From Campylobacterales bacterium (GTDB lineage: Bacteria > Campylobacterota > Campylobacteria > Campylobacterales > Sulfurospirillaceae): a stretch of 64,000 nt of DNA. The notes beneath the pieces are model-generated. The model saw only the letters and a program-made list of their open reading frames with translations, made no database searches and was not told the origin of the DNA. The stretch spans positions 1 through 64,000 of the forward strand of contig JAJRPV010000004.1 in NCBI GenBank assembly GCA_024280575.1. Direction: 5' to 3'. The translations under genes were made by a program, and so were the position numbers. How positions within the stretch are numbered: position 1 is the first letter of the stretch; each line of letters begins with the position of its first letter. Shown in pieces: positions 1-64,000 of the stretch.

Positions 1-43
1 GTGGTTCCGAGGGTCGTGGGTTCGATTCCCATCATTCACCCCA
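1..43 (+). tRNA. tRNA-His(GTG), 5' truncated by window start
   Basis: Window begins GTGGTTCCGAGGGTCGTGGGTTCGATTCCCATCATTCACCCCA; T-arm GGTTCGATTCC, C discriminator before CCA is typical of tRNA-His, first three bases fit the GTG anticodon. Confidence 0.75.
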
Positions 44-61
44 TTGTTTTTACCGAGTTTT

Positions 62-138
62 GCGCTCGTAGCTCAATTGGATAGAGCAACGGACTTCGGA
101 TCCGTAGGTTGTAGGTTCGACTCCTGTCGGGCGCACCA
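62..138 (+). tRNA. tRNA-Arg(TCG)
   Basis: 77-nt cloverleaf GCGCTCG...CGGGCGCACCA; anticodon loop CTTCGGA between ACGGA/TCCGT. Confidence 0.95.
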
Positions 139-154
139 CCTAAAACCGATAGAT

Positions 155-231
<77 letters not shown>

Positions 232-244
232 CTTTAACTGTCTC

Positions 245-307
245 AATTTAACGAGCAAAGCTCATTAAATTTCAGTCACTAAAGCTTCGACTTTGTTGAG
301 AATTTAG
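245..307. repeat. structured dispersed repeat, copy 1 (G.GCAAAGC.C hairpin + CACTAAAGCTTCG hairpin)
   Basis: AATTTAACGAGCAAAGCTCATTAAATTTCAGTCACTAAAGCTTCGACTTTGTTGAGAATTTAG aligns with 29903-29965 and the reverse complement of 52677-52741. Confidence 0.6.
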
Positions 308-344
308 TTTTTGCAGGTTGAGACACTGCTTTTATAATTGTTAT

Positions 345-429
345 GCGGATGTGGTGAAATTGGTAGACACGCCAGACTTAGGATCTGGTGCCGCAAGGCG
401 TGGAAGTTCGAGTCTTCTCATCCGCACCA
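345..429 (+). tRNA. tRNA-Leu(TAG)
   Basis: 85-nt class II tRNA GCGGATG...CATCCGCACCA with long variable arm; anticodon loop CTTAGGA. Confidence 0.95.
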
Positions 430-479
430 TCCCTTAACATTATGCTTAAATAGGTTTATTTATTATTTAAGATATACTC

Positions 480-1055
480 CTATTTTTTTATTGGTTTGAG
501 ATAAAAAAGATGTGGTTTGTTATCACCATACTCTAGCTGTGTGTATTCTCTTTCTTTTAGTATTTTACTAATTTCACTGTTTTTATCATTTAGATCTCCA
601 AATATTCTCACTTTTGCAGGGCAGGTTATTTGACATGCAGTTGTAGTTTCGCCTCTTGCCAGTCTTGTGTCTGAGCAAAATATACATTTATCGGCAAAAT
701 GTTTTTGTGTATCTACATATCTTGCATCATAAGGGCATACCTCTATGCATTTCATGCATAATATACATGTAGAGGCATTTGTCAGTACAATACCATCTTT
801 GTTTTTTGTTATAGCGTCCACAGGGCATACGGGCAGACAAAATGGCTTTGTGCATTCTTGACATTGATTTGTCTGCTTAAACATACCTCTCTCTCTTTTT
901 AGTGAAAAATAATCTCCTTCTATGTCATCTGAAGTTATCCAGAGTCTATGTTTATCAGCGCCTCTTTCTATGCCGTTTTCCTCTTTACAGGCAACTACGC
1001 ATGATTTGCAGTTTATACATAGTTCGTAATCAAATGCCATAGCGTATTGAGCCAT
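480..1055 (-). CDS. 4Fe-4S dicluster electron-transfer subunit of a DMSO-reductase-superfamily enzyme (PsrB/PhsB-like)
   Basis: Four Cys clusters (CINCKSCVVACK, CQECTKPFCLPVCP, CILCMKCIEVCP, CIFCSDTR...C..TCP); adjacent to the molybdopterin subunit. Confidence 0.85.
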   Translation of the reverse strand: MAQYAMAFDYELCINCKSCVVACKEENGIERGADKHRLWITSDDIEGDYFSLKRERGMFKQTNQCQECTKPFCLPVCPVDAITKNKDGIVLTNASTCILCMKCIEVCPYDARYVDTQKHFADKCIFCSDTRLARGETTTACQITCPAKVRIFGDLNDKNSEISKILKEREYTQLEYGDNKPHLFYLKPIKK

Positions 1056-1056
1056 A

Positions 1057-3429
1057 TCAAACCTTCCTTATTTCTACATTTGTTTCATTCATCACGGCAT
1101 CTCCATAAACAGGCTCAATTTTATCTTCTATGATTTCATTGTCGCTAGCCCCATTGCCATAAGCATTTGTTAGATCTTTTGACGATTCACCAAAACCGTG
1201 TGCAAAAAAGAGAATATCAGGAGCGATTTTATTTGTAGGATATGCTTTTATCTTTACCGAAGAGATACTGCTTTTTATCTCTATCAAATCTCCCAACAGT
1301 ATGTTTAATTTCCTTGCTACTTTATTGTTTATCCATAAGTGGTTTGTCTGCATTATATCTCTTAGCATTTCATTGTTTGATGTTGCACTTTGGGTAAAAT
1401 ATATGTATCTTCCTGTTATGAGCCTAAACTTCCCCTTTGGTACGAAATAATCATACTCATCTCTCCATAATGGAAAAGAATCTAGGTTGAATTTTTTCAT
1501 TTTATTTAATTTACAAAAAACCTTATAACTACTATTCGTAGTATAATATCTTTCGTTTTCGGGATAATATTGATATGAGTTATTAAATTCTTTCTTGTGA
1601 TATTTGTTTATGTTTGGATACCAAATACCAATCTTTTTTAAGCTATCATAAGCATCTTTGCCATATGTGCCGAGTATCATATCTTTATTTCTGTCAGAAA
1701 TTGACTTTTTATAAAGCTGTATTAGATCATACCCGCCTTCTACAAAGGTCTTTCTCTCGCCATTTTTCAAGATATCATTTTGAAGTGAGACATCATATTT
1801 TTTACTTATATCAAAAAGTGGTTTATTAAGCTTATTACCTAACTTTTTTAATATTTTATGAAGCGGTAAGCTTTCGTATAATGGGTTTATAACCTTATTT
1901 CTGAGTCCAATGGAGGGTTCAAGTACATTGAAACTAACAGCCAAATCCTCTCTTTCAAGATATGTGCATTCAGGAAGTATGATATCTGCCATCATGGCAG
2001 TATCACTTGGCATGGTATCGATTACCACTACTAAGTCAAGTTTTTCAAGAAATTTTTTGGTTTTTGATATATTTGGAATACTTTGCATAATATTGTGTTT
2101 TCTAGCAAATAGAGCTCTAACCTTATATGGAGCTGTTTCATTTAGTACTTTTTCTCTAAAATTTAACCAACTTCCGGCTTTTGCAGATCCGTAGGTTATG
2201 CCATCTAAATCAAATCTATCTTTAGAGTTTGAATACAAGGGCTCATTGATTTCTATATTTGGAAGTTTTAAAGGTTTTCCATATATGATTCCTCCTTTTC
2301 TGTTTAGGCTACCGGCAAGTGCATTTATTAGAGCCATAGCCCTTCTAAACTGAAAATCATTTGCACTTCCTACACTTCTGCGACCAGGATGAAACAGTGG
2401 TCTTTTTGCACTGAAAAATTCACGAGTTATGGTTTCTATCTCTTTTGCGTCAATTTTGCATTTACTTTGTGCCCAATTTGAAGTATAGCCATTTTTTAAA
2501 ATCAATTTTTTAAATTCATCAAAATCTTGAAAATGATTTTTTACTACTTTTTTATCGTAAAGCTCATTTTTTAGTGCAATATAAATCATAGCCAAGCAAA
2601 AAGCTAGATCTGTTCCGGGTTTTATCGGCAACCAGGTATCCGCTTTTATAGCACTAACCGTACACCTGGGATCTATAACTATAACTTTTGCATCCCTCTT
2701 TTTTGCAAGATATATGCTATCGGGCGTAACTAAAGATTCCAATCTGTTTGAACCGGCAAATATAATATAATCACTACCATTTACATCGGGTTCACCAACA
2801 GTTCCGATTGTCAAAAGATAAGCCCCTAGCCTTGTATTTAAACAAATTGAGCCTTCGTCGAGAAAGTTTGTACTGCCGATTTTTCCCCCAAAAAATGTCA
2901 TCATCTCTTCTTTTTCAAAGCCTTCTCCATTGCAATAAGCGATAGTAGAGCGATTGTCTTTTTCGGTCTCTAAGATTTTTACTAAAGAATTTTTTATATA
3001 TTCAAATGCTTCATCCCAAGTTACTCTTTTGTATTTTCCATCCCCTCTTTCGCCTATCCTGATTAATGGATATTTTAGTCTATCTTTATCATATAGAGCC
3101 TGTATGCCAGAGTTTCCTTTTGGGCAAAGCATATTTTGACTTTTTGGAAAGTATGGATTTGGATTTAATTTTGTTACTATACCGTTTTCTACTCTGGCAT
3201 ATCCGGCACATTTGTTTCTGCATACATTGCATAAGTATGGCACTTTTAAAGCTTTGGTTTCTGAAGTTTTTGTAGTAAATGGAATTTGGAAAATAGGTCT
3301 TTTGTTGCTGGCAAAAAGGGATGAGCTATTGCTATATATCATTAGTGCAATACTTTGTTTGAGAAATTTTCTTCTTGAGACTTCGATTAGCAAACTATAT
3401 CCTTTGTAAAAAGCTTGTTTATTATACAT
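1057..3429 (-). CDS. molybdopterin oxidoreductase catalytic subunit (PsrA/PhsA-like)
   Basis: Tat motif SRRKFLK, N-terminal Fe-S motif CNVCRNKCAGY...CPKGNSG, conserved DPRCTVSAIKADTWLPIKPGTD; real start may be nearer SRRKFLK. Confidence 0.85.
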   Translation of the reverse strand: MYNKQAFYKGYSLLIEVSRRKFLKQSIALMIYSNSSSLFASNKRPIFQIPFTTKTSETKALKVPYLCNVCRNKCAGYARVENGIVTKLNPNPYFPKSQNMLCPKGNSGIQALYDKDRLKYPLIRIGERGDGKYKRVTWDEAFEYIKNSLVKILETEKDNRSTIAYCNGEGFEKEEMMTFFGGKIGSTNFLDEGSICLNTRLGAYLLTIGTVGEPDVNGSDYIIFAGSNRLESLVTPDSIYLAKKRDAKVIVIDPRCTVSAIKADTWLPIKPGTDLAFCLAMIYIALKNELYDKKVVKNHFQDFDEFKKLILKNGYTSNWAQSKCKIDAKEIETITREFFSAKRPLFHPGRRSVGSANDFQFRRAMALINALAGSLNRKGGIIYGKPLKLPNIEINEPLYSNSKDRFDLDGITYGSAKAGSWLNFREKVLNETAPYKVRALFARKHNIMQSIPNISKTKKFLEKLDLVVVIDTMPSDTAMMADIILPECTYLEREDLAVSFNVLEPSIGLRNKVINPLYESLPLHKILKKLGNKLNKPLFDISKKYDVSLQNDILKNGERKTFVEGGYDLIQLYKKSISDRNKDMILGTYGKDAYDSLKKIGIWYPNINKYHKKEFNNSYQYYPENERYYTTNSSYKVFCKLNKMKKFNLDSFPLWRDEYDYFVPKGKFRLITGRYIYFTQSATSNNEMLRDIMQTNHLWINNKVARKLNILLGDLIEIKSSISSVKIKAYPTNKIAPDILFFAHGFGESSKDLTNAYGNGASDNEIIEDKIEPVYGDAVMNETNVEIRKV

Positions 3430-3669
3430 CCGAATTGTTAATAAAACTCAGCAAAATCAAAAATTTAAGGTATTTTAGTATAAAATATGAAAAGATTATA
3501 ATAAACTAATCATAAAAGTTAAATAAAGTTTACAAATAATTAGAAATTTAAATTTAAATTTATCTTTTTTTAGATAATATTTCATTATGTAAAAGTTTTA
3601 TTACTTTATTGCTTGGTTTTTAGTTGTATTTTGTAATAGGTTTTAAAATGAAAAATTCGGAGGTAAAAA

Positions 3670-5199
3670 ATGAAGAGATTAATTGCTCCAATACTAATTG
3701 GTGCTGTGTTTGGTTCTTTTGCTATGGCAAAAGATATGGATATGAAGGCGGAGATAGAAGCTCTTAAAACTCAAATGAATGAGCTAAAAGCTGCTCAAAA
3801 GAAGATAAATATAAAATCTTTTAGAAAGCAATTTTACGAAGTAAAAGCTCATGATGCACATGATAATATAAAGTTTAGTGCAGATTTAAGAACAGCTTAT
3901 GATGTTATTGATTATAAAATTAATGGCGCACCTAGTCAAAGCAATGGGGTTTGGACAAATAAATTTACACTTAAAATGATGGCTCAACCAAGGAATGATT
4001 TAGTCTTTCGAGGTGCATTAGGTGTTTATAAATCATTTGGCTATAATGGCGTTCAACCATATAACTCATTTCAAAATATGGATTGGTATGCTGATGAAAC
4101 ACCAAGCGGAGATGCTGATTTTAGGCTAAAAGAGGCATATTTTATCTATTTTGGCAATATGGGAAAAGTTCCATATACTGTTAGTTTTGGTAGAAGACCG
4201 GCGGTTAATGGCTTCTTAACAAACTACAGAGATGATGATGATAAACCGGCTTCACCGATAGGACATAATATAAATATGGAATTTGACGGTGCAAGCTTTA
4301 TGTGGAAGCTAGAGAATGTAACAGGCATATCAGGTATGTATTTTAAAATCTGTCTAGGCAGAGGAAACTCTAATGCGGATGCTAAATATCCTGCATTTGA
4401 TAACTTTATGGGAACACTTGGAGGTTCTACACTTTTTGCAACACCCACTCCCTATGGAAAAACAGATCTTAATTCAGCAAATATGGATTTAGCCGGAATA
4501 TTGATGAAGCTATATGACGACGGTCAATATACTGTTATGTTTAACTGGTTTAAGGGTTGGAATATGATGGGTGCAAATATTACAAATCTAACTAATTCGG
4601 GAAATCCGCTAAATGATACCTATAAAGTTACATTAAAGGATGTTGGTGATTTGACTGGAGGTGCTTTATCATTGCAAAGTTCTGGCATAGGTGATGGAAT
4701 TAATGATTTCTTGGATGATACAAATGTTTTTGCATCTTTTGCTTGGAGTAAAACAGATCCTAAGGGTGTGACTTCAACGATAGCAAATGCAACGGGAGCT
4801 GATCCAGTAGTGACAGCAAATATGCTAGGTTCAACAAAAAGCGAAACAGGTACATCTTATTATGTTGGCGTTAATTTCCCTTGTATATTAGTTGATGGTG
4901 CAAGGTGGGGACTTGAGTACAATCATGGTAGTAAATACTGGAGAAGTTTTACATACGGCGAAGATACTTTAGTAGGATCTAAACTGGCAACTCGTGGTAA
5001 TGCGTATGAGATTTTCTATGATCTTCCGCTTTTGGATAAATTCTTAACAGCGCAAATAAGATATACTTATATTGATTATGATTATACCGGTAGCGATATG
5101 TTTTTTGGATCAACCGGAACACCTATGGATGTCGATACAACACCGGGTGCAGTTAAAAGTGCATCAGATTTGAGATTATCTATAAGATATAGATATTAA
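3670..5199 (+). CDS. DUF3373-like outer-membrane beta-barrel / porin family protein
   Basis: Signal peptide, coiled-coil N-terminus, beta-barrel-like repeats, C-terminal aromatic residue (LSIRYRY); good SD (ggaggtaaaaaatg). Confidence 0.65.
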   Translation: MKRLIAPILIGAVFGSFAMAKDMDMKAEIEALKTQMNELKAAQKKINIKSFRKQFYEVKAHDAHDNIKFSADLRTAYDVIDYKINGAPSQSNGVWTNKFTLKMMAQPRNDLVFRGALGVYKSFGYNGVQPYNSFQNMDWYADETPSGDADFRLKEAYFIYFGNMGKVPYTVSFGRRPAVNGFLTNYRDDDDKPASPIGHNINMEFDGASFMWKLENVTGISGMYFKICLGRGNSNADAKYPAFDNFMGTLGGSTLFATPTPYGKTDLNSANMDLAGILMKLYDDGQYTVMFNWFKGWNMMGANITNLTNSGNPLNDTYKVTLKDVGDLTGGALSLQSSGIGDGINDFLDDTNVFASFAWSKTDPKGVTSTIANATGADPVVTANMLGSTKSETGTSYYVGVNFPCILVDGARWGLEYNHGSKYWRSFTYGEDTLVGSKLATRGNAYEIFYDLPLLDKFLTAQIRYTYIDYDYTGSDMFFGSTGTPMDVDTTPGAVKSASDLRLSIRYRY

Positions 5200-5204
5200 A
5201 TAAA

Positions 5205-5238
5205 TTAAGAGAAGGTTTTAAGCCTTCTCTTAATTTTT
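5205..5238 (+). terminator. rho-independent terminator
   Basis: ATTAAGAGAAGGttttaagCCTTCTCTTAAT followed by TTTT. Confidence 0.8.
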
Positions 5239-5288
5239 CTTGCTAACATTCTCTAGCATATTCTTTGCTACTTCCCAAGCTCTGAGAC

Positions 5289-6431
5289 CTAATTTTTTTG
5301 CTTCACTTGTTGCTTTTTTGTGGTTTCATTTTGTTTTATGCTTTCTAGTGTCTCATTTGCTTTTTTACCAAGCTCGTTTACATCTTTTTTAAAGCTTTCA
5401 AATTTTGTTTCTGCTTTTTCTTTTATCTCTTCGAGAGATACATTGGGCTTAAACTCTTCTAGCCTTTGAGTTATAACCTCTTTTGCTTCTGCTGTTGCTC
5501 TTTTGATTTTTTCCACTGAATTGTCATATTTTTCTATGTTTTCCTTTAATGCTTCTTGTATTTTTCCATCATATTGATTTGATAAATCTCTTAGCATCTG
5601 TATATAATCATCTTCAATTTTTACCAAATCTTTTTTGATTTCTTCAAAATTTTGCCCAAAGACATCATCATCTTTTGGTGCAAATTTTATATCATTTTTA
5701 AATTTATCCAAAGCTTTTAAGATGCCTTCTTTTGTTCCGCGAACTGCACCGTTGATTAACTCTTTTGAATATGCCAGATTTGCATTTGCTAATTCCAGTG
5801 CTACATCCATTATCGTGCTGGTTGTACTTAAAAATCTTCTTTTTGCAAATTCCCCATCCTTGATAGCTTGAAAAGTTAGATTTTTTGTTACTTGAAATGT
5901 AGTGTCTTCAATATCGCTTCCTTTTTCCAAAGTAGTCAAAAGTGCTTCTTCGGTAGTTTCTCTCAAAATTCCAAGCATCTCTAAAGCATTTAGTTTGGTA
6001 TCATTTAGTGCTTCTAGGGCAACACCCTTTAAATCTTGAGGCAATGAATTGATATGCTTTTCGAGTATGTTGTATGTATTTGTTATAGAATTTTTTATCT
6101 CATTTTTTTGATTTTGAGCCGATTTTTTTAGTTGTTCTATTTCATAAAGAGTTTTATATAAAAACTCTTCTTTGTCCTGATTTGCCGCTTTTAGCAAGCT
6201 CTCGATTATAACAGATAAGTTAGCTGTGTTTTTTATACCCTCATTTTCTAGAACTTTGCAGTATTGTTCAAATAATTCGGCAACTCTGTTTTGTATTTTT
6301 TTGTCATCTTTAAGTCTTTGTATCTTTTTTCGTGACAATTCAAAACAGGTATCTCCTAGTATTTTTAAAAAGTGCTGATTGTCTCTGTTTTCTTTTATGA
6401 CATTTGAAAAAATTGTTTGTATTGATTCCAT
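5289..6431 (-). CDS. coiled-coil hypothetical protein (DUF6781-like)
   Basis: 380-aa ORF rich in Glu/Lys/Ala helices. Confidence 0.6.
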   Translation of the reverse strand: MESIQTIFSNVIKENRDNQHFLKILGDTCFELSRKKIQRLKDDKKIQNRVAELFEQYCKVLENEGIKNTANLSVIIESLLKAANQDKEEFLYKTLYEIEQLKKSAQNQKNEIKNSITNTYNILEKHINSLPQDLKGVALEALNDTKLNALEMLGILRETTEEALLTTLEKGSDIEDTTFQVTKNLTFQAIKDGEFAKRRFLSTTSTIMDVALELANANLAYSKELINGAVRGTKEGILKALDKFKNDIKFAPKDDDVFGQNFEEIKKDLVKIEDDYIQMLRDLSNQYDGKIQEALKENIEKYDNSVEKIKRATAEAKEVITQRLEEFKPNVSLEEIKEKAETKFESFKKDVNELGKKANETLESIKQNETTKKQQVKQKN

Positions 6432-6442
6432 CTTATACCTAC

Positions 6443-6709
6443 TTAGAGTACAAATTTTATATCTTTATGTTTTTTTAAATCCTCAAAAATCGCCTTTCGC
6501 TCTTCATGATTATTGACTGATACTTCGAGAGTATGGCTTGTGTATTTTCCTTTTGAACTATTTTGTGATTTTGTGATTTTGTGTTCTTTGCCATTTAAAA
6601 TGTCTTTAGCAATCTTTTTAGCATCATTATCTTTTGGCATAATCAATTTATATTGCCATTTAGCCGGAAAGTCAAGTTTAAGCTCTTTTGTATTGTCCGC
6701 TTTTTCCAC
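6443..6709 (-). CDS. DUF493 (YbeD/HP0495-like) family protein
   Basis: 88 aa; [12 protein letters not shown]...[30 protein letters not shown]. Confidence 0.75.
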
Positions 6710-7151
6710 CGTCTTTCTCCTCTAGTAAAATATCGCCAATCACCATAGATCTGTCTATCGCTTTTGCCATGTCGTATATCGTCAAAAGCCCTATGCTAAC
6801 ACCTGTCAATGCTTCCATTTCGACACCTGTTTGTCCCCTGAGTTTTGAAGTGACAAAAAGTTTGAAACCCGGTAAATTAGGCAACTCTTCAACATCACAA
6901 TTTACGGAAGTGAGCATCAAAGGATGACACATGGGTATCAAATCACTTGTTCTTTTTGTACCCAATATCGCTGCAATTACGGCAGTTTGTATAACCGGAC
7001 CTTTTTTCGCTTTTTCGCCGACTATCATATCGTAAGCTTTTTGGCTCATTTGTATAGTGCCACTTGCCTTCGCAACTCTAAAAGTATCTTCTTTGTCTGA
7101 GACATCTACCATCTTTGGTCTGTCTTTTTCATCTAAGTGTGTTAATTTCAT
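6678..7151 (-). CDS. moaC: cyclic pyranopterin monophosphate synthase
   Basis: Conserved MoaC motifs [40 protein letters not shown]. Confidence 0.95.
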
Positions 7152-7154
7152 ATT

Positions 7155-7752
7155 CTAAAATCCTAATTCTTCATTTACAATTATGATGTGAGTTCTTCCC
7201 TTTATGTCACCGTTTATGTATGCGAATTTATTTGCTATATTTTCCTGATTGTATTTAGGCTCTTTTCCCATCTCTTTTGCTTTATTATTCATCCTGTTTA
7301 TATTTTTTACAGCCGCAATATTTGTAATTCTATCGAATCCATCTTTAAGAGTAGGGACTATTTTATTTTTACCCACAATGAGGAGAACTTTTTTTGGGCC
7401 GAAAATTTGAGCCGCCACTCTATTTCCACTGCCATCCGCATTGACTAACTCGCCATTTTCGGTGATAGCATTACAGCCTGTGACATAAAGATCCGCAAGA
7501 AGACCCTCTCTTCGTCTGTTTAAATTTTCTTGCATATCGATGCCTTGTTCGTACTGATTGGAAACAGTCAAATCTTTTCGCTTTAAAATATAATTCAATA
7601 GACCAATCTGCGCAACGCTGGTAGAGCCACCAAGCCCTATTGTAGAAATGTCTGCAAAAAAAGTTTTTGCTAACTCTAATGCCTCAGAAGAGGTTTGCAC
7701 AAAATAGACACTAAAGTTATTTTTTTCTAATTTTTTTTTCTAATTTTTTCAT
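7155..7752 (-). pseudogene. LUD-domain (lactate utilisation LutC/DUF1121-like) protein, N-terminus out of frame
   Basis: ORF 7155..7700 starts mid-domain; upstream ATG (7752) gives MKKLEKK..., joined to LEKNNFSVYFVQTSSEA only if the A9 tract (T9 at 7731-7739) were A8. Confidence 0.6.
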
Positions 7753-7818
7753 TTTGTAACCTTTGTCATATTTTATCAAAATTTAGTTATCATTGCAGTA
7801 AATTTTCAAAGGTTTTTC

Positions 7819-8931
7819 ATGAGATGTTCCAAGTTGAGTTCATTTATAGTTATGGACATAGTCAGAGATGCCCTAAAGTATGATGACTGTATCCATTTTG
7901 AGATAGGTCAGCCAGATCTTCCCCCGTCTCCCAAAGTAAAAAAAGCTCTACATGTAGCGATAGATAATGATAGATTTTCATACACTGAGAGTCTAGGACT
8001 GTATGAACTTAGAGAAAAAATAGCAAAAAGTTACAAAATAAATTATGGCGTAATCGTTGATCCAAAGCAAATTTTTCTAACTCCGGGAACTAGCGGGGCA
8101 TTTTTGATTGCATATTTTCTCACACTTAACCACTCGTCAAAACTAGGTCTTAGCGACCCCTCGTATCCTTGTTATAAAAATTTTGCACATGTGCTAGACA
8201 TACAGCCTGCATTTATGAATATAGGAAATGATGATAATTATGAGCTACATGTAGAGGATTTGAAAAGTCAAAATTTAGATGCTTTGCAAATATCAAGCCC
8301 CTCAAATCCTATCGGAAATATTTACAACAGAGATAATCTTAAAAGTTTGGTGGAGTATTGCGATAAAAACAATATAGCTTTTATTTCTGACGAATTGTAT
8401 CATGGCTTGACTTATGATAAAGAAGCAAGTAGCGCACTGGAATTTAGTAAAAATGCCTATGTGATAAATGGATTTTCAAAATTTTATTGCGTGCCCGGTA
8501 ACAGGCTCGGCTGGGTTATAGTTCCAAAGCATAAGTTAAAAGAGGCGGAGATGATAGCTCAAAACTTTTTTATATCGGCTCCGACACTTAGCCAATACGG
8601 GGCGCTTGAAGCATTTGATGATGAGTACCAAGAAACAGTAAAACAGGAATTTAAAAAAAGAAGAGATTTTTTATATGAAGAGTTGTCTCAAATATTTATG
8701 ATACCACTCAAGCCAGAGGGTGCATTTTATATTTGGGCAGATGTGTCAAAATACAGCGATGATAGTTTTGAATTTGCAAGAGAACTTTTGGAAAATATTC
8801 ATGTTGCCTCGACCCCGGGAGTGGATTTTGGGAAAAATGAAACCAACAAATATATCAGATTTGCTTATACCAGAAATATAGAGCACATGGGCGAGGGAAT
8901 AAAAAGACTTAGGGAGTATCTTATAAGATGA
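7819..8931 (+). CDS. pyridoxal-phosphate aminotransferase class I/II
   Basis: SSPSNPIGN, SDELYHGLTYD, NGFSKFYCVPGNRLGW PLP-lysine region. Confidence 0.9.
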   Translation: MRCSKLSSFIVMDIVRDALKYDDCIHFEIGQPDLPPSPKVKKALHVAIDNDRFSYTESLGLYELREKIAKSYKINYGVIVDPKQIFLTPGTSGAFLIAYFLTLNHSSKLGLSDPSYPCYKNFAHVLDIQPAFMNIGNDDNYELHVEDLKSQNLDALQISSPSNPIGNIYNRDNLKSLVEYCDKNNIAFISDELYHGLTYDKEASSALEFSKNAYVINGFSKFYCVPGNRLGWVIVPKHKLKEAEMIAQNFFISAPTLSQYGALEAFDDEYQETVKQEFKKRRDFLYEELSQIFMIPLKPEGAFYIWADVSKYSDDSFEFARELLENIHVASTPGVDFGKNETNKYIRFAYTRNIEHMGEGIKRLREYLIR

Positions 8932-9662
8932 CAGAGATATATTTTGCAGTTTTAAATTTTACACTCTCAGGGGCTATTGGTTTGGTCGGAATCTTGACGC
9001 TTAGAAAGGTAAGTGCGCCAAGTGAGGTATTGTTTGCTCTTTTGCCCATCTTTTTTGCATTGCATCAATTTACAGAAGGATTTGTGTGGCTTGGAATGGG
9101 CGGATATATCGGAAAGAGGGCCTTGGACTTGGCGGCAGGAATATTTATATATTATGCACAAGGCTTGTTGCCTTTTTTGATTCCTTTAGCAGTTTGGCTT
9201 ATCGAAAAAGACGGATATAGAAGAAAGTTTTTAGGAGCCTTGAGTTTTTTAGGGTTATTATTGGCGTGTTATACGATGTATGGACTCTCAATTATACCAA
9301 GCAAAGTAAGTGTTGTAAATGATACTCTTTTTTACATAAACCCATGGACAGCAAATATATATGATGCGAGTATCTATGTCTTGACAGTTTGTGGTTCTTT
9401 GATGCTCAGCAGCAGTATATCAATACAGCTTTTTGGTTTTTTGAACTTAGTTGGTTTGAGCATAATATTTTTAGTGCGTCCTTATGGTTTTACATCATTT
9501 TGGTGCTTGTATGCTGCTAGTATTAGTGGGCTGCTGTATTTTTATTTTGTCGAGCGTCGTACTAAATTTTTATTAGATTGGCAAGATAAAAAGTATTTTT
9601 TTAGCAAAAAGCTGGAGCAAGAGCTGGACTATTTTAAAAAACGAGCAAAAAAACGCAGATAA
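8928..9662 (+). CDS. DUF6629-like integral membrane protein
   Basis: Multi-TM ORF overlapping the aminotransferase stop by 4 nt. Confidence 0.55.
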   Translation: MTEIYFAVLNFTLSGAIGLVGILTLRKVSAPSEVLFALLPIFFALHQFTEGFVWLGMGGYIGKRALDLAAGIFIYYAQGLLPFLIPLAVWLIEKDGYRRKFLGALSFLGLLLACYTMYGLSIIPSKVSVVNDTLFYINPWTANIYDASIYVLTVCGSLMLSSSISIQLFGFLNLVGLSIIFLVRPYGFTSFWCLYAASISGLLYFYFVERRTKFLLDWQDKKYFFSKKLEQELDYFKKRAKKRR

Positions 9663-9671
9663 ATTTATCTT

Positions 9672-10697
9672 TTATCTGGTTATTGAAAATCCTAATCCGA
9701 TTTTATCATTTCTTTTATTATAATCTATTAAGCTCTCCCCGTATCCGCTAAAAATCTGCAGATAACCGAATGTATCACTTATCCATGGAAGTGGGAAAGT
9801 CCAATCAAACTGTACGGCACCCCTGTTCCTGCCATTAAATTTAAGATTATTTCTCAAAAGAAGGCTGAAAAGATTTTTTTTATATGGATAGGAGATTTTC
9901 AAATCTCCATAACCTAGATAATCGTAGATATCGGGATTGTCATCGCCACTAGTATCATTTATATCTTTTTTTGCATGTTCGGGAATTCTGTACCAAACTC
10001 TCGGAACGATAAAAATCCCTTTCGTCTGAAATATTCCGCTCATATATACTCGGTTCCATGACCTTGAGAGTTCTTTTCCTCTCCCGTTTGACTGATGTAA
10101 TATTCCGATTTTGTATGCTTTGAGGGGAGAATATTTGTGGATATATGGAAAGAACATAAAAAGTTCCGGCATATAGTTAGTTTCTCTAAATGGAGAAGAT
10201 TTTTCACTTGTCTGCCACCAAGAAGTTTGTGTATATCCTAAAAAAAGTTTATCGTCTAAGCCAAATATATTTTTTGCCAAAATCTTTTTAAAACTGATTT
10301 GGAATTTTGTCTCTATATTTTTCCTGCCTATATGACTGACATTGTCATAGGTTATAGGTAAAAGATAATTCATCCTGTATGGTTTTACATCAAATGAAGA
10401 AAAAATAATCTGTTGAAGTGTTTGATTTGTTGTGCTTAGTTCATAATCTTTTATATAATTTTTACCAAATTTTACCAAATCTTTTTGATTCTTTTTTCCT
10501 TCATCTGTTTTTTTGAGGGATTTTTCTAGTTTTTGCGGATTTAAAGAGAGAGAAGCCGCTTTTTTGTATAAAAGCATAGCTTTTTTGATATCTCCTTTTT
10601 GTTCATATTTTTCTGCCTGTTTGTAAATATTTGATATATCTTCGCCATAAAGAGACAAGTTTAAAAATGCTATAATCATAAAAGCTAGTTTATACAC
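9672..10697 (-). CDS. pldA: outer-membrane phospholipase A
   Basis: HQSNGRGKELSRSWNRVY catalytic motif; beta-barrel C-terminus; start adjusted to a GTG before a signal peptide because the ORF-track start overlaps the divergent gene. Confidence 0.8.
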   Translation of the reverse strand: MYKLAFMIIAFLNLSLYGEDISNIYKQAEKYEQKGDIKKAMLLYKKAASLSLNPQKLEKSLKKTDEGKKNQKDLVKFGKNYIKDYELSTTNQTLQQIIFSSFDVKPYRMNYLLPITYDNVSHIGRKNIETKFQISFKKILAKNIFGLDDKLFLGYTQTSWWQTSEKSSPFRETNYMPELFMFFPYIHKYSPLKAYKIGILHQSNGRGKELSRSWNRVYMSGIFQTKGIFIVPRVWYRIPEHAKKDINDTSGDDNPDIYDYLGYGDLKISYPYKKNLFSLLLRNNLKFNGRNRGAVQFDWTFPLPWISDTFGYLQIFSGYGESLIDYNKRNDKIGLGFSITR

Positions 10698-10743
10698 TGA
10701 AAATTCCAATTTTTGGACGAATTTTAGCACATTTTGGAGAGAT

Positions 10744-11643
10744 ATGCAACAAAGTACAAAAGGTAATATTTTTGGTATTTTGGCTATATTGCTATGGTCA
10801 ACTTTGGCAAGTACCACTGTGTTGGCAGGAAAAATACCACCATTTCAGTTGGTTAGTATGTCTTTTTTTGTAGCTTTTTTCATCGGTTTGGCGCTGTGGA
10901 AAAAAGAGGGTCGTGGTATTTGGGTTCACTTAAAGTTACCTGTAAAAAATTGGATTATAGGCATCATAGGACTCTTTGGTTATCATTTTTTTTATTTTTT
11001 GGCACTTCAAAATGCACCGGCACTTGAGGCAAATTTGATTAATTATCTATGGCCTTTGTTTATAGTTCTTTTTAGTGCATTTTTACCTGGAGTTAAGCTT
11101 CGATGGTTTCATATAGCCGGTGTTTTATTTGGACTTTTTGGGGTAATTGTTTTAGTTAGTGCGGGCAAAGGTTTTGATTTTAATATGGGGTATGCAAAAG
11201 GATATTTTTATGCTTTTTTGTGTGCCTTGTCCTGGTCTTCATATTCGGTTCTTTCTAAATATTTCGGCAAAGTACCGGTGAGTTCTGTTGGAGCTTTTTG
11301 TGGTGCAACTGCTATTTTAGCACTTATTTTTCATCTGATATTTGAGCCGACCGTAATCCCTGATTTTAAAAATTTATTGGCGATTATAGTTTTGGGTTTG
11401 GGTCCGGTTGGAGGAGCCTTTTTTCTTTGGGATTTTGGAGTAAAAAACGGAGATATTCAAATGCTCGGTACATTTTCATATGCCACACCTCTGCTCTCGA
11501 CTATACTTTTGGTAGTGTTTGGGCTTGCGAAACCAAACAGTTATATATGGACAGCCTGTTTGTTTATAGTTTTAGGCTCCGTCATAGCTTCATATCCTCT
11601 TTTTAAAAAGTTCTTTACAGCTCGTAATCAACGACCTTACTAA
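10744..11643 (+). CDS. EamA/DMT family transporter (YddG-like)
   Basis: 10-TM EamA protein, ALQNAPALEANLINYLWPLFIVLFS. Confidence 0.85.
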   Translation: MQQSTKGNIFGILAILLWSTLASTTVLAGKIPPFQLVSMSFFVAFFIGLALWKKEGRGIWVHLKLPVKNWIIGIIGLFGYHFFYFLALQNAPALEANLINYLWPLFIVLFSAFLPGVKLRWFHIAGVLFGLFGVIVLVSAGKGFDFNMGYAKGYFYAFLCALSWSSYSVLSKYFGKVPVSSVGAFCGATAILALIFHLIFEPTVIPDFKNLLAIIVLGLGPVGGAFFLWDFGVKNGDIQMLGTFSYATPLLSTILLVVFGLAKPNSYIWTACLFIVLGSVIASYPLFKKFFTARNQRPY

Positions 11644-11902
11644 CAGTATCTAGCGATTTTAAATACCCGATAAGTTCTAGGTGCACAGGGTGTGAAGCGT
11701 AGATTTTCAAATCATCTTTAGAGTTAAAATCAGCTATTAGAGCGATATCATAAGCCCTCTCTTCGGGGCTAAAATTTAGTCCAACTTCCATATTTGTTAA
11801 AACCCCTATTTCGCCTTTTAGTGAAAGTATCATTTTTTTTAACTTTTGTTTTAGAGCTCTATCACTGTTTTTTAATTTTAAAAATACGACATGTCTTATC
11901 AT
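11615..11902 (-). CDS. Dabb (stress-responsive alpha/beta barrel) domain protein
   Basis: MIRHVVFLKLK...YASHPVHLE; internal ATG preferred over ORF-track start. Confidence 0.75.
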   Translation of the reverse strand: MIRHVVFLKLKNSDRALKQKLKKMILSLKGEIGVLTNMEVGLNFSPEERAYDIALIADFNSKDDLKIYASHPVHLELIGYLKSLDTVSKVVDYEL

Positions 11903-11912
11903 CTGTTTTTCC

Positions 11913-13061
11913 TTATATTTTATCTGTAGGTTTTCCGAAGAAAAACCCTTGAAAATAGTTAAAACCAAGTTTTTTTGACTCTTCAAATGAAGTGTTTGAG
12001 TTAATCCGTGAAGCTATGCTTTTACATTGCAGCCTCTCGCACTCTTTTAAAATAACTCTACATGTAGATTTGGATTCTTCACTGATATTTAATAATCTTA
12101 ACAATTTTCCATCGACTTTTACAAAATCTATCATAGTACTGTCAAATTTTTCTAAAGTTTGTGGAGTCTCTACATTGTCTAGACATATTTTAATGCCAAT
12201 TGATTTCAAATCACTCAGAGCCTGTTTTGTATTTGCTTGAAAATTACCTTGCAATTCGAAAATAACATTTGAGTCTTTGTAAGTTTTGAGTAAATATTCA
12301 AATATGACTTTATCGCTCAAATCTTCAAAAGAAAAATTAACAGCTTGCCTGATTTTTGAGCTTAAAATTTTTTGCGAGAGAAGTTTAACTATGGAGTGGT
12401 AAAATCCTCTTTTTTTTGCAATTTCAAGAAAAAATCCAGGAGGCTGAAGCGACTCTTGGAGGGACAAGCGAATCAAAACTTCTTGATATACTTCGTTTCC
12501 GCTTAAATCAATTATTCTTTGATAATGTGGTGTTATAAAACCATTGTCAATAGCTGCTTTTATATCTTTTGATACACTTTCGTTTTTCTCTTCGAGCAAT
12601 TTTGCGGCAAACTCAGAGTATGATATAAACGGCTGATTCTCTTTTTGTGCAAGAGCCAACGCCAAAGAGGCTTTTTGAAAAGAATTTTTCAAATCAAATG
12701 ATATGCCTATATTTGTCCGGATAGCTATATTGTAACCTTTAAAATCGTATTTCTTGGATGAAATAAATTCCAGCAGACTGAAGATCAGTTTTTCTACAGT
12801 ATCCAAATCAAACAACATATCTTTCAAAAGAGCAAATTCATCAGCCCAAACTCTAAAAATAAATATTTCATTTTTTTGTGCAAAACTTATCAAAGATTTG
12901 GCAAAAGAGCGAAGTATAAAGTTCCCTCCCTCGTCAGTATGCTTTAAATTTATGAGTTTAAAATCTCTAATATCTATCAGAAAAAGAATTGGGTGTTGTG
13001 AGTTGTTTAGTTTTTCGTCTAAAGCATTTTTTGACGCCAAATTTGTCAGAGTATCTATCAT
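11913..13061 (-). CDS. degenerate GGDEF-EAL domain protein
   Basis: GGDEF-fold region with WADEF in place of GGDEF; EAL region with EVLIRL. Confidence 0.75.
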   Translation of the reverse strand: MIDTLTNLASKNALDEKLNNSQHPILFLIDIRDFKLINLKHTDEGGNFILRSFAKSLISFAQKNEIFIFRVWADEFALLKDMLFDLDTVEKLIFSLLEFISSKKYDFKGYNIAIRTNIGISFDLKNSFQKASLALALAQKENQPFISYSEFAAKLLEEKNESVSKDIKAAIDNGFITPHYQRIIDLSGNEVYQEVLIRLSLQESLQPPGFFLEIAKKRGFYHSIVKLLSQKILSSKIRQAVNFSFEDLSDKVIFEYLLKTYKDSNVIFELQGNFQANTKQALSDLKSIGIKICLDNVETPQTLEKFDSTMIDFVKVDGKLLRLLNISEESKSTCRVILKECERLQCKSIASRINSNTSFEESKKLGFNYFQGFFFGKPTDKI

Positions 13062-13627
13062 AATTTCTCTTTTGCCCTGTTGTATTCATCAGGTTTGTTT
13101 AAATTTGCAAAAAGTTCATCATCGTCAAAATCAACATATTTTGTTTTAATTTGTGCCAGCAGGTTTTTTATCTTATGATCGTTTTGTATGATTTGCTTTT
13201 TTAAGATTTGCACAATTTTGGGTGAATACAAAGCACAAAGCTGATGTGAGCCAAAAGGGGATTTTGCTATGACAGAATCAAAATCTGAAACATAACTGTA
13301 AAGCTTTTCATAAACTTCTTTGCTTACAAAAGGGGTGTCCACACTCAAGATTGCCACGGGTGTTTGAAATCTTTTCAATATACTGTAAAGCGCTATAAGG
13401 GGAGAAAATTCGCCAAACTCTTTCTCGTCTTCTATAAAGGCGGCATCAAAGTTAAATTTATCTTTGTTTTTACAGCTTACATGTACACTTTGAAACCACG
13501 GCTTTGCTCTTTGCAATTGATATTGTGTCAAAGTTTGATGTCCACCAAAAGGAAGCAATGCCTTGTCGCTCCCCATTCTTGAACTTTTTCCACCTGCGAC
13601 TATAACGCAGGGCAGAGGTAAAATCAT
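13058..13627 (-). CDS. mobA: molybdenum cofactor guanylyltransferase
   Basis: VIVAGGKSSRMGSDKALLPFGG nucleotidyltransferase motif. Confidence 0.9.
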   Translation of the reverse strand: MILPLPCVIVAGGKSSRMGSDKALLPFGGHQTLTQYQLQRAKPWFQSVHVSCKNKDKFNFDAAFIEDEKEFGEFSPLIALYSILKRFQTPVAILSVDTPFVSKEVYEKLYSYVSDFDSVIAKSPFGSHQLCALYSPKIVQILKKQIIQNDHKIKNLLAQIKTKYVDFDDDELFANLNKPDEYNRAKEKL

Positions 13628-14889
13628 AAATCTCTAGGATCTGTAATCTTGCCGGTAACTGCGCTTGCAGCTGCAACTGCTGAATTGGCAAGGTATATCT
13701 TACTGCTTCGATCACCCATTCTTCCAACAAAGTTTCTATTTGTCGTAGATATGCAAACTTCATCTTTGCCTAAAATTCCCATATATCCACCGAGGCATGC
13801 CCCGCAAGTTGGGTTTGAAAAGACTGCTCCGGCCTCTATAAATATCTCGACAAGACCCTCTTTTTGTGCTTGTAGAGAAATTTTTTGAGTAGCAGGAGTG
13901 ATTATAAGTCTGGTTTTTCTTGCTACTTTTTTATCTTTTAATATCTTTCCCGCAATTCTCAAATCTTCTAACCTTCCATTTGTGCAACTTCCTATGAAAA
14001 CTTGATCAACGGCTATATCATCACTGACGGCCGTGCTTAATGGTTTTCCGTTTGAGGGCAAACTAGGATATGCGATAACAGGCTCTAATTTTGTAACATC
14101 TATATGGATTGTTTTTACATAAGTAGCATCTGCATCAGAATAAAACTCTTTTGCTTCTCTTGCAAGATTTTTATCTTTTAAGAATTCACGGGTTATATCA
14201 TCGACTGCGATTATGCCGTTTTTTGCTCCGGCTTCTATCGCCATATTGCATAGACTGAATCTGTCGTCCATACCAAGATGAGCTATCGTATCTCCCGTAA
14301 ATTCCAAAGTTTTATAAAGTGCTCCATCGACTCCTAATTGTCGAATTACTTCCAAAATCAAATCTTTCCCATAGATTAACTCACCCGGTTTTCCGCTAAA
14401 GACTACTTTTATAGCTTCAGGTACTTTAAACCAGTTTCCGCCCGTGATAAGGGCAAATGATATATCAGTAGATCCCATGCCTGTTGAAAATGCGCCAAGA
14501 GCGCCATGCGTACATGTATGGCTGTCAGCTCCGATTATGACATCTCCTGGAACAACAAGTCCTTTTTCAGGCAACAAGGCGTGTTCTATGCCCATATCTT
14601 TTTCATCAAAAAAGTGTTTAAGATTGTGTTTGTATGCGAAATCACGACTTATTTTTGCCTGATTTGCGCTTGCTATATCTTTTGCGGGTATAAAGTGATC
14701 CATTACGATAGCAAAACCATCAGGATTTGCCAAATTTTCTTTTCCGCTATCTTCAAAAGCTTTTATGGATATAGGAGTTGTGATATCGTTTCCAATGACC
14801 ATGTCGATATTTGAGCGAATAATCTCTCCGGCTTTTACAGCCCGTCCTACATGATCACTAAAAATTTTTTCCGTTATTGTTTGAGGCAT
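13624..14889 (-). CDS. leuC: 3-isopropylmalate dehydratase large subunit
   Basis: GADSHTCTHGALGAFSTGMGSTD, FIGSCTNGRLEDL, PTCGACLGGYMG Fe-S motifs. Confidence 0.9.
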   Translation of the reverse strand: MPQTITEKIFSDHVGRAVKAGEIIRSNIDMVIGNDITTPISIKAFEDSGKENLANPDGFAIVMDHFIPAKDIASANQAKISRDFAYKHNLKHFFDEKDMGIEHALLPEKGLVVPGDVIIGADSHTCTHGALGAFSTGMGSTDISFALITGGNWFKVPEAIKVVFSGKPGELIYGKDLILEVIRQLGVDGALYKTLEFTGDTIAHLGMDDRFSLCNMAIEAGAKNGIIAVDDITREFLKDKNLAREAKEFYSDADATYVKTIHIDVTKLEPVIAYPSLPSNGKPLSTAVSDDIAVDQVFIGSCTNGRLEDLRIAGKILKDKKVARKTRLIITPATQKISLQAQKEGLVEIFIEAGAVFSNPTCGACLGGYMGILGKDEVCISTTNRNFVGRMGDRSSKIYLANSAVAAASAVTGKITDPRDL

Positions 14890-14928
14890 AATATTCCTTC
14901 TTGATTAGATATAGCTGTCTTAAGCCAG

Positions 14929-15017
14929 CTATAAAATTTCCTTTACTATCGTTTCTTAGAGGCAAATCCTCCCGTTGGTCTGAGCCTCACAAAACGATAG
15001 TAAAGGAAATTGTATAG
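14929..15017. repeat. fixed-loop/variable-arm inverted-repeat element, copy 1
   Basis: 20-bp perfect arms AATTTCCTTTACTATCGTTT (14935-14954) / AAACGATAGTAAAGGAAATT (14992-15011), extendable to 26 bp with one mismatch; 37-nt loop cttagaggcaaatcctcccgttggtctgagcctcaca shared with 27304-27340. Confidence 0.85.
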
Positions 15018-15040
15018 GCCTATTTTATCAAAAATTATAT

Positions 15041-15625
15041 TTAAGGTATCTTTGGCGCTGAGATTTTCTCTCCTAAAAAGCTATAGTCCCCACCGATTCT
15101 GGCTATCGGATTAAATTCAAAATATAATTTCTCTTTATTTGTGAAACAGGTATCATCTATAAACATCTGTTTTATCTCTACGATGATGGGCTTGTGTTTG
15201 CTTCCTTTGATGTCTAATTCTTGAAATAATTCACAAAAAAAGGCGATAGGCGTATCTTTAACCATAGGTGGGAAATTTTTTGCTTTTTTTTCTAAATCTA
15301 TGTTGAAAACATCCGCTTCACTTAGATTGTGTGCCAACTCTTTTGAGCTAAAGTGCATTTGTTGTAATTGCTCTTCTTTCGGTATGCAAATCGTGCATTT
15401 TTTAGTTTTTATGATATTTGCAAGAGTATCTTTTGGTGCTCCGTCACTCTTTTGACCGATAGATACGACCATAGTCGGCGGTGTTGAGGTGAGCGCCATA
15501 AAATAACTAAACGGAGCTATATTTGTATTTTCATCTTCTGTTACAATCCAAGCAATAGGCCTTGGAATTATAGCTTGACGCATCAATTTGTAATTGTCTA
15601 AATTTTCATCAAAATTCAATAACAT
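15041..15625 (-). CDS. flavin reductase-like domain protein
   Basis: RQAIIPRPIAWIVTEDENTNIAPFSYFMALTSTPPTMVVSIG. Confidence 0.85.
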   Translation of the reverse strand: MLLNFDENLDNYKLMRQAIIPRPIAWIVTEDENTNIAPFSYFMALTSTPPTMVVSIGQKSDGAPKDTLANIIKTKKCTICIPKEEQLQQMHFSSKELAHNLSEADVFNIDLEKKAKNFPPMVKDTPIAFFCELFQELDIKGSKHKPIIVEIKQMFIDDTCFTNKEKLYFEFNPIARIGGDYSFLGEKISAPKIP

Positions 15626-15702
15626 CTTCTCTCCCTTGTTGTATAATATGTTGTATAATATATCCACTTTTGATAAAGGAGAAGTAAATCAAACGATATG
15701 AA

Positions 15703-17022
15703 TTGGTGCAAATTGCACGGTATTTACAAAAATTTAAAAGAATTAGCTCGATTGAGAGAGTCGAAGACAATACTTTGAAGATAGTATTTGATAGATTTAA
15801 AGCTCTGTTTTTTGATTTAAGAAGAGGGGATTCTTATATATTTTTAAAAGATACCTATAAAAAATCAAAAATTTACAAAGCCCCTTTTGATATAGTATTG
15901 TCTAAAAAATTTACTAATTCTGTTATTGAAAATATATCTGTTTTGAAAAATGATAGAATTTTGCAAATCAAAGTAATTTCTAACTCAAAATACAAGTCCG
16001 AGAATTCTACTCTTCAGCTTGAGTTTACCGGAAAAAATACAAATGCGATAATTTTAGATGAAAACAACATAGTGCAAGAAGCTCTAAGGCACATAGACAT
16101 CTCTACAACATACAGAGAAGTAAAAGTGGGTGTTGTTTTGAAAGCTTTGGTAAAAACAGAGAATTTTACACCAAAAAACAGTGCTGAAATTGAAAATATA
16201 GAAAATTTTTTAGAAAATGAATATCTAAAAAGAGCACAAGTAAAACTCTCTTCTTTGAAGAAGCAGAAAATTGCGAATATTCAAAAAAAGATAAAAAAGT
16301 TTCAAAAGATATTAAACTCTTTAGAAAATGAAGAAAATTTACTAAAAAAAAGTGAAAAATTTGCTATATGGGCATCATTGATTTTTGGTAATATATATAA
16401 AATAAAAGGCTACCAAAAAGAGATAGAACTTGATGATTATGAGGGCAATAAAATCAAAATAACACTTCCGGGCGAGTCAAGAAGCGGGGCGGAAGCGGGC
16501 AATAAGCTTTATGCAAATGCTAAAAAATTAAAGAGAAAAGCAAAATCTCTATATATTGAAAGAGAAAATCTTAATGAAAAGATAGGTTTTTTAGAAAAAT
16601 TACAAAATGCCATAGAAAATAGTGAGGACGAAGTTGAGATAAATATACTCTCGCCAAAACAGAAGCACTCGAAAAAAGGAAAAGGAGTGCCTGTATCGTA
16701 TGAGACTTTTTTTATGGAAGGCTTTAAGATAATGCTTGGGAAAAACGAAAAAGGCAATGTTCAATTATTAAAAGAAGCAAAAAAAAGAGATATTTGGCTG
16801 CATTTAAAAGATATTTCCTCAACTCATGTTATAATAAGAACAGATAAGCAGAGTATTCCTCAATCCGTATTGGAGTTTGGGGCAAAACTTTGTGTGGAAT
16901 TTAGTGTTATTCAAAAAGGAGCATATTTAGTCGATTATACTCAAAGAAGAAATGTTAAAATGGGTGAAGGTGCCCATGTGAATTATGTGGATTATAAGAC
17001 TATAAGTGTCAAAAAAGAGTAA
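15703..17022 (+). CDS. NFACT family RNA-binding protein (RqcH/FbpA-like)
   Basis: IARYLQKFKRISSIERVEDNTLKIVF ... NFACT-R domain KKRDIWLHLKDISSTHVIIRTD; TTG start. Confidence 0.85.
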   Translation: MVQIARYLQKFKRISSIERVEDNTLKIVFDRFKALFFDLRRGDSYIFLKDTYKKSKIYKAPFDIVLSKKFTNSVIENISVLKNDRILQIKVISNSKYKSENSTLQLEFTGKNTNAIILDENNIVQEALRHIDISTTYREVKVGVVLKALVKTENFTPKNSAEIENIENFLENEYLKRAQVKLSSLKKQKIANIQKKIKKFQKILNSLENEENLLKKSEKFAIWASLIFGNIYKIKGYQKEIELDDYEGNKIKITLPGESRSGAEAGNKLYANAKKLKRKAKSLYIERENLNEKIGFLEKLQNAIENSEDEVEINILSPKQKHSKKGKGVPVSYETFFMEGFKIMLGKNEKGNVQLLKEAKKRDIWLHLKDISSTHVIIRTDKQSIPQSVLEFGAKLCVEFSVIQKGAYLVDYTQRRNVKMGEGAHVNYVDYKTISVKKE

Positions 17023-17049
17023 CCTCTAGTAGAAAGCGAGGTATGCAAG

Positions 17050-17370
17050 ATGGCTATAGGTCCAATCGGCGCAATTAATTATGCTAACCAAGCTATGCCG
17101 GCACAAACCAAGATACAATCGAACTTTCAAAACAGATTAGATATGCAAAGCAGTGTAGCCGCATCCATACAAGAGGCCGACAAGAAAGAGATAGAAGACA
17201 TAAGACCTTCAGAAGAATCCTATAAAATAGATCCCGAAAATGAACATGAAAAAAAAAGAAGAGAAGCTGAGCAAAAAAACAGTCAGATAAAACCACGAAA
17301 AGACAGACCTAAAGAAGAAAAAGAGATTGTGGAAATCATAACTCCCAAACACTTAGATATAAAAGTATAA
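17050..17370 (+). CDS. hypothetical protein, highly charged
   Basis: 106-aa ORF between two conserved genes, same strand. Confidence 0.45.
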   Translation: MAIGPIGAINYANQAMPAQTKIQSNFQNRLDMQSSVAASIQEADKKEIEDIRPSEESYKIDPENEHEKKRREAEQKNSQIKPRKDRPKEEKEIVEIITPKHLDIKV

Positions 17371-17425
17371 GTAAGTTCTCACTCTTTCTTGGATAAAATG
17401 ATATAAAAATTCCAGAGGTACAATA

Positions 17426-18190
17426 ATGAGTATAAAAGAAATATACAATTCAAACAGAGACAGAATATTGACAGGCATTGCACTTTTTGCAGTTGCACTA
17501 GCTGTGGCATTAATTGACAATTTATTTCTCACTTGGGTGGTTCTTGGTGCAGTATATCTTTTTGCTTTTTACGAAGCGATGACGCTTTTTGGTCTGGTAA
17601 GCAACAGATCTATGGTTTATGCACTGGCTATTTGGTTAGCAGCTTACATATATCCAAACCCTGATGATATATTTTATTTTGTTGTTATCATAGCATTGTC
17701 TATAATGGTGCATAAAAAAGATGTTAACTACAATCGTTTAGCTCCATTTTTATATCCAACAATTTCAATGCTATTTATGTTTGCTTTGTATAAAGATTTT
17801 GGGATGAGTACTCTTGTTTGGCTGGTGATTTTAATAGCATCTGTAGATATAGGGGCATATGTTGTCGGAAAAAGTATAGGAAAAACACAGTTTTCAAAAA
17901 CTTCTCCAAATAAAACATGGGAAGGAGTAATTGGCGGAATAGTTGCAGGGACTGCCATAGGATCCGTTGTCGGACTGATGAGTGTTGATTTGAGTATGTC
18001 TTTATTTATCTCTTTGATTGTTTCACTTTGTGCTATTTGGGGAGATTTATTTGAGAGTTATTTAAAGAGAGAGGCCGGAGTAAAAGACAGCGGCACTATC
18101 TTTCCTGGGCATGGTGGTATGTTGGACAGAGTTGACGGTTACATGTTTGCTTCTGTTATTATGCTTGTACTTCTTCGAGGATTGTTATAG
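17426..18190 (+). CDS. cdsA: phosphatidate cytidylyltransferase
   Basis: SPNKTWEGVIGG...GDLFESYLKREAGVKDSGTIFPGHGGMLDRVDGYM signature. Confidence 0.95.
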   Translation: MSIKEIYNSNRDRILTGIALFAVALAVALIDNLFLTWVVLGAVYLFAFYEAMTLFGLVSNRSMVYALAIWLAAYIYPNPDDIFYFVVIIALSIMVHKKDVNYNRLAPFLYPTISMLFMFALYKDFGMSTLVWLVILIASVDIGAYVVGKSIGKTQFSKTSPNKTWEGVIGGIVAGTAIGSVVGLMSVDLSMSLFISLIVSLCAIWGDLFESYLKREAGVKDSGTIFPGHGGMLDRVDGYMFASVIMLVLLRGLL

Positions 18191-19264
18191 ATGATAGTGC
18201 TGGGTTCTACTGGCTCTATCGGTGTAAATACGCTTCAAGTTGCAAAAAAATTTGGCCTACATGTAGAGACTTTGGTCGCAGGTAGGAGCATAGATTTATT
18301 AAACAGACAAATTAAAGAATTTAAACCAAAATATGTATGTATTGGCAGCAAAGAGTTGGTCAAACAGGTAAAACACAATGATGTGTATTATGGAAATAAA
18401 GGCATTTTAGAGGTTATAGAAAAAAGCCAAAGCGATTTGGTCATCAATGCTCTTGTCGGATTTGCGGGACTTGCTCCATCAATTAAAACTCAAAAACTGG
18501 GCAAAAAGCTGGCTTTGGCAAATAAAGAATCTTTAGTAGTTGCCGGAAATCTTCTTAATACTTCAAAAATTATACCAATAGACAGTGAGCACTTTGGCTT
18601 AAAATATCTCCTAAGCAACAAAACCCCAGTATCCATGACAATAACTGCAAGCGGAGGGGCATTTAGAGATACTCCTATCAGTAAACTCAAATCCATGAGT
18701 ACGGCTGAAGCGCTTAATCATCCAAACTGGAAAATGGGTAAAAAAATCACAATAGACAGTGCGACTATGACAAATAAAATATTTGAGTTGTTAGAAGCAA
18801 AATGGCTATATGGATGTGAAAAAATAGACGCTATCATAGAAGCCAAATCCATCATACATGCTTTTATCAATTTTATTGACGGCAGCACAACCGCCCACAT
18901 AGCAAATGCAGACATGAAGCTTCCTATAACATTTGCACTAAAAGGCAAGATAGAAGAAGAAATTTTGCCACATGTCGATTTAGTAGAGATAGGAAGTCTG
19001 GAATTTCGAAAAATAGAGCAGGAGAGATATCCTATGTGGGAGATAAAAGAAGATATCTTGAAAAACCCGAGATTAGGAGTTGTCTTAAATGCGGCAAATG
19101 AAGTAAGCGTTGAGCGGTTTTTAAATAATAAGATAAATATACTTGATGTTGCAAAAATAAATAAAAAAGCATATCGCCAATTTAGCGATATAAATCCACA
19201 AAATTTAGATGATATTTTTGAAATAGATAAAGAAGTAAGAAAATTCTTAAAGGGAGATTTATGA
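18191..19264 (+). CDS. dxr: 1-deoxy-D-xylulose 5-phosphate reductoisomerase
   Basis: VLGSTGSIGVNTL, LANKESLVVAG, IPIDSEHFGLKYLL, ASGGAFRDTP. Confidence 0.95.
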   Translation: MIVLGSTGSIGVNTLQVAKKFGLHVETLVAGRSIDLLNRQIKEFKPKYVCIGSKELVKQVKHNDVYYGNKGILEVIEKSQSDLVINALVGFAGLAPSIKTQKLGKKLALANKESLVVAGNLLNTSKIIPIDSEHFGLKYLLSNKTPVSMTITASGGAFRDTPISKLKSMSTAEALNHPNWKMGKKITIDSATMTNKIFELLEAKWLYGCEKIDAIIEAKSIIHAFINFIDGSTTAHIANADMKLPITFALKGKIEEEILPHVDLVEIGSLEFRKIEQERYPMWEIKEDILKNPRLGVVLNAANEVSVERFLNNKINILDVAKINKKAYRQFSDINPQNLDDIFEIDKEVRKFLKGDL

Positions 19265-20508
19265 GTAAGACAGATTACAACTTGCGCTTGAAAGACAGTG
19301 TAGTTGGTTTGCAGTTTTTGTTTGTGGCATTTGGAGCCTTGGTACTTGTTCCGATTTTGACGGGTCTTGATCCAAATGTTGCTCTTTTTACAGCTGGGAT
19401 TGGAACACTTTTGTTCCAGCTCATCAATAGAAAAGCAGTTCCGCCAATATTTTTGGCTTCATCCTTTGCTTTTATAGCACCTATCATATATGGTGTGAAA
19501 ACATGGGGGATAGCAGGTACCATGTCAGGGCTTGCAGCAGCTGGTCTTTTATATGTTGTGCTGAGTGTTGCCATCAGAATGTATGGTTCAAAATTTATAC
19601 ATAAACTTTTGCCGGCAGTTGTGGTTGGACCAGTTATTATGACTATTGGCTTGATTCTTTCGCCTGTTGCCGTTCATATGGCTATGGGTAAAACAGGAGA
19701 TGGCGCCATAGTCTTAGTTCCGTTTGATAAAGCGATAATTATATCTATGGTTTCATTAGCGACTACTATGCTCGTTTCTTTGCTGGGAAAAGGTGTGTTT
19801 AGACTTTTACCTATTCTTTCAGGTGTTGTGATGGGTTATATCATTTCTTTGATGTATGGAATTGTTAGTTTTGATGCCTACGATAAGGCTGCATGGTTTG
19901 CTATGCCTCATTTTGTTGCGCCTGAGCTTAATTGGCAGGCAATACTATATATCGTCCCTATCGCAATTGCTCCTGCGGTTGAACATATCGGCGATATTTT
20001 AGCTATTAGCAGAGTTACTAAAAAAGACTATTTAAAAGAGCCGGGGCTCAAGAGTACACTTTTGGGAGATGGATTAGCGACTACTTTGGCAGCTTGTTTT
20101 GGAGGACCGCCAAATACGACATACTCAGAAGTAACCGGAGCTGTGACAATTACAAAAGCATATAATCCGGCGATTATGACATGGGCCGCAATCTTTGCAA
20201 TCATTTTGGCATTTGTTGGAAAGCTAGGTGGTTTGTTAGCTACAATTCCAGTTCCTGTCATGGGTGGAATTATGCTTCTTTTGTTTGGCATTATCGCTTC
20301 AATCGGCATGGGAACTTTGATAAAAGAAAAGGCCGATCTAGAAGATCCGAGAAATATGATTATTGTTTCTATGATTTTAGTTTTCGCGATTGGCGGTTTT
20401 ACATTTGATTTTGGTGGAGTTGCCTTTAGCGGCATAGGGCTAGGAGCGATTGTAGGTATAATTTTAAATCTAGTGTTACCGAAAACAAAGCATTTAGAAG
20501 GATATTAA
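19261..20508 (+). CDS. uracil/xanthine permease family (NCS2) transporter
   Basis: GDGLATTLAACFGGPPNTTYSEVTGAVTITK signature. Confidence 0.9.
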   Translation: MSKTDYNLRLKDSVVGLQFLFVAFGALVLVPILTGLDPNVALFTAGIGTLLFQLINRKAVPPIFLASSFAFIAPIIYGVKTWGIAGTMSGLAAAGLLYVVLSVAIRMYGSKFIHKLLPAVVVGPVIMTIGLILSPVAVHMAMGKTGDGAIVLVPFDKAIIISMVSLATTMLVSLLGKGVFRLLPILSGVVMGYIISLMYGIVSFDAYDKAAWFAMPHFVAPELNWQAILYIVPIAIAPAVEHIGDILAISRVTKKDYLKEPGLKSTLLGDGLATTLAACFGGPPNTTYSEVTGAVTITKAYNPAIMTWAAIFAIILAFVGKLGGLLATIPVPVMGGIMLLLFGIIASIGMGTLIKEKADLEDPRNMIIVSMILVFAIGGFTFDFGGVAFSGIGLGAIVGIILNLVLPKTKHLEGY

Positions 20509-20598
20509 CACCTATTCCCTAAAAAGCATTATGGGGAGGCATAGTAAACTTTATTTGTATAGAGCATAAGGTTTTATTGAAAAAAATTACAGGAGATA

Positions 20599-23478
20599 GT
20601 GATGAAGCAAAACAGTAAAAAACTGATAGATTTAATGGCTTTTATATCTATTTTTGGTTTTATCATTATCTCTGTTGCTGTGATTTTTATTTTTACACAT
20701 GAGACAACAAAGAGTTATAATGAATCTCTAAAAGAGTTAAGTGTTGAAAATAACAAAGGCGCTAGAATAGATGCAGAATATAAGATACAAAGGATAGTAG
20801 AGTTTACAAAAATATATGAAAAAGAGCTAGAAGAGCAAGAGCAACAAAAAGTTAAATACAGAGTTGATGAGGCTATATATAAAATTCAAGAAATCTACAA
20901 AAATAACAGTTCTCTTTCTAAAGAAGCTATTTTCCAAAAAATACATGACCAGTTCAAAGATGAGAGATTTTTTAGTGATAAAACAGGATATTTTTTTATC
21001 TATACTCTCAAAGGCAAGTGCCTACTTTTGCCTACGACACCCAAGCTTGAAGGCACAAATCAAATCAATTTTTTAGATGGCAAAAAAGAGCATACAATCC
21101 AAAAAGCTATCAAAATAGTAAAGTCCAAAGATGAAGGATTTGCAACTTGGTGGTGGTATAAGATTGGTGAAAAGAAGATGAAAGAGAAGATAGGTTTTGT
21201 CAAAATATTTAAGCCACTTGATATCTTTATAGGAACTGCCAGATACAAAGAAGATATCGTTGCGAATGTCAAAGAAAGAATTATTAAGTATTTGATTAAA
21301 CTAAAAAAAGACGAATACGGCTATATCTTTGCTTATGATTTTAGTGGAAACAGTATGCTTGTTAAAAGAAAAAAACTTATAAGGATAAATAGTTGGAATG
21401 ATAGTATCGGGGGCGAACATATTGTCAGAAACGCTATCAGGGGCGCCAAGATTGTTCCGGATGGTTTTTTTATGCAATATCTTTCAAGTGATAAAAAAGT
21501 AGAATTTTCTTATGTGAAGCTGATACCGGATTTAGATTTGGTGCTTGGTACAAAAGTAGAAACCAAAAGAGAATTGTATGCCCTGCAAAAAAATAACTTA
21601 AAGGCAAAATTAGTAAAAACCATAAAAAATACGATAATAATCACAGCCTTACTGCTTGTTTTTATGAGTTTACTCTTCATCTTTTTGGTAAAGATAGTGA
21701 AAAAGTTGATTATGAAACTTGAATATAATGTAGCTTTAAAAACAGAACAACTGCTAGAGCAAAAAAGTATTTTTGAGACACTTTTTCATAAATCACATGA
21801 CGGCATATTGCTCACTAAAAATAAAAAAATTGTTGATTGCAATGAAGCGATGCATAGTATGTTTGGTTATAAAACAAAAGAAGACTTTATAAATGAGCCA
21901 GTGCCAAATCTCTTTCCAAAAATTCAAGAAGATGGTAGAGATTCTATGGAGAAGTTAGAAGAACTGATAGAGATTGCAAGAGAAAAAGGTTTTAATGAGT
22001 TTGAATTTCTAGCACTAAGAGCAGACAAAACAAAGGTTTGGATAAATGTGACTATTATTGGTTTGAATTTACATGAAGATCCTATGGGCTATTTTGTTTT
22101 TAGAGATATAGATAAAAGAAAAAGAATAGAGAAGGATTTTGTATTTCAGCAAAAGAAACTTCTTTTTCAGGCAACTCACGATATGCTCACATCTTTGCCA
22201 AACAGAATGCTTTTAATGGACAGGTTGCATGAGAGCCTAAAAAAAGCCAAGAGAGAAAAAAGTTTTACAGAGGTTTTGTTCTTGGATATTGATAACTTTA
22301 AAATTATCAATGATGCCTTCGGGCATGAGCAAGGTGACCTTTTGTTAATACAAATATCCAGCGTTTTAAGAATGCTTGTAAGAGAGGTCGATATAGTTTC
22401 CAGATTTGGCGGTGATGAATTTGTTATGGTTTTAAATGGTTTTAAAAATAAAGATGACAGCGCTATTATAATAAATAAGATAATAAACAGATTCCAAAAG
22501 CCTTTTTATATACAAAATAGCCCTTTCAATATAACATTTAGTATAGGAGTCAGTGTATATCCAGATGATTCTCTAGACCAACAGGAGTTATTAAAATATG
22601 CAGATATGGCGATGTACGGAGCTAAAAACAGCGGTAAAAACAGGTATGTGTATTATGAAAAAAGCATGAATGTGGATATATTGAAACACATGAAGATAGA
22701 GCAAGAGATAAGAGATGGCATAAAAAATGAGGAATTTATACTCTATTATCAGCCACAATTTGAAGTAGGTACAGAAAAAATTATCGGTTTTGAGGCTTTG
22801 GTAAGATGGCAGCATCCTACTCGTGGGCTAGTGTTCCCGGACTATTTTATACAAATCGCGGAAAATAGCAGTCTTATAGTGCCATTGGGTGAGTTGATAT
22901 CAAAAATAGCAATTCATCAAATAGCTAATTGGCACAAGCAAGGATTAAATCCCGGAATTGTCTCCATAAATTTTACTTCAAAACAACTAGAGAGTGTAGA
23001 TTTTTTTGATAATTTACAACAAATAATAAAAGAGGCAGAGTGTAGGCCTGAGTGGATAGAAGCTGATCTAATTGAGCGGCATATCATGAGCAATACGGAA
23101 AAAACCTCAAAGCTTTTAGATAGATTTAAAAATATAGGCATACCAGTGGCTATAGATGATTTTGGTACAGGTTATTCGTCTCTTGGCTACCTAAAGTATC
23201 TTGATGTTTCAAAATTAAAAATAGATAAAAAGTTTATAGATGATTTAGCAGTTGATAAAAAAGACAGAGCCATAGTAAAAAGCATAATTAATTTATCTAA
23301 AGGTTTAGATTTAAAAGTGATAGCTGAGGGCGTTGAAACAAAAAAACAGTATGAAATTCTTAAAAGACTAGACTGCCAAATAATACAAGGCTACTATTTC
23401 TCAAGGCCTGTGCCTACTGCTGACGCAGAGACGCTATTGCGGAAAAAATCACAAGAAAGAACGCTGCTACTAAAATGA
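20599..23478 (+). CDS. Cache-PAS-GGDEF-EAL c-di-GMP signalling protein
   Basis: Periplasmic Cache region flanked by TMs, RFGGDEFVMVL, EALVRWQHP, DDFGTGYSSLGYL. Confidence 0.9.
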   Translation: MMKQNSKKLIDLMAFISIFGFIIISVAVIFIFTHETTKSYNESLKELSVENNKGARIDAEYKIQRIVEFTKIYEKELEEQEQQKVKYRVDEAIYKIQEIYKNNSSLSKEAIFQKIHDQFKDERFFSDKTGYFFIYTLKGKCLLLPTTPKLEGTNQINFLDGKKEHTIQKAIKIVKSKDEGFATWWWYKIGEKKMKEKIGFVKIFKPLDIFIGTARYKEDIVANVKERIIKYLIKLKKDEYGYIFAYDFSGNSMLVKRKKLIRINSWNDSIGGEHIVRNAIRGAKIVPDGFFMQYLSSDKKVEFSYVKLIPDLDLVLGTKVETKRELYALQKNNLKAKLVKTIKNTIIITALLLVFMSLLFIFLVKIVKKLIMKLEYNVALKTEQLLEQKSIFETLFHKSHDGILLTKNKKIVDCNEAMHSMFGYKTKEDFINEPVPNLFPKIQEDGRDSMEKLEELIEIAREKGFNEFEFLALRADKTKVWINVTIIGLNLHEDPMGYFVFRDIDKRKRIEKDFVFQQKKLLFQATHDMLTSLPNRMLLMDRLHESLKKAKREKSFTEVLFLDIDNFKIINDAFGHEQGDLLLIQISSVLRMLVREVDIVSRFGGDEFVMVLNGFKNKDDSAIIINKIINRFQKPFYIQNSPFNITFSIGVSVYPDDSLDQQELLKYADMAMYGAKNSGKNRYVYYEKSMNVDILKHMKIEQEIRDGIKNEEFILYYQPQFEVGTEKIIGFEALVRWQHPTRGLVFPDYFIQIAENSSLIVPLGELISKIAIHQIANWHKQGLNPGIVSINFTSKQLESVDFFDNLQQIIKEAECRPEWIEADLIERHIMSNTEKTSKLLDRFKNIGIPVAIDDFGTGYSSLGYLKYLDVSKLKIDKKFIDDLAVDKKDRAIVKSIINLSKGLDLKVIAEGVETKKQYEILKRLDCQIIQGYYFSRPVPTADAETLLRKKSQERTLLLK

Positions 23479-24226
23479 TGCTAGCTCCGGAAGTTAGATT
23501 ATAAGCGTATGAAAGGTAGAGACCTGACAGGGTGAAAAGAAGTGAAAAAACAGAGGATAGAAACATCATACCAGCTAATGACGAAGAGAGTTTCTCGGCT
23601 ATATAAACAGGTATGGTTAAAAGTGCAATTACCAAAATAAGTCCGACAATTTTGATAGAAACCACAACAGTAAGAGCAGATAAAACCAAGGTCAGTGCGT
23701 GAAAGAATTTGACATTTACTCCCCTCAGAGCAGCATATTCACTATCATAAGAGACTGCCAATATATCTCTATATCGTAAAATCACAACTAATAAAATTAT
23801 AACCAACAGTATAGATATAAAGTACAAATCTTCATGGCTGACTGCCAAAATAGAGCCAAAAAGATAACTCATCAAATCAACATTGTATCCCGGAGTTAAA
23901 TCCACAAAAATAACTCCGATTGCCATACCGACAGCCCATACGAGACCTATAAAAGTGTCCATTTGATTTTTGTGTTTGAGGCTGATGGATGCTAGCAGTA
24001 AAGCTGCCCCAACTGCAAACAAAGAAGCCCCTAAAAACACAGGAATACCAAAGTAAATTGCCATCCCAATTCCGCCGTATGAAGTATGCGCTATGCCGCC
24101 GGCTAAAAAAACCATGCGATTTACTACTATCAAAGAGCCGATAATTCCGGCACAAATGCTCAAAAGTGTCCCTGCTAAGAGTGCATTTTGTATAAAACCA
24201 TAAGATAGGGCATCTAGCATGAACAA
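23414..24226 (-). CDS. znuB: zinc/manganese-type ABC transporter permease
   Basis: ABC-3 family membrane protein; GGIAHTSYGGIGMA, next to ATPase and SBP. Confidence 0.85.
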   Translation of the reverse strand: MFMLDALSYGFIQNALLAGTLLSICAGIIGSLIVVNRMVFLAGGIAHTSYGGIGMAIYFGIPVFLGASLFAVGAALLLASISLKHKNQMDTFIGLVWAVGMAIGVIFVDLTPGYNVDLMSYLFGSILAVSHEDLYFISILLVIILLVVILRYRDILAVSYDSEYAALRGVNVKFFHALTLVLSALTVVVSIKIVGLILVIALLTIPVYIAEKLSSSLAGMMFLSSVFSLLFTLSGLYLSYAYNLTSGASIILVAAFFLVIFSAIASLRQQ

Positions 24227-24969
24227 CTCTTTTGGGGATTATTTTGGAGTAGGCTTAAAAGCTCTACTTCGCAAAAGTGCTTGTTGTTTGTATCAAACAT
24301 TGTTTTACTATTTTCTAGATTGTGCATTACCAAAGTTTGATTTATGTAAGCTACTTTTGTGGCGTATTCTAAAACTATTGAGATATCGTGGCTTACAACA
24401 ATAACTGTTACATCTTTGCTTAAATTTTTTAAAAGCCTGTATATATCTTTTTGTCCTTTTACATCTATGCTTGAAGTTGGTTCATCAAAAAGCACTATTT
24501 TTGGATTGGTAAAAAGTGCGCGGGCAATCATCACTCTTTGCCTTTGCCCACCAGAAAGAGAGCCGATTTTACTATTTTTGTATTTTTCCATTCCAACTTT
24601 AGCAAGAGATTGTGATGCTTTTTGAAGTTCATTTTTGCTGTATCCCCATAAGGATTTTTTCTCTTTTGTGTGTCCCATTAAAACAACTTCGATGACTTTT
24701 ATCGGAAAATCAGTATTTATATTTGTATTTTGTGGCACATATCCTATGTCATTTAGGCAAAGAGTTGAGTTTTTGCCTTCTATTTTAATGCTTCCGCTTT
24801 GGATTTTATTTATGCCTAGTATCAGCTTTAAGAGAGTTGATTTACCTCCACCATTTGGTCCGATGATAGCTAGAAAATCTTTTGGATTTACGCTTAAATT
24901 TATATTTTCAAGAACAGTCTGCTTTTCATAAGCAAAAGAGAGATTTTCTATTTTCAAAATAGGTTTCAT
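24214..24969 (-). CDS. znuC: zinc/manganese-type ABC transporter ATPase
   Basis: Walker A GPNGGGKSTLL, signature LSGGQRQRVMIARAL, FDEPTSSID. Confidence 0.9.
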   Translation of the reverse strand: MKPILKIENLSFAYEKQTVLENINLSVNPKDFLAIIGPNGGGKSTLLKLILGINKIQSGSIKIEGKNSTLCLNDIGYVPQNTNINTDFPIKVIEVVLMGHTKEKKSLWGYSKNELQKASQSLAKVGMEKYKNSKIGSLSGGQRQRVMIARALFTNPKIVLFDEPTSSIDVKGQKDIYRLLKNLSKDVTVIVVSHDISIVLEYATKVAYINQTLVMHNLENSKTMFDTNNKHFCEVELLSLLQNNPQKSCSC

Positions 24970-25802
24970 TTTGCAATCGCTTTTGCAAAATTTATAAGAT
25001 TTCCTTCCCAGTTTGGATTTAGAGGTGTTGCTTTTATAACTTTTATATTTAAATCTTTCGCGATTTGGTTTGCTATTTTTGGTGAAAATTCAGGTTGAGT
25101 AAATATAGCCTTTACATTATCTTTTTTCGCAATTTGGATGATTTTTATCAAACTTTTTGGCTTTGGAGTTTTTCCTTCTATCTCTATGGGCAGTTGCACC
25201 AGGCCATATTCTCTCGCAAAGTATCCCCATGAAGGGTGAAATACCATAAATTTACTGTTTTTTGGAGTATCTTTGAGTATATTTTTTACCTCTTTGTTTA
25301 CAAGCTCTACATGTAGGATAAATTTTTCATAATTTTTCTTATAAATTTTTGCATTTTCACTGTCTTCTTTGGCCAAGGCATTATATATATTTTTTGCTAT
25401 GATTTTTATGTTTTGCGGAGCAGTCCAGACATGAGGGTCTTTTTCTCCCGTGGATATCTCTTTGCCTGTAAAAGTCGGCATCATCTCTTTTTTAATTCCC
25501 TTGGAAGTGTCAATGATTTTCATATTTTTGTTTTGGTTTGCAAATCTTGGTAGCCAGGCATTTTCAAATTCTACACCAATCGCAAAATATATATCTGCTT
25601 TTGCAATATCTCGCATTTGTGAAGGTTTTGGCTCATATGTGTGAGGTGAATCGCCGGGTTTAACCATGACACTGATATTTACCAAATTTTTGCCAATAGC
25701 CTGAACAAATGATTTTTGAGGCAAAATACTGACTACTACATTTACTTTTGCCAAAAGAAGCGAATTTAAAATTATGCTAATTAAAATTATATTTTTTATC
25801 AT
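24966..25802 (-). CDS. znuA: metal ABC transporter substrate-binding protein (ZnuA-like)
   Basis: GDSPHTYEPKPSQMRDIAKAD, DPHVWTAPQN, signal peptide. Confidence 0.85.
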   Translation of the reverse strand: MIKNIILISIILNSLLLAKVNVVVSILPQKSFVQAIGKNLVNISVMVKPGDSPHTYEPKPSQMRDIAKADIYFAIGVEFENAWLPRFANQNKNMKIIDTSKGIKKEMMPTFTGKEISTGEKDPHVWTAPQNIKIIAKNIYNALAKEDSENAKIYKKNYEKFILHVELVNKEVKNILKDTPKNSKFMVFHPSWGYFAREYGLVQLPIEIEGKTPKPKSLIKIIQIAKKDNVKAIFTQPEFSPKIANQIAKDLNIKVIKATPLNPNWEGNLINFAKAIAK

Positions 25803-25831
25803 TTGTGAATTATATTTTATAATGACTTAAA

Positions 25832-25846
25832 TGCGACTTAGTCGCA
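25832..25846. promoter_or_regulatory. candidate Fur-family (Zur-like) operator
   Basis: Palindrome TGCGACTTAGTCGCA in the divergent znuA/sdaA intergenic region. Confidence 0.45.
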
Positions 25847-25894
25847 ACAAAATAATGGTATAATTTATCTATATTTTGCACTCAAGGATTTGCC

Positions 25895-27279
25895 ATGGGC
25901 AAAACAGTATTTGATTTGTATAAGATTGGTATCGGACCCTCAAGTTCCCATACGGTAGGACCTATGGTAATCGCAAAAAAGTTTGTTGATTTAGCCTATA
26001 AAAGAGAGTTGTTAGATAGTTGTAGCAGAGTTAAAATTGAATTGTTTGGTTCGCTTGGCGCAACAGGAAGAGGGCATGGAAGTGATGTTGCCGTAGTACA
26101 AGGTCTGATTGGAAATTTACCCGAAACCATTGACATAAAAAGAGCAAGAAAATATTTTTCCGATGTTATAATAAATAAAAATATAAACCTTTTGGATATA
26201 AAAAAATTAACTTTGATTTTGAAAATGATTTAACACTTTATCCAAGCAAATTTTTACAATTTCACCCTAATGGCATAAAGCTCTACATGTATGGCTTGGA
26301 TGAAAAACTACTTTTGAAAAAAACATATTATTCTGTTGGTGGTGGGGCTGTTTTGGATGAAGATGAGGTGGGTAAATCAAGAGATAAAAATAAAAGAGTT
26401 TTGCCTTTTGATTTCAGTTCTGCTAAGGAGCTTTTGCAAAAATGTAAAGACAATTCTTTTAAAATAAGTACTCTCATGATGGAAAACGAGAAGAGTATGC
26501 GAAGCAGTGATGAGGTTAAAAAGTCTTTATTGAATATTTGGGCAACTATGCAAGAGAGTATTCTTAGTGGTTGTAAAAGCACAGGAAAATTGCCAATTAC
26601 AGGCATGAGAAAAAGAGCAAGTGAGATTTATAACAAATTGAAAAAAAGAGACAGTTTTCCTATGGTAGATCCGTTGGAAGTGATGGATTGGGTGGATCTT
26701 TGGGCATTGGCGGTAAATGAAGAAAATGCCTGCGGCAACAGAATCGTAACAGCTCCCACAAATGGAGCAGCAGGTATTTTGCCGGCAGTGATACAGTATA
26801 TGAATAAATTTTTAGGCTCATCACTGAAAGATTTCCACGAAGACAGAGTTATAAATTTTTTACTGACAGCCGGTGCCATAGGTTTGTTATATCAAAGAAA
26901 CGCTTCTATAAGTGGTGCAGCTGTTGGCTGCCAGGGTGAAGTAGGAGTAGCCTGTTCTATGGCAGCAGCCGGGCTGGCAGAAATTATGGGTGGAACGATA
27001 GAGCAAGTAGAAAATGCGGCCGAAATAGGCATGGAGCACAACTTGGGGCTTACATGTGATCCAGTCGGCGGATTGGTCCAAATTCCCTGCATAGAGCGAA
27101 ATGCTATGGCAGCTATGAAAGCTATAAATGCTGCCAGAATGGCACTAAATGGGGATGGAAAACATTTTGTTTCATTGGACAGTGTGATTAAAACAATGCT
27201 TGAAACAGGAAAAGATATGATGAATAAATACAAAGAAACTTCACTCGGTGGCTTGGCTGTAAACATAGTCGAATGTTAG
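25895..27279 (+). pseudogene. sdaA: L-serine ammonia-lyase, one frameshift
   Basis: 25895..26233 (FDLYKIGIGPSSSHTVGPM) and 26287..27279 ([20 protein letters not shown]) are two halves; frame changes at the A7 tract 26200-26206, A8 would restore [28 protein letters not shown]. Confidence 0.85.
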
Positions 27280-27283
27280 ATTC

Positions 27284-27360
27284 ATCTTCTATTTAAAGCC
27301 TTGCTTAGAGGAAAATCCTTCCGTTGGTCTGAGCCTCACACAAGGCTTTAAATAGAAGAT
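27284..27360. repeat. fixed-loop/variable-arm inverted-repeat element, copy 2
   Basis: 20-bp perfect arms ATCTTCTATTTAAAGCCTTG / CAAGGCTTTAAATAGAAGAT around 37-nt loop cttagaggaaaatccttccgttggtctgagcctcaca. Confidence 0.85.
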
Positions 27361-27382
27361 AAAATTCATACAAGGAAAGAGT

Positions 27383-28369
27383 TTGATTTTAAGTATAGAG
27401 AGTAGTTGCGATGACAGTTCTATCGCAATTACGAGGATAAAAGACAACAAGTTGATATTTCATAAAAAAATTTCTCAAGAACTTATACATTCAAAATATG
27501 GCGGAGTTGTGCCGGAACTTGCCGCAAGACTTCATGCCGTGGCACTTCCAAATATACTTGAAGAGACAAAAAAGTATTTCGATGATTTAAAGGCAATAGC
27601 TGTCACAAACGAACCGGGTCTTAGTGTTACTTTGGTCGAAGGAGTCGTGATGGCAAAGGCTTTGGCGGTTTCTTTGGGTTTGCCTATTTTGCCTATAAAT
27701 CACCTCAAAGGCCATATTTATTCTCTTTTTATAGAAGACGAAACGAGGTTTCCCATGGATGTTTTGTTGGTTTCAGGAGGGCATACGCAAATCTTACATG
27801 TAGAGGACTATGACAATATTAAAATTATAGCCACAACTCTTGATGACAGTTTTGGGGAAAGTTTTGACAAGGTGTCCAAGATGTTAGGCGGTGGATATCC
27901 GGGAGGTCCGGTTATACAAGAATATTCGCAAAAAGGAGATGTAAACAGGTTTTTATATACTGTGCCTTTATCAAATTCTCCCAAGATGGCATTTAGCTAT
28001 TCCGGTTTAAAGAATCAGGTGAGACTCTCCATAGAAAAAGAAGAAGTATTGAGTGAGCAGGTAAAAGCAGATATCTGTGCTTCGTTTCAAAAAACAGCAG
28101 TTGAGCATTTGATGCAAAAGTTAAAAAAAGCCTATAAAAACAGACAGATAAAGAACTTTGGAGTAGTAGGAGGAGCCAGTGCAAATCTACACCTTAGAAG
28201 CAGACTCGAAGCATTTTGCAAAGAAAAAAATGCAGCTCTACATGTAGCAAAACTGGAGTATTGTTCAGACAATGCAGCGATGATAGGAAGATGTGCAGTA
28301 GATGCGTACAAGCTAAAAAAATTTAAAGACATAGATAAAATCAATATCTCACCTAGAAGTTCATTTTAG
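27383..28369 (+). CDS. tsaD: tRNA N6-adenosine threonylcarbamoyltransferase
   Basis: [46 protein letters not shown] start. Confidence 0.95.
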
Positions 28370-28391
28370 TTCAAAAAGCTCCAAAAGCTCC

Positions 28392-28432
28392 AAAAGTTTA
28401 ATTCTGGTGCCAGGCACCAATATTAAACTTTT
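28392..28432. repeat. REP-like double palindrome
   Basis: AAAAGTTTAAT-tct-GGTGCC-a-GGCACC-aat-ATTAAACTTTT. Confidence 0.65.
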
Positions 28433-28549
28433 TGAATAATGTATAAATTATGTTGAGAAAACTTTCAGTAAAATAAAATTTATTTTTAATCTCTACATGT
28501 AAGAGCTTTTGTAAGGCTTTTTTATTATAATTACCACAAGTTTTAAACT

Positions 28550-28814
28550 GTGAGACCACTGCACAGTAGCAGCCCCCACAAAAGCCTAGCTTTGGGTAAG
28601 ATTTGAAATATAAAATTCGAAGTACTAACTTGTTAATTCGAGAACTTTTATCTTTTGAAGATTGCCCAAAGCTAGGCTTCCCTTCGGGTATCATCAGGTT
28701 TCGTATATACTGCGTTAATCGTTTTTGAATTAACAAGTTAGTACTGCAAACGATTGCCTTGTCTATACAAAACCTGATGATATTGTGGGGGTTGTTACTG
28801 TGTAGTGGTCTCAC
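28550..28814 (+). ncRNA. candidate large structured RNA / multi-inverted-repeat element
   Basis: A 28550-28581/28783-28814 (32 bp), B 28582-28599/28662-28679 (18), C 28621-28645/28721-28745 (25), D 28689-28707/28764-28782 (19); cUUCGg tetraloop at 28682-28687; mismatches mostly G.U on + strand. Confidence 0.55.
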
Positions 28815-28855
28815 TTTGCTATATAGGGATTTGGGACACTTGGGGAGGCTTCGGC

Positions 28856-29629
28856 TTAGTGTCCTAAAACTTCGATTTCTAACTCTAAATTTATACCAAA
28901 TCTTTCAAATACTCTTTTTTTTGCTTCGTTGATTAGACTTATCGCATCTTCAAATGTTCCATTTCCGTGATTTATGAGAAAGTTTGCATGTGTTGGACTG
29001 AAAGACATATTGCCTATTTTATACCCTTTTAATCCGGTGTCATCTAGTAGTTTTCCTGCAAAATTATCTTTTGGGTTTTTAAAACAACTTCCGGCACTTG
29101 GGAAATTTGGTTGATTGTCGCGTAATTTTTTAAACATATTTAAAAGTTCAAAATCAAATCCTTTTTGAATTTCAAATTTTGCTTCAAACAGTGTACCGCT
29201 AAAATTCGTATATCGGTATCTGTGGTCAATTTTTTCTTTAGGAATCCAACCAAATTCCGTTTTTATAGCAATTAAATGATTGAAGATTTCCCACTTTTTT
29301 AATCCAGCATTCATGCGCACCATGCCACCAAGAGTTCCGGGGAGTTTTTGCATAAGTTCAAAATTGGCAATGTTATATTTTTTTGCATAAGAGAGTATTT
29401 TCCCGCTGGCTGTTGCGCCACCGATATGTAAATATTCATCAATTTCTTTTATAAAATCAAACTTTTTCCCAAGCATAGCAAGTTTTGGAGGATTTGGGGA
29501 TATGAGTAGATTATTGGCTCCGCCTATGAGGGTATAGTCATTGCAATCTTGTATTTCATTTATAATTCTGACATCCGTTTTTGGTCCGATTTTTATGCTT
29601 GAATAAGTGGAGAAATCTATCGTTTTCAA
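28856..29629 (-). CDS. murB: UDP-N-acetylenolpyruvoylglucosamine reductase
   Basis: IGGANNLLIS, LPGTLGGMVRMNAG, PSAGSCFKNP. Confidence 0.9.
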   Translation of the reverse strand: MKTIDFSTYSSIKIGPKTDVRIINEIQDCNDYTLIGGANNLLISPNPPKLAMLGKKFDFIKEIDEYLHIGGATASGKILSYAKKYNIANFELMQKLPGTLGGMVRMNAGLKKWEIFNHLIAIKTEFGWIPKEKIDHRYRYTNFSGTLFEAKFEIQKGFDFELLNMFKKLRDNQPNFPSAGSCFKNPKDNFAGKLLDDTGLKGYKIGNMSFSPTHANFLINHGNGTFEDAISLINEAKKRVFERFGINLELEIEVLGH

Positions 29630-29892
29630 AATATAAAAGTAGGTATCATTGTGATGATTTTAGTAGTAAATTCAATCATCATATTCATCATCCAAGGCAT
29701 TGTAAAAATAGCGACAACAATAACGAGTAAAATTTTTGGAACAAAGCTGAGCGTCATTTCGTTTATCTGAGTAGTTGCTTGAAAGATACTGATGGCAAGT
29801 CCTGCTATCAGCCCTGCCATGAGCATAGGCATAGAGAGATACAGTGCCATTTTAAATGTCTCTACTCCAAGTCCTATTAATTTTGCTTCCAT
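29626..29892 (-). CDS. fliQ: flagellar biosynthesis protein FliQ
   Basis: MEAKLIGLGVETFKMALYLSMPMLMAGLIAGLAISIFQATTQINEMTLSFVPKI; start trimmed to ATG after AAGGAG. Confidence 0.92.
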   Translation of the reverse strand: MEAKLIGLGVETFKMALYLSMPMLMAGLIAGLAISIFQATTQINEMTLSFVPKILLVIVVAIFTMPWMMNMMIEFTTKIITMIPTFIF

Positions 29893-29902
29893 TAATTTCT
29901 CC

Positions 29903-29965
29903 TTTTTTAGGGGCAAAGCCCCTAAAAAATTCCTCTCACTAAAGCTTTCGCTTTGCGAAGAATTG
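29903..29965 (-). repeat. structured dispersed repeat, copy 2, directly upstream of the fliQ SD
   Basis: TTTTTTAGGGGCAAAGCCCCTAAAAAATTCCTCTCACTAAAGCTTTCGCTTTGCGAAGAATT. Confidence 0.65.
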
Positions 29966-30003
29966 TTTACATTCTAACTTAAAATTCCTTCATCCTTATT
30001 GTA

Positions 30004-30948
30004 TTAGCTATTTCTTAACTCTTCGTACTCTGTTGGGATTAGAAAGTCCCTTACTTTTAGTTTTGCATCATAGAAACCGTTATTGTATCCTAACTCGAAG
30101 AGTTTGTCTATTGCATCGTACTGTTTGTCATTCATGGTTATAGATTTGTCATTCGCGTAAAGTCCTAAGTATTTTTCTAGAGTTGGACCGTCAACTCTTA
30201 TTAGGTTTCTGCTTAAGAGCATTTTTGAGAGTATTCCTTGGTGTTTGTGGGCTACTTCTACGGCTTTTGTCAAAATGGCTTCATAATCTATGGCTTGATT
30301 TAGTGGAATTGAACGACGAATCCCCATACCGCCTAATGGCAGAGGTAGATCATCTTTACATAAATCTTTCCATATATCCCACAGCTCTCTCTCAACTTCG
30401 AGTTTGTCACTAAAATCCAAAATACTCTCATGGATTAAAACTCCGGCATCAACCTCACCTGCTAAAACCGCATTTTCTATCTCTAAAAAGTTTTTATATG
30501 TGATTCTTGCATCAGGATATGCAATCTTGAAAAGCAGTGCATTTGTGGTGTGCTCACCACTCAATGCGACTTTGAAATTTCTTTTTAGTTTTTTATCTTT
30601 TTGTTTTACGACTTTAGGACCATATCCTTCCCCAAAACTTACAGCAGTTCTCAAAAGGGCATATTCGTCTCGTATTTTTGGGTATAGTCCAAAACTAATG
30701 GCTGTGATATCGTGAATATTTTGCAGTGCTTTTTGGTTTAAGGTTTCTATGTCTAAGGCAATATTGTTAAAACTTATATTTTTTAAATTAACCCAGCCAA
30801 ATTTGATGGCATAATACATAAAAATATCGTCAGCATCAGGCGAATGAGCTACAGTCACATTTTTCAAAAAATCATCCTTGGTTGTTTTAGCCAATTTTAT
30901 CACAAATAAAATAAAATTATTAACATAAAAGCACAATTTCAAGCACAA
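30004..30948 (-). CDS. mqnD: 1,4-dihydroxy-6-naphthoate synthase (futalosine menaquinone pathway); true start probably internal
   Basis: VAHSPDADDIFMYYAIKFGWV, LPLPLGGMGIRRSI. Confidence 0.85.
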   Translation of the reverse strand: MCLKLCFYVNNFILFVIKLAKTTKDDFLKNVTVAHSPDADDIFMYYAIKFGWVNLKNISFNNIALDIETLNQKALQNIHDITAISFGLYPKIRDEYALLRTAVSFGEGYGPKVVKQKDKKLKRNFKVALSGEHTTNALLFKIAYPDARITYKNFLEIENAVLAGEVDAGVLIHESILDFSDKLEVERELWDIWKDLCKDDLPLPLGGMGIRRSIPLNQAIDYEAILTKAVEVAHKHQGILSKMLLSRNLIRVDGPTLEKYLGLYANDKSITMNDKQYDAIDKLFELGYNNGFYDAKLKVRDFLIPTEYEELRNS

Positions 30949-30982
30949 AGTGATAAAATATAACTAAAAAATAAGGAATTTT

Positions 30983-33273
<2,291 letters not shown>

Positions 33274-33276
33274 TAT

Positions 33277-33543
33277 ATGAGTAAAATTTTAAACGAGTTT
33301 GAAAACGAAGAGATAAAAAAGGGTGAAAAAGCTTTTTATGTCAAAATTTTCTTTCTCGTTTTAGCTGTAATTTTTCTTGGTATTTATGTTGGAGATGTGC
33401 TGTTTGGAAAAAGCTCTTTGGAAGTTTTGCTGGATTTACAAGATAGTAGAGATAGTTTAAAACAAAATATTAAAATAATTAAGCAGAAAAATGCTCTTTT
33501 GCAAAAAGGGTATTTTGAACTTAAACAATTAGAGCCAAACTAA
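33277..33543 (+). CDS. FtsB/DivIC-like septum formation initiator
   Basis: Small single-TM coiled-coil protein downstream of eno. Confidence 0.6.
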   Translation: MSKILNEFENEEIKKGEKAFYVKIFFLVLAVIFLGIYVGDVLFGKSSLEVLLDLQDSRDSLKQNIKIIKQKNALLQKGYFELKQLEPN

Positions 33544-33552
33544 AGGATTTTT

Positions 33553-34200
33553 ATGAAATTTTTGCAACTTATATTTCTAATGAGTGTTTTATGTTTTTCG
33601 AGAGATAACCCTTTTGCATCGGTTGAAAATATATCAAAATTTACAAAAATTGCTTCGAAGAATAATAATTTTAAACAAAAAGATTTTAATTTGCCTGATA
33701 GTGCAAGAGTTCTTAAGAAAGTAGAAGTATATTATCAAAATCTAAACGGTTCTGTTTCAAAACAGTTAGTAAATATTGATAAAAAAATTGACTGGCATGA
33801 TACATTCATAATTACATATAAAAATGGAAAAATAAAAACCTTACCAAAGAGAGGGATTGCTGTAAAAATAAAAAAACAAGAGCTGACAAAAAAAGATACT
33901 ATAAGGACATTTAGTTTTAAAGATTTTATATCATTTAAAGTTGGTGGAAAAAGTATTAAAATTTTTACAAAAGACTCGAAAATAAGAGATTTTTTAGTTG
34001 ATAACCCTTATAAGATAGTGATTGATTTTAAAAGAGATGCTAATTTTTTAACAAAAAGCTTTAAAGTAAATATGCCACCTTTTGTCTCTATTGTATTGGG
34101 AAATCATGATAAATATTATAGAGTTGCTATTGAGTTGGATGGTCAATATATTTATGATTTAAAAAAAGAGAAGGGCGATTATATAATCACCCTTAGATAA
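33553..34200 (+). CDS. AMIN-domain protein
   Basis: Signal peptide and C-terminal FLVDNPYKIVIDFKRD beta-rich region. Confidence 0.6.
   Translation: MKFLQLIFLMSVLCFSRDNPFASVENISKFTKIASKNNNFKQKDFNLPDSARVLKKVEVYYQNLNGSVSKQLVNIDKKIDWHDTFIITYKNGKIKTLPKRGIAVKIKKQELTKKDTIRTFSFKDFISFKVGGKSIKIFTKDSKIRDFLVDNPYKIVIDFKRDANFLTKSFKVNMPPFVSIVLGNHDKYYRVAIELDGQYIYDLKKEKGDYIITLR
34171..34194. terminator. convergent terminator hairpin within gene ends
   Basis: AAGGGcGATTatatAATCaCCCTT between convergent stops at 34200/34202. Confidence 0.55.
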
Positions 34201-34201
34201 G

Positions 34202-35482
34202 TTATTTACTTGGAGTTCTTTCAAGTGGTCCCAAATAAAGTTGTCTCGGGCGAGCAATTTTCATATCAGGTTGCTCTTTTAACTCAATCCACTGTGCGAT
34301 CCAACCCGGAGCTCTTCCCATGACGAAGATTACTGCGAACATCTCTTTAGGAATTTTTAACGCTTTTAGTATTAACCCCGAATAAAAGTCTATATTTGGA
34401 TATAAGTTTCTTTTTATAAAATACTCATCACTAAGTGCTATTTTTTCTATTCTATTGGCAATTTCTAACAAATGAGAATTTATATCCAATTCATCTACGA
34501 GTTTATTTCTGAGGTCTTTGAGTATGGTTGCGCGCGGATCAAAATTTTTATAAACCCTGTGTCCAAAACCCATTAGCCTAAATGGATCATTCTTGTCTTT
34601 TGCTTTTGCTATGTATTTATCTACATTATCAATACTGCCTATCATCTCAAGCTGTCGTATAACTGATTCATTTGCCCCACCATGTGCTCTGCCCCAAAGT
34701 GCACTAACTCCGGTTGAAATCGCAGCATATGGATGTGCTTGAGTAGAAGCCACGACTCTCACAGCAGTTGTTGAAGCATTTTGTTCGTGGTCAGCATGTA
34801 AAGTAAATATGGTATCTAGTGCCTCAACTTCGATGGGTTTTAATTCTGCATAATTATGTGGATATGCCCGAAGCATATATAGAAAATTTTCAACAAAGCT
34901 TTTTTCCAAATCAGGATAAATAACAGGAAGCCCTTTTGAGTATCTATATGAAAAAGCTGCGATAGTCGGAATTTTTGCGATGATTCTATGAGCCATTTCC
35001 ATCACTTCCTCGGGTGTATCCATATCTAGTGAATCAGAATAAAAAGCCGAAAGTGAAGCTATCGCAGAAGAGAGTATTGCCATAGGGTGTGAATTATCAG
35101 GAAAAGCATCAAAAAGCTTTTTCATACTTTCGTTGATAAATGATCTCTTCTTTAGTTCGAAACTAAAGGCTTTTAACTGCTCTTTTGTCGGAAGTTCTTT
35201 GTGCAATAATAGATATGCAGTATCTAAAAAAGTCTTCTCTTTGGCTAGATAGGATATATCATAACCTCTGTACATCAGCTTGCCGGCACCTCCGTCGATA
35301 TAAGTAATTCTAGATCTACAACTTGCGGTTGATGTGAAGCCTCTATCGTATGTAAACATCCCGGTATCTTTATAAAATGAAGATATATCTGCAACACTTG
35401 GACCAATCGTTGGGTGCAATATAGGAAAATCAAACTGTTTTCCGGTGCGGTTATCTGTAATAGTAATGCTATCTTTGCTCAT
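34202..35482 (-). CDS. gltA: citrate synthase
   Basis: LHADHEQNASTTAVRVVAST, GRAHGGANESV, MGFGHRVYKNFDPRA. Confidence 0.95.
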   Translation of the reverse strand: MSKDSITITDNRTGKQFDFPILHPTIGPSVADISSFYKDTGMFTYDRGFTSTASCRSRITYIDGGAGKLMYRGYDISYLAKEKTFLDTAYLLLHKELPTKEQLKAFSFELKKRSFINESMKKLFDAFPDNSHPMAILSSAIASLSAFYSDSLDMDTPEEVMEMAHRIIAKIPTIAAFSYRYSKGLPVIYPDLEKSFVENFLYMLRAYPHNYAELKPIEVEALDTIFTLHADHEQNASTTAVRVVASTQAHPYAAISTGVSALWGRAHGGANESVIRQLEMIGSIDNVDKYIAKAKDKNDPFRLMGFGHRVYKNFDPRATILKDLRNKLVDELDINSHLLEIANRIEKIALSDEYFIKRNLYPNIDFYSGLILKALKIPKEMFAVIFVMGRAPGWIAQWIELKEQPDMKIARPRQLYLGPLERTPSK

Positions 35483-35543
35483 TTGCTCTCCTTTTCTAAT
35501 TATTTTCTATTATACTACAAAATAGTTCTTTAGAAGTAACAAA

Positions 35544-36701
35544 TTATATTAAATTATATTTATTTTTTATGCTATTTATTATCTTTATGGATGTCATAAC
35601 TAGAATTACCTCAAAAATACTTGCTAATACAAATGAGAGATAAGTAAAGTGATCTATGCTTTTTGAGTTGTATGCGATAGTTGCAACAGCTATAAGAAGC
35701 GTCAATGGCATTGAGTGAGAAAGCGCAAATAGAGTAATTTCTTTTATGGTTAATATTTTTACAAATACAAAAGAAGCCAGTGTTCTTGAGCCTATCATGA
35801 GAAATGTGATTAAAAGAGCATTTAGAATTAATCCTTTTGAAAAAAGAGCACCTAGCTCAAAAGTAGAGCCGATATATATGAAAAATATAGGAACTAAAAA
35901 TCCAAATCCAAAAGAAGATAGCTTGTGAGGTAGATCTCTTTTGTGCTCAAAAAAGGTATTTATAAAAATTCCTGCTATAAAAGCGCCAAAAGCAATCTCC
36001 AAATGCAAAAAGAGCATAAGGGCAATCATCAAGAAAAATATAGCCATAGAGAGTCTTATATCTTTTTCCTCTTTGTCGGAATGAGGCATCAAAAAGGTTT
36101 TTAATTCGGGATACCACCAAAAAAGTATCTTTAAAAGTTTAAAAAGAGCAATCGTAGCAAAAAGAAAAAGCACAAGATATATGATGGCTTTATAGAGATG
36201 AATTCCTACACCAAACTCCAAAGCAGCTCCGGCAAATGTAAGAAGGATAATGCTCACAAGCTCCCCCATCGTTCCTACAAGCATCGATAAATTCAGCCAT
36301 TTTGTATCTTTACTATAATCTTTATATAGCGCTAAAATAAGTCCGACGGAAAGCATTGGTAAAAGTATGATGAGTATTTTATTTAAATTTAGATAGTAAA
36401 TCGCGACAAATGAAATGATATATAAAAAAATCAGATAAACAATGCCCTCTTTGATGACAGAGCGTTTTTTGTTAAAAAATATTCGTAAATCGACCTCCAT
36501 GCCTGCCATAAACATAAGATAGAAAAAACCGACTTCTGCTAAAAGCTTAAAAAGTTCATTGTCGCCTAAAAATCCAAAATAAGCACAGAATGAGCCCAAT
36601 ATAATCTCAATCGCGGGTGTCGGAATATGAAGATACTTAGAAAAAAAAGGAGAGGTCGAGAGAATCACCGAAATGGTGATAATTATGATGATTTCATGCA
36701 T
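35544..36701 (-). CDS. monovalent cation:proton antiporter-2 (CPA2) family protein
   Basis: Multi-TM Na+/H+ exchanger fold; FYLMFMAGMEVDLRIF, EIAFGAFIAGIFI. Confidence 0.8.
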   Translation of the reverse strand: MHEIIIIITISVILSTSPFFSKYLHIPTPAIEIILGSFCAYFGFLGDNELFKLLAEVGFFYLMFMAGMEVDLRIFFNKKRSVIKEGIVYLIFLYIISFVAIYYLNLNKILIILLPMLSVGLILALYKDYSKDTKWLNLSMLVGTMGELVSIILLTFAGAALEFGVGIHLYKAIIYLVLFLFATIALFKLLKILFWWYPELKTFLMPHSDKEEKDIRLSMAIFFLMIALMLFLHLEIAFGAFIAGIFINTFFEHKRDLPHKLSSFGFGFLVPIFFIYIGSTFELGALFSKGLILNALLITFLMIGSRTLASFVFVKILTIKEITLFALSHSMPLTLLIAVATIAYNSKSIDHFTYLSFVLASIFEVILVMTSIKIINSIKNKYNLI

Positions 36702-37542
36702 CGCAATATAAGGCTATTTCGTATCCGGCTTTTTTTATCATTTGTATATCTTTATTTGGCTCAGCTCCGGTAGTTGTCAGGTAATTTCCAACAACTATAG
36801 CATTTGCTCCGGCATCAAAGATTTGTGATTGTTTTGTTTTGAAAGTTATCTCTCTGCCACCTGCTACCATCAACCTTGTATTTGGAAGCATACTTTTGAC
36901 ATACTTTATGATAGACAAGGCTTCATCTTCATCCATAGGGTTTGCCTTTATAGGAAGAGCAGGATTTGGGTGAAAGAAATTTAATGGCATGGTAAATGGG
37001 TTTAGAGATTTTATGCTTTTGACAAAAGAGACTCTATCGTTTTGGCTTTCTCCAAGACCAAATATTCCGCCACACACGAGTTTTAGTCCAGCTTCCTTTA
37101 CATGTAGGCAAGTCTTATATCTATCTTCCCACGAGTGGGTTGTGCAAAGATTTGGGTAATACTCGCGTGAACTTTCCAAATTGTGATTATAAAGATCTAC
37201 TCCGGCATTTTTTAAGGTTTTTAACTGTTCTAAATTGGCCACACCGTTGCAAGCTATGATATTTAGCTCACTAACCTCTTTTTTTACTGCCTTTGCCGCT
37301 TTGCAGACAAAAGAGAGTTTTTTGTCGTCTAAGCCAAGACCTGAAGTAACCAGGCAAAATCCAACTGCTCCACTTGCTTTGGCCTTTTTTGCTTCACTGA
37401 TTATTTCATCTATCTCTTTATATCTGTACCTTTGTATGTTTGCATGGTGTTTTGCACTTTGTGTGCAAAAACCACAATCCTCATGGCAACTTCCACTTGA
37501 AATATTGCTGATGGCACACAAAAAAATCTCTTTTTCCATCAC
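36694..37542 (-). CDS. bioB: biotin synthase
   Basis: SGSCHEDCGFCTQSAKHHA radical-SAM motif, YNHNLESSREYYP. Confidence 0.95.
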   Translation of the reverse strand: MMEKEIFLCAISNISSGSCHEDCGFCTQSAKHHANIQRYRYKEIDEIISEAKKAKASGAVGFCLVTSGLGLDDKKLSFVCKAAKAVKKEVSELNIIACNGVANLEQLKTLKNAGVDLYNHNLESSREYYPNLCTTHSWEDRYKTCLHVKEAGLKLVCGGIFGLGESQNDRVSFVKSIKSLNPFTMPLNFFHPNPALPIKANPMDEDEALSIIKYVKSMLPNTRLMVAGGREITFKTKQSQIFDAGANAIVVGNYLTTTGAEPNKDIQMIKKAGYEIALYCDA

Positions 37543-39605
37543 GCATCTTCTTTGTATTTACATTTTGGGCAATCAAATATCTGTTTTTTTCTCAGCTCTC
37601 TTGTGACCATCATCTCACCACATTCGGGGCATTTTTTATTTGTTGGCTGATAGGTTGAGACAAATTTACACTTTGGATAGTTTGAGCAACCGTAAAATTT
37701 TCCTCTTCGTGAAAATCGCTCCACTATATCTCCACCACATTCCGGGCATTTTACACCTTCGACTACAACTTGTGCTTTTTTCTCACTTTTGCCTAGATTT
37801 TTAGTGTATTTGCATTTTGGAAAAGCACTGCAAGAGATAAATTCGCCATATCGTCCTTTTCTTTTTACTAACTCTTCGCCACACTCGGGACATTTTTCGC
37901 CGGTTGGGATGACAACTTTCAGGCTTTTTATATTTTTTTTGCCTTTTTCTATGTTTTCCATAAAAGGTACATAAAAGTCATTTAAAACTTTTTGCCAGTC
38001 GGCTTTTTCTTCAGCGATGAGGTCAAGTGTCTCTTCCATCTGCGAAGTAAATGAGCTATCCACAACCCTTGGGAAGTTTTTTTCTAACAAATCAATAACG
38101 GTAAAAGCGATTTCACTAGGAATTATCTGTTTTTTTTCTATGGTTATATATTGTCGTACAACCAAAGTTGATATGGTTGGCGCATAAGTAGAAGGTCGTC
38201 CTATACCTAAAGATTCGAGTTTTTTAATCAAACTAGCTTCAGAGTATCTTGATGGCGGTTCTGTAAAATGCTGATTTGCCTCAATCTTGCTGAGTTCTAC
38301 GCTTTGTCCTTCCTCTAAATCAGGTAAAAGTTTATCTTTATCGCTTGCTCCGTAAACTCTATAAAATCCGTCGAACAAGAGCTTTCGTCCACTCGCTTTA
38401 AACTTGCTGCTTTTGCTTTCAAATATAAGAGTTTGGGATTCAAACAGTGCGCTGTTCATTTGTGAAGCTAAAAATCTATTGTAAATCAAAGAGTATAGTT
38501 TTAACTCATCAGGTTTTAAAAATTCTTTTGCTTTTTGGGGTGTAAAGTCAAGCATAGTTGGTCTAATAGCTTCGTGAGCCTCTTGAGCTCCTTTACTTTT
38601 TGATTTGTAATATTTTGGTTTTGCCGGAAGATATTTTTCGCCAAAATTATCCAAAATCTGCGCTCTTGCGTCACTTATGGCCTCTTTTGCGATATTTAAT
38701 GAATCCGTCCTCATATATGTGATAACGCCTTGAGTGCCTTTATGGGTTTTGACTCCTTCATAAAGAGTTTGGGCCAACATCATAGTTCTTTTAGGTGAAA
38801 ATCCAAGAGCACTCGAAGCACTTTGTTGCAAAGTAGAAGTCATAAAAGCTGGACTTGGAGAACTTTTCCTCTGCTTCTTTTCAATTTTACCAACGACAAA
38901 TTTTTCGCCACTAACTCTGTTTTTTATCTCATTTGCACGATCACCTTGGCTGATTGTCATCTTGTCTATTTTTTTATTATCAAATTCAACTAAAAGAGAT
39001 TCTATATTTTTATCAAAAAGTGCGTCAATACTCCAAAACTCAACCGGCTTAAAAGCTCTTATCTCTTTTTCTCTATCTACTACTATCTTAAGAGAAGAAG
39101 ATTGTACTCGACCCGCACTTAAACCTCTTTGTACCTTTGAAGCAAGCAGAGGCGAGAGTTTGTAGCCCACTATCCTGTCAAGCAATCTTCTGGTTTGCTG
39201 TGCATTTATGCTTGGAAAATCGAGTTTTCTAGGATTGTCGAGGGCATTTTGTATGGCAGTTTTTGTGATTTCATGAAAAACTATACGAGGAAGTTCCTTT
39301 GGATCTTTGCCCATAGCAGTTGCTATGTGAAAGCCGATGGCTTCCCCCTCTCTATCTTCATCCGTCGCGATATATATAGTATCTGCTTTTTTTGCTAAAT
39401 CTTTGATTTCTTTGACGATTTTTGCATGATCCCTTGGAGTTCTATACTCCGGTATAAACTTTCCTTCTTCTATCTTTATACCAAAACTGCTCTTTGGAAG
39501 ATCTCTGATATGTACTTTTGAAGCGATAACATCATAATCTTTTCCCAAGAAATTTTTGATAGTTCTAGCTTTTGCCGGTGATTCCACTATGATTAATTTT
39601 TTCAT
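37539..39605 (-). CDS. topA: DNA topoisomerase I
   Basis: IVESPAKARTIKNFLG, ATDEDREGEAI, TYMRTDS, C-terminal zinc ribbons. Confidence 0.97.
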   Translation of the reverse strand: MKKLIIVESPAKARTIKNFLGKDYDVIASKVHIRDLPKSSFGIKIEEGKFIPEYRTPRDHAKIVKEIKDLAKKADTIYIATDEDREGEAIGFHIATAMGKDPKELPRIVFHEITKTAIQNALDNPRKLDFPSINAQQTRRLLDRIVGYKLSPLLASKVQRGLSAGRVQSSSLKIVVDREKEIRAFKPVEFWSIDALFDKNIESLLVEFDNKKIDKMTISQGDRANEIKNRVSGEKFVVGKIEKKQRKSSPSPAFMTSTLQQSASSALGFSPKRTMMLAQTLYEGVKTHKGTQGVITYMRTDSLNIAKEAISDARAQILDNFGEKYLPAKPKYYKSKSKGAQEAHEAIRPTMLDFTPQKAKEFLKPDELKLYSLIYNRFLASQMNSALFESQTLIFESKSSKFKASGRKLLFDGFYRVYGASDKDKLLPDLEEGQSVELSKIEANQHFTEPPSRYSEASLIKKLESLGIGRPSTYAPTISTLVVRQYITIEKKQIIPSEIAFTVIDLLEKNFPRVVDSSFTSQMEETLDLIAEEKADWQKVLNDFYVPFMENIEKGKKNIKSLKVVIPTGEKCPECGEELVKRKGRYGEFISCSAFPKCKYTKNLGKSEKKAQVVVEGVKCPECGGDIVERFSRRGKFYGCSNYPKCKFVSTYQPTNKKCPECGEMMVTRELRKKQIFDCPKCKYKEDA

Positions 39606-39674
39606 TCTCTACCTATATATTTGTAAAACTTTTGGGCAATTGTAGCGAAAAAAGATTAAATAAGGAAATGCAAC

Positions 39675-40214
39675 TCACCATATCTTGGAAAAATCAAACT
39701 CCATTTTATCTTTACACTCTTTGATATCAAACTCTACTTTTTCATCCGTTGCATCACATAGTTTTTTATATCTTCCATTGTAAAGTTCATAGACTTTTGC
39801 CAGTTCTTCATCAGGATCAACTATGATATAGTAGTTTACTCCCTCTCTTTCGTATATATCATACTTTACATGTATGTCTTTTTTTGCAGTTGATTTTGAA
39901 AGGATTTCAAATATGATTTTCGGAGCTTTTGATATGTATGCTTTATTTGTTATTTCATCACAAACGACTAAATTGTCAGGCTGGACTACGGTATCTTCTG
40001 CTATCTTCCAATCAACGGGAAGCAGTGCTTGGCATTTTTTACAGTTTTCAAATATATCTTCCAAATTTCGTGCTATTTTACTGCTTATACTTTGATGTTT
40101 TACCATCGGTGCTGGACTCATAGCGTAGGCAAGTCCATTTATGATTTCCCAGTCACCCTCCCATTTGGCGTAATCCTCATAGGTGTAATATGGCATATAG
40201 TCTAGTGCTTCCAT
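39675..40214 (-). CDS. Uma2/DUF820 PD-(D/E)XK family protein
   Basis: VVQPDNLVVCDE, IIFEILSKSTAKKDIHVKYDIYEREGVNYYIIVDP. Confidence 0.8.
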   Translation of the reverse strand: MEALDYMPYYTYEDYAKWEGDWEIINGLAYAMSPAPMVKHQSISSKIARNLEDIFENCKKCQALLPVDWKIAEDTVVQPDNLVVCDEITNKAYISKAPKIIFEILSKSTAKKDIHVKYDIYEREGVNYYIIVDPDEELAKVYELYNGRYKKLCDATDEKVEFDIKECKDKMEFDFSKIW

Positions 40215-40286
40215 AAGATTTCCTTTTCGTTGGTATATTTAATTATATCACATTTTTGAAGAATGTATTTTTCCTTCTAAAAAACT

Positions 40287-40318
40287 AAAAAGTGCAAAGT
40301 ACAACCCTGGCACTTTTT
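40287..40318 (-). repeat. REP-like GTGCCAGGGTT element, left of flagellin
   Basis: rc: AAAAAGTGCCAGGGTTGTACTTTGCACTTTTT; inverted relative to 41856-41889. Confidence 0.55.
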
Positions 40319-40446
40319 GGGAGGATATTTTTGTGAATTTTTGCGAAAAAAAGATTTTTAGCTATAAACTTTTTTTTAAAGTGTCCGATTTAGTTTGTAT
40401 CAATGGCAAGGAAGCCACTGAAATTTAACAGATAAAAGGATTTATC

Positions 40447-41799
40447 ATGGGTTTTAGAATTAACACAAATGTTGCGGCGATGAACGCTCACATGTACTCA
40501 CTTAACAACAACAAGAGTTTGGACAACTCTCTTGCACACTTGAGTTCCGGCTTAAGAATCAACAAGGCGGCTGATGATGCTTCAGGTTTGGCTATCGCAA
40601 ATCAGCTTAAAGCTCAGGCAAATGGACTTGGACAAGCTATCAGAAATGCAAATGATGGTATAAACCTGGCTCAAACAGCTGATGGTGCGCTTGACGAATA
40701 CTCAAAAATCATCAATACTGTTAGAACCAAAGCAATCCAAGCAGCATCTGATGGTCAAAATGCAAATTCAAGAAAAGCTATCCAAAGTGATATAAACAAA
40801 TTGTTGGAAGAAGCGCAAAATATTGCAACAACAACTTCATTTAATGGTCAAAATCTTCTTGATGGTACTTTTACAGATAAAGCTTTCCATATAGGTGCAT
40901 ATGCTAACCAAACAGTTGGTATTAGCATAGGAAATGCTCAAACTACATCTATCGGAGATTATGCAAAAACAACTGGTGGTGCAACTACTGCGGCTTTAAC
41001 TGATGGTGATTTGACAATCAACAGCGTAGATGTTGGAGCAGCTACTATTGATGCAAAAGATCAGGCTAGAGCCATAAACTCTGTTTCTAATGATACAGGT
41101 GTTACGGCAACAGCAAAAACCGAAGTTGCAGGTGGTGCGGTAACAGGCGGTACAATTGCTGACGGAGATATCACAATTAATGGTGTATCTATAGGCGCTT
41201 TAACAATTCAGGCAAATGATACTAATGGTAAACTTACTGACGCCATAAATGCGATCTCTGATCAAACAGGTGTTACTGCCACACTTGCAGGTGGCAAGTT
41301 GACATTAACTGCCTCAGCAGGCGATGATATTACAATCGGCGAAGCAAATAGTGGCGCAGCAAAAGCTGGTTTAACAGCTGCAACTACACACGGAAAGCTT
41401 ACGCTAACATCTGATAATGTAATTTCAATAGGTGGTACAGATGCAACAAAAGCTGGTTTAACAGCTGGAAATATTGCAACCACAGGTAGCCTTAGCGGTA
41501 TTAGTGTTGGTACAAGAACTGATGCAGAAAGTGCAATTATGACAACTGATGCGGCTCTAAGACAAATAGATGGTGTTAGATCAAATATCGGTTCCGTTCA
41601 AAATCAACTTGAATCAACTGTTAGAAATATCTCTGTAACTCAAGTAAATGTTACTTCAGCAGAATCTTCTATCCGTGATGTTGACTTCGCACAAGAATCA
41701 GCAAACTTTTCTAAGTTTAACATTCTTGCACAATCAGGAAGTTATGCGATGAGTCAAGCAAATGCTGTTCAACAAAATGTTCTAAGATTACTTCAGTAA
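40447..41799 (+). CDS. flaA: flagellin
   Basis: MGFRINTNVAAMNAH...LSSGLRINKAADDASGLAIANQL N-domain; C-domain SSIRDVDFAQESANFSKFNILAQSGSYAMSQANAVQQNVLRLLQ. Confidence 0.95.
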   Translation: MGFRINTNVAAMNAHMYSLNNNKSLDNSLAHLSSGLRINKAADDASGLAIANQLKAQANGLGQAIRNANDGINLAQTADGALDEYSKIINTVRTKAIQAASDGQNANSRKAIQSDINKLLEEAQNIATTTSFNGQNLLDGTFTDKAFHIGAYANQTVGISIGNAQTTSIGDYAKTTGGATTAALTDGDLTINSVDVGAATIDAKDQARAINSVSNDTGVTATAKTEVAGGAVTGGTIADGDITINGVSIGALTIQANDTNGKLTDAINAISDQTGVTATLAGGKLTLTASAGDDITIGEANSGAAKAGLTAATTHGKLTLTSDNVISIGGTDATKAGLTAGNIATTGSLSGISVGTRTDAESAIMTTDAALRQIDGVRSNIGSVQNQLESTVRNISVTQVNVTSAESSIRDVDFAQESANFSKFNILAQSGSYAMSQANAVQQNVLRLLQ

Positions 41800-41811
41800 A
41801 CTTTCCAACAA

Positions 41812-41844
41812 AGAGAGCCTCCCAAGGCTCTCCCCCTCTTTTTT
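41812..41844 (+). terminator. flagellin terminator
   Basis: AGAGAGCCTcccAAGGCTCTcccccTCTTTTTT. Confidence 0.7.
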
Positions 41845-41855
41845 AATTTCCCCCT

Positions 41856-41889
41856 AAAAGGTGCCAGGGTTAAACTTTACACTTTTTTA
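41856..41889 (+). repeat. REP-like GGTGCCAGGGTT element, right of flagellin
   Basis: AAAAGGTGCCAGGGTTAAACTTTACACTTTTTTA. Confidence 0.55.
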
Positions 41890-41928
41890 TAGAATGTAAG
41901 TGTATTTATAAATTTTATGGTACAATTT

Positions 41929-42099
41929 ATGATGTCAATCAATAATCAAGATTTTTATACAAAGGCTTATGAGAAATACAGCGTAAGTGCACAAGGAGTA
42001 GACTAGAACTCTATAAAATCTCAAGAGTTGAGTTTTAAAGTCATCACGGATTTTTGGGAAAAGATGTTGGCATATTTTAAAAGGTTGTATAAAAAATGA
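41929..42099 (+). pseudogene. short gene remnant resembling the N-terminus of a SAM-dependent methyltransferase
   Basis: MMSINNQDFYTKAYEKYSVSAQGVD*NSIKSQELSFKVITDFWEKMLAYFKRLYKK* in one frame; internal TAG at 42004; ends ATGA-overlapped with next gene. Confidence 0.5.
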
Positions 42100-42881
42100 A
42101 AATTTTACTGTTTGTCGTCATCTTTATATATATTGGTGTTGTGGCCTATTTTTATTTTATTCAGGATTCTAAGATATTTAATGCCTCAGAGATTCCTTCA
42201 AATCCCCCTTTTGTTTTAAAAAATGTCAAAAATATCTCTTTTAAAGTGGCTGATGGCGTGGTTTTAGACGGAGATTTCAAAAAATCAGATAGTAAAAATA
42301 CACCTACTATTATATACTTTGGCGGCAATAGTGACGATGCCACTAGATTTTTGCTTCACACCAAGAGTTTAAACAGTTATAATATAGTAGCTTTTAACTA
42401 TAGAGGATATTTACAAAGTGGAGGAAAACCAACTGAAAAAAATATTTTTAGCGATGCTTTGAAGATATATGACAAGTTTGCTAAGAATTCAAAAGTTATT
42501 TTGATAGGACGAAGTTTGGGCTCTGGAGTTGCAGTATATTTGGCTAGCAAAAGAGAAGTTTTGGGGGTTGTATTGATAACACCTTATGACTCTGTTGTTT
42601 CTTTGGTAAAAGAAAAATATCCGTATTTACCGATAGATTTTATACTAAAATATAGATTTGAATCCATCAAATGTGCAAAAAATATCAACAGTCCTATCTG
42701 TATAATAGAGGTTAAAGGCGATAAAACTATACCAAACAGCCATACGCTAGAACTCTCTAAAAAGATAAAAAATTTGTCAAAATTTGTTGTGTTGGAAAAT
42801 ACAACTCATGCAGATGTGTTAAACCATCCAAAATTTGAAGAAAATCTAAAAAATATACTCAAGGAAATCTATGCTAAGTGA
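42096..42881 (+). CDS. alpha/beta hydrolase
   Basis: GRSLGSGVAVYLAS nucleophile elbow. Confidence 0.8.
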   Translation: MKILLFVVIFIYIGVVAYFYFIQDSKIFNASEIPSNPPFVLKNVKNISFKVADGVVLDGDFKKSDSKNTPTIIYFGGNSDDATRFLLHTKSLNSYNIVAFNYRGYLQSGGKPTEKNIFSDALKIYDKFAKNSKVILIGRSLGSGVAVYLASKREVLGVVLITPYDSVVSLVKEKYPYLPIDFILKYRFESIKCAKNINSPICIIEVKGDKTIPNSHTLELSKKIKNLSKFVVLENTTHADVLNHPKFEENLKNILKEIYAK

Positions 42882-43311
42882 TAGAAATTTTATAAATATT
42901 GCCCGAGAAATATCGAAAGCAAGCAAATGTGTCTCAAAACAAGTGGGTGCCGTTATCGTTAAAAACGGTCGAATATTGAGCACTGGCTATAATGGAACAC
43001 CTGCCGGATATACAAATTGTTGTGATTATTGGGACAACCAATACACTAAAGAGCACCATGAGTGGAGCAAAACATATGAAATTCATGCCGAGATGAATGC
43101 CATCATTTGGGCAGCTCGCGAGGGTATCTGTATCAAAGATGCCACGATATATGTAACGCTTGAGCCATGTAGTGATTGTAGTAAAAATATCATAGCAAGC
43201 GGTATGAAAAGAATCGTATATGAAAAGTCTTATGAGCATACAAATTCGGATACGGTAGCAAAATTTTTAAAAGACAATGGTGTTGAGATTGTACAAATCG
43301 AAGAAGATTAA
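42871..43311 (+). CDS. dCMP deaminase family protein
   Basis: HAEMNAI...TLEPCSDCSKNI zinc-deaminase motifs. Confidence 0.9.
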   Translation: MLSDRNFINIAREISKASKCVSKQVGAVIVKNGRILSTGYNGTPAGYTNCCDYWDNQYTKEHHEWSKTYEIHAEMNAIIWAAREGICIKDATIYVTLEPCSDCSKNIIASGMKRIVYEKSYEHTNSDTVAKFLKDNGVEIVQIEED

Positions 43312-43382
43312 GAAGTTATATATCCGAAAAATAGTAGAATATAAAGAATTTTTAACCGTAAGTGGTACAACAAGGATTAGTG

Positions 43383-43844
43383 ATGACAAACAAAGAGATA
43401 AAAGAATTAATGCGTTTTTTTGACAATAGTGATATATCAAAGGTAAAGATAAAAGATGGTGAATTTTCAATAGAATTGCAAAAAGGGTTTGAGAACAGCT
43501 TGACAAATGCCGTTTCTGCGCCTATTCAAAGTACGCCAGTTATAGCACAAGCAACAGCAGAAGCTAGTCAAGAAAGTACAGAAATCGTGGAGAATAAAAA
43601 TGATGATTTAACCATAGATTCCCCGATGGTAGGTACATTTTATATAGCCCCAAGTCCAGGAAGTGAACCGTTTGTAAAAGTAGGAACGGTAGTAAGAAAA
43701 GGTCAAACTATCGCTATTATTGAAGCTATGAAAATCATGAATGAAATAGAAGCAGAATTTGATTGTAGAATAACCAAGGTTTTATCCAGTGATGGACAAC
43801 CGGTAGAATTTGGATTGCCACTGTTTGCTGTGGAGAAAGTATAA
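43383..43844 (+). CDS. accB: acetyl-CoA carboxylase biotin carboxyl carrier protein
   Basis: IEAMKIMNEIEAE biotinylation motif; adjacent to accC. Confidence 0.92.
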   Translation: MTNKEIKELMRFFDNSDISKVKIKDGEFSIELQKGFENSLTNAVSAPIQSTPVIAQATAEASQESTEIVENKNDDLTIDSPMVGTFYIAPSPGSEPFVKVGTVVRKGQTIAIIEAMKIMNEIEAEFDCRITKVLSSDGQPVEFGLPLFAVEKV

Positions 43845-45178
43845 TGGCAGAGATTAAAAAAATTCTCGTTGCAAACAGAGGTGAAATAGCTCTGCGTGCG
43901 ATAAGAACGATAAAGGAGATGGGTAAGCAAGCCATAGCTGTTTACTCGACTGAAGATAAAGATGCACTTTACTTACAGTATGCTGACGCTGCTATATGTA
44001 TTGGTGGCGCAAAGTCAAGCGAGAGTTATCTAAATGTACCCGCTATTATAAGTGCAGCTGAGATAAGTGGTTGCGATGCTATTTTCCCGGGATATGGATT
44101 TTTAAGTGAAAATCAGGACTTTGTTGAGATTTGTAAAATTCACGGACTTGTATTTATAGGACCTTCGGTTGATTCCATGGTCTTGATGAGTGATAAATCA
44201 AAAGCAAAAGAAGTGATGAAAAAAGCCGGAGTTCCTGTTATCGAAGGGAGTGAAGGTGCTCTTGAAAATATAGAAGAAGCAAAAGTGTTAGCTAACAAAA
44301 TAGGCTATCCTGTTATCGTCAAGGCAAGTGCGGGCGGTGGCGGACGAGGTATGCGCGTAGTTGAAAAAGAGGAAGATTTGGAGATAGCATATCTTTCGGC
44401 AGAAAGCGAAGCTGCGGTTGCCTTTGGGAATGGAACTTTGTATATGGAAAAACTCATCAAAAACCCTCGTCATATCGAAGTGCAAATTTTAGGTGATGCT
44501 TATGGCAATGCCGTACATGTAGGAGAAAGAGATTGCTCTTTACAGAGAAGACATCAAAAACTCATAGAAGAATCACCAGCTGCTATATTGGATGATGAAA
44601 CTAGAAAAAAGCTTCATGAAGTAGCTGTCAATGCAGTCAAATATATAGGTTATGAAAATGCCGGAACATTTGAATTTTTACTAGACAGCGAAAAAAACTT
44701 TTATTTTATGGAGATGAATACCAGACTTCAGGTAGAGCATTGTGTTAGTGAGATGGTTAGTGGAATTGATATCATAGAATGGATGATAAAAATAGCTGAA
44801 GGCAAAAAACTTTTAAATCAAGAAGAGATAAAATTAAAAGGACATTCTATTGAGTGTAGAATTACGGCTGAAGATTCCGTGAAATTTATACCAAGCCCGG
44901 GTAAAGTTATAAAATATATAGCACCCGGTGGTAGAAATGTAAGAGTCGATTCTCATCTTTATCAAAATTATGTGATACCATCTTGCTATGATTCTTTGAT
45001 ATGGAAATTGATTGTTTTGGGAGACGACAGAGAAAGAGCCATAGCTAAAATGAAAGAGGCATTAGTAGAGCTTCAGATAGAAGGCGTGGCAACAGTAAGA
45101 GATTTTCATCTCAAAATGATGGATAATGCAGATTTCATAGAAAATAATTTCGATACTAATTATCTTTCAAGATACTAG
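43844..45178 (+). CDS. accC: acetyl-CoA carboxylase biotin carboxylase subunit
   Basis: ILVANRGEIALRAIRT, KASAGGGGRGMR, MEMNTRLQVEH. Confidence 0.97.
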   Translation: MAEIKKILVANRGEIALRAIRTIKEMGKQAIAVYSTEDKDALYLQYADAAICIGGAKSSESYLNVPAIISAAEISGCDAIFPGYGFLSENQDFVEICKIHGLVFIGPSVDSMVLMSDKSKAKEVMKKAGVPVIEGSEGALENIEEAKVLANKIGYPVIVKASAGGGGRGMRVVEKEEDLEIAYLSAESEAAVAFGNGTLYMEKLIKNPRHIEVQILGDAYGNAVHVGERDCSLQRRHQKLIEESPAAILDDETRKKLHEVAVNAVKYIGYENAGTFEFLLDSEKNFYFMEMNTRLQVEHCVSEMVSGIDIIEWMIKIAEGKKLLNQEEIKLKGHSIECRITAEDSVKFIPSPGKVIKYIAPGGRNVRVDSHLYQNYVIPSCYDSLIWKLIVLGDDRERAIAKMKEALVELQIEGVATVRDFHLKMMDNADFIENNFDTNYLSRY

Positions 45179-45198
45179 CCTCCTAGAAGGTTAGTATC

Positions 45199-45381
45199 TT
45201 AAACTGAGCATTTTTTGCTGATTATACAAAGAGGGCAAAAGTTTAATATCCCGGCTATAAGAGGCAATACTCCAAGATAAAACCATGGATTACTTAGATA
45301 AAATCCAACTCCTATTAGAATTATTCCTAAAAAGATTCTAAATACTCTGCAAAACTTTCTTATTTTATCATATTTATTCAT
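45199..45381 (-). CDS. DUF2892 family inner-membrane protein
   Basis: 60-aa two-TM ORF, RVFRIFLGIILIGVGFYL...GILNFCPLC. Confidence 0.65.
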   Translation of the reverse strand: MNKYDKIRKFCRVFRIFLGIILIGVGFYLSNPWFYLGVLPLIAGILNFCPLCIISKKCSV

Positions 45382-45391
45382 TATATTTTTC

Positions 45392-46249
45392 CTAACTATT
45401 TGGTTTTCTTAAGACTTTAACATCTGCTATTGATCTTATTTTATTAAAGTAATCATCTATCGCAGCTTTTTCTTTTTTAGATGAGAGCAATGAGCGAATA
45501 TAGTCTTTTACCTTTGCAAAAGGCACAGTTGTTACGCCATTTTTTTCTTTTATGTAAAACATAGTATAGCCTTCGCCCATTTTTAATGCAGGTGTAAATT
45601 CTCCTGATTTTGTTTGGTTTAGTAAATTTTCAAGATTGCCATTCATCTTTCCGGATTGAAACTGAACTTGCTTTGCTTTTACTCCGGGTATCGAAAGCAT
45701 AGGGTTTTTTCTTATCTTTTCCAAAGAAGTTTTTGAGGGGCTTTCGTATGCTACCGTTATAAACGACTTTGCCATAACAAATTTATTTTTATTATTTTTA
45801 TAATAGTTTTCCAAGGTTTTTTCATCTACTATCGTGTTATTTCCAGAGAAAATTCTACCATATAGTTTTTCTTGTTCTATTTTCTTCTTCACATCTTTTC
45901 TGTAATCATTTTCATTTATATTTTTTGATTTCAGCATTTCAAAAAATTTAAATTCAGAAATTCCATTTTTTGCAGCTAATTTTTTTATATAGCTTTCAAC
46001 TTCAAAATCACTTGCGCTAATATTTAGTTTCTTGATTTGGGCATCTTCGAGTTTTTGTCTTATTAAAATATCCAAAGACTCTTTGGTGGAAATATGCAGT
46101 TTATCAGAGTATTTATAAATTTCATATAGCGTAATAGGCTCGTTGTTTATGATAACTGATATAGCATCAACCATACCTGCATAAGATAGATTTGCCCAAA
46201 AGATAAGCACAGCAAATATTTTTAATAAATTTTTCATAGATTTCTTCAC
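45392..46249 (-). CDS. SurA-like periplasmic peptidyl-prolyl isomerase / chaperone
   Basis: Signal peptide, DAISVIINNEPITLYEI SurA-type N-domain. Confidence 0.75.
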   Translation of the reverse strand: MKKSMKNLLKIFAVLIFWANLSYAGMVDAISVIINNEPITLYEIYKYSDKLHISTKESLDILIRQKLEDAQIKKLNISASDFEVESYIKKLAAKNGISEFKFFEMLKSKNINENDYRKDVKKKIEQEKLYGRIFSGNNTIVDEKTLENYYKNNKNKFVMAKSFITVAYESPSKTSLEKIRKNPMLSIPGVKAKQVQFQSGKMNGNLENLLNQTKSGEFTPALKMGEGYTMFYIKEKNGVTTVPFAKVKDYIRSLLSSKKEKAAIDDYFNKIRSIADVKVLRKPNS

Positions 46250-46341
46250 TAATTGTCCTTTGTTAAGTAATGTTAAGTAAAAAGCTTATATAATTTTCTA
46301 TTGGTTATTATATCAAATATTTATTTAAAAAGGACTGTTTT

Positions 46342-47742
46342 ATGGTTATAACAAGGTTTGCTCCGAGTCCAACAGGATATCTTCATATAGGAGGCTTAAG
46401 AACTGCGCTTTATAGCTATCTTTGGTCTAAAAAAAACAGTGGAAAATTTTTACTGCGTATAGAAGATACAGATTTGAAAAGAAACTCAAAAGAAGCTGCC
46501 TTTGCCATAGAAAATGCTTTTGCGTGGACAAATCTTTCGCATGACGGCAAAATCATATATCAGTCAACCAGATTTGATATATACAAATCATATGTCAAAC
46601 AACTCTTGGATGAAGGTAAAGCCTACAAATGCTATATGACCAAGGAAGAGTTGGATTCGCTTCGCACTTTTCAGATGGCAAATAAAATAAGACCTCATTA
46701 TGATGGAAGATACAGAGATTTTAAAGGAGTTCCTCCAAAGGGTGTTGAGCCGGTCATCAGGATAAAAGCGCCACTCGACGGAGAGATATCATTTGTTGAT
46801 GGCATCAAAGGTGAAGTGCATTTTAATGTTAAAGATATGCTAGATGATTTTATCATAGCAAGAAGTGACGGTACGCCTACTTATAATTTTGTAGTTACCA
46901 TAGATGATGCTTTGATGAATATAACTGATGTGATAAGAGGGGACGATCATCTTTCAAATACTCCAAAACAGATAGTTATATATGAGGCTCTTGGCTTTGA
47001 GATTCCAAAATTTTATCACGTGCCGATGATTTTAAACAATCAGGGTAAAAAACTTTCAAAAAGAGATGGTGCTCTTGATGTGATGGAATACAAAAATGAG
47101 GGTTATCTTCCAGAAGCCTTGCTTAACTTTTTAGTAAGACTTGGCTGGAGCCACGGCGATCAAGAGATATTTAGCCTAGAAGAGATGATAGAATTTTTTG
47201 ATCCGTCTGATATCAACAAATCAGCTTCTGCGTACAATGAAGAAAAGCTTATGTGGATTAATTCACAATATATAAAAAAATTATCCAGTGAACGACTTAT
47301 AAAAGAGCTAGAATATTTTGATGTATCAATAGAAAATTTTCCAAAAAAAGAAGAGTTAATTGATGTTTTAAGAGATAGAGCAAAAACTATAAAAGAGTTG
47401 GCAGTCATGGTGTCAAACATAGTAAATGAGCCTACAAATTACGATGAAAAAGCATGTAAAAAGTTTATAAAAGGTGATGCGCTAAAAAATTTGGCAGCAT
47501 TTAGAGAGACTCTTGAGGCACACGGGGAATGTAAAAGCTCTGAAGAGTTTGAAATATTGGCAAAAAAATTCTTAGAGGAGAGAGGATTAAAACTCAAAGA
47601 TTTAGCTCAGCCTATAAGAATTGCTATGGTGGGGAGTGCGGTTAGTCCATCTGTATTTGAAGTTTTAAATATAGTAGGATACAAAAATGTTATAGCTAGA
47701 ATAGAAAAACTATTAAAACACAAAGGAGAAGAAAATGAGTAA
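46342..47742 (+). CDS. gltX: glutamyl-tRNA synthetase
   Basis: TRFAPSPTGYLHIGGLRTALYSYL (HIGH), KLSKRDGA (KMSKS). Confidence 0.95.
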   Translation: MVITRFAPSPTGYLHIGGLRTALYSYLWSKKNSGKFLLRIEDTDLKRNSKEAAFAIENAFAWTNLSHDGKIIYQSTRFDIYKSYVKQLLDEGKAYKCYMTKEELDSLRTFQMANKIRPHYDGRYRDFKGVPPKGVEPVIRIKAPLDGEISFVDGIKGEVHFNVKDMLDDFIIARSDGTPTYNFVVTIDDALMNITDVIRGDDHLSNTPKQIVIYEALGFEIPKFYHVPMILNNQGKKLSKRDGALDVMEYKNEGYLPEALLNFLVRLGWSHGDQEIFSLEEMIEFFDPSDINKSASAYNEEKLMWINSQYIKKLSSERLIKELEYFDVSIENFPKKEELIDVLRDRAKTIKELAVMVSNIVNEPTNYDEKACKKFIKGDALKNLAAFRETLEAHGECKSSEEFEILAKKFLEERGLKLKDLAQPIRIAMVGSAVSPSVFEVLNIVGYKNVIARIEKLLKHKGEENE

Positions 47743-48997
47743 AGAAACATTTAAACAAGAGTCATTAGACTACCATATAGGTGGTAAAATAGGGATTGCA
47801 CTAAAAACACCTTGTGCAACTGCAGCGCAGTTGTCAATGGCATACACCCCCGGTGTTGCATTTCCATGTTTAGAGATTGCCCAAAAACCTGAATTGGCAT
47901 ATAAATATACCAATAAAGCAAATTTGGTTGGAGTTATCAGCGACTGTACAGCGGTTTTAGGTCTTGGTGACTTAGGAGCACTTGGTGGTAAGCCTGTTAT
48001 GGAGGGTAAGTCAGTTTTATTTAAAAAATTTGCAGATGTAGATGCTTTTGATATAGAACTAGATGAAAAAGATACAGAAAAAATCATCTAAATTTGTATA
48101 GCTCTTGCTCCAACATTCGGCGGAATTAACTTAGAAGACATAAAAGCTCCAAAATGCTTTGAAATAGAGCAAAGAGTTCAAGCTGCTGTTGATATTCCTG
48201 TTATGCATGATGATCAGCACGGAACAGCTATGATTACAAGTGCAGGTATTATTAATGCTCTTGAAATTAGTGGCAAAAATATTGAAGATATGAAAATAGT
48301 TGTCTCAGGAGCCGGTGCTGCCGGAATTGCTTGTGCCAACATGTATAAACTTTTGGGTGCAAAGCATATCGTTATGATTGACTCTAAAGGTATAATTCAC
48401 AGTGGTAGGGATGACTTAAATAAATACAAGCAAGAATTTGCACTTGAAACTACCGATAGAACTTTGGCAGATGCTCTGAAGGGTGCTGATATGTTCTTAG
48501 GACTCTCTGCTCCGGGAATTGTTTCTCAAGAGATGGTGCTTTCTATGAATTCACATCCGATTATCTTTGCGCTTGCAAATCCAACTCCTGAGATAACTCC
48601 TGAGGAAGTCAAGGCAGTCAGGGATGATGTTATGATGGGAACAGGAAGAAGTGATTATCCAAATCAAGTAAATAATGTTTTGGGCTTTCCATTTATCTTT
48701 AGAGGCGCACTAGATGTTAGAGCCACAAAAGTAACAGAAGGCATGAAAATGGCAGCAGCAAAAGCACTTGCTGCGCTTGCAAAAGAAGAAGTTCCTCAGT
48801 ATGTAAAAGATGCATACAATGGAAAAGATTTAAAATTTGGACTAGAGTATATCATTCCTACACCGTTTGATAAAAGAGTTCTTATCTGGGTTGCTCCTGC
48901 CGTTGCACAAGCTGCGGTTGATGATGGAGTAGCTAGAGTGAAAGATTTTGATGTTGAAGCTTACAAAAAAGAGTTGGCTGTAAAAATAGGCTTATAA
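47735..48997 (+). pseudogene. maeB: malic enzyme interrupted by an in-frame TAA
   Basis: 47735..48091 and 48203..48997 lie in the same frame; TAA at 48089-48091 within [50 protein letters not shown]. Confidence 0.85.
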
Positions 48998-49016
48998 AAA
49001 TAGACAAACACAACAT

Positions 49017-49058
49017 AAAAAAGGATGTTGATATACAAAATATCACATCCTTTTTTTT
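49017..49058 (+). terminator. rho-independent terminator
   Basis: AAGGATGTtgatatacaaaatatcACATCCTTTTTTTT. Confidence 0.75.
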
Positions 49059-49087
49059 ATGCCCAGTTAATAACTAAGGATAATTAT

Positions 49088-49717
49088 ATGGACAATGTAA
49101 CCGTTATACACCACCCTTTGATAGAGCACAAGCTCTCAATCTTAAGAGATGAAAAAACTGATCCTTTTCATTTTAGACTACTTGTAGATGAGATTTCTTA
49201 TCTAATGCTTTTTGAAGCTACTAGAGATTTGCCACTCCGTGATGTTGAGGTGCAAACACCCGTTGCAGTAGCAAATGCAAAAAAACTTGATACAAAAATT
49301 ATGATATGTCCAATTTTGAGGGCGGCTCTTGGTATGCTTGATGGAATTTTCAAACTTATCCCCGATGCAAGTGTCGGTTTTTTAGGTTTTCAGAGAAATG
49401 AGAAAACGCTTGAGCCTGAATTTTACTATGCAAAACTTCCAAAGGATTATGCAAGCAGAACGGCTATCATAATAGACCCAATGTTCGCAACAGGCGGTAC
49501 GGCGATAGATGCTGTTAATTTCTTAAAAGGCAAAGGCATAAAAGATATAAGATTTATTGCTCTTGTTTCGGCTCCTGAAGGTTTGGAGAAATTTTCTAAA
49601 ATTCATCCGGATGTAAAAGTTTATACGGCTCATATTGATGATGGGTTAAATGAAAACGGATATATAGTTCCTGGTCTTGGAGATGCAGGAGACAGGGTGT
49701 TTAATACTGTTAATTAG
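49088..49717 (+). CDS. upp: uracil phosphoribosyltransferase
   Basis: VTVIHHPLIEHKLSILRD, DPMFATGGTAIDAV, SAPEGLEKFSKIHPDVKVYTAHID. Confidence 0.95.
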   Translation: MDNVTVIHHPLIEHKLSILRDEKTDPFHFRLLVDEISYLMLFEATRDLPLRDVEVQTPVAVANAKKLDTKIMICPILRAALGMLDGIFKLIPDASVGFLGFQRNEKTLEPEFYYAKLPKDYASRTAIIIDPMFATGGTAIDAVNFLKGKGIKDIRFIALVSAPEGLEKFSKIHPDVKVYTAHIDDGLNENGYIVPGLGDAGDRVFNTVN

Positions 49718-49744
49718 AAAAAGGGTTTTTAAGCCCTTTTTCCT

Positions 49745-51115
49745 TTATATTTTTGATACTGCGCCTTGATCCAACATAGAATCAGCTACTTTTCTAAATC
49801 CTGCGATATTCGCACCCATCATGATATTGTTTTCTTCACCAAATTCTTCTGCAGTTTCATAAGATAAATTAAAGATATTTTTCATAATACCTTGCAATTT
49901 GGTATCAACTTCAGCAAATGACCATTTCTCCATACTTGCATCTTGGCTCATCTCTAATTGACTTGTGGCAACACCGCCGGCATTTGAAGCTTTGCCTGGA
50001 GAGTACAACACTTTGTTTGCCATTAAGTACTCGATAGCATCAGGAGTTGTAGGCATATTTGCACCTTCATTTACCAAGATACAACCGTTTTTAACAAGAG
50101 TTTTTGCGTCATTTAGATTAAGCTCATTTTGTGTTGCACTTGGAAATGCAAGATCACAAGGAACAGCCCAAACCGCATGGGCATCTTTTGGATATTCGCT
50201 AACTGGAATATACTCGGCATCCGGATGGGCTTTTACATATTCAGTTAAAGAAGCTCTGTTGACCTCTTTAATTAAGTGCAATGAATCTAAGTTGATTCCG
50301 TCTTTATGGTAAATTGTACCACGAGAATCACTACAAGTTACCGGTTTCGCACCTAACTCATAAAGTTTTTGGATTGTGTAGATAGCAACATTTCCGCTTC
50401 CTGATACTGTAGCTACCTTACCTTCTAAGCCATTACCTACTTTTCTTAGGAAGTTATCAGCAAAATAAACAGAACCAAAGCCTGTTGCTTCTGTTCTTGC
50501 AAGTGAGCCACCCCAATTAAGACCTTTTCCTGTCAATACACCTTCGAATCTATTTGTGATTCTTTTGTATTGACCGTACATGTAGCCGATTTCTCTTCCG
50601 CCTGTTCCAATGTCCCCTGCTGGAACATCTATGGTTTCTCCGATATATTTTGATAGTTCAGTCATAAATGATTGACAAAATCTCATCACTTCATTATCGC
50701 TTTTTCCTTTAGGGTCAAAGTTAGAACCACCTTTTGCGCCACCAATATTTAGTCCTGTCAATGAGTTTTTAAAGATTTGTTCAAAGCCTAAAAATTTGAT
50801 AATACCCAGATTTACTGTTGGGTGTAGGCGAAGACCACCTTTATATGGTCCGATTGCTGAGTTAAATTGTACACGGTAACCTATGTTTGTTTGGATTACG
50901 CCTTTATCATCTATCCAACATACCCTAAATATAATTTGTCTCTCAGGAATGACAATTCTACTTAATATATTGTTATCTGTGTATTTTTTATCTTTTTGAA
51001 GAAGAGGTTCTAGTGTTTGGAGCACCTCATCAACTGCTTGATAAAATTCTGCTTGACCCGGTGTACTGTACATTGTAGTTGCAAGTACTTCGTCTATTCT
51101 TTTTTTTGCTGACAT
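49745..51115 (-). CDS. gdhA: NADP-specific glutamate dehydrogenase
   Basis: PYKGGLRLHPTVNLGIIKFLGFEQIFKNSLTGLNIGGAKGGSNFDPKGKSD. Confidence 0.97.
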   Translation of the reverse strand: MSAKKRIDEVLATTMYSTPGQAEFYQAVDEVLQTLEPLLQKDKKYTDNNILSRIVIPERQIIFRVCWIDDKGVIQTNIGYRVQFNSAIGPYKGGLRLHPTVNLGIIKFLGFEQIFKNSLTGLNIGGAKGGSNFDPKGKSDNEVMRFCQSFMTELSKYIGETIDVPAGDIGTGGREIGYMYGQYKRITNRFEGVLTGKGLNWGGSLARTEATGFGSVYFADNFLRKVGNGLEGKVATVSGSGNVAIYTIQKLYELGAKPVTCSDSRGTIYHKDGINLDSLHLIKEVNRASLTEYVKAHPDAEYIPVSEYPKDAHAVWAVPCDLAFPSATQNELNLNDAKTLVKNGCILVNEGANMPTTPDAIEYLMANKVLYSPGKASNAGGVATSQLEMSQDASMEKWSFAEVDTKLQGIMKNIFNLSYETAEEFGEENNIMMGANIAGFRKVADSMLDQGAVSKI

Positions 51116-51157
51116 TTGTTTTCCTTTGTATTTTTTGCACTATTTTGTGCATTTTTA

Positions 51158-51819
51158 TTAACTTAAAGCTTTGTTTTTATTCAAGAAAAGCTTCAACGCT
51201 TTTTGTTCTTTTTTATTTATGTTGTAAGTGATTAATTTTAAATACTCCACAATCTCCTTAGGCTCAATATCTCTCTTTTTTGCATAATCTTTTAGTATAT
51301 ATTGAGGAATTTTTATTTTTTTATTTTTAAATTTTTTAGCTAATTTTTTATATGTATTGAAATATTTATTGACGCATAGAACTGCAAACACAAACGGAAG
51401 ATTGTATTTTTTATGCCACTCAAGTGCCAAGTCCATGTATTCTTCAGGATTATTGAGATATTTTTTTAAGGCAATATCTCCTATAAAAACTTTCCCTTGT
51501 ATGCCTAAAATACGAGCAAGTGCATTTGAACTAGCAGATGCGGGATCATCTTCCTGTTGGGTGCCGGTTTTGACAATAACGCTTTTGACGCTATTTTTTG
51601 CAATAATGCCAAGAGGAAGTTTGCGAATATTTTTTTATCACTTTTGATGCTGGATATAAATGCTGCACTTACTTCTCTTTTTTTGAATTTTTTATTTATA
51701 TCGGAGGGAACGCCTTTTTTGTATTGAACTGCTTTTTTGAAAGCATTATTCATTGAGCTTTGTTTGAGAAAAATATGAAAAGGAAGAAGATTAATATAGT
51801 CAATTTTCCCAAAAATCAT
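51158..51819 (-). pseudogene. mqnA: MqnA (futalosine-pathway chorismate dehydratase), one frameshift
   Basis: N-part MIFGKIDYINLLPFHIFLKQ in 51505..51834 and C-part in 51158..51436; frame changes at A7 tract (T7 at 51630-51636), A8 gives DKKNIRKLPLGIIAKNSVKSVIVKTGTQQEDDPASASSNALARILG. Confidence 0.8.
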
Positions 51820-51968
51820 GACAAGCCCTCGCAAATTTTCCGAAATTATAACACTGTGAAACTTAATCGTAACATTAAGATTTTTTTTACTTGTATATTT
51901 ATCAATTATTTAATTCTAAAGGCATTTTTTTGCTATAATAAGTGTAAAAAAGTAACAAGGAAGTATAA

Positions 51969-52190
51969 GTGGCAAAAATTGAATTTTTAGGACCCATAGG
52001 AAAACCACCTGTGGAAGTAGATATAAAAAATCTGGATGAATTGAAAGAAATATTTTCAAAAGATGATGATATCAAAGAGTGGCTAAAAATTTGTGCGGTA
52101 GCTGTCAATGATACCATAACAAAAACCTTGGATATGAAGATAAATCCAAATGATAAAATATCACTTTTGCCTCCGGTTTGTGGAGGATAA
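51969..52190 (+). CDS. moaD: molybdopterin synthase small subunit
   Basis: Ubiquitin-fold protein ending PPVCGG, followed by moaE; GTG start. Confidence 0.85.
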   Translation: MAKIEFLGPIGKPPVEVDIKNLDELKEIFSKDDDIKEWLKICAVAVNDTITKTLDMKINPNDKISLLPPVCGG

Positions 52191-52193
52191 AAT

Positions 52194-52634
52194 ATGTTAG
52201 AACTGCACAATGGATCTCTACATGTAGAGGATATTACAGCTCGCTGGTATAATGACATCAAAGCTAAAAATTTTGGAGCATTTATCCCATTTATCGGAAT
52301 AGTTAGAGATGAAAAAGGCATAGACGGACTTAGTTTTGACATATACGAACCGATTTTAAACAGTTGGTTTGATTCTTGGCAGGAAAAGGCAAAAAAAGAG
52401 GGTGCAATGCTGTTGATGGCGCATTCAAAAGGTGATGTTAAAAATCATACAAGCTCTTACATATCTGCCGTAGTTTCTCCTCAAAGAAAAGTGGGTCTTA
52501 GGCTGATAAATGATTTTGTAGAAGACTTTAAAGCGAGTGCCCCTATATGGAAATATGATTTGATAGACGGTAAGAGAGTATATGCAAAAGAGAGAAGTAT
52601 GCCACTAAATGGAGCAGGACTCCTGGCAATATGA
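52194..52634 (+). CDS. moaE: molybdopterin synthase catalytic subunit
   Basis: GAFIPFIGIVRDEKGIDGLSFDIYE, PIWKYDLIDGKRVYAKE. Confidence 0.85.
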   Translation: MLELHNGSLHVEDITARWYNDIKAKNFGAFIPFIGIVRDEKGIDGLSFDIYEPILNSWFDSWQEKAKKEGAMLLMAHSKGDVKNHTSSYISAVVSPQRKVGLRLINDFVEDFKASAPIWKYDLIDGKRVYAKERSMPLNGAGLLAI

Positions 52635-52676
52635 AACATAGAGAAACTATGTTAGGTACTTTAGCAATAAAAATAG

Positions 52677-52741
52677 TAAATTTCTCGGCGACAGCCGAAG
52701 CTTCAGTCGCGAGGAATTTTGTTTGGGCTTTGCCCAATCAA
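52677..52741 (+). repeat. structured dispersed repeat, copy 3, directly upstream of the moeA SD
   Basis: TAAATTTCTCGGCGACAGCCGAAGCTTCAGTCGCGAGGAATTTTGTTTGGGCTTTGCCCAATC; matches rc of copies 1 and 2. Confidence 0.65.
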
Positions 52742-52755
52742 AAGGGGACAATAAT

Positions 52756-53961
52756 ATGAAATTTAAAAAATATGACGAAACACTAAAAGCACTGAAAAAC
52801 TCAATAGATAGTACATTTGGAAAAGAAAAAGTTTTTTTAACCTCTGCCTTAGGCAGAATTTTAGCTCAAGATATAGTTGCAACTGAAAATAATCCGGAGT
52901 TTGAAACAGCTTCTATGGATGGTTATGCTTTGCGTGCAGAGGATCAAGAGCTAGGCGAGCTTGAAATCATAGATTATCTTCCGGCAGGAAGCTATAAGGG
53001 AAACCTTGTAACTAAAGGGCTTTGTGTTAAAACTTTTACCGGCTCTTTGATGAGTGAAGGAAGCGATACTTTGCTTCCTATTGAAAATGTTGAAGTAACA
53101 GGAAATAAAATCAAAGTGATAACGCCCGTTGCCAAAGGCTTTTCTTCTCGCCCCGTAGGCGAAAATTATAAAAAAGGTGAAGTTCTTATAAAAAAAGGCA
53201 CAAAGATAGGATATGCCCAAATCGGTGTTTTGGCAGAATTAGCTTTCGTGCAAATTTCTGTTTTTGTCAAACCCAGAATTTCTATACTTGCAACTGGAAG
53301 TGAAATACTGGATTTTGGAGAAGAGAAGCAGAATATATCACAAATAAGAAGCTCAAATCATGTGACAATAGAAGCTTTGCTCAAAGAGGCTGGAGCTGAT
53401 ACAATTAGGCTAGGAATCGCTAAAGATGATAAAGAGAAAATCAAAAAAGAGATGAGTGATGCTTTGAGAAATTCTGATATTTTAGTCACAACTGGAGGTG
53501 TAAGTGTCGGGGATTTTGATTTTGTAAAAGAAGTTTTGGGAGATATGAAACCGCAGTATATAGTCGATGGTGCTTTCATAAAACCGGGACGACATATAAA
53601 GATAGTCAAAATCGGATATAAGTATATCTTTGCACTTCCGGGCTTTCCGTACAGCTCAGCTGTGGGTACATTTTTATATGTATTACCACTTTTACGAGCG
53701 ATGAGCGCGAGAGATTTTAAGATACCTTTTGTGAGGGCATATATGGATGAAGATTATAAAAAACGCTCCAAATACAAAGAGTTTACAGCCTGCAATCTTG
53801 TTTTAAAAGATGGCAGAGTTACTGTAAATTTAGAAGGTAAAAAAACAGGAAGCAGTGCAATACTCAATAATATGCTCGATAATGCAGCCCTTTTATGCGT
53901 GAATGAAGAAACAAAAGAACTTAAAAAAGGTGATTTGGTGGATGTAGTCCCTTTGTGCTAA
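52756..53961 (+). CDS. moeA: molybdopterin molybdenumtransferase
   Basis: ATENNPEFETASMDGYALRAED, TTGGVSVGDFDFVKE, ALPGFPYSS. Confidence 0.93.
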   Translation: MKFKKYDETLKALKNSIDSTFGKEKVFLTSALGRILAQDIVATENNPEFETASMDGYALRAEDQELGELEIIDYLPAGSYKGNLVTKGLCVKTFTGSLMSEGSDTLLPIENVEVTGNKIKVITPVAKGFSSRPVGENYKKGEVLIKKGTKIGYAQIGVLAELAFVQISVFVKPRISILATGSEILDFGEEKQNISQIRSSNHVTIEALLKEAGADTIRLGIAKDDKEKIKKEMSDALRNSDILVTTGGVSVGDFDFVKEVLGDMKPQYIVDGAFIKPGRHIKIVKIGYKYIFALPGFPYSSAVGTFLYVLPLLRAMSARDFKIPFVRAYMDEDYKKRSKYKEFTACNLVLKDGRVTVNLEGKKTGSSAILNNMLDNAALLCVNEETKELKKGDLVDVVPLC

Positions 53962-54020
53962 TTTTTATATTATAGTAGGTACTTAAAATGAGAATAGTTT
54001 TAATGCGAGGTGGTTATCTT

Positions 54021-54461
54021 TTAGTATAGCCTAAGCCATGGTGGAAGAGTTATATTAATATAAAGATACATCAAAACTCCATAACGCACAAATTTTGCCA
54101 CAAAGACAATGCCTAAAAATTTCCACCAACTATACCTTAAAATTCCTGCTACAAATGTTATTGGATCTCCAAAAACTGGTGTCCATGAAAGAAGCAAAGA
54201 TATAAAACCATATTTTTTAAAAAATTTTGTGGCTTTATCTATTGATTTTTGTTTAAAATAGGATTTTTTGATTGCAAAATCTCTTAAATACTTTCCTAAA
54301 ATATAATTTATAAATGAACCTATTGTGTTACCTAGACTTGCTATAAACAGAGATGAATATATAAGTGACGGAGATTCGTGAAGTTTGTATATAAAATATG
54401 CCTCGCTGCCACCGGGAAGCAATGTGGCAGAGCCAAGGCATATAAAAAAGAGTAAAATCAA
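54021..54461 (-). CDS. VTT/DedA-type (YqaA-like) membrane protein
   Basis: GSEAYFIYKL...GNTIGSFINYILGKY, SWTPVFGDPITFVAG. Confidence 0.75.
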   Translation of the reverse strand: MILLFFICLGSATLLPGGSEAYFIYKLHESPSLIYSSLFIASLGNTIGSFINYILGKYLRDFAIKKSYFKQKSIDKATKFFKKYGFISLLLSWTPVFGDPITFVAGILRYSWWKFLGIVFVAKFVRYGVLMYLYINITLPPWLRLY

Positions 54462-55774
54462 CTTAAAAAGTTTTCTATCTCTTCTTTGTTTGTATCAAGG
54501 GAATTATATTTTACGATTAATATGCTTTCACTTTCATTTTTGTACCACTCTATGATTCCGTCAATATCATGTAAATTTAGTGCTTTATCAAGATCTATAT
54601 CAGTGAAACTAAGATATAAGTTTTTATTGATTCTAGGATTTGTGATACTTGCTACTAGAAACAACCAGAGAATTGCCACAATGATGACAACCCATGCTAT
54701 CTCTTTCATACCGTAATTTTGCAAGAAGTAACCACCAAAAACACCACCTATGAAAGTTCCCATGTAGCCAAAAGAGTTAAAAATGCCAAGAGCAGTCCCT
54801 TTTTGATGAATTCTTGGGTATTTGCTTGCCATAGATTGCATGAGCGGTTCGTGCATATTGAAGCCTATAAAAAATACAACAACTCCAACGATAAACATGG
54901 TTGAGCTGTGGGCATATCCCATAATGGCATAGCTTATCATAAAGAGAAGTATGCCAAACATTAATATTTCTTTGGCCTTGTGATGTTTTTCGCCGATAAT
55001 TGCTGATGGAGCCATAGCCAAAATTCCGAAAATCATGGCGGGCATATATACCATCCATAAGTCTTTTTTATCCCAGCCAAACTGTTTTGCCATCAAAATC
55101 GGAATGATTAAAAATGCTAAGGTCATCATGCCTTTTTGTAGCATATTTGTTATATTCATCTTCATCAAATCTCTGTTTTGCATAATCTCTAACAATCTTA
55201 TTTCGCTATTGTCATAGCTGTGTGATATTTTTGGAGGGTCTTGTACTTTTGTAAAAAGAACTATGATTGCCAAAATTGAGAAAATAGCTACTATATAAAA
55301 AAGCTTATCAACTCCCCAATAACCACCAATTAGTGGTCCTATCATCATGGATAGTGCAAAACTTAGAGCTATGGTTCCACCCATCATGGCCATCGCTTTT
55401 GCTCTTACTTCCTCTTTTACCAGGTCGCTGATCATAGCAATCGCAACTGCTCCGATAGCTCCAGCTCCTTGGATAAATCTTCCTAGCATCAGCATGTATA
55501 TATCGCCCGATAAGGCACATATGATAGAGCCAATTATAAAGATACAAAGTCCTATGGCTATAGTTATCTTTCTTCCGATTCGATCTGAGAGCATTCCAAA
55601 TGGAACTTGCAGTAACATTTGTGTCAGGGCATATCCACCAATGGTGATACCGACTAAAAATTCATTTGAGCCTTTTAATCCGAGTGCATAGACTGAGAGT
55701 ACAGGCAAGACTATAAACAGTCCCATAAACCTCAAGCCAATTATGGCATTTAGAGGCATAATTTTTTTGGTCAT
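54458..55774 (-). CDS. MFS transporter
   Basis: 12-TM, GMLSDRIGRK motif. Confidence 0.88.
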   Translation of the reverse strand: MTKKIMPLNAIIGLRFMGLFIVLPVLSVYALGLKGSNEFLVGITIGGYALTQMLLQVPFGMLSDRIGRKITIAIGLCIFIIGSIICALSGDIYMLMLGRFIQGAGAIGAVAIAMISDLVKEEVRAKAMAMMGGTIALSFALSMMIGPLIGGYWGVDKLFYIVAIFSILAIIVLFTKVQDPPKISHSYDNSEIRLLEIMQNRDLMKMNITNMLQKGMMTLAFLIIPILMAKQFGWDKKDLWMVYMPAMIFGILAMAPSAIIGEKHHKAKEILMFGILLFMISYAIMGYAHSSTMFIVGVVVFFIGFNMHEPLMQSMASKYPRIHQKGTALGIFNSFGYMGTFIGGVFGGYFLQNYGMKEIAWVVIIVAILWLFLVASITNPRINKNLYLSFTDIDLDKALNLHDIDGIIEWYKNESESILIVKYNSLDTNKEEIENFLS

Positions 55775-55885
55775 TTTGTAATCCTATAAATTTAATAAGA
55801 GTAATTTTACCCTAATTTAGCTTTAAAGAATAAAAAAGTTATAAATAATGCTATAATTTATGCAAATAAATTTTAAGGGAAAACA

Positions 55886-56917
55886 GTGCAATATCCAAAT
55901 TTCACAAAAGAGCATAAGTCACTAATGGCAAAATATCTCACAAAAGAGGTATTTGAAGAGTTGAAGGATTTAAAAACAGCCAATGGCTTTACACTATCCA
56001 AAGCTATCAAATCAGGCATAGATAATCCGGACAGTGGTATAGGTGTATATGCAGGCGACAAAGAGTCATACGATACTTTTGGAGCATTGTTTGATTCTAT
56101 CATACAAGAATATCATGGTTTCTCAAAAGAGGATAAGCATAAAAGCAATTTGAATCCCGATGAACTAGATGCCCCAAATCCTGATCCAAAAGATGAGTTT
56201 ATAGTATCTACAAGGATTAGAGTAGGTCGAAACTTGGCAGACTTTCCACTAGGACCTGCTATATCTAAGGAGCAAAGAGATGAGGTTGAAAAGATAGTGT
56301 CTTCAACTCTTGGCTTGCTTAAAGGAAGTTTGGCAGGGAAATATTATCCTTTGCTTGGAATGAGCGAAGCAGACAGGTTGTCTTTAGTGGAAGACCACTT
56401 TTTATTCAAAGCTGGAGATAGATTTTTAGAATCAGCCGGTTTAAATCGTGATTGGCCAAGTGGTCGTGGAATCTATCACAACAATGAAAAAACTTTTTTA
56501 GTTTGGATAAATGAAGAGGACGAACTTAGGATAATTTCTATGCAAAAAGGTGGTGACATCAAAGAAGTTTTTCAAAGACTTGTTTTGGCAATCAGTGAGC
56601 TAGAAAAGAAAATGAAATTTGCATTTAGTGATCATTTGGGCTATATAACCAGTTGCCCAACAAATCTAGGAACTGCGATGCGTGCGAGTGTGCATATAGC
56701 TCTTCCAAAGCTCGCAAAAGATATGGAAAAATTCAAGTCAATCACAGATAAGCATCATCTGCAAATCAGAGGAGTCCACGGAGAGCATTCACAAAGTGAA
56801 GACGGCATATATGATATAAGCAACAAAAGAAGACTAGGTGTCACGGAAGTGCAGTGTGTGCAAGATATGTATGATGGCGTGGTAGAGCTTATAAAAACAG
56901 AAAAAGAGGTGATTTAA
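55886..56917 (+). CDS. arginine kinase (ATP:guanido phosphotransferase)
   Basis: STRIRVGRNLADFPLGP, GRGIYHNNEKTFLVWINEEDELRIISMQKGGD, SCPTNLGTAMRASVHI, IRGVHGEHSQSEDGIYDISNKRRLG; guanidino loop DSGIGVYAGDKESYDTF. Confidence 0.95.
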   Translation: MQYPNFTKEHKSLMAKYLTKEVFEELKDLKTANGFTLSKAIKSGIDNPDSGIGVYAGDKESYDTFGALFDSIIQEYHGFSKEDKHKSNLNPDELDAPNPDPKDEFIVSTRIRVGRNLADFPLGPAISKEQRDEVEKIVSSTLGLLKGSLAGKYYPLLGMSEADRLSLVEDHFLFKAGDRFLESAGLNRDWPSGRGIYHNNEKTFLVWINEEDELRIISMQKGGDIKEVFQRLVLAISELEKKMKFAFSDHLGYITSCPTNLGTAMRASVHIALPKLAKDMEKFKSITDKHHLQIRGVHGEHSQSEDGIYDISNKRRLGVTEVQCVQDMYDGVVELIKTEKEVI

Positions 56918-56941
56918 AATCAACTCTTTTTAGTTTTATTT

Positions 56942-57757
56942 TTATCTTGTAGGATTTCCGTTTTCATCAAATATTGTTGGTGTTCCGGTAATTGTTCCTT
57001 TTGCAAGGAATTTTTTCATTTGTGCAATTTTTTCATTTGCAAATTTTTTATCTACTTCTTTGTATGTGTCATTTTTGATATCCGATGCTTTGTGCATTAG
57101 TGCCAGCATATTTGTATTTTTATCGTTTTTATATTTTTCTAATAACCAGCTAGATCTCATTGGAGAAGTTTCATGACCCGGAATATCCAAAAAGAGGGAT
57201 ACAACTCTTACTTCTTTTGAATTTTTTATTGTTTTGGCTAATTGATTTTCTTCATATTGTTTGCAGTATGGGCAATTTGGATCAGTGATGAGATAAACCG
57301 TTTTTCCTTTTGGGTTTCCACCTTTGATTTTAAACATTATGTCTTTAAATTTATCATTTAAAAGCGAGATGGACTTTTTATTTTTCTTTATTTCCTGTTT
57401 TGTTTCTTGTTTTTGTATTTTTGTAAGAGCTGCTTGTAATTTATCTTTGTTTTTTTCTATGAATTTCTTAAAAATTGTTTTGCCACTTTTTCTATCTCTG
57501 ACACTACCGACGATTATCGTATCTTTGTTGTATAACAGTAAAAAAGGTTTTGGGTTTCCTTTTATAGTCCCAATTAAGACTTTTAAATCTTTAAGGTCAG
57601 GAGTTTTATCCTGAGCTATGATATTTATAGAGCTTGTATCTAGTTTGCCATTTGTAAATATTTTACTGATATCTTTTTTTAATACATCTTGCGAAGTAGC
57701 AAAAAGTGATGAGGCAATCATGAAGCCAAACAATAATCCTGAGGTTATTTTTTTCAT
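56942..57757 (-). CDS. DsbC/DsbG-like thioredoxin-fold protein
   Basis: Signal peptide, TDPNCPYCKQYEE redox motif, GTITGTPTIFDENGN. Confidence 0.8.
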   Translation of the reverse strand: MKKITSGLLFGFMIASSLFATSQDVLKKDISKIFTNGKLDTSSINIIAQDKTPDLKDLKVLIGTIKGNPKPFLLLYNKDTIIVGSVRDRKSGKTIFKKFIEKNKDKLQAALTKIQKQETKQEIKKNKKSISLLNDKFKDIMFKIKGGNPKGKTVYLITDPNCPYCKQYEENQLAKTIKNSKEVRVVSLFLDIPGHETSPMRSSWLLEKYKNDKNTNMLALMHKASDIKNDTYKEVDKKFANEKIAQMKKFLAKGTITGTPTIFDENGNPTR

Positions 57758-57863
57758 TTTTATTCCTTTTTCATTTTTTAAAATTCTATAAGATTTCTTT
57801 AAATATTAAATAAATAAGATTATGATATGCTAATATACTAATTTCTTGCGAAGAGGGTGACTT

Positions 57864-58226
57864 ATGGAAAGTATGATAACTTGTAAAAGAGTAGATGTAG
57901 ATATGGATTTGATAAATTCAGTAAGGAAGGATTTGAGTCTTATTGACAAGGAATTAAACAAAAATGCAAACACCTTATCCTTGCTAGGAAATGAAGTGAG
58001 GTTAAAAATAATATATATATTTTTAAAATTTGACAGGATGTGTGTTTGTGATTTAAGTGATATTCTAGGAATGAAACAATCCCCAATATCTCAACATTTA
58101 CGAAAATTAAAAGATGCCGGATTAATAGTCGGCAAAAGAGAGGGCATGACGATATTTTACTCTATATCTGAAAATCAAAAAGAGAAGTTGAGAAAAATCA
58201 TGGAGAGTTTAGGCAGGATCTTTTAG
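57864..58226 (+). CDS. ArsR/SmtB-family metalloregulator
   Basis: MCVCDLSDILGMKQSPISQHLRKLKDAGLIVGKREG HTH. Confidence 0.9.
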   Translation: MESMITCKRVDVDMDLINSVRKDLSLIDKELNKNANTLSLLGNEVRLKIIYIFLKFDRMCVCDLSDILGMKQSPISQHLRKLKDAGLIVGKREGMTIFYSISENQKEKLRKIMESLGRIF

Positions 58227-58248
58227 AGGCATTTTTTAAAATACCTCT
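58225..58248 (+). terminator. terminator hairpin
   Basis: AGAGGcATTTTttaAAATaCCTCTTT. Confidence 0.55.
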
Positions 58249-58256
58249 TTAAATTT

Positions 58257-58598
58257 TTAGCTAAGCGCTGATTCTTTTTTTAGTTTCTTTGCTATTAAAT
58301 AATAGAAAGTTGCTCTGTATTTGTTTCTATTGGATTTTCCAACTTGTTCGCAAACTTCTTGCATAACTTTGTTTGCCAAAGCTTCGTCGTTTACACCAAG
58401 TTTTTTCTCTATGAAGTTTGTTCTAACTCTGTCTAGTTCAGTTTGGTCTGAACAAGATACTTTTTCAGCATTTGCATTGTATATTGATGGTCCTAAATTT
58501 TTAACAACAATTGCTAAAAAATCTGCATCAAGCTTTCCATCATCAAATTTTTTGATGTCCTCGCTATATAGTGCTATCTTCTCATCTTTTTTACTCAC
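58257..58598 (-). CDS. DUF2853 family protein
   Basis: Small helical protein LYSEDIKKFDDGKLDADFLAIVVKNLGPSIYNAN. Confidence 0.65.
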   Translation of the reverse strand: MSKKDEKIALYSEDIKKFDDGKLDADFLAIVVKNLGPSIYNANAEKVSCSDQTELDRVRTNFIEKKLGVNDEALANKVMQEVCEQVGKSNRNKYRATFYYLIAKKLKKESALS

Positions 58599-58733
58599 GG
58601 GGTCTCCTTTGTGTGTGTTTTGTGTTTGTTTAGAGAGTTCTCTCTAAAACTTCAAATAATTATAGCATAAATGCTCTTTAAGCCCAAATTTATACTATAA
58701 TAAACTTTTTAAAATACCATAAAAGGAGTTTTT

Positions 58734-59315
58734 TTGAATATAATTTTAGCTTCGGGAAATAAGGGGAAAATTAAAGAGTTTAAAGCATATATGGACGGGA
58801 ATGTACTCTCTTATGCTGATGTGATGGAACCTTTTGAAATTGTTGAAGATGGTAAAACTTTTAAAGAAAATGCCCTTATCAAGGCTAGAGCAGTATATGA
58901 AAAATTAGACAATGAAGCGATAGTCATAGCAGATGACAGCGGTATTAGCGTGGATATTTTTGATGGAGAACCCGGTATTTATAGTGCTAGATATGCAGGA
59001 GTAGATGCAACAAGCGAACAGAATCTAAATAAACTGATATGCAAGTTAAAAGAAAAAAATTTAAAAATTACTCCCGCTTTTTATACAGCAGCCATAGCTT
59101 TAGTTTGCAAAAAAGGTGAGTTTTGTGTGCATGGCTGGATGTATGGAAATATAATAGATGAGAAAAGAGGAAAAAATGGTTTTGGATATGACCCGATATT
59201 TATGCCGCTAGGATATGATAAAACACTAGGTGAGTTAGGAGACGAGGTGAAAAAAAAGCTTTCTCACCGTTCTAGCGCGCTTGAACTCGCAAAGATTATT
59301 CTAAAAACCATCTAG
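58734..59315 (+). CDS. rdgB: XTP/dITP diphosphatase (RdgB/HAM1)
   Basis: [42 protein letters not shown] start. Confidence 0.9.
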
Positions 59316-59719
59316 GATTGCTGGCACGCTCTACATGTGCCGTCAATCACTATAAAACTATGGTCAATTTTAAATCCAGTATGCGATGTTATGCTATTAA
59401 AAAAAGGCTTTGTTTCTAGAAAAAGATCTTCGACTTTAGAACACCTTTTGCATAATAAATGTATGTGGGGCACCTTTTTTATCTCATACTTTTTATTTTT
59501 GTGTGGAAGTTTAATCTCCTCTATGATATCATAGGAGAGAAGTTCGTTTATATTGCGGTAAACTGTTGCTTTTGACATGGTGGGGTATTTTTCACATATA
59601 TAGTCATATATGGCATCTATGTTTATATGTCCAAATTTATCAATACACTCAAGTATGGCAATTCTTTGATGAGTTGCTTTGAGATCATTTGATCTTAAAA
59701 GATCTTTTAGTTTTTCCAT
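59312..59719 (-). CDS. Fur-family regulator (PerR-like)
   Basis: [38 protein letters not shown]. Confidence 0.85.
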
Positions 59720-59825
59720 AAAAATTTACCAACCTATAATAACTATAATAGAAATTTTATTGAAATATGACTTAATAAGACATTAATTATCCTATTTAAA
59801 AATATATAATATTTAATGTAATATA

Positions 59826-59850
59826 TTAGATAATATTTATTATTATCTAA
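59826..59850. promoter_or_regulatory. candidate PerR-like operator
   Basis: Perfect 10-bp inverted repeat TTAGATAATA-tttat-TATTATCTAA in the perR-like/ccpA intergenic region. Confidence 0.45.
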
Positions 59851-59896
59851 GGTTAAGTAATATATAATTTTTTATATTTATTAAAAAGGAGAAGAA

Positions 59897-60922
59897 ATGA
59901 AAATTTCTAGTGTAGCGTTAGGCTGTGTTGTAAGTGGTGCTTTATTGTTTGCGGGTACAAACAATCTTGTCAAAAAGGCAAATGACAATGGTTTGGTTCC
60001 TATTCCAAATAGTGAACTTAAGTTGCTAAAATTGATAGATAATCCAAAAGACCCTATCACAAAAGAAAAGGTTATGCTTGGCGAAAAACTATATTTTGAT
60101 CCAAGACTTTCCAAAAGCGGGATTATAAGTTGCAATACATGCCATAATCTTGGCTTAGGTGGTGTAGATGGGGTAAGTGCGGCAATCGGAAATAGGTGGA
60201 CACCAAATCCTCATCATTTAAACTCACCGACAGTATATAACTCAGTATTTTTTACGGCACAGTTTTGGGACGGAAGAAGTCATCATTTAGCTGATCAGGC
60301 AAAAGGACCAACCTTGGCAAGTCCAGAGATGGCAGCATCTCCTGAACATATTGAAAAAGTTGTAAAATCAATGCCAGAGTATGTTAAAGAATTTAAATAT
60401 GCTTATAATGATAATGTAAAAATTAATTTTGATAAAATTACTTCAACAATCGCAATTTTTGAAAAAACCCTTGTCACACCATCAAGATACGACGATTTTC
60501 TAAATGGCAAAAGTGATGCTTTGAGCAAAGCCGAAAAAGATGGATTAAATGTTTTTATAGACAAAGGTTGTGCATCTTGCCATACAGGTATAGCACTTGG
60601 AGGCACAATGCAACCATTTGAGCTTGCTGGAAAATACAAGTTTGCAAATGTAGGTGACTTCAAAGGTGATAAGAAAGGAATGGTTAAAACTCCAACCCTT
60701 AGAAACATCACTGAAACAGCTCCATATTTTCATAATGGAGAAGTTTGGTCTTTGAAGGATGCAATCAAGCAGATGGGAAGTATTCAACTTGGTATAAAAA
60801 TCAGTGATAAAGATGCAAATAGAATTAAGACATTTCTAAAAGCATTAAAGGGGAGAAAACCGGCTATATCTTATCCTCAATTACCAGAAAGTACATCAAC
60901 CACTCCTAAACCAGTTTTTTAA
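59897..60922 (+). CDS. ccpA: di-heme cytochrome c peroxidase
   Basis: Two CXXCH motifs (CNTCH, CASCH), LGEKLYFDPRLSKSG. Confidence 0.92.
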   Translation: MKISSVALGCVVSGALLFAGTNNLVKKANDNGLVPIPNSELKLLKLIDNPKDPITKEKVMLGEKLYFDPRLSKSGIISCNTCHNLGLGGVDGVSAAIGNRWTPNPHHLNSPTVYNSVFFTAQFWDGRSHHLADQAKGPTLASPEMAASPEHIEKVVKSMPEYVKEFKYAYNDNVKINFDKITSTIAIFEKTLVTPSRYDDFLNGKSDALSKAEKDGLNVFIDKGCASCHTGIALGGTMQPFELAGKYKFANVGDFKGDKKGMVKTPTLRNITETAPYFHNGEVWSLKDAIKQMGSIQLGIKISDKDANRIKTFLKALKGRKPAISYPQLPESTSTTPKPVF

Positions 60923-60937
60923 ACCTTCAAACTACAA

Positions 60938-60967
60938 AAAGTGTTAGAGTAATTTCTCTAACACTTT
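60938..60967 (+). terminator. rho-independent terminator
   Basis: AAAGTGTTAGAGtaatttCTCTAACACTTT. Confidence 0.7.
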
Positions 60968-61024
60968 GATACTTAAAGAAAAAATAGATAAAATTTATCC
61001 ATATTATACTTCTAAGGTTGAATT

Positions 61025-62230
61025 ATGGCAAAAGTTTTAATAATCGGAGCAGGGGGAGTTAGTAGAGTTGCTACAAAAAAATGTGCAATGAACTGTGATG
61101 TTTTTAGTGAAATTACCCTTGCTAGCCGAACAAAATCCAAATGCGATCAAATAGCGCAAGAGATTAAAAATGAGCTACATGTAGAGATAAAAACTGAAAA
61201 AATTGATGCCGATAATATAGATGAACTTGTGGCGCTTATAAAAAGAGTAGAGCCGGATTTGGTTATGAATATCGCACTTCCTTATCAGGATTTGACCATC
61301 ATGGATGCGTGCGTGAAGTGTGGTGTAGATTATCTTGATACTGCAAATTATGAACACCCAGATACTGCAAAGTTTGAGTATAAAGAGCAGTAGGCTAGAG
61401 ATGAAGAGTTCAAAAAAGCCGGTATTATGGCACTTTTAGGGAGTGGCTTTGATCCTGGGGTTACAAATGTATTTTGTGCTTACGCGCAGCAGTATCTTTT
61501 TGATGAGATTCATTATATAGATATTTTAGACTGCAACGGGGGAGACCATGGTTATGCTTTTGCTACAAATTTTAATCCAGAGATAAATCTTCGAGAAGTC
61601 AGTGCAAATGGTCGATACTGGGAGAGAGATAAAAATGGAAAAGGCAGGTGGATAGAGACTAAACCGCTTGAAATCAAGATGGTTTGGGATTATCCGCAAG
61701 TCGGTAAAAAAGATAGTTATCTGATGTATCACGAAGAGATGGAGTCACTTAGCAAAAATATAAAAGGGCTAAAAAGGATAAGATTTTTTATGACTTTCGG
61801 AGAGAGTTATTTGACCCATATGAAGTGCCTGGAAAATGTTGGAATGCTCAGAATTGATGAAGTTGATATCGGTGGAGTTAAAGTTGTTCCGCTTCAACTT
61901 TTAAAAGAATTGCTTCCTGATCCTGCTGATTTGGGGGAGAGAACTGTCGGCAAAACAAATATAGGCTGTGTGATTGAAGGTATAAAAGACGGGAAAAATA
62001 AAAAAATATATATTTACAATGTTTGTGACCACCAAGCCTGCTATAAAGAAACCGGAGCACAGGCAGTGAGCTATACCACTGGAGTTCCCGCGATGGTCGG
62101 AGCTAAAATGATTTTAGAAAAGAGGTGGAGTGGCAAAGGGGTTTTTAATATGGAGAACTTTGATGCAAAACCTTTTATGGAAGAGTTAAACCTTCAAGGG
62201 CTTCCATCCGATATTATAGAAATAAGCTAG
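61025..62230 (+). pseudogene. saccharopine dehydrogenase-like (carboxy(nor)spermidine dehydrogenase) interrupted by in-frame TAG
   Basis: 61025..61393 and 61427..62230 lie in the same frame: FEYKEQ*ARDEEFKKAGIMALLGSGFDPGVTNVFCAYAQ; TAG at 61391-61393. Confidence 0.85.
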
Positions 62231-62314
62231 AAAATTAAAAAAATGATAAATTTAGTGCTTAATCAATTTCAAAAGCGGTATTCTTATTTATCTTAAAAAA
62301 AAGGATTGTGAGCG

Positions 62315-62602
62315 ATGGAAATCAGTGTTAATTCAAATACGGTAACGATAACCGGCAATATCAAGAAGGTCAGCGACTTTCAAAGTATAAAAAACAGTAT
62401 TGAGCCAATAGTTCAAAACAACAATAGACTAGTTGTAAAAATCTTGGACTCACTCTCTCTCACATCTACAACTATCGGATATCTAAATAAGCTTGTTTTG
62501 AAAGACAATATTAACATACAGGTAATGACAGGAAATGACAAATTATATGATCTTTTGGAAGATTTAAATCTTATTTCAACATTTAAAGTTAAAAGGGTTT
62601 GA
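62315..62602 (+). CDS. STAS-like small protein
   Basis: 95 aa, VTITGNIKKVSDF...LVVKILDSLSLTSTTIGYLNKLV. Confidence 0.5.
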   Translation: MEISVNSNTVTITGNIKKVSDFQSIKNSIEPIVQNNNRLVVKILDSLSLTSTTIGYLNKLVLKDNINIQVMTGNDKLYDLLEDLNLISTFKVKRV

Positions 62603-64000
62603 ATATGAAAATTAAAACAAAGTTAAAATTAATAACAGGGATAATAGCTGTTTTTATGTTAATTCTCATTACCCTTTCAATCACTAAAGCTTTGGAAGAA
62701 AGAGCTTCTATGAACCAAGTGCAAAAGTTAAATATTCTATCACAAAAACTAAGTTTATTGATACATGAGACACAAAAAGAGAGAGGTGCAAGTGCCGGTT
62801 TTCTTGGATCTAAGGGTAAAAAATTTATAGATATTTTACCAAAACAAAGACTTCTGACTAACAAAAGAAACAAAGAATTACGAGCATATTTATCGACTTT
62901 AGATTTAAACTCTTTCCCTAAAGAATTAAAAAGCACTGTCTTGGCCTTCAAAAGTGATATGTATAAAATCAACAATATCCGCTCTCTTGTTGATCAGTTA
63001 AAAATAAGTGTAAAAAATGAAGTAGGGTATTATTCTAATATGAATAAAAAAATCTTAGATATAGTTGGATTAACTGCTAAATTAGCTGATAATCCAGAGT
63101 TGGTAAAAGCATTAGATTCATATACAAATTTCTTAAAATCAAAAGAGAGAGCGGGAATAGAAAGAGCGGTTTTGAGCAATACTTTTGCTGCAAATAAGTT
63201 TGCTAAAGGTATGTTTTATAAGTGGATTACCCTTGTTGCCGAGCAGAAAAGCTATTTAGACTCTTTTATGGCAATGGAAAGTCAAAAAGACAAAGATTTG
63301 TATGCAAAAGTGATGCATTCGAGTGTTGTGGATAAAGTAAATAAAATGAGAGAGATAGCAAAACAAAAAGCAATTAGTGGAAATTTTGGAGTTGACAGTG
63401 TTGTATGGTTTAAGACTATAACAAAAAAATAAATCTTTTAAAACAGGTAGATGATCAGCTAGCAAAAGACAATACTGTTTTATTGGATAATATAAAGTCT
63501 AAACTGATTAAAGACGCTATTATTACTATCATAATCTATGTTATTTTTGCAATAGCTATATTTGTATTTATTTTGATTATAAGTAAGGGTATAAACAATA
63601 GCGTAGAAGAGAGTTTGAAAAAAATTAAATGCGTTTCAAGCGAATTGGATTTAACCTGTGATGTTGTAGTGCAAGGAGAAGATGAAATTTCCCAAATTTC
63701 ACAAGCTCTTCATACGATGGTGGTTGCATTTAAACAAACAGTGTATGAAGCTATAGATGTATCAAGTTCTACACTTAAACAGAGTTTGAATTTAAATGAA
63801 ATAGTTGAAATTTTGGGTAAAAACAGTGAAAAAACCGACAAAAGTATAGTAGGTATTAATGCCTTGGCTACCGAAGTCGGAGATAGACTTGATGCTGTAG
63901 AAGAAGATACTATCACCGTAACAGAAGATTTACAAAGTACATTTGATATCTTAGAAGATACTATAAAAAAACTTGATGCTGTTGTTGTATCTATTGAAGA
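62599..64000 (+). pseudogene. methyl-accepting chemotaxis protein with NIT sensor domain, one frameshift; 3' end beyond window
   Basis: NIT motif ETQKERGASAGFLGSKG; frame broken at A7 63423-63429, A8 gives TITKKINLLKQVDDQLAKD...TM...HAMP; sequence runs off window. Confidence 0.75.

Follow-up and report, generated by a model that had tools for sequence, protein, structure and literature searches.

A stretch of 64 kb from the genome of a Campylobacterales bacterium (the window, taken at its full length) contains two hairpins that a sequence-only reading had described as a fixed loop closed by variable arms, and the question is what sort of element would keep its loop and change its stem. The description was confirmed by the present analysis, with two copies of the element at 14935–15011 and 27284–27360 (Table 1). 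For copy 1, this interval is the match of the covariance model; allowing one mismatch, the perfect 20-bp arms can be extended to 14929–15017. The 30-nt core of the loop occurs twice in the window at up to three mismatches, and not once in 100 dinucleotide shuffles. The folding z-scores of the two hairpins range from -6.6 to -8.1 relative to shuffles. A covariance model built from members of the family, including both window copies, found only these two places in the window, with E-values of 8e-17 for copy 1 and 4e-14 for copy 2, the minus strand giving the best match for both. As stated in the earlier reading, neither is an ordinary terminator: the U-tract that marks an intrinsic terminator was sought at both feet and on both strands of each window hairpin, and none was found. 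Beside copy 2, the L-serine dehydratase frame (25895–27279) is split into two ORFs of 112 and 330 residues, by a frameshift or an assembly error.

Table 1. Position of the two hairpins and of their parts in the 64-kb window.
Feature	Position	Strand	Remark
Copy 1, whole element, upstream of leuC	14929..15017	- (folded strand)	81.3 bits on minus versus 35.2 on plus
Copy 1, left arm AATTTCCTTTACTATCGTTT	14935..14954		complements 14992-15011 perfectly
Copy 1, conserved apex, GAGGCTCAGACCAACGGGAGGATTTGCCTC on the folded strand	14959..14988	-	nine copies in own genome at up to 3 mismatches; near-invariant columns
Copy 1, right arm AAACGATAGTAAAGGAAATT	14992..15011		perfect 20-bp pairing with left arm
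Copy 2, whole element, between sdaA and tsaD	27284..27360	-	70.1 bits on minus
Copy 2, left arm ATCTTCTATTTAAAGCCTTG	27284..27303		complements 27341-27360 perfectly
Copy 2, conserved apex	27308..27337	-	two differences from copy 1
Copy 2, right arm CAAGGCTTTAAATAGAAGAT	27341..27360		perfect 20-bp pairing with left arm

The element belongs to a family of dispersed, intergenic single hairpins of about 77 nt, confined to the Campylobacterales as far as sampled. The core is present nine times in the window's own genome with up to three mismatches, and the reversed control pattern is absent. With one mismatch, the pattern CAAATCCTCCNNNNGGTCTGAG matched 37 of the 400 genomes sampled from the order and 14 of the 87 genera; the control gave zero throughout. 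A search of genome contigs returned 57 stretches, all of them Campylobacterota-type MAGs by title, including Sulfurimonas and Sulfurospirillum. The covariance model R1 (55 sequences, 77 columns) gave 10 matches in the own genome and 3, 43, 9, 7, 10, 13, 11, 13 and 0 in nine other genomes of the window's genus, a few of these counts taking in one hairpin matched on both strands. Counts in Sulfurimonas-like genomes were 19, 15, 13, 8, 5, 3 and 1, plus several zeros. Among 41 genomes spread over the phylum, the window's genus alone was matched. No copy was found with the core patterns in viral contigs, or by a similarity search of plasmids and phages. The sampled genomes are largely fragmentary MAGs, and copy numbers in MAGs may be underestimates. 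Several MAG contigs of genomes G003 and G008 terminate some 150 bp or less from a copy, as if the repeat broke the assembly. The majority of copies are single. Closely spaced pairs, mostly inverted, occur far above the expectation from copy number, and inverted pairs about 85–250 bp apart are present in G336, G279, G059, G175, G195, G205 and G003.

A total of 177 distinct copies were collected and compared. The conserved apex, written for the folded strand, is GAGG-CU-CAGACC-NNNN-GGAGGAUUUG-Y-CCUC. It is almost fixed, CTCAGAC and AGGATT being invariant or nearly so around NNNN, in which the fourth base is G in 169 of the 177 copies, and the first and third are mostly A..C, G..A or A..A. The stem is constituted differently. 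In 90 copies with a gap-free layout, read on the minus strand, all four Watson-Crick types are encountered at nearly every stem pair. In alignment A1, two-sided changes occur at each of the 20 outer pairs, 96.1% of the cells are paired versus 63.8% after shuffling, and the covariation amounts to 0.81, compared with 0.17 after shuffling and 0.14–0.21 when the partners are slid. Covariation beyond shuffled and slid controls is what distinguishes a structured RNA or single-stranded DNA hairpin, and its presence at all 20 pairs upholds the earlier proposal of a structure whose stem needs only complementarity. The arrangement proposed from the two window copies, conserved inside and variable but self-complementary outside, likewise extends to the 177 copies, with their fixed apex and covarying 20-bp stem. 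The arms seem unrelated between most copies, yet they share a consensus within a genus. That they would be complementary and specific to each locus was correct as to complementarity (96% of cells paired); they are not arbitrary, however, as many copies have in common a loose consensus, TAGACTTCTT..AAAACTATTTCTTAG, and depart from it by compensated changes. The two alternative hairpins that had been drawn inside the loop are replaced by a conserved fold on the opposite strand, made of GAGG/CCTC and CAGACC/GG-A-TTTG.

A pair that forms an A.C mismatch on one strand of a hairpin forms a G.T wobble on the complementary strand, and the strand under selection can therefore be told from the mismatches. 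Over 110 distinct arm sets, there are 67 wobbles on the minus strand versus 16 on the plus strand (p = 1e-8; 42 versus 10 copies by sign), and the bias is the same in all three clades (36:9, 38:11 and 26:14). In one subclass, the columns beside the apex stem are G.A, G.A and A.G; on the plus strand, the same columns would read C.T. The apex contains a fixed G.U (55 of 55). The fold of the minus strand is the stabler one in 134 of 167 copies, the fixed apex contributing part of the difference. From the wobble bias, the G.A internal loops, the fixed G.U and the stabler folds, the functional strand is most likely the minus strand, that is the complement of the loop as it was first written, in the form of RNA or single-stranded DNA; this presumes no hidden mutational asymmetry. 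Simple deamination of C to T on the exposed co-directional strand would bias the counts the other way, an argument for selection though no proof of it. Contrary to folding of the minus strand, one of its apex pairs is disrupted by the CGAATCC variant found in several Sulfurimonas-like copies.

The turnover of the stem was followed at orthologous loci. In 57 comparisons, which share copies and are therefore not independent, 318 stem pairs have changed on both sides versus 59 on one side, and the cores differ little; they are nearly unchanged at loci where the coding flanks are 75–90% identical. In 12 of these comparisons, the flanks match but the loops point in opposite directions; some of the 12 involve loci with two inverted copies. 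Clear inversions of a single copy are seen at leuC (L001/L121), L015/L022 and L023/L208. On two contigs of the MAG QNZT (L054 and L067), the ends of pdxJ and of a ppx-like gene are about 99–100% identical, the whole intergenic stretch including the arms differs and the apex is identical; the contigs may represent alleles of two strains, between which the intergenic region was replaced, or the assembly may be at fault.

Template switching is reported to homogenise the arms of inverted repeats and invert their spacers (PMC8604942), and to maintain RNA hairpins (PMC8794818). It would account for both the double changes and the inversion. One may then ask whether the family could be a mutational by-product, consisting of quasipalindromes perfected by template switching alone with no selection of the structure. 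The two-sided changes and the loop inversions are the reported signature of the process, and both arm homogenisation and spacer inversion, as in the published template-switched quasipalindromes (PMC8604942, PMC8794818), are found here at orthologous sites. Those quasipalindromes are isolated mutation sites, in contrast to an element with one apex across genera and strand-specific selection. A by-product is very improbable, as it leaves unexplained a single apex sequence in 14 genera, the strand-specific wobble, the G.A internal loops and the near-unchanged core beside more divergent coding flanks, and as it would predict an equally conserved apex devoid of stem at equal frequency. Since neither the strand-specific wobble nor the fixed apex is explained by template switching, selection is needed too.

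Comparison of relatives with and without the hairpin bears on the origin of the arms. The sequence-only reading had considered that a core inserts and then gains its arms by inverted copying of the flank, in which case alleles with one arm were to be looked for upstream of leuC. There, the element is present in three genomes of the genus, with arms that are all different and one copy inverted, and the other genomes are without it; in some of the latter, the adjacent gene is truncated or missing too. Upstream of leuC in G003 (L131 and L137), a different inverted-repeat insertion, ATTACTCCACCAAATAATATCC .. GGATATTGTTTGGTGGAGTAAT, occupies the place that in other genomes is vacant or taken by the hairpin. 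Comparison of close relatives revealed empty sites at L024/L318, L184/L320 and L190/L323, where both arms are missing. At L204/L324 and L189/L319, only the outer ends of the arms are left, joined as a short palindrome; these leftovers are interpreted as sites that have lost the apex, a polarity deduced from the comparison. No target duplication is visible in three comparisons of empty and filled sites, with flanks 83–97% alike and AT-rich. Presence and absence suggest new insertions, some of which could be explained by loss at the same loci. Although the apparent lack of relation between the arms of most copies would suit inverted copying of the flank, this origin is hardly credible given the empty alleles with neither arm, the scars retaining the outer ends of both arms, the arm consensus within a genus, the paired changes in both arms and the hybrid copy at L026, which has not rebuilt its arms.

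Cores without complementary arms, which had been held to be fatal to the idea of variable arms, do occur. They are rare (7 of 159 copies) and are apparently products of decay, duplication or insertion, comprising the L026 hybrid, tandem duplications and a copy with an enlarged loop. The L026 hybrid (G008) is a single copy with non-complementary arms, and its counterpart in G003 (L012) consists of two inverted copies, as expected from loop inversion followed by recombination between cores. At L192, L260, L264 and related loci (G003, G007 and G008), tandem duplications of about 97 bp comprise the core, the right arm and a TACC..TTTGACCTTGG tail, the second unit having no matching left arm. The second copy of L036 (plus strand, around 1560–1670) has intact arms and about 36 extra bases inside the conserved loop.

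The copies are intergenic, with one doubtful overlap as judged by simple ORF calls. Many are found in short gaps between co-directional genes, near a stop codon, a position which, together with the long perfect stem, would suit a hairpin that processes or stabilises transcripts between co-transcribed genes (RNase III site, bidirectional terminator or protector of the 3'-end). Such a role is improbable. No U-tract is present, a fixed apex would not be required, and copies are least often located between convergent genes (7 of 97), which is where one would expect terminators. The core strand is in the sense orientation in 62 and antisense in 27 of the cases with co-directional neighbours (clades summed); the folded strand is therefore mostly antisense to the neighbouring genes, which also speaks against processing. 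A search for a recurrent neighbour beside the copies returned orthologous loci and broad families, ABC transporters among them, and no transposase.

In three complete Sulfurimonas-like genomes, 25 of the 28 copies have the same orientation as the gene downstream. The origin of replication of these genomes, with dnaA at the first bases, was confirmed by GC skew, and 34 of 42 copies have their folded strand running against the fork (p = 7e-5). Replication direction was considered as the driver and looks secondary, as two discordant cases follow the gene and not the fork. About ten loci upstream of genes keep their copies across several Sulfurimonas-like species; the genes, read from their N-termini, include mogA, a molybdopterin oxidoreductase, hemN, queD, mqnC and thiG, among others. 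A near-unchanged core on a turned-over stem at an orthologous Sulfurimonas-like locus implies, on this comparative basis, a probable function there. The element may accordingly be thought of as controlling the downstream gene in cis, as an operator, a promoter-proximal cruciform or a leader just before the start codon. This is possible but doubtful. It agrees with the co-orientation, including the two cases that follow the gene, with the retention of the same loci and an almost unchanged core in several species, and with a TATA-like tendency at the right foot, which is restricted to the Sulfurimonas-like set and weak as a profile. It is at odds with the copies of the window's genus, which are polymorphic and inverted at orthologous sites, and with the great diversity of the genes that would be served; a leader RNA, moreover, would predict wobbles on the plus strand, whereas the minus strand is favoured.

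The element was compared with known systems. Rfam returned only tRNA for the whole window at the gathering threshold, and single copies at a relaxed threshold gave matches that were all below gathering, the weak ones being to long-hairpin families. Cis-regulatory and structured RNAs of the Rfam type have in common with the element conserved loop motifs, a covarying stem and an internal loop; they differ from it in that its folded strand is mostly antisense to its neighbours and matches no family. No earlier description of the family was found in the open-licence literature. The definition of a MITE includes conserved ends and a target duplication, whereas the outer arm columns are the most variable ones here, with a weak consensus at the feet only, and the centre is fixed; the earlier opinion that the element is neither an IS nor a classical MITE was justified. 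The integron attC boxes RYYYAAC and GTTRRRY were sought near the feet, and both together are found in none of the 177 copies.

REP sequences of the GTAG type are associated with a Y1 (RAYT) transposase. This enzyme was rejected as the mobiliser, as PF01797 is absent from the copy-rich genomes G059, G279, G336 and G195 and present in copy-less ones. Near the 5' foot of the folded strand, the REP tag GTAG is found in 9% of copies versus 5% after shuffling, and CGTC in 1–2%. Like REP sequences (GTAG/CGTC; BIME and REPIN doublets), the copies are dispersed intergenic hairpins of patchy copy number, with GT pairs in the stem and one folded strand, and closely spaced inverted doublets are also found here. 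REP stems measure 5–13 bp, with GT pairs noted in them (PMC3733652); the stem of the present element differs by its length of about 20 bp or more, with 20 outer pairs covarying in A1, and by being free on a fixed apex. By its stem length, its terminal sequence and the missing connection to a transposase, the element falls outside the REP superfamily. The ERIC sequence is one long stem-loop (PMC2267715), and the element resembles long intergenic palindromes of this type in being a single, non-autonomous hairpin between genes. The best reading is that of a new REP-like dispersed palindromic repeat with a recognised apex, the factor that reads the apex being putative.

The mechanism that we favour, at about an even chance, is that of a mobile-like hairpin with a factor-read apex and a generic stem, shaped by selection and template switching, and with about ten host-fixed copies in a Sulfurimonas-like lineage. 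A trans-acting factor would recognise the apex on any suitable stem when the minus strand is single, as RNA or single-stranded DNA, and this recognition would allow the unit to spread and persist in the manner of REP-type non-autonomous hairpins. The perfection of the stem would be kept by selection, helped by template switching during replication, which would copy one arm onto the other and flip the spacer. About ten copies would by now have become stable fixtures upstream of genes in one Sulfurimonas-like lineage, presumably with a role for the host. Consistent with this mechanism are the patchy copy counts, the fixed apex with its covarying stem, the strand-specific wobble, the presence or absence in sister genomes with scars of apex deletion, the in-place loop inversion, the two-sided stem changes, the inverted pairs and the vertical retention at Sulfurimonas-like loci. 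Against it, neither a recognising protein nor a mobiliser was found (Y1 is absent from three copy-rich genomes and no neighbour recurs), comparison of sites revealed no target duplication, one apex pair is disrupted in the CGAATCC variant, and the mostly antisense position of the folded strand is awkward for a plain RNA. A bolder formulation, rather unlikely, is that the family represents a genetic element of a new class, in which the apex and the pairing alone would be inherited as its identity, with stem turnover by template switching, and whose single-stranded apex would be read by a factor first for spread and later for the control of about ten Sulfurimonas-like genes.

With 177 copies and dozens of orthologous pairs, the family offers a replicated natural experiment on how long stems stay perfectly paired, in which loop inversion and double changes can be observed side by side at individual loci. 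Few structured elements are known from this phylum, and to these is now added a strand-specific hairpin family absent from the catalogues; its conserved apex could serve directly to fish for the putative protein that would read it.
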